A stretch of DNA of 7,231 bases from Paramuribaculum sp. (GTDB lineage Bacteria; Bacteroidota; Bacteroidia; Bacteroidales; Muribaculaceae), in contig JAIDXU010000115.1 of the NCBI GenBank assembly GCA_029058455.1, forward strand, positions 1 through 7,231, given 5' to 3'. Numbering within the stretch: position 1 is the stretch's first letter; each line of letters starts with the position of its first letter. Shown here in pieces: positions 1 through 7,231 of this stretch. The notes beneath the pieces are model-generated. The model searched no databases. It saw only the letters and a program-made list of their open reading frames with translations, and was not told the origin of the DNA. A program made the position numbers and the translations under genes.

Positions 1-789
1 CTTATATTTAAAGATCTTCTTCATCTTATTGATAATATCATTATCAATTTTCTGCTCCTCACTCTTTTTATCTTTCTTAAGAATTTCATGACCATGATAC
101 TTATTCTGATCATTCTCGTCATAAAACACGAGAAGCAATTTCTGCTTCTTGTCATAAAAATAGATACGACGCTCATTCTTGCCGCCGACCGCTTTTTTCA
201 AGCATATTTTGAGCTGAGGTTCAGGCACGGTCAATGGTGAAACCTGTTTGTTATTTACAATGCGAGGGCCGAAACGCGAATGTTTAAGATAATATTTATC
301 GAATTTTCGCTCAGGATCCCGGTTATCGCAAAACCATTCGTAGACCAACACATCGTCACAGGAAAGCATATTGATTTTCTTGGAAGCTGTAAGCTGCATT
401 CCATTCATGATATGAATATGGATCGAATTTGTGGGATATGCATCATGATTAACAACAAGCTCGTCGGAATATGCCGCACAAGCACCGTAAATGTGGTTAG
501 TGAAATCACTCTTGCCTACTTTGACGGTTTCAAATTTATCGTCAAGTTCCGAGTAATCAGACCACTCTGAAAAATGATTTCTCAATTCATGAACATTGCG
601 ATAATCACTGTCGCTTGGCTTGATCTCCGCTATAAGCCTATTGAATTTCTCAATCTCAATAAAGCCCTCGAAATCTTCGTGATCAATCATTTTAGCCACC
701 TCAATCAGACTTCTAAGATATATGCCGACCTCCTTTCTTGACAGCTTATCATTATTGAGGTCTTTGATAAGTATAAATACCTTTCTCAT
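1..789 (-). CDS. Unrecognised third protein of the DUF262/ATPase operon, 3' end missing
   Basis: This frame is open from an ATG at 789 to the left edge, giving 263 residues without a stop, so the gene is truncated by the window. The start is well supported: its ATG overlaps the TGA of the upstream ATPase gene by four bases (ATGA, 786-789), which implies translational coupling and co-expression. I do not recognise the family. The product is soluble, with no signal peptide or membrane segment. The N-terminal third is mostly helical and charged. Residues 123-127 read IHIHI, and a compact segment at 207-236 reads RRIYFYDKKQ..., then LLLVFYDEND and KYHGHEI. Conserved-looking His, Tyr, Arg and Asp residues there could form an active site, but this is a guess. 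The last 25 visible residues are Lys-rich and helical. By position it is the candidate effector or specificity subunit of the module. I am confident that it is a gene and not confident about any function. Confidence 0.85.
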   Translation of the reverse strand, partial: MRKVFILIKDLNNDKLSRKEVGIYLRSLIEVAKMIDHEDFEGFIEIEKFNRLIAEIKPSDSDYRNVHELRNHFSEWSDYSELDDKFETVKVGKSDFTNHIYGACAAYSDELVVNHDAYPTNSIHIHIMNGMQLTASKKINMLSCDDVLVYEWFCDNRDPERKFDKYYLKHSRFGPRIVNNKQVSPLTVPEPQLKICLKKAVGGKNERRIYFYDKKQKLLLVFYDENDQNKYHGHEILKKDKKSEEQKIDNDIINKMKKIFKYK

Positions 790-1922
790 AGACCAAACAA
801 TATATCAAGATCGCGGTTCATCTGAGAGAAAAATCGTGGAGGCGTTTTTTTAAGGCGACAATCCCGACCTATTTTTAAAGGTAAAATCCTAACAGGCCGT
901 GAAGTTGTTTCCCTGTCGAAAAAATATATCATCAGATCGCCGGGCTTAAGAACCTTGAGTTTCAGATTAACAAGCGCACCGTTGACAATATGATCGCTAT
1001 GGGTTTCTAAAATCACCTGAACTCCGCCGGCACACGCCTTTGAGATAAGACGCATTAAAGCTGACTGAGCCGCAGGATGAATGTGAGCTTCGGGATTTTC
1101 GATCATTACCAGACTGCCGGGCCGAGCAGAAAGCAATGCAGTGACAACCGAAAGAATATAGGTCACACCATAACCTGTATTGAGTGCTTCGACCTCTATA
1201 TTACCTCTGCCTTCACGAGTGTGGAGATATTTCAGTGAATATTTATCCTTGTCAAATTGAGTAAGCTGAACCGAAATGTCGGGAGAAATCTCCGAAAGCC
1301 ATTTATCAACCTGATTTTTCAGCGTTTTCTCATTCTCATCGTCGGTATCTTCATAGAGCATCTGCTCGACAACTACAGGTTTATGACCATATTTAGCCAG
1401 ATAATAAACGGCATACTCTCCCTGTCCCAAGTGATATGACACTTCACCGCTATCGTCAACAATCGAACTGTTACTCTCATACATTCCTCTGGGTCCATAA
1501 CGGAAAGCACTGAGATATTGCACACCACCCGGCACAAATAATGAAAATTTTTCAATATCCTCACGTTCAGGCAGCGGCACACCCTCAATTGCCGGCAAAC
1601 GAGACTCCGATTGCTCGGGATAGCCGAAAGTAAAGTCCATCTCCCTACCGTCAATAGTCAGAGAAAGAGTCATCCGGTCGGGATTGTCGACAATATCCCA
1701 GTTAATAAGCGTAAACGACTTGCCGACAGAAAATGAGTCACCTTTGAGGTTAAGACGCGAAGGATAGTCACCCTTCAGAACCGACTCCCTCAAAATAAGC
1801 AATGACTGCATAACCGACGATTTGCCCATGCCGTTCATGCCGGTAAGTATAGTGAGCGGAGCGAGCTGAAGATCGGAATCGGTGTGAATCTTGAAGTTAT
1901 GAATTTTCAGTCTTGTAATCAT
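786..1922 (-). CDS. ABC-type AAA ATPase of the DUF3696 / AAA_15 (RecF/OLD-like) class
   Basis: The 378-residue product is a soluble SMC/RecF-like ATPase. The Walker A motif is GMNGMGKS at residues 28-35. An ABC signature-like segment, NTGYGVTY, sits at 248-255. Walker B is SLVMIE at 270-275 with catalytic Glu275, followed by NPEAHIHP (276-283), and the switch/H-loop His is in ETHSDHI (306-312). The NxGxGVxY and ENPEAHxHP pair, and the C-terminal FFxQ...RDLDILFG end, are typical of DUF3696-containing ATPases as I remember them. Length fits a complete protein with no TOPRIM nuclease domain, which separates it from true OLD nucleases. The ATG at 1922 lies 12 bases after the DUF262 stop, and its TGA overlaps the next start, so it is the middle gene of one transcript. 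ATP hydrolysis is expected from intact motifs. A role as the energy or sensor subunit of a defence complex is inference from the neighbours. Confidence 0.93.
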   Translation of the reverse strand: MITRLKIHNFKIHTDSDLQLAPLTILTGMNGMGKSSVMQSLLILRESVLKGDYPSRLNLKGDSFSVGKSFTLINWDIVDNPDRMTLSLTIDGREMDFTFGYPEQSESRLPAIEGVPLPEREDIEKFSLFVPGGVQYLSAFRYGPRGMYESNSSIVDDSGEVSYHLGQGEYAVYYLAKYGHKPVVVEQMLYEDTDDENEKTLKNQVDKWLSEISPDISVQLTQFDKDKYSLKYLHTREGRGNIEVEALNTGYGVTYILSVVTALLSARPGSLVMIENPEAHIHPAAQSALMRLISKACAGGVQVILETHSDHIVNGALVNLKLKVLKPGDLMIYFFDRETTSRPVRILPLKIGRDCRLKKTPPRFFSQMNRDLDILFGL

Positions 1923-1934
1923 AAGTCAACTGTG

Positions 1935-2984
1935 TCATAAACTGTTAAACAAACGCTGCATCATTTCGAATCGCGTCACTACCTTATTTCGACCGGCAGT
2001 ATCGGTAGAGAGCGTTTCCTGAAAATAGGGATTCATGAGCAATTGCCGGTAACGATTGCGCAGCTTATCTGCCCGCGACATAAAATTAACATCTATATTA
2101 CGGGCTATTGTTACAGTAAGTGTCTCAAACAAAGTCTTTGAAAGAGGCTTGCGGCGCTCGGTCGAGGAATAAGGTCTGAAAGCGTCTATGCCGAAAAGAA
2201 AATCCGCAATGCGCAGAGACTCCGAAAACAGCGCGATCAACCTATCTACCTCAATATCATCAAACCGGCGCAATCTCTCCATTGTCTCGTTGAGGAAGAA
2301 ATCCATTCTACCGGAATAATCCCGAAAATCATTAATATAAAAGGCAAGGAAACGAAGTACCAACTCCATATCTGTCATTCGCCTTGATGAAATACCAAGC
2401 CTTTTGAATTCCCCAAGTTCAGCCATGTGTCTGAGTACTCTTTCCGAAACATCGGGAAAAAGTGCATTACGTATCTCCTGTGAATTAAGAGGCACCCCCT
2501 CTACATTCAATCGGCTGAAAATCACAAATTTCACATCAGTCGAAGCATTCCCTCCAATTATATTACACGCAACTTCGGCATTAAGAAAACGCCGCCTGTC
2601 ATAAAATGAGAAATCCTCCCATCTTTTATTCTCATAATCTGTGAGGAAATCCAGTCCATGAAGAGTCAATTTGCCGGTTACAGCAAAATTTCTCAACGCA
2701 TAAAGCCTCTGCAAGCCGTCGACAGGCACATAGCTACCGTTATATGTGGAAAAATCGAAATAAAAACTTGGCAAAGGTAGACCGAGCAATATTGATTCTA
2801 TGAGACGACTCTGCTTTCCCCTATCCCAAAGATTACCTGATCGCTGGATATCGGGATAAAGATCGACCCTGTTTTCTTCAAGCAACTTTATCAAATAGCC
2901 TACGGTCATTATGCGCTGCTCAACTTTGACAGCGGAAGGATCAAGGCTGAGATATGAGGGAACATAACGACCTTTCTTATTCAT
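1935..2984 (-). CDS. DUF262 (GmrSD N-terminal-like, ParB/Srx fold) protein
   Basis: The 349-residue product carries the DUF262 hallmarks in order: PDIQR at residues 44-48 and W53, then the IESILLGLPLP helix (62-72), VDGLQRL at 88-94, and NVEGVPLNSQEIRNAL at 160-175. Many family members have DGQQR where this one has DGLQR; Asp89, Gly90, Gln92 and Arg93, the core of the motif, are kept. In the family this fold is related to ParB/sulfiredoxin NTP-binding domains and occurs in type IV restriction enzymes (GmrSD, BrxU) and SspE. No DUF1524 HNH nuclease domain is visible: residues 180-349 are helical and charged without an HNH-like His cluster, so nuclease activity, if any, must come from elsewhere. 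The ATG at 2984 is the first possible one in its frame, since a TGA lies in frame ten codons upstream. It is the first gene of the operon, behind its own promoter, and its product probably acts with the ATPase. Confidence 0.93.
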   Translation of the reverse strand: MNKKGRYVPSYLSLDPSAVKVEQRIMTVGYLIKLLEENRVDLYPDIQRSGNLWDRGKQSRLIESILLGLPLPSFYFDFSTYNGSYVPVDGLQRLYALRNFAVTGKLTLHGLDFLTDYENKRWEDFSFYDRRRFLNAEVACNIIGGNASTDVKFVIFSRLNVEGVPLNSQEIRNALFPDVSERVLRHMAELGEFKRLGISSRRMTDMELVLRFLAFYINDFRDYSGRMDFFLNETMERLRRFDDIEVDRLIALFSESLRIADFLFGIDAFRPYSSTERRKPLSKTLFETLTVTIARNIDVNFMSRADKLRNRYRQLLMNPYFQETLSTDTAGRNKVVTRFEMMQRLFNSL

Positions 2985-3022
2985 AAGTGCAGGTATCAGA
3001 AATTGATATACTCATGGTTCAT
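2977..3022 (-). other. Leader with two mini-ORFs ahead of the DUF262 gene
   Basis: Downstream of the promoter, two short reading frames lie in the leader. One starts at the ATG at 3022 and encodes MNHEYINF, ending in TGA at 2996. The other starts at 3015 and encodes MSISISDTCTYE, ending in TAA at 2977, so it overlaps the DUF262 start at 2984 by eight bases. Neither is in frame with DUF262. Both could arise by chance in 40 bases of AT-rich leader. If translated, the second could couple to or compete with DUF262 initiation. Confidence 0.2.
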
Positions 3023-3029
3023 TGGTTTG

Positions 3030-3061
3030 CAAAGGTAGTCATTTATTCGTTTTCCACCAAA
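3030..3061 (-). promoter_or_regulatory. Bacteroidota-type promoter for the DUF262 operon
   Basis: Read on the minus strand, TTTG at 3061-3058 is followed by a 20-base spacer and TACCTTTG at 3037-3030. This is an exact match to the primary sigma consensus of Bacteroides, TTTG (-33) and TAnnTTTG (-7), with normal spacing. Transcription should start near 3025, leaving a leader of about 40 bases before the ATG at 2984. It lies back to back with the plus-strand promoter at 3138-3167. Confidence 0.75.
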
Positions 3062-3137
3062 AATCAGCAAGATACCTTATGGAAGACTTAAAAAATGTTT
3101 TTTGGCGTGAGAGGAACAAATTTGAGGGGTTAAAATT

Positions 3138-3167
3138 TTTGTATATGAGAATTAACTGCTAATTTTG
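3138..3167 (+). promoter_or_regulatory. Bacteroidota-type promoter for the TPR gene
   Basis: TTTG at 3138-3141 and TAATTTTG at 3160-3167 match the Bacteroides -33 and -7 elements, with an 18-base spacer that is slightly short. The predicted start of transcription is near 3173, about 70 bases upstream of the ATG at 3246. The possible TTG start at 3165 lies inside the -7 element, so it cannot be the translation start of this transcript. This decides for the downstream ATG. Confidence 0.65.
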
Positions 3168-3176
3168 CAGCGCAAT

Positions 3177-3202
3177 AGCGTCGCCGCCTTGTCGCGACCG
3201 CT
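3177..3202 (+). promoter_or_regulatory. Hairpin at the 5' end of the TPR gene leader
   Basis: AGCGTCGC at 3177-3184 pairs with GCGA (3194-3197) and CGCT (3199-3202), with one bulged C at 3198 and a nine-base loop. The stem begins within a few bases of the predicted transcription start. It is GC-rich in an otherwise AT-rich leader. No U-tract follows, so it is not a terminator; a role in mRNA stability or in control of the leader is possible, and it matches no riboswitch I know. Confidence 0.35.
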
Positions 3203-3245
3203 TTTCATTAACCATAAGATAAATCGACAAACAGCATATAACTCT

Positions 3246-3965
3246 ATGTCTATCAATCAGCAAACACCCAAATCAGGCGATAAGCTCACCGCCGAACAAG
3301 AGGCCGTACTGGCCCAGGAACTCAAGAATAAGAAAACACAGAAAGCGCTGATGTGGTGTCTCATCGCCGTCACCGCAGTGGTTTGTGTTATTTTGATTTA
3401 CCTTTTCGCCATCCGTCGCCCCGGAATCGAGGCTTCGGACAATGCCATCGGTCAGGCCGACACCTCTCTCTCGCTTGGTCAGGACTCAGTAGCTCTGATG
3501 CAGTATAAGCAGGTGGCCGACAACTACGGTTATGACGCCGGCAACCGCGCCAAGCTCAACGCCGCCATCATACTCTATACACAGGCCATGTCGGAAGAGA
3601 ATGAGGCAGCCCGCAACGCCAAGCTCGACGAAGCAATCTCATATCTCAAGAAGTATGACGCCAAAGAAACCGTGATCGGCGCAAGCGCAAAATCACTCGA
3701 AGGCGACTGCTATGTGAACAAAGGCGAATATGCCGAGGGTCTGGCCTGCTTCAAGAAAGCCGTGAAGCTCTCTGACAACAACGCCTACTACACTCCCCTT
3801 TTCCTCATGAAACAGGCAAATGTGGAGCATGAGATGAAAGACTATAAAGCTGAAGCCGCCACCTATCAGGAGCTCGTTGACAAATATCCCACCTATGGCA
3901 ACGCTCTCAACATCGACTTCAAGAAATATCTCGAAAGAGCCAAAGCGCTGGCAGCAGAAAAATAA
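3246..3965 (+). CDS. Membrane-anchored tetratricopeptide-repeat protein
   Basis: The product has 239 residues. A short cytoplasmic N-terminus rich in Lys and Gln precedes one membrane helix at residues 34-56, and the rest is a helical TPR domain expected in the periplasm. TPR-like helix pairs cover about 65-95 (ending QYKQVADNYG), 100-137 (ending ISYLKKYD), 146-176 (GDCYVNKGEYAEGLACFKKA) and 183-215 (YKAEAATYQELVDKYP). The spacing and the KYLERAK end resemble a conserved Bacteroidales TPR protein of about 230 residues, itself similar in layout to YfgM, a membrane TPR protein that accompanies the secretion machinery in proteobacteria. That functional link is by analogy only. The ATG at 3246 is chosen over a TTG at 3165 because the TTG lies inside the promoter. 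The gene has its own promoter, and a hairpin follows it at 3996-4027. It probably acts as a scaffold for protein partners at the inner membrane. Confidence 0.88.
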   Translation: MSINQQTPKSGDKLTAEQEAVLAQELKNKKTQKALMWCLIAVTAVVCVILIYLFAIRRPGIEASDNAIGQADTSLSLGQDSVALMQYKQVADNYGYDAGNRAKLNAAIILYTQAMSEENEAARNAKLDEAISYLKKYDAKETVIGASAKSLEGDCYVNKGEYAEGLACFKKAVKLSDNNAYYTPLFLMKQANVEHEMKDYKAEAATYQELVDKYPTYGNALNIDFKKYLERAKALAAEK

Positions 3966-3995
3966 ATTTCTCAATCAGCGGTTTTAAACCTGTTA

Positions 3996-4027
3996 TAAGC
4001 CGTCTGCCTATCCCGGCGGGCGGCTTA
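3996..4027 (+). terminator. GC-rich intercistronic hairpin, possible weak terminator
   Basis: A 13-pair stem joins 3996-4008 (TAAGCCGTCTGCC) to 4015-4027 (GGCGGGCGGCTTA), with a six-base loop (TATCCC) and two G-U pairs on the plus-strand RNA. It lies 30 bases after the TPR stop and 35 bases before the next start. The tail is AAAAATTTC rather than a run of U, so termination would be weak. Because the G-U pairs become A-C mismatches on the minus strand, it is built for plus-strand RNA. It may attenuate transcription or protect the TPR mRNA end. Confidence 0.5.
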
Positions 4028-4062
4028 AAAATTTCAATACGTCACTCCCAACCAAGAATACT

Positions 4063-4359
4063 ATGCCTCTTACCGCAAGCAGCAGCCGCTCACCCCTTGC
4101 TGAGCGCATTTCACAGGCCGTGGCCGAATATGCAGCCAACGACCAGACATTCACCGACTATGTGATGCTGAGCATTAATCCCGCCACCGGCGAAGTAGCC
4201 ATAATCGATAATCCCGATCCCGAGATTGTTGACACCGACAACGAGCATGACTATGTAGCTCTGATGGATCTTGTGGAAATCAATGTGGCCGATCCGTCGC
4301 AATGGGTTCCCGATCAAGAAGCAATCGCCTCACTCGCCGCCGAATACCCCGGTCTCTGA
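4063..4359 (+). CDS. Small acidic protein of unknown function, paired with the next gene
   Basis: The 98-residue product is not recognised. It has 18 Asp/Glu against only two Arg and no Lys, so it is strongly acidic. It has no signal peptide or membrane segment and is probably cytoplasmic. A predicted N-terminal helix (residues 10-25, ERISQAVAEYAAN) is followed by a beta-like stretch, VMLSINPATGEVAIID (34-49), an acidic turn at 52-63 rich in Asp, and a C-terminal helix at 84-95. The codon use and GC level match the downstream gene, which supports it as real. Its TGA ends four bases before the ATG of the 558-residue membrane protein, so the two are very likely translated from one mRNA and may bind each other. 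No promoter of the TAnnTTTG type is visible in 3966-4062; transcription may come through from the TPR gene past the hairpin. Confidence 0.8.
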   Translation: MPLTASSSRSPLAERISQAVAEYAANDQTFTDYVMLSINPATGEVAIIDNPDPEIVDTDNEHDYVALMDLVEINVADPSQWVPDQEAIASLAAEYPGL

Positions 4360-4363
4360 TTCC

Positions 4364-6040
4364 ATGACTCAGCAATATAACTTCATAAAAGTTGAGTGGA
4401 GCAACGACACCTCTCTGCTTGACAACTTTTTTGACGCCGACGAGATCTTCACCATCACTCCTACCGTAGAGGGCTGGCAATATGCGCGTGTAACACGTCG
4501 CCACGCTACGGTGATTCTCACTCTCGCAGTCAAATCAATGCTTCCCGGCCGCACCATCGCCGAGATACTCCGCCTTGCGGGAGCCTATCCCGACAATGAG
4601 GAGGAGCTTGAGGCCGCGATGATCAAGGCCGGCATTCCCACCCACTGCTTCCATGCTCCGGGGTGGATGCAGCCGTCGGTCAACGCTAACGCACAAGGCG
4701 TTGCCCTGCGCACATATCTGTCGGTCAAGGATCTCGAGACACTGTTATCGTTTCCGTTCCAGCAGGGTTCGATACCTTTCGAGCGCATAATACTCGCCTC
4801 GGCCACACTTCCTCCGGTGCCCGAAGCGGGCTTCACCCGTCTCAGCGACAAGATAGAGCGCAAATATATGGTGGTCTATCCCGCCGGAGTCACCCCCTCG
4901 TCAACCTCGGTTGTTGAAGGCAATAAACTCACGCTCACATATACCGCCCCCGGCTGCGAGCCATCGGTGACTCATTTCACCGCCGGCCGCACATGTCCGT
5001 TTGTGACCTATAACGGCGCGGCCATCATGGTGCAACCCATCGAAGCGCTCGGCATTAAGCTCACCCCGCTCAAATCGCCGCTTGAAGCAGGTCAGCGCAC
5101 CGTGACCCTCATCATGAAGTTTGACCGCACAAGGGAAGTAACCGCCACCGCCACCTTCAACCGTGACAGCACCGAATATTCGCTGTTGCGCGACGGAGTT
5201 TTCCACGGCTATCGGGCGCGTCGTCTCGCCGTCAAAACAAAAGGCGACGAGAGCTATATGATCGATCTCCGTCAGTCAGACAACGCAACTGACACCATAA
5301 CAGCCGAGCAACCTGTCGCCAAGACCGAAATAACGACCGACAACACAGTGCTACCTGATCAGATCGCCACCTCGCGCCCCGGATCCACACGACGTTCAGC
5401 CGGCTCGATAGCGTTGATAATCGTTGCCGTAATTGCCGCGTTAGCTCTTGGAGTCGTAGCGCTAAACTATCTTCCGTCGATATTCAAAGGCGCTGATAAA
5501 TATGCTCCCGGCCTTGTGGATGTGTCAGAAGGGGTATCACCCGCCGAGGCAGCCGCTCCCGCCGCAACCGAGATCGAAACATCCGCTCCCGGTGCCGAAG
5601 CAATTGTCTCGCTCACCTCTGACGAAACCGTCGCTCCCGAACCGGAAGCTCCTGCACAACCCGAGCCACAACCCGAAGCTCCTGCCAAAAAAGTCAGCTC
5701 GGGCATAAACGAAGCCGACCTGGCCTATCTCAACGCCAACACCGTGTGGAGCAAAGACAAGCTCACCGGCGACGCCGCGCGTCAGCTCTACGACCTGATA
5801 TGCAGCGGAAATCTCAGCGAGATAGCCTCACATCCCTACTTCTCGGCCGGAGAATGTAGCAACGCCACAGCCAACAAAGTTGTGAAATTTATCTGGGAGG
5901 CTTATCAGAGCGACACTCAGGCTTCAAACACCAAAGCCCTCACCAAACTCAAAGGAAGCGGCTCGATTGATCTCACCAAGCTCTACGAAAACCTCGCGCG
6001 CATACGACCCCGCAATCCCAACCAATCTCCCCGCCCCTGA
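4364..6040 (+). CDS. Single-pass membrane protein of unknown function with Pro/Glu/Ala linker
   Basis: The product has 558 residues from the ATG at 4364. An in-frame TTG at 4271 would lie inside the preceding gene and is rejected. I do not recognise the family. Residues 1-165 form a mixed globular region. Residues 165-320 look beta-rich, starting at KYMVVYPAGVTP and including VTLIMKFDRTREVTATATF, and may hold one or two beta-sandwich domains. Arg343 and Arg344 precede a membrane helix at about 349-371, so the large N-terminal part should be cytoplasmic and the rest outside. Then comes a low-complexity Ala/Pro/Glu linker, densest at 423-441 (VAPEPEAPAQPEPQPEAPA), of the type that spans the periplasm in TonB or TolA. 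A small helical C-terminal domain follows (about 446-545), with two Cys residues. A signal peptide is absent. The layout fits a protein connecting cytoplasm and envelope, which is inference. It is co-transcribed with the 98-residue gene and ends at a strong terminator. Confidence 0.85.
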   Translation: MTQQYNFIKVEWSNDTSLLDNFFDADEIFTITPTVEGWQYARVTRRHATVILTLAVKSMLPGRTIAEILRLAGAYPDNEEELEAAMIKAGIPTHCFHAPGWMQPSVNANAQGVALRTYLSVKDLETLLSFPFQQGSIPFERIILASATLPPVPEAGFTRLSDKIERKYMVVYPAGVTPSSTSVVEGNKLTLTYTAPGCEPSVTHFTAGRTCPFVTYNGAAIMVQPIEALGIKLTPLKSPLEAGQRTVTLIMKFDRTREVTATATFNRDSTEYSLLRDGVFHGYRARRLAVKTKGDESYMIDLRQSDNATDTITAEQPVAKTEITTDNTVLPDQIATSRPGSTRRSAGSIALIIVAVIAALALGVVALNYLPSIFKGADKYAPGLVDVSEGVSPAEAAAPAATEIETSAPGAEAIVSLTSDETVAPEPEAPAQPEPQPEAPAKKVSSGINEADLAYLNANTVWSKDKLTGDAARQLYDLICSGNLSEIASHPYFSAGECSNATANKVVKFIWEAYQSDTQASNTKALTKLKGSGSIDLTKLYENLARIRPRNPNQSPRP

Positions 6041-6067
6041 CAAAATCCACATCCTCCAATATTAACA

Positions 6068-6101
6068 AAGCCCCGAAAACCATTTGCGATTTTCGGGGCT
6101 T
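6068..6101. terminator. Strong shared (bidirectional) hairpin terminator
   Basis: A perfect 12-pair stem, AAGCCCCGAAAA (6068-6079) with TTTTCGGGGCTT (6090-6101), encloses a ten-base loop. It begins 28 bases after the stop of the 558-residue gene and lies six bases from the TAA of the minus-strand BspA-like gene. On the plus strand a CAGTTTTAT tail follows, and on the minus strand TTGTTAATATT follows, so it can end both convergent transcripts. Confidence 0.85.
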
Positions 6102-6106
6102 CAGTT

Positions 6107-7231
6107 TTATCTACCTATCTTAATCTTTCTTGTCTGTCCGTTAATCTTGATTACATAAAGACCACTTGGTAAGGCAATAGAATTAAGCGGAGAATTATTA
6201 AGTAATTTGCCGTCAATACTATAAATCTCAACGGGGAACTCAGAGTTTGATGTAAGTGTATTTCCACTGATAAAAATCATGGAATCATCCGAGTTAATTT
6301 TATTAACCGCATTGTATTCATCAAGTGAGAATATCTTACTGAATTTACTCCATTTATTATCTGCCTTATATGTCTCAAGGCTATTGGCCGGAACATATAC
6401 TTCAGCAATCGGATAGACCTCATTATTAAAAGCCGATTGATCCAAATAAGGAGGAATCTCAGCTTTCGATATTATAACCGGATAGTTCTTATATTGTAGA
6501 CCGCTATAACAGAACGCACATGCCCCTATATACTCCATTGTTGACGGGAATGTGATTTTTTCAATGAAATCATTATAGCATGCCCAACCATATATGTTCA
6601 TCACTCCCTCCGGCACATCATATACCTTATCACGTTTTGCTGTTGGATATACTATTAGGGTATTGGTAATGTCATTATATAGAACTCCCTCATGGGAAAA
6701 ATAAACAGGATTATTCTCATCGACCTCAATTTCAGTCAATGAACCACAATCTGATGTTATAGCAAATTCTCCTATCTTAACAATACTTTTTGGAATATGA
6801 ATCTTTTGTATTACGGAAGATTGGAATACCCGCTCACCAATACCTGTGACATTGTAATTACGTCCGTGAATCTCGACAGTTTCGGGAATTGTCATTTTTT
6901 CGACAGGATTATTTACCTTTGTTATAACTACCTCAGGATATATACCCGAATAAGAATATGTGTCATCACTTTCAGCCGCCCAGTCATCTATTCTGTCTCC
7001 TTCCACAATAAGTCCGAACTGTCCCCATTCAATATCTGACGAGAAAGATTCTCTTGCTCCTTCCGGCACAAACAATGCGCCGTTGGATCTATTCGTGCCT
7101 TCAAGTACACACCAAGATACCGGTATCACTTCGGGATTACGTAAAACTAACAGAGTCAGATCTTGCGAGTAGTTCAAGGCGTTGAGACCATAAAAGTACA
7201 CGCCATCAGGAATATCAAGCTGATACAGCTT
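6107..7231 (-). CDS. BspA-like leucine-rich repeat surface protein with Por/T9SS-type tail, 5' end missing
   Basis: The frame is open from the right edge to the TAA at 6107, giving 374 residues of the C-terminal part. The GTG at 7201 is only an internal codon, because the frame continues to the edge with KLYQLDIPDGVYFYGLN. Repeats of the LRR_5 type are visible, for example VTGIGERVFQSSVIQKIHIP, SIVKIGEFAI and MEYIGACAFCYSGLQ. Two copies of a cap motif end separate repeat blocks: ALFVPEGARESF...EWGQFGLI near the visible start, and AEVYVPANSLETY...KWSKFSKI before the tail. The last 60 residues, with VEIYSIDGKLL, LPSGLYVIKINGQ and a basic end, match the C-terminal sorting domain of the Por secretion (type IX) type. 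In the family such proteins are cell-surface or secreted adhesion proteins. The DNA is AT-richer than the neighbouring plus-strand genes. The gene shares a terminator with the convergent membrane-protein gene. Confidence 0.88.
   Translation of the reverse strand, partial: KLYQLDIPDGVYFYGLNALNYSQDLTLLVLRNPEVIPVSWCVLEGTNRSNGALFVPEGARESFSSDIEWGQFGLIVEGDRIDDWAAESDDTYSYSGIYPEVVITKVNNPVEKMTIPETVEIHGRNYNVTGIGERVFQSSVIQKIHIPKSIVKIGEFAITSDCGSLTEIEVDENNPVYFSHEGVLYNDITNTLIVYPTAKRDKVYDVPEGVMNIYGWACYNDFIEKITFPSTMEYIGACAFCYSGLQYKNYPVIISKAEIPPYLDQSAFNNEVYPIAEVYVPANSLETYKADNKWSKFSKIFSLDEYNAVNKINSDDSMIFISGNTLTSNSEFPVEIYSIDGKLLNNSPLNSIALPSGLYVIKINGQTRKIKIGR

Follow-up and report, generated by a model that had tools for sequence, protein, structure and literature searches.

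Gene content of the contig

The window, that is, the whole 7,231-nucleotide stretch of Paramuribaculum sp. DNA analysed here, spans its contig (C19) entirely and belongs to a fragmented genome of approximately 80% completeness. Three open reading frames follow one another on the minus strand: nsnA (2984-1935; 349 aa), nsnB (1922-786; 378 aa) and nsnC (789-1; 263 codons). A 12-base spacer (1923-1934) separates nsnA from nsnB, nsnB and nsnC overlap in an ATGA (786-789), and a pattern search places a promoter-like TTTG-N20-TACCTTTG element, which we take to be the Bacteroides-type promoter consensus, upstream of nsnA (3030-3061, minus strand). This pattern occurs twice in the window where 0.08 occurrences are expected (two of 200 shuffles reach two); the second site, at 3138-3167, is divergent from that of nsnA and lies upstream of a TPR-like gene. 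The sequence-only reading of this DNA had described a three-gene operon with one promoter, a 12-base gap and an ATGA overlap. All of these are present, the promoter as a promoter-like site, but that reading overlooked the truncation of nsnC, which has no stop ahead of the contig end and lacks its 3' end. The closest relative of the encoded protein, P0002 (267 aa, 68% identity), extends just two residues beyond its last residue in the alignment, and little of NsnC therefore seems to be missing.

The remaining genes of the contig encode a TPR-like protein (every Pfam score below cut-off), two proteins without a Pfam match and, at 6107-7231 on the minus strand, a BspA-type leucine-rich-repeat protein (LRR_5, 4.2e-13; sub-threshold match to Por_Secre_tail), whose gene runs off the end of the contig. 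With these as neighbours, a metabolic operon was rejected as the setting of the three genes. A search against Rfam gave no match. The GC content of the operon (window positions 1-3000) is 0.38-0.45, below the 0.55-0.57 of the genes at 4000-6000; such a lower content is often seen for acquired genes, but the leucine-rich-repeat gene at the far end of the contig is equally poor (0.37).

Assignment to Menshen and comparison with related systems

HMM searches, which the sequence-only reading had proposed for all three proteins, matched the PADLOC Menshen models in gene order and each near full length: NsnA to PDLC03877 (E = 9e-96, residues 14-348), NsnB to PDLC03878 (1.4e-89, residues 1-376) and NsnC to PDLC03909 (2.6e-17, residues 4-262 against positions 7-270 of the 274-position profile). 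On these model matches, and not on PADLOC's own cut-offs and system rules, the three genes are Menshen. NsnC also matches a second NsnC model, PDLC03892 (3.8e-10, residues 137-248). Nothing decisive sets the locus apart from the known system, with which it shares three adjacent genes encoding a DUF262 protein, an AAA_15-type ATPase and a third protein recognised by NsnC models; the single point of difference is that these last two matches are moderate, at 61 and 38 bits. The earlier proposal of an anti-phage module related to Menshen is thus supported in its kinship, and we infer the protective activity of this copy. The further suggestion of a divergent relative or a variant defined by its third gene holds as regards Menshen kinship, but variant status is not needed, because NsnC matches two PADLOC NsnC models, which are themselves a diverse set. 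Judged by its sequence, this is a real, well-recognised defence operon and, for the most part, a further ordinary copy of a system already known.

The first protein, NsnA, was correctly called as DUF262: its sole Pfam match is to GmrSD_N (DUF262; ParB/Srx-fold NTPase-like), which scores 63.7 bits where the cut-off is 33.2 (3.2e-17). In PHROGs it has a full-length match (1e-54) to phrog_2598, a family of unknown function. Its DGLQR motif (residues 89-93; 2706-2720, minus strand) corresponds to the DGxQR of DUF262, and D89, Q92 and R93 are identical in 12 of 12 aligned NsnA sequences. NsnB is an AAA_15/OLD-like ABC ATPase, in which AAA_15 (2.9e-25) and AAA_21 both exceed their Pfam cut-offs. It had been described as a DUF3696-type ATPase, and the ATPase part of this description stands; DUF3696 falls at the right place, in a C-terminal tail (positions 2-52 of the 52-position profile on residues 326-375), though its score of 16.1 stays below the cut-off of 22. 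The Walker A motif GMNGMGKSS (residues 28-36; 1815-1841, minus strand) contains K34, and E275 (1098-1100, minus strand), a putative catalytic Glu, is the first Glu of an ENPE motif; both residues, like D89 and R93 of NsnA, had been named correctly beforehand, and both are kept in 11 of 11 aligned NsnB sequences. With these residues retained in the two alignments, which were hand-picked mostly from the best-scoring loci having both genes, the nucleotide sites of NsnA and NsnB both look intact.

NsnA shares the DGxQR-bearing DUF262 domain with GmrSD, BrxU and SspE, but the DUF1524 HNH nuclease domain of those proteins was not found in any of the three window proteins (Pfam, E ≤ 1), and a type IV restriction system of the GmrSD kind was rejected. 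NsnB belongs to the ATPase superfamily of Septu PtuA, PARIS AriA and Gabija GajA, yet the corresponding PADLOC matches (AriA 1.1e-26, GajA 1.6e-16, PtuA 2.9e-14) are far weaker than that to NsnB, and the partner genes of those systems differ. In the available part of a 2023 review (PMC10952713), Menshen resistance is stated to be abolished when the DUF262 gene is mutated or deleted, and the roles of the DUF262 and nuclease parts are left to future work. No mechanism study of Menshen was found by title in the literature on Menshen and NsnA/B/C, among the matches listed. A 2025 paper by Li et al., judging from its title, reportedly concerns Menshen domain polymorphism.

Distribution of the operon and diversity of its third gene

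Of 297 genomes of the family, 74 (the window's own included) contain NsnA relatives at E ≤ 0.001, many of these relatives being distant DUF262 proteins. Thirty neighbourhoods were compared, comprising 29 NsnA loci among the matches listed (the window's own aside) and one from G163; the NsnA frame of L043, missed by ORF picking, was placed from the NsnA relative search. A clear NsnB (E ≤ 1e-20) adjoins NsnA or stands one gene off in 17 of the 30, including L043 and also L053, where it is a 90 aa piece. Twelve have no clear NsnB, and L040 is ambiguous: a weak NsnB match adjoins NsnA, and two genes further on there is a strong one. In L037 (5876-6986), another of the 17, two frames of 84 and 300 aa together make up NsnB, perhaps because the copy has decayed or because the assembly is faulty. 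The third genes were scanned at 15 of the 17 NsnA-NsnB loci and at L114 and L115, leaving out L040, L050 and L053 (at the last two, no third gene of similar length was seen). Each of these 17 third genes is recognised by an NsnC model, with best matches no weaker than 3.5e-14.

The third genes of L033-L051, L114 and L115 differ strongly, though the loci share NsnA and NsnB, and the two halves of one model, PDLC03879, are matched by different third proteins. At L033, L034 and L037, the C-terminal ends match the PADLOC model CARF7 DUF2103 (2.3e-7, 4.3e-12 and 1.8e-11, respectively), which suggests that these third proteins share a domain with CARF proteins.

A search from NsnC alone found the window's NsnC type in 7 of 397 family genomes, own included. 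The sequence-only reading had made its proposal depend on conserved co-occurrence of the three genes, and NsnA and NsnB are indeed adjacent in all seven of these genomes; five have the genes arranged A-B-C, and the other two (L036:1423-4589 and L038:6935-10113) have them as B-C-A. Among 395 genomes drawn over the class, PDLC03909 was found in the window's own genome only (control genomes, 0 of 14), and this NsnC type is therefore sparse. On plasmids, 123 of 72,556 records carry an NsnA relative, and co-occurrence extends to the four Proteobacteria plasmids inspected (among the six best rows), each of which has consecutive DUF262, DUF3696 and hypothetical genes, the last being known from annotation and not from NsnC models. 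The trio of an Acinetobacter plasmid lies approximately 2 kb from brxL. NsnA-like DUF262 genes are also present in 21 phage records (H21-H40), one of which covers at least 80% of the query. Scans of genome contigs with NsnA and with P0002 gave no relative.

These distributions bear on whether the operon works as a defence in this genome at all, or is instead decayed or a housekeeping module. The contig end falls inside nsnC, and the working-defence reading is drawn from sequence; yet all three frames are open with their motifs intact, the operon type is sparse, and similar trios lie on plasmids. The TPR-like gene, considered as a fixed chromosomal neighbour, has matches in 32 of the 34 genomes of the genus (the window's own among them), but 14 of its neighbourhoods, two of them short (L101 and L104) and one with the TPR frame missed by ORF picking (L103), contain no frame of at least 80 aa matching NsnA, NsnB or NsnC (E ≤ 1e-5); their synteny is too low for an empty-site comparison. 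A decayed or housekeeping locus appears very improbable.

A predicted ribonuclease as the proposed Menshen effector

NsnC has no match in Pfam. Its AF2 model (pLDDT 88.2, pTM 0.82) predicts an N-domain of alpha/beta architecture, possibly PIN-like, followed by a helix-and-meander C-domain (residues 146-263; 1-354, minus strand), a predicted BECR-like RNase domain. The latter comprises two short strands (176-178 and 181-183), a helix (190-199) and strands 208-213, 218-224 and 230-236. The predicted active site includes K169-H170 (280-285, minus strand), kept in 52 of 52 aligned rows, and H232 on the last meander strand (94-96, minus strand), kept in 51 of 52; these rows are not all distinct, that of P0003 being identical to the L038 protein. 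The source set held 48 proteins, the window's own included, and the alignment (A2) omits P0001, whose sequence is that of the window's own protein, as well as P0013 and the 156 aa piece P0047. R161, K169 and H170 are present in 16 of 16 representatives, and in both alignments the invariant polar residues all fall in the C-domain.

BECR RNases have a helical segment at the N-terminus followed by a meander of four strands, and cut RNA independently of metal. Structural scores in the BECR comparison were weak: no sequence match was found between NsnC and the CdiA-CT toxin domain of Cupriavidus taiwanensis (5t87) or BECR RNases, and unrelated folds can reach structural scores like those that it has with them. 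Predicted by itself from five sequences, the C-domain reached a pLDDT of 52.5, and hhalign comparisons between NsnC groups, with thin profiles, gave probabilities below 3% throughout. NsnC had no match in phage records, and its structure had none among viral models at E ≤ 0.001. A search with the C-domain alignment (A4) returned nine proteins (86-245 aa), including two that were already known. They come from contigs no longer than 3.4 kb and mostly look like fragments, so no stand-alone relative of the C-domain in another setting was found among candidates of this length.

A similar anatomy has been described under another name. According to the available text of an mBio 2025 paper (PMC11980606), 17 'ptuXYZ' operons encode a DUF262 protein, a PtuA-like ATPase and PtuZ, in which a PIN-like domain without catalytic residues is joined to a BECR domain described as YoeB/HigB-like. 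The word 'Menshen' is absent from that text as available, though its 'novel' ptuXYZ has the three-part anatomy of Menshen (window 1-2984). The window likewise has a DUF262 protein without DUF1524, then an ATPase recognised by PtuA models, and a third protein predicted to join a possibly PIN-like N-domain to a BECR-like C-domain; in contrast to the YoeB/HigB-like PtuZ, the C-domain of NsnC has its own R...KH...H signature, the two being compared by description. By analogy of these descriptions, ptuXYZ and Menshen may be one system under two names.

We favour, with a probability of roughly 60%, a switch in which NsnA and the ATPase NsnB would hold NsnC in check and, upon infection, perhaps through nucleotide-dependent sensing, would release it. 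NsnC, a predicted BECR-fold ribonuclease, would then cut RNA, and phage production would stop by growth arrest or abortive infection. This proposal builds on the observed gene order and spacing, the model matches, the co-occurrence of the genes across genomes, the DGxQR and Walker motifs, which are intact, and the conservation of R161, K169-H170 and H232 in NsnC.

Alternatively, NsnA or the OLD-like NsnB could be a nuclease that degrades phage DNA, with NsnC as its recognition or regulatory subunit. The Menshen partner is termed a predicted OLD nuclease in the review, the available prose of which gives Menshen an OLD-type TOPRIM domain while its table, in the available part, does not place Menshen there (PMC10952713); PtuX is termed a putative nuclease in the available text of PMC11980606, and NsnB matches GajA- and Old-type models in PADLOC. 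However, besides the lack of DUF1524 in NsnA, no TOPRIM family is matched by NsnA, NsnB or NsnC (Pfam, E ≤ 1), and an OLD/TOPRIM nuclease in NsnB was rejected, little space being left beyond the ATPase for more than the DUF3696-like tail. The concentration of invariant polar residues in the NsnC C-domain also speaks against this alternative, and the third gene varies more than any other part of the system, as expected of an effector, though of a sensor too. We consider a nuclease in NsnA or NsnB unlikely.

NsnC could also be the effector through its PIN-like N-domain or some unknown chemistry instead of a BECR RNase. Yet none of the candidate acidic positions of the N-domain is invariant, as against R161, K169 and H170, and in the structure comparison NAD kinases score about equal to PIN proteins. 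The PIN-like domain of PtuZ is itself reported to lack catalytic residues (PMC11980606, available text), and such an N-terminal effector seems quite unlikely.

Beyond the proposed switch, a broader picture is offered tentatively, at somewhat less than even odds: the C-domain of NsnC would represent a clade of BECR-fold RNases known so far only from Menshen operons; it would have an R...KH...H active site of its own and be borne on a PIN-like adaptor. Menshen and ptuXYZ would be a single system, in which the third gene serves as an exchangeable RNase cartridge. If true, the link between the two would mean that one kind of system goes by two names, as the 2025 Menshen paper may already say. What this locus adds is the probable equivalence of ptuXYZ and Menshen, together with an effector hypothesis for NsnC, which its conserved R...KH...H signature makes directly testable.
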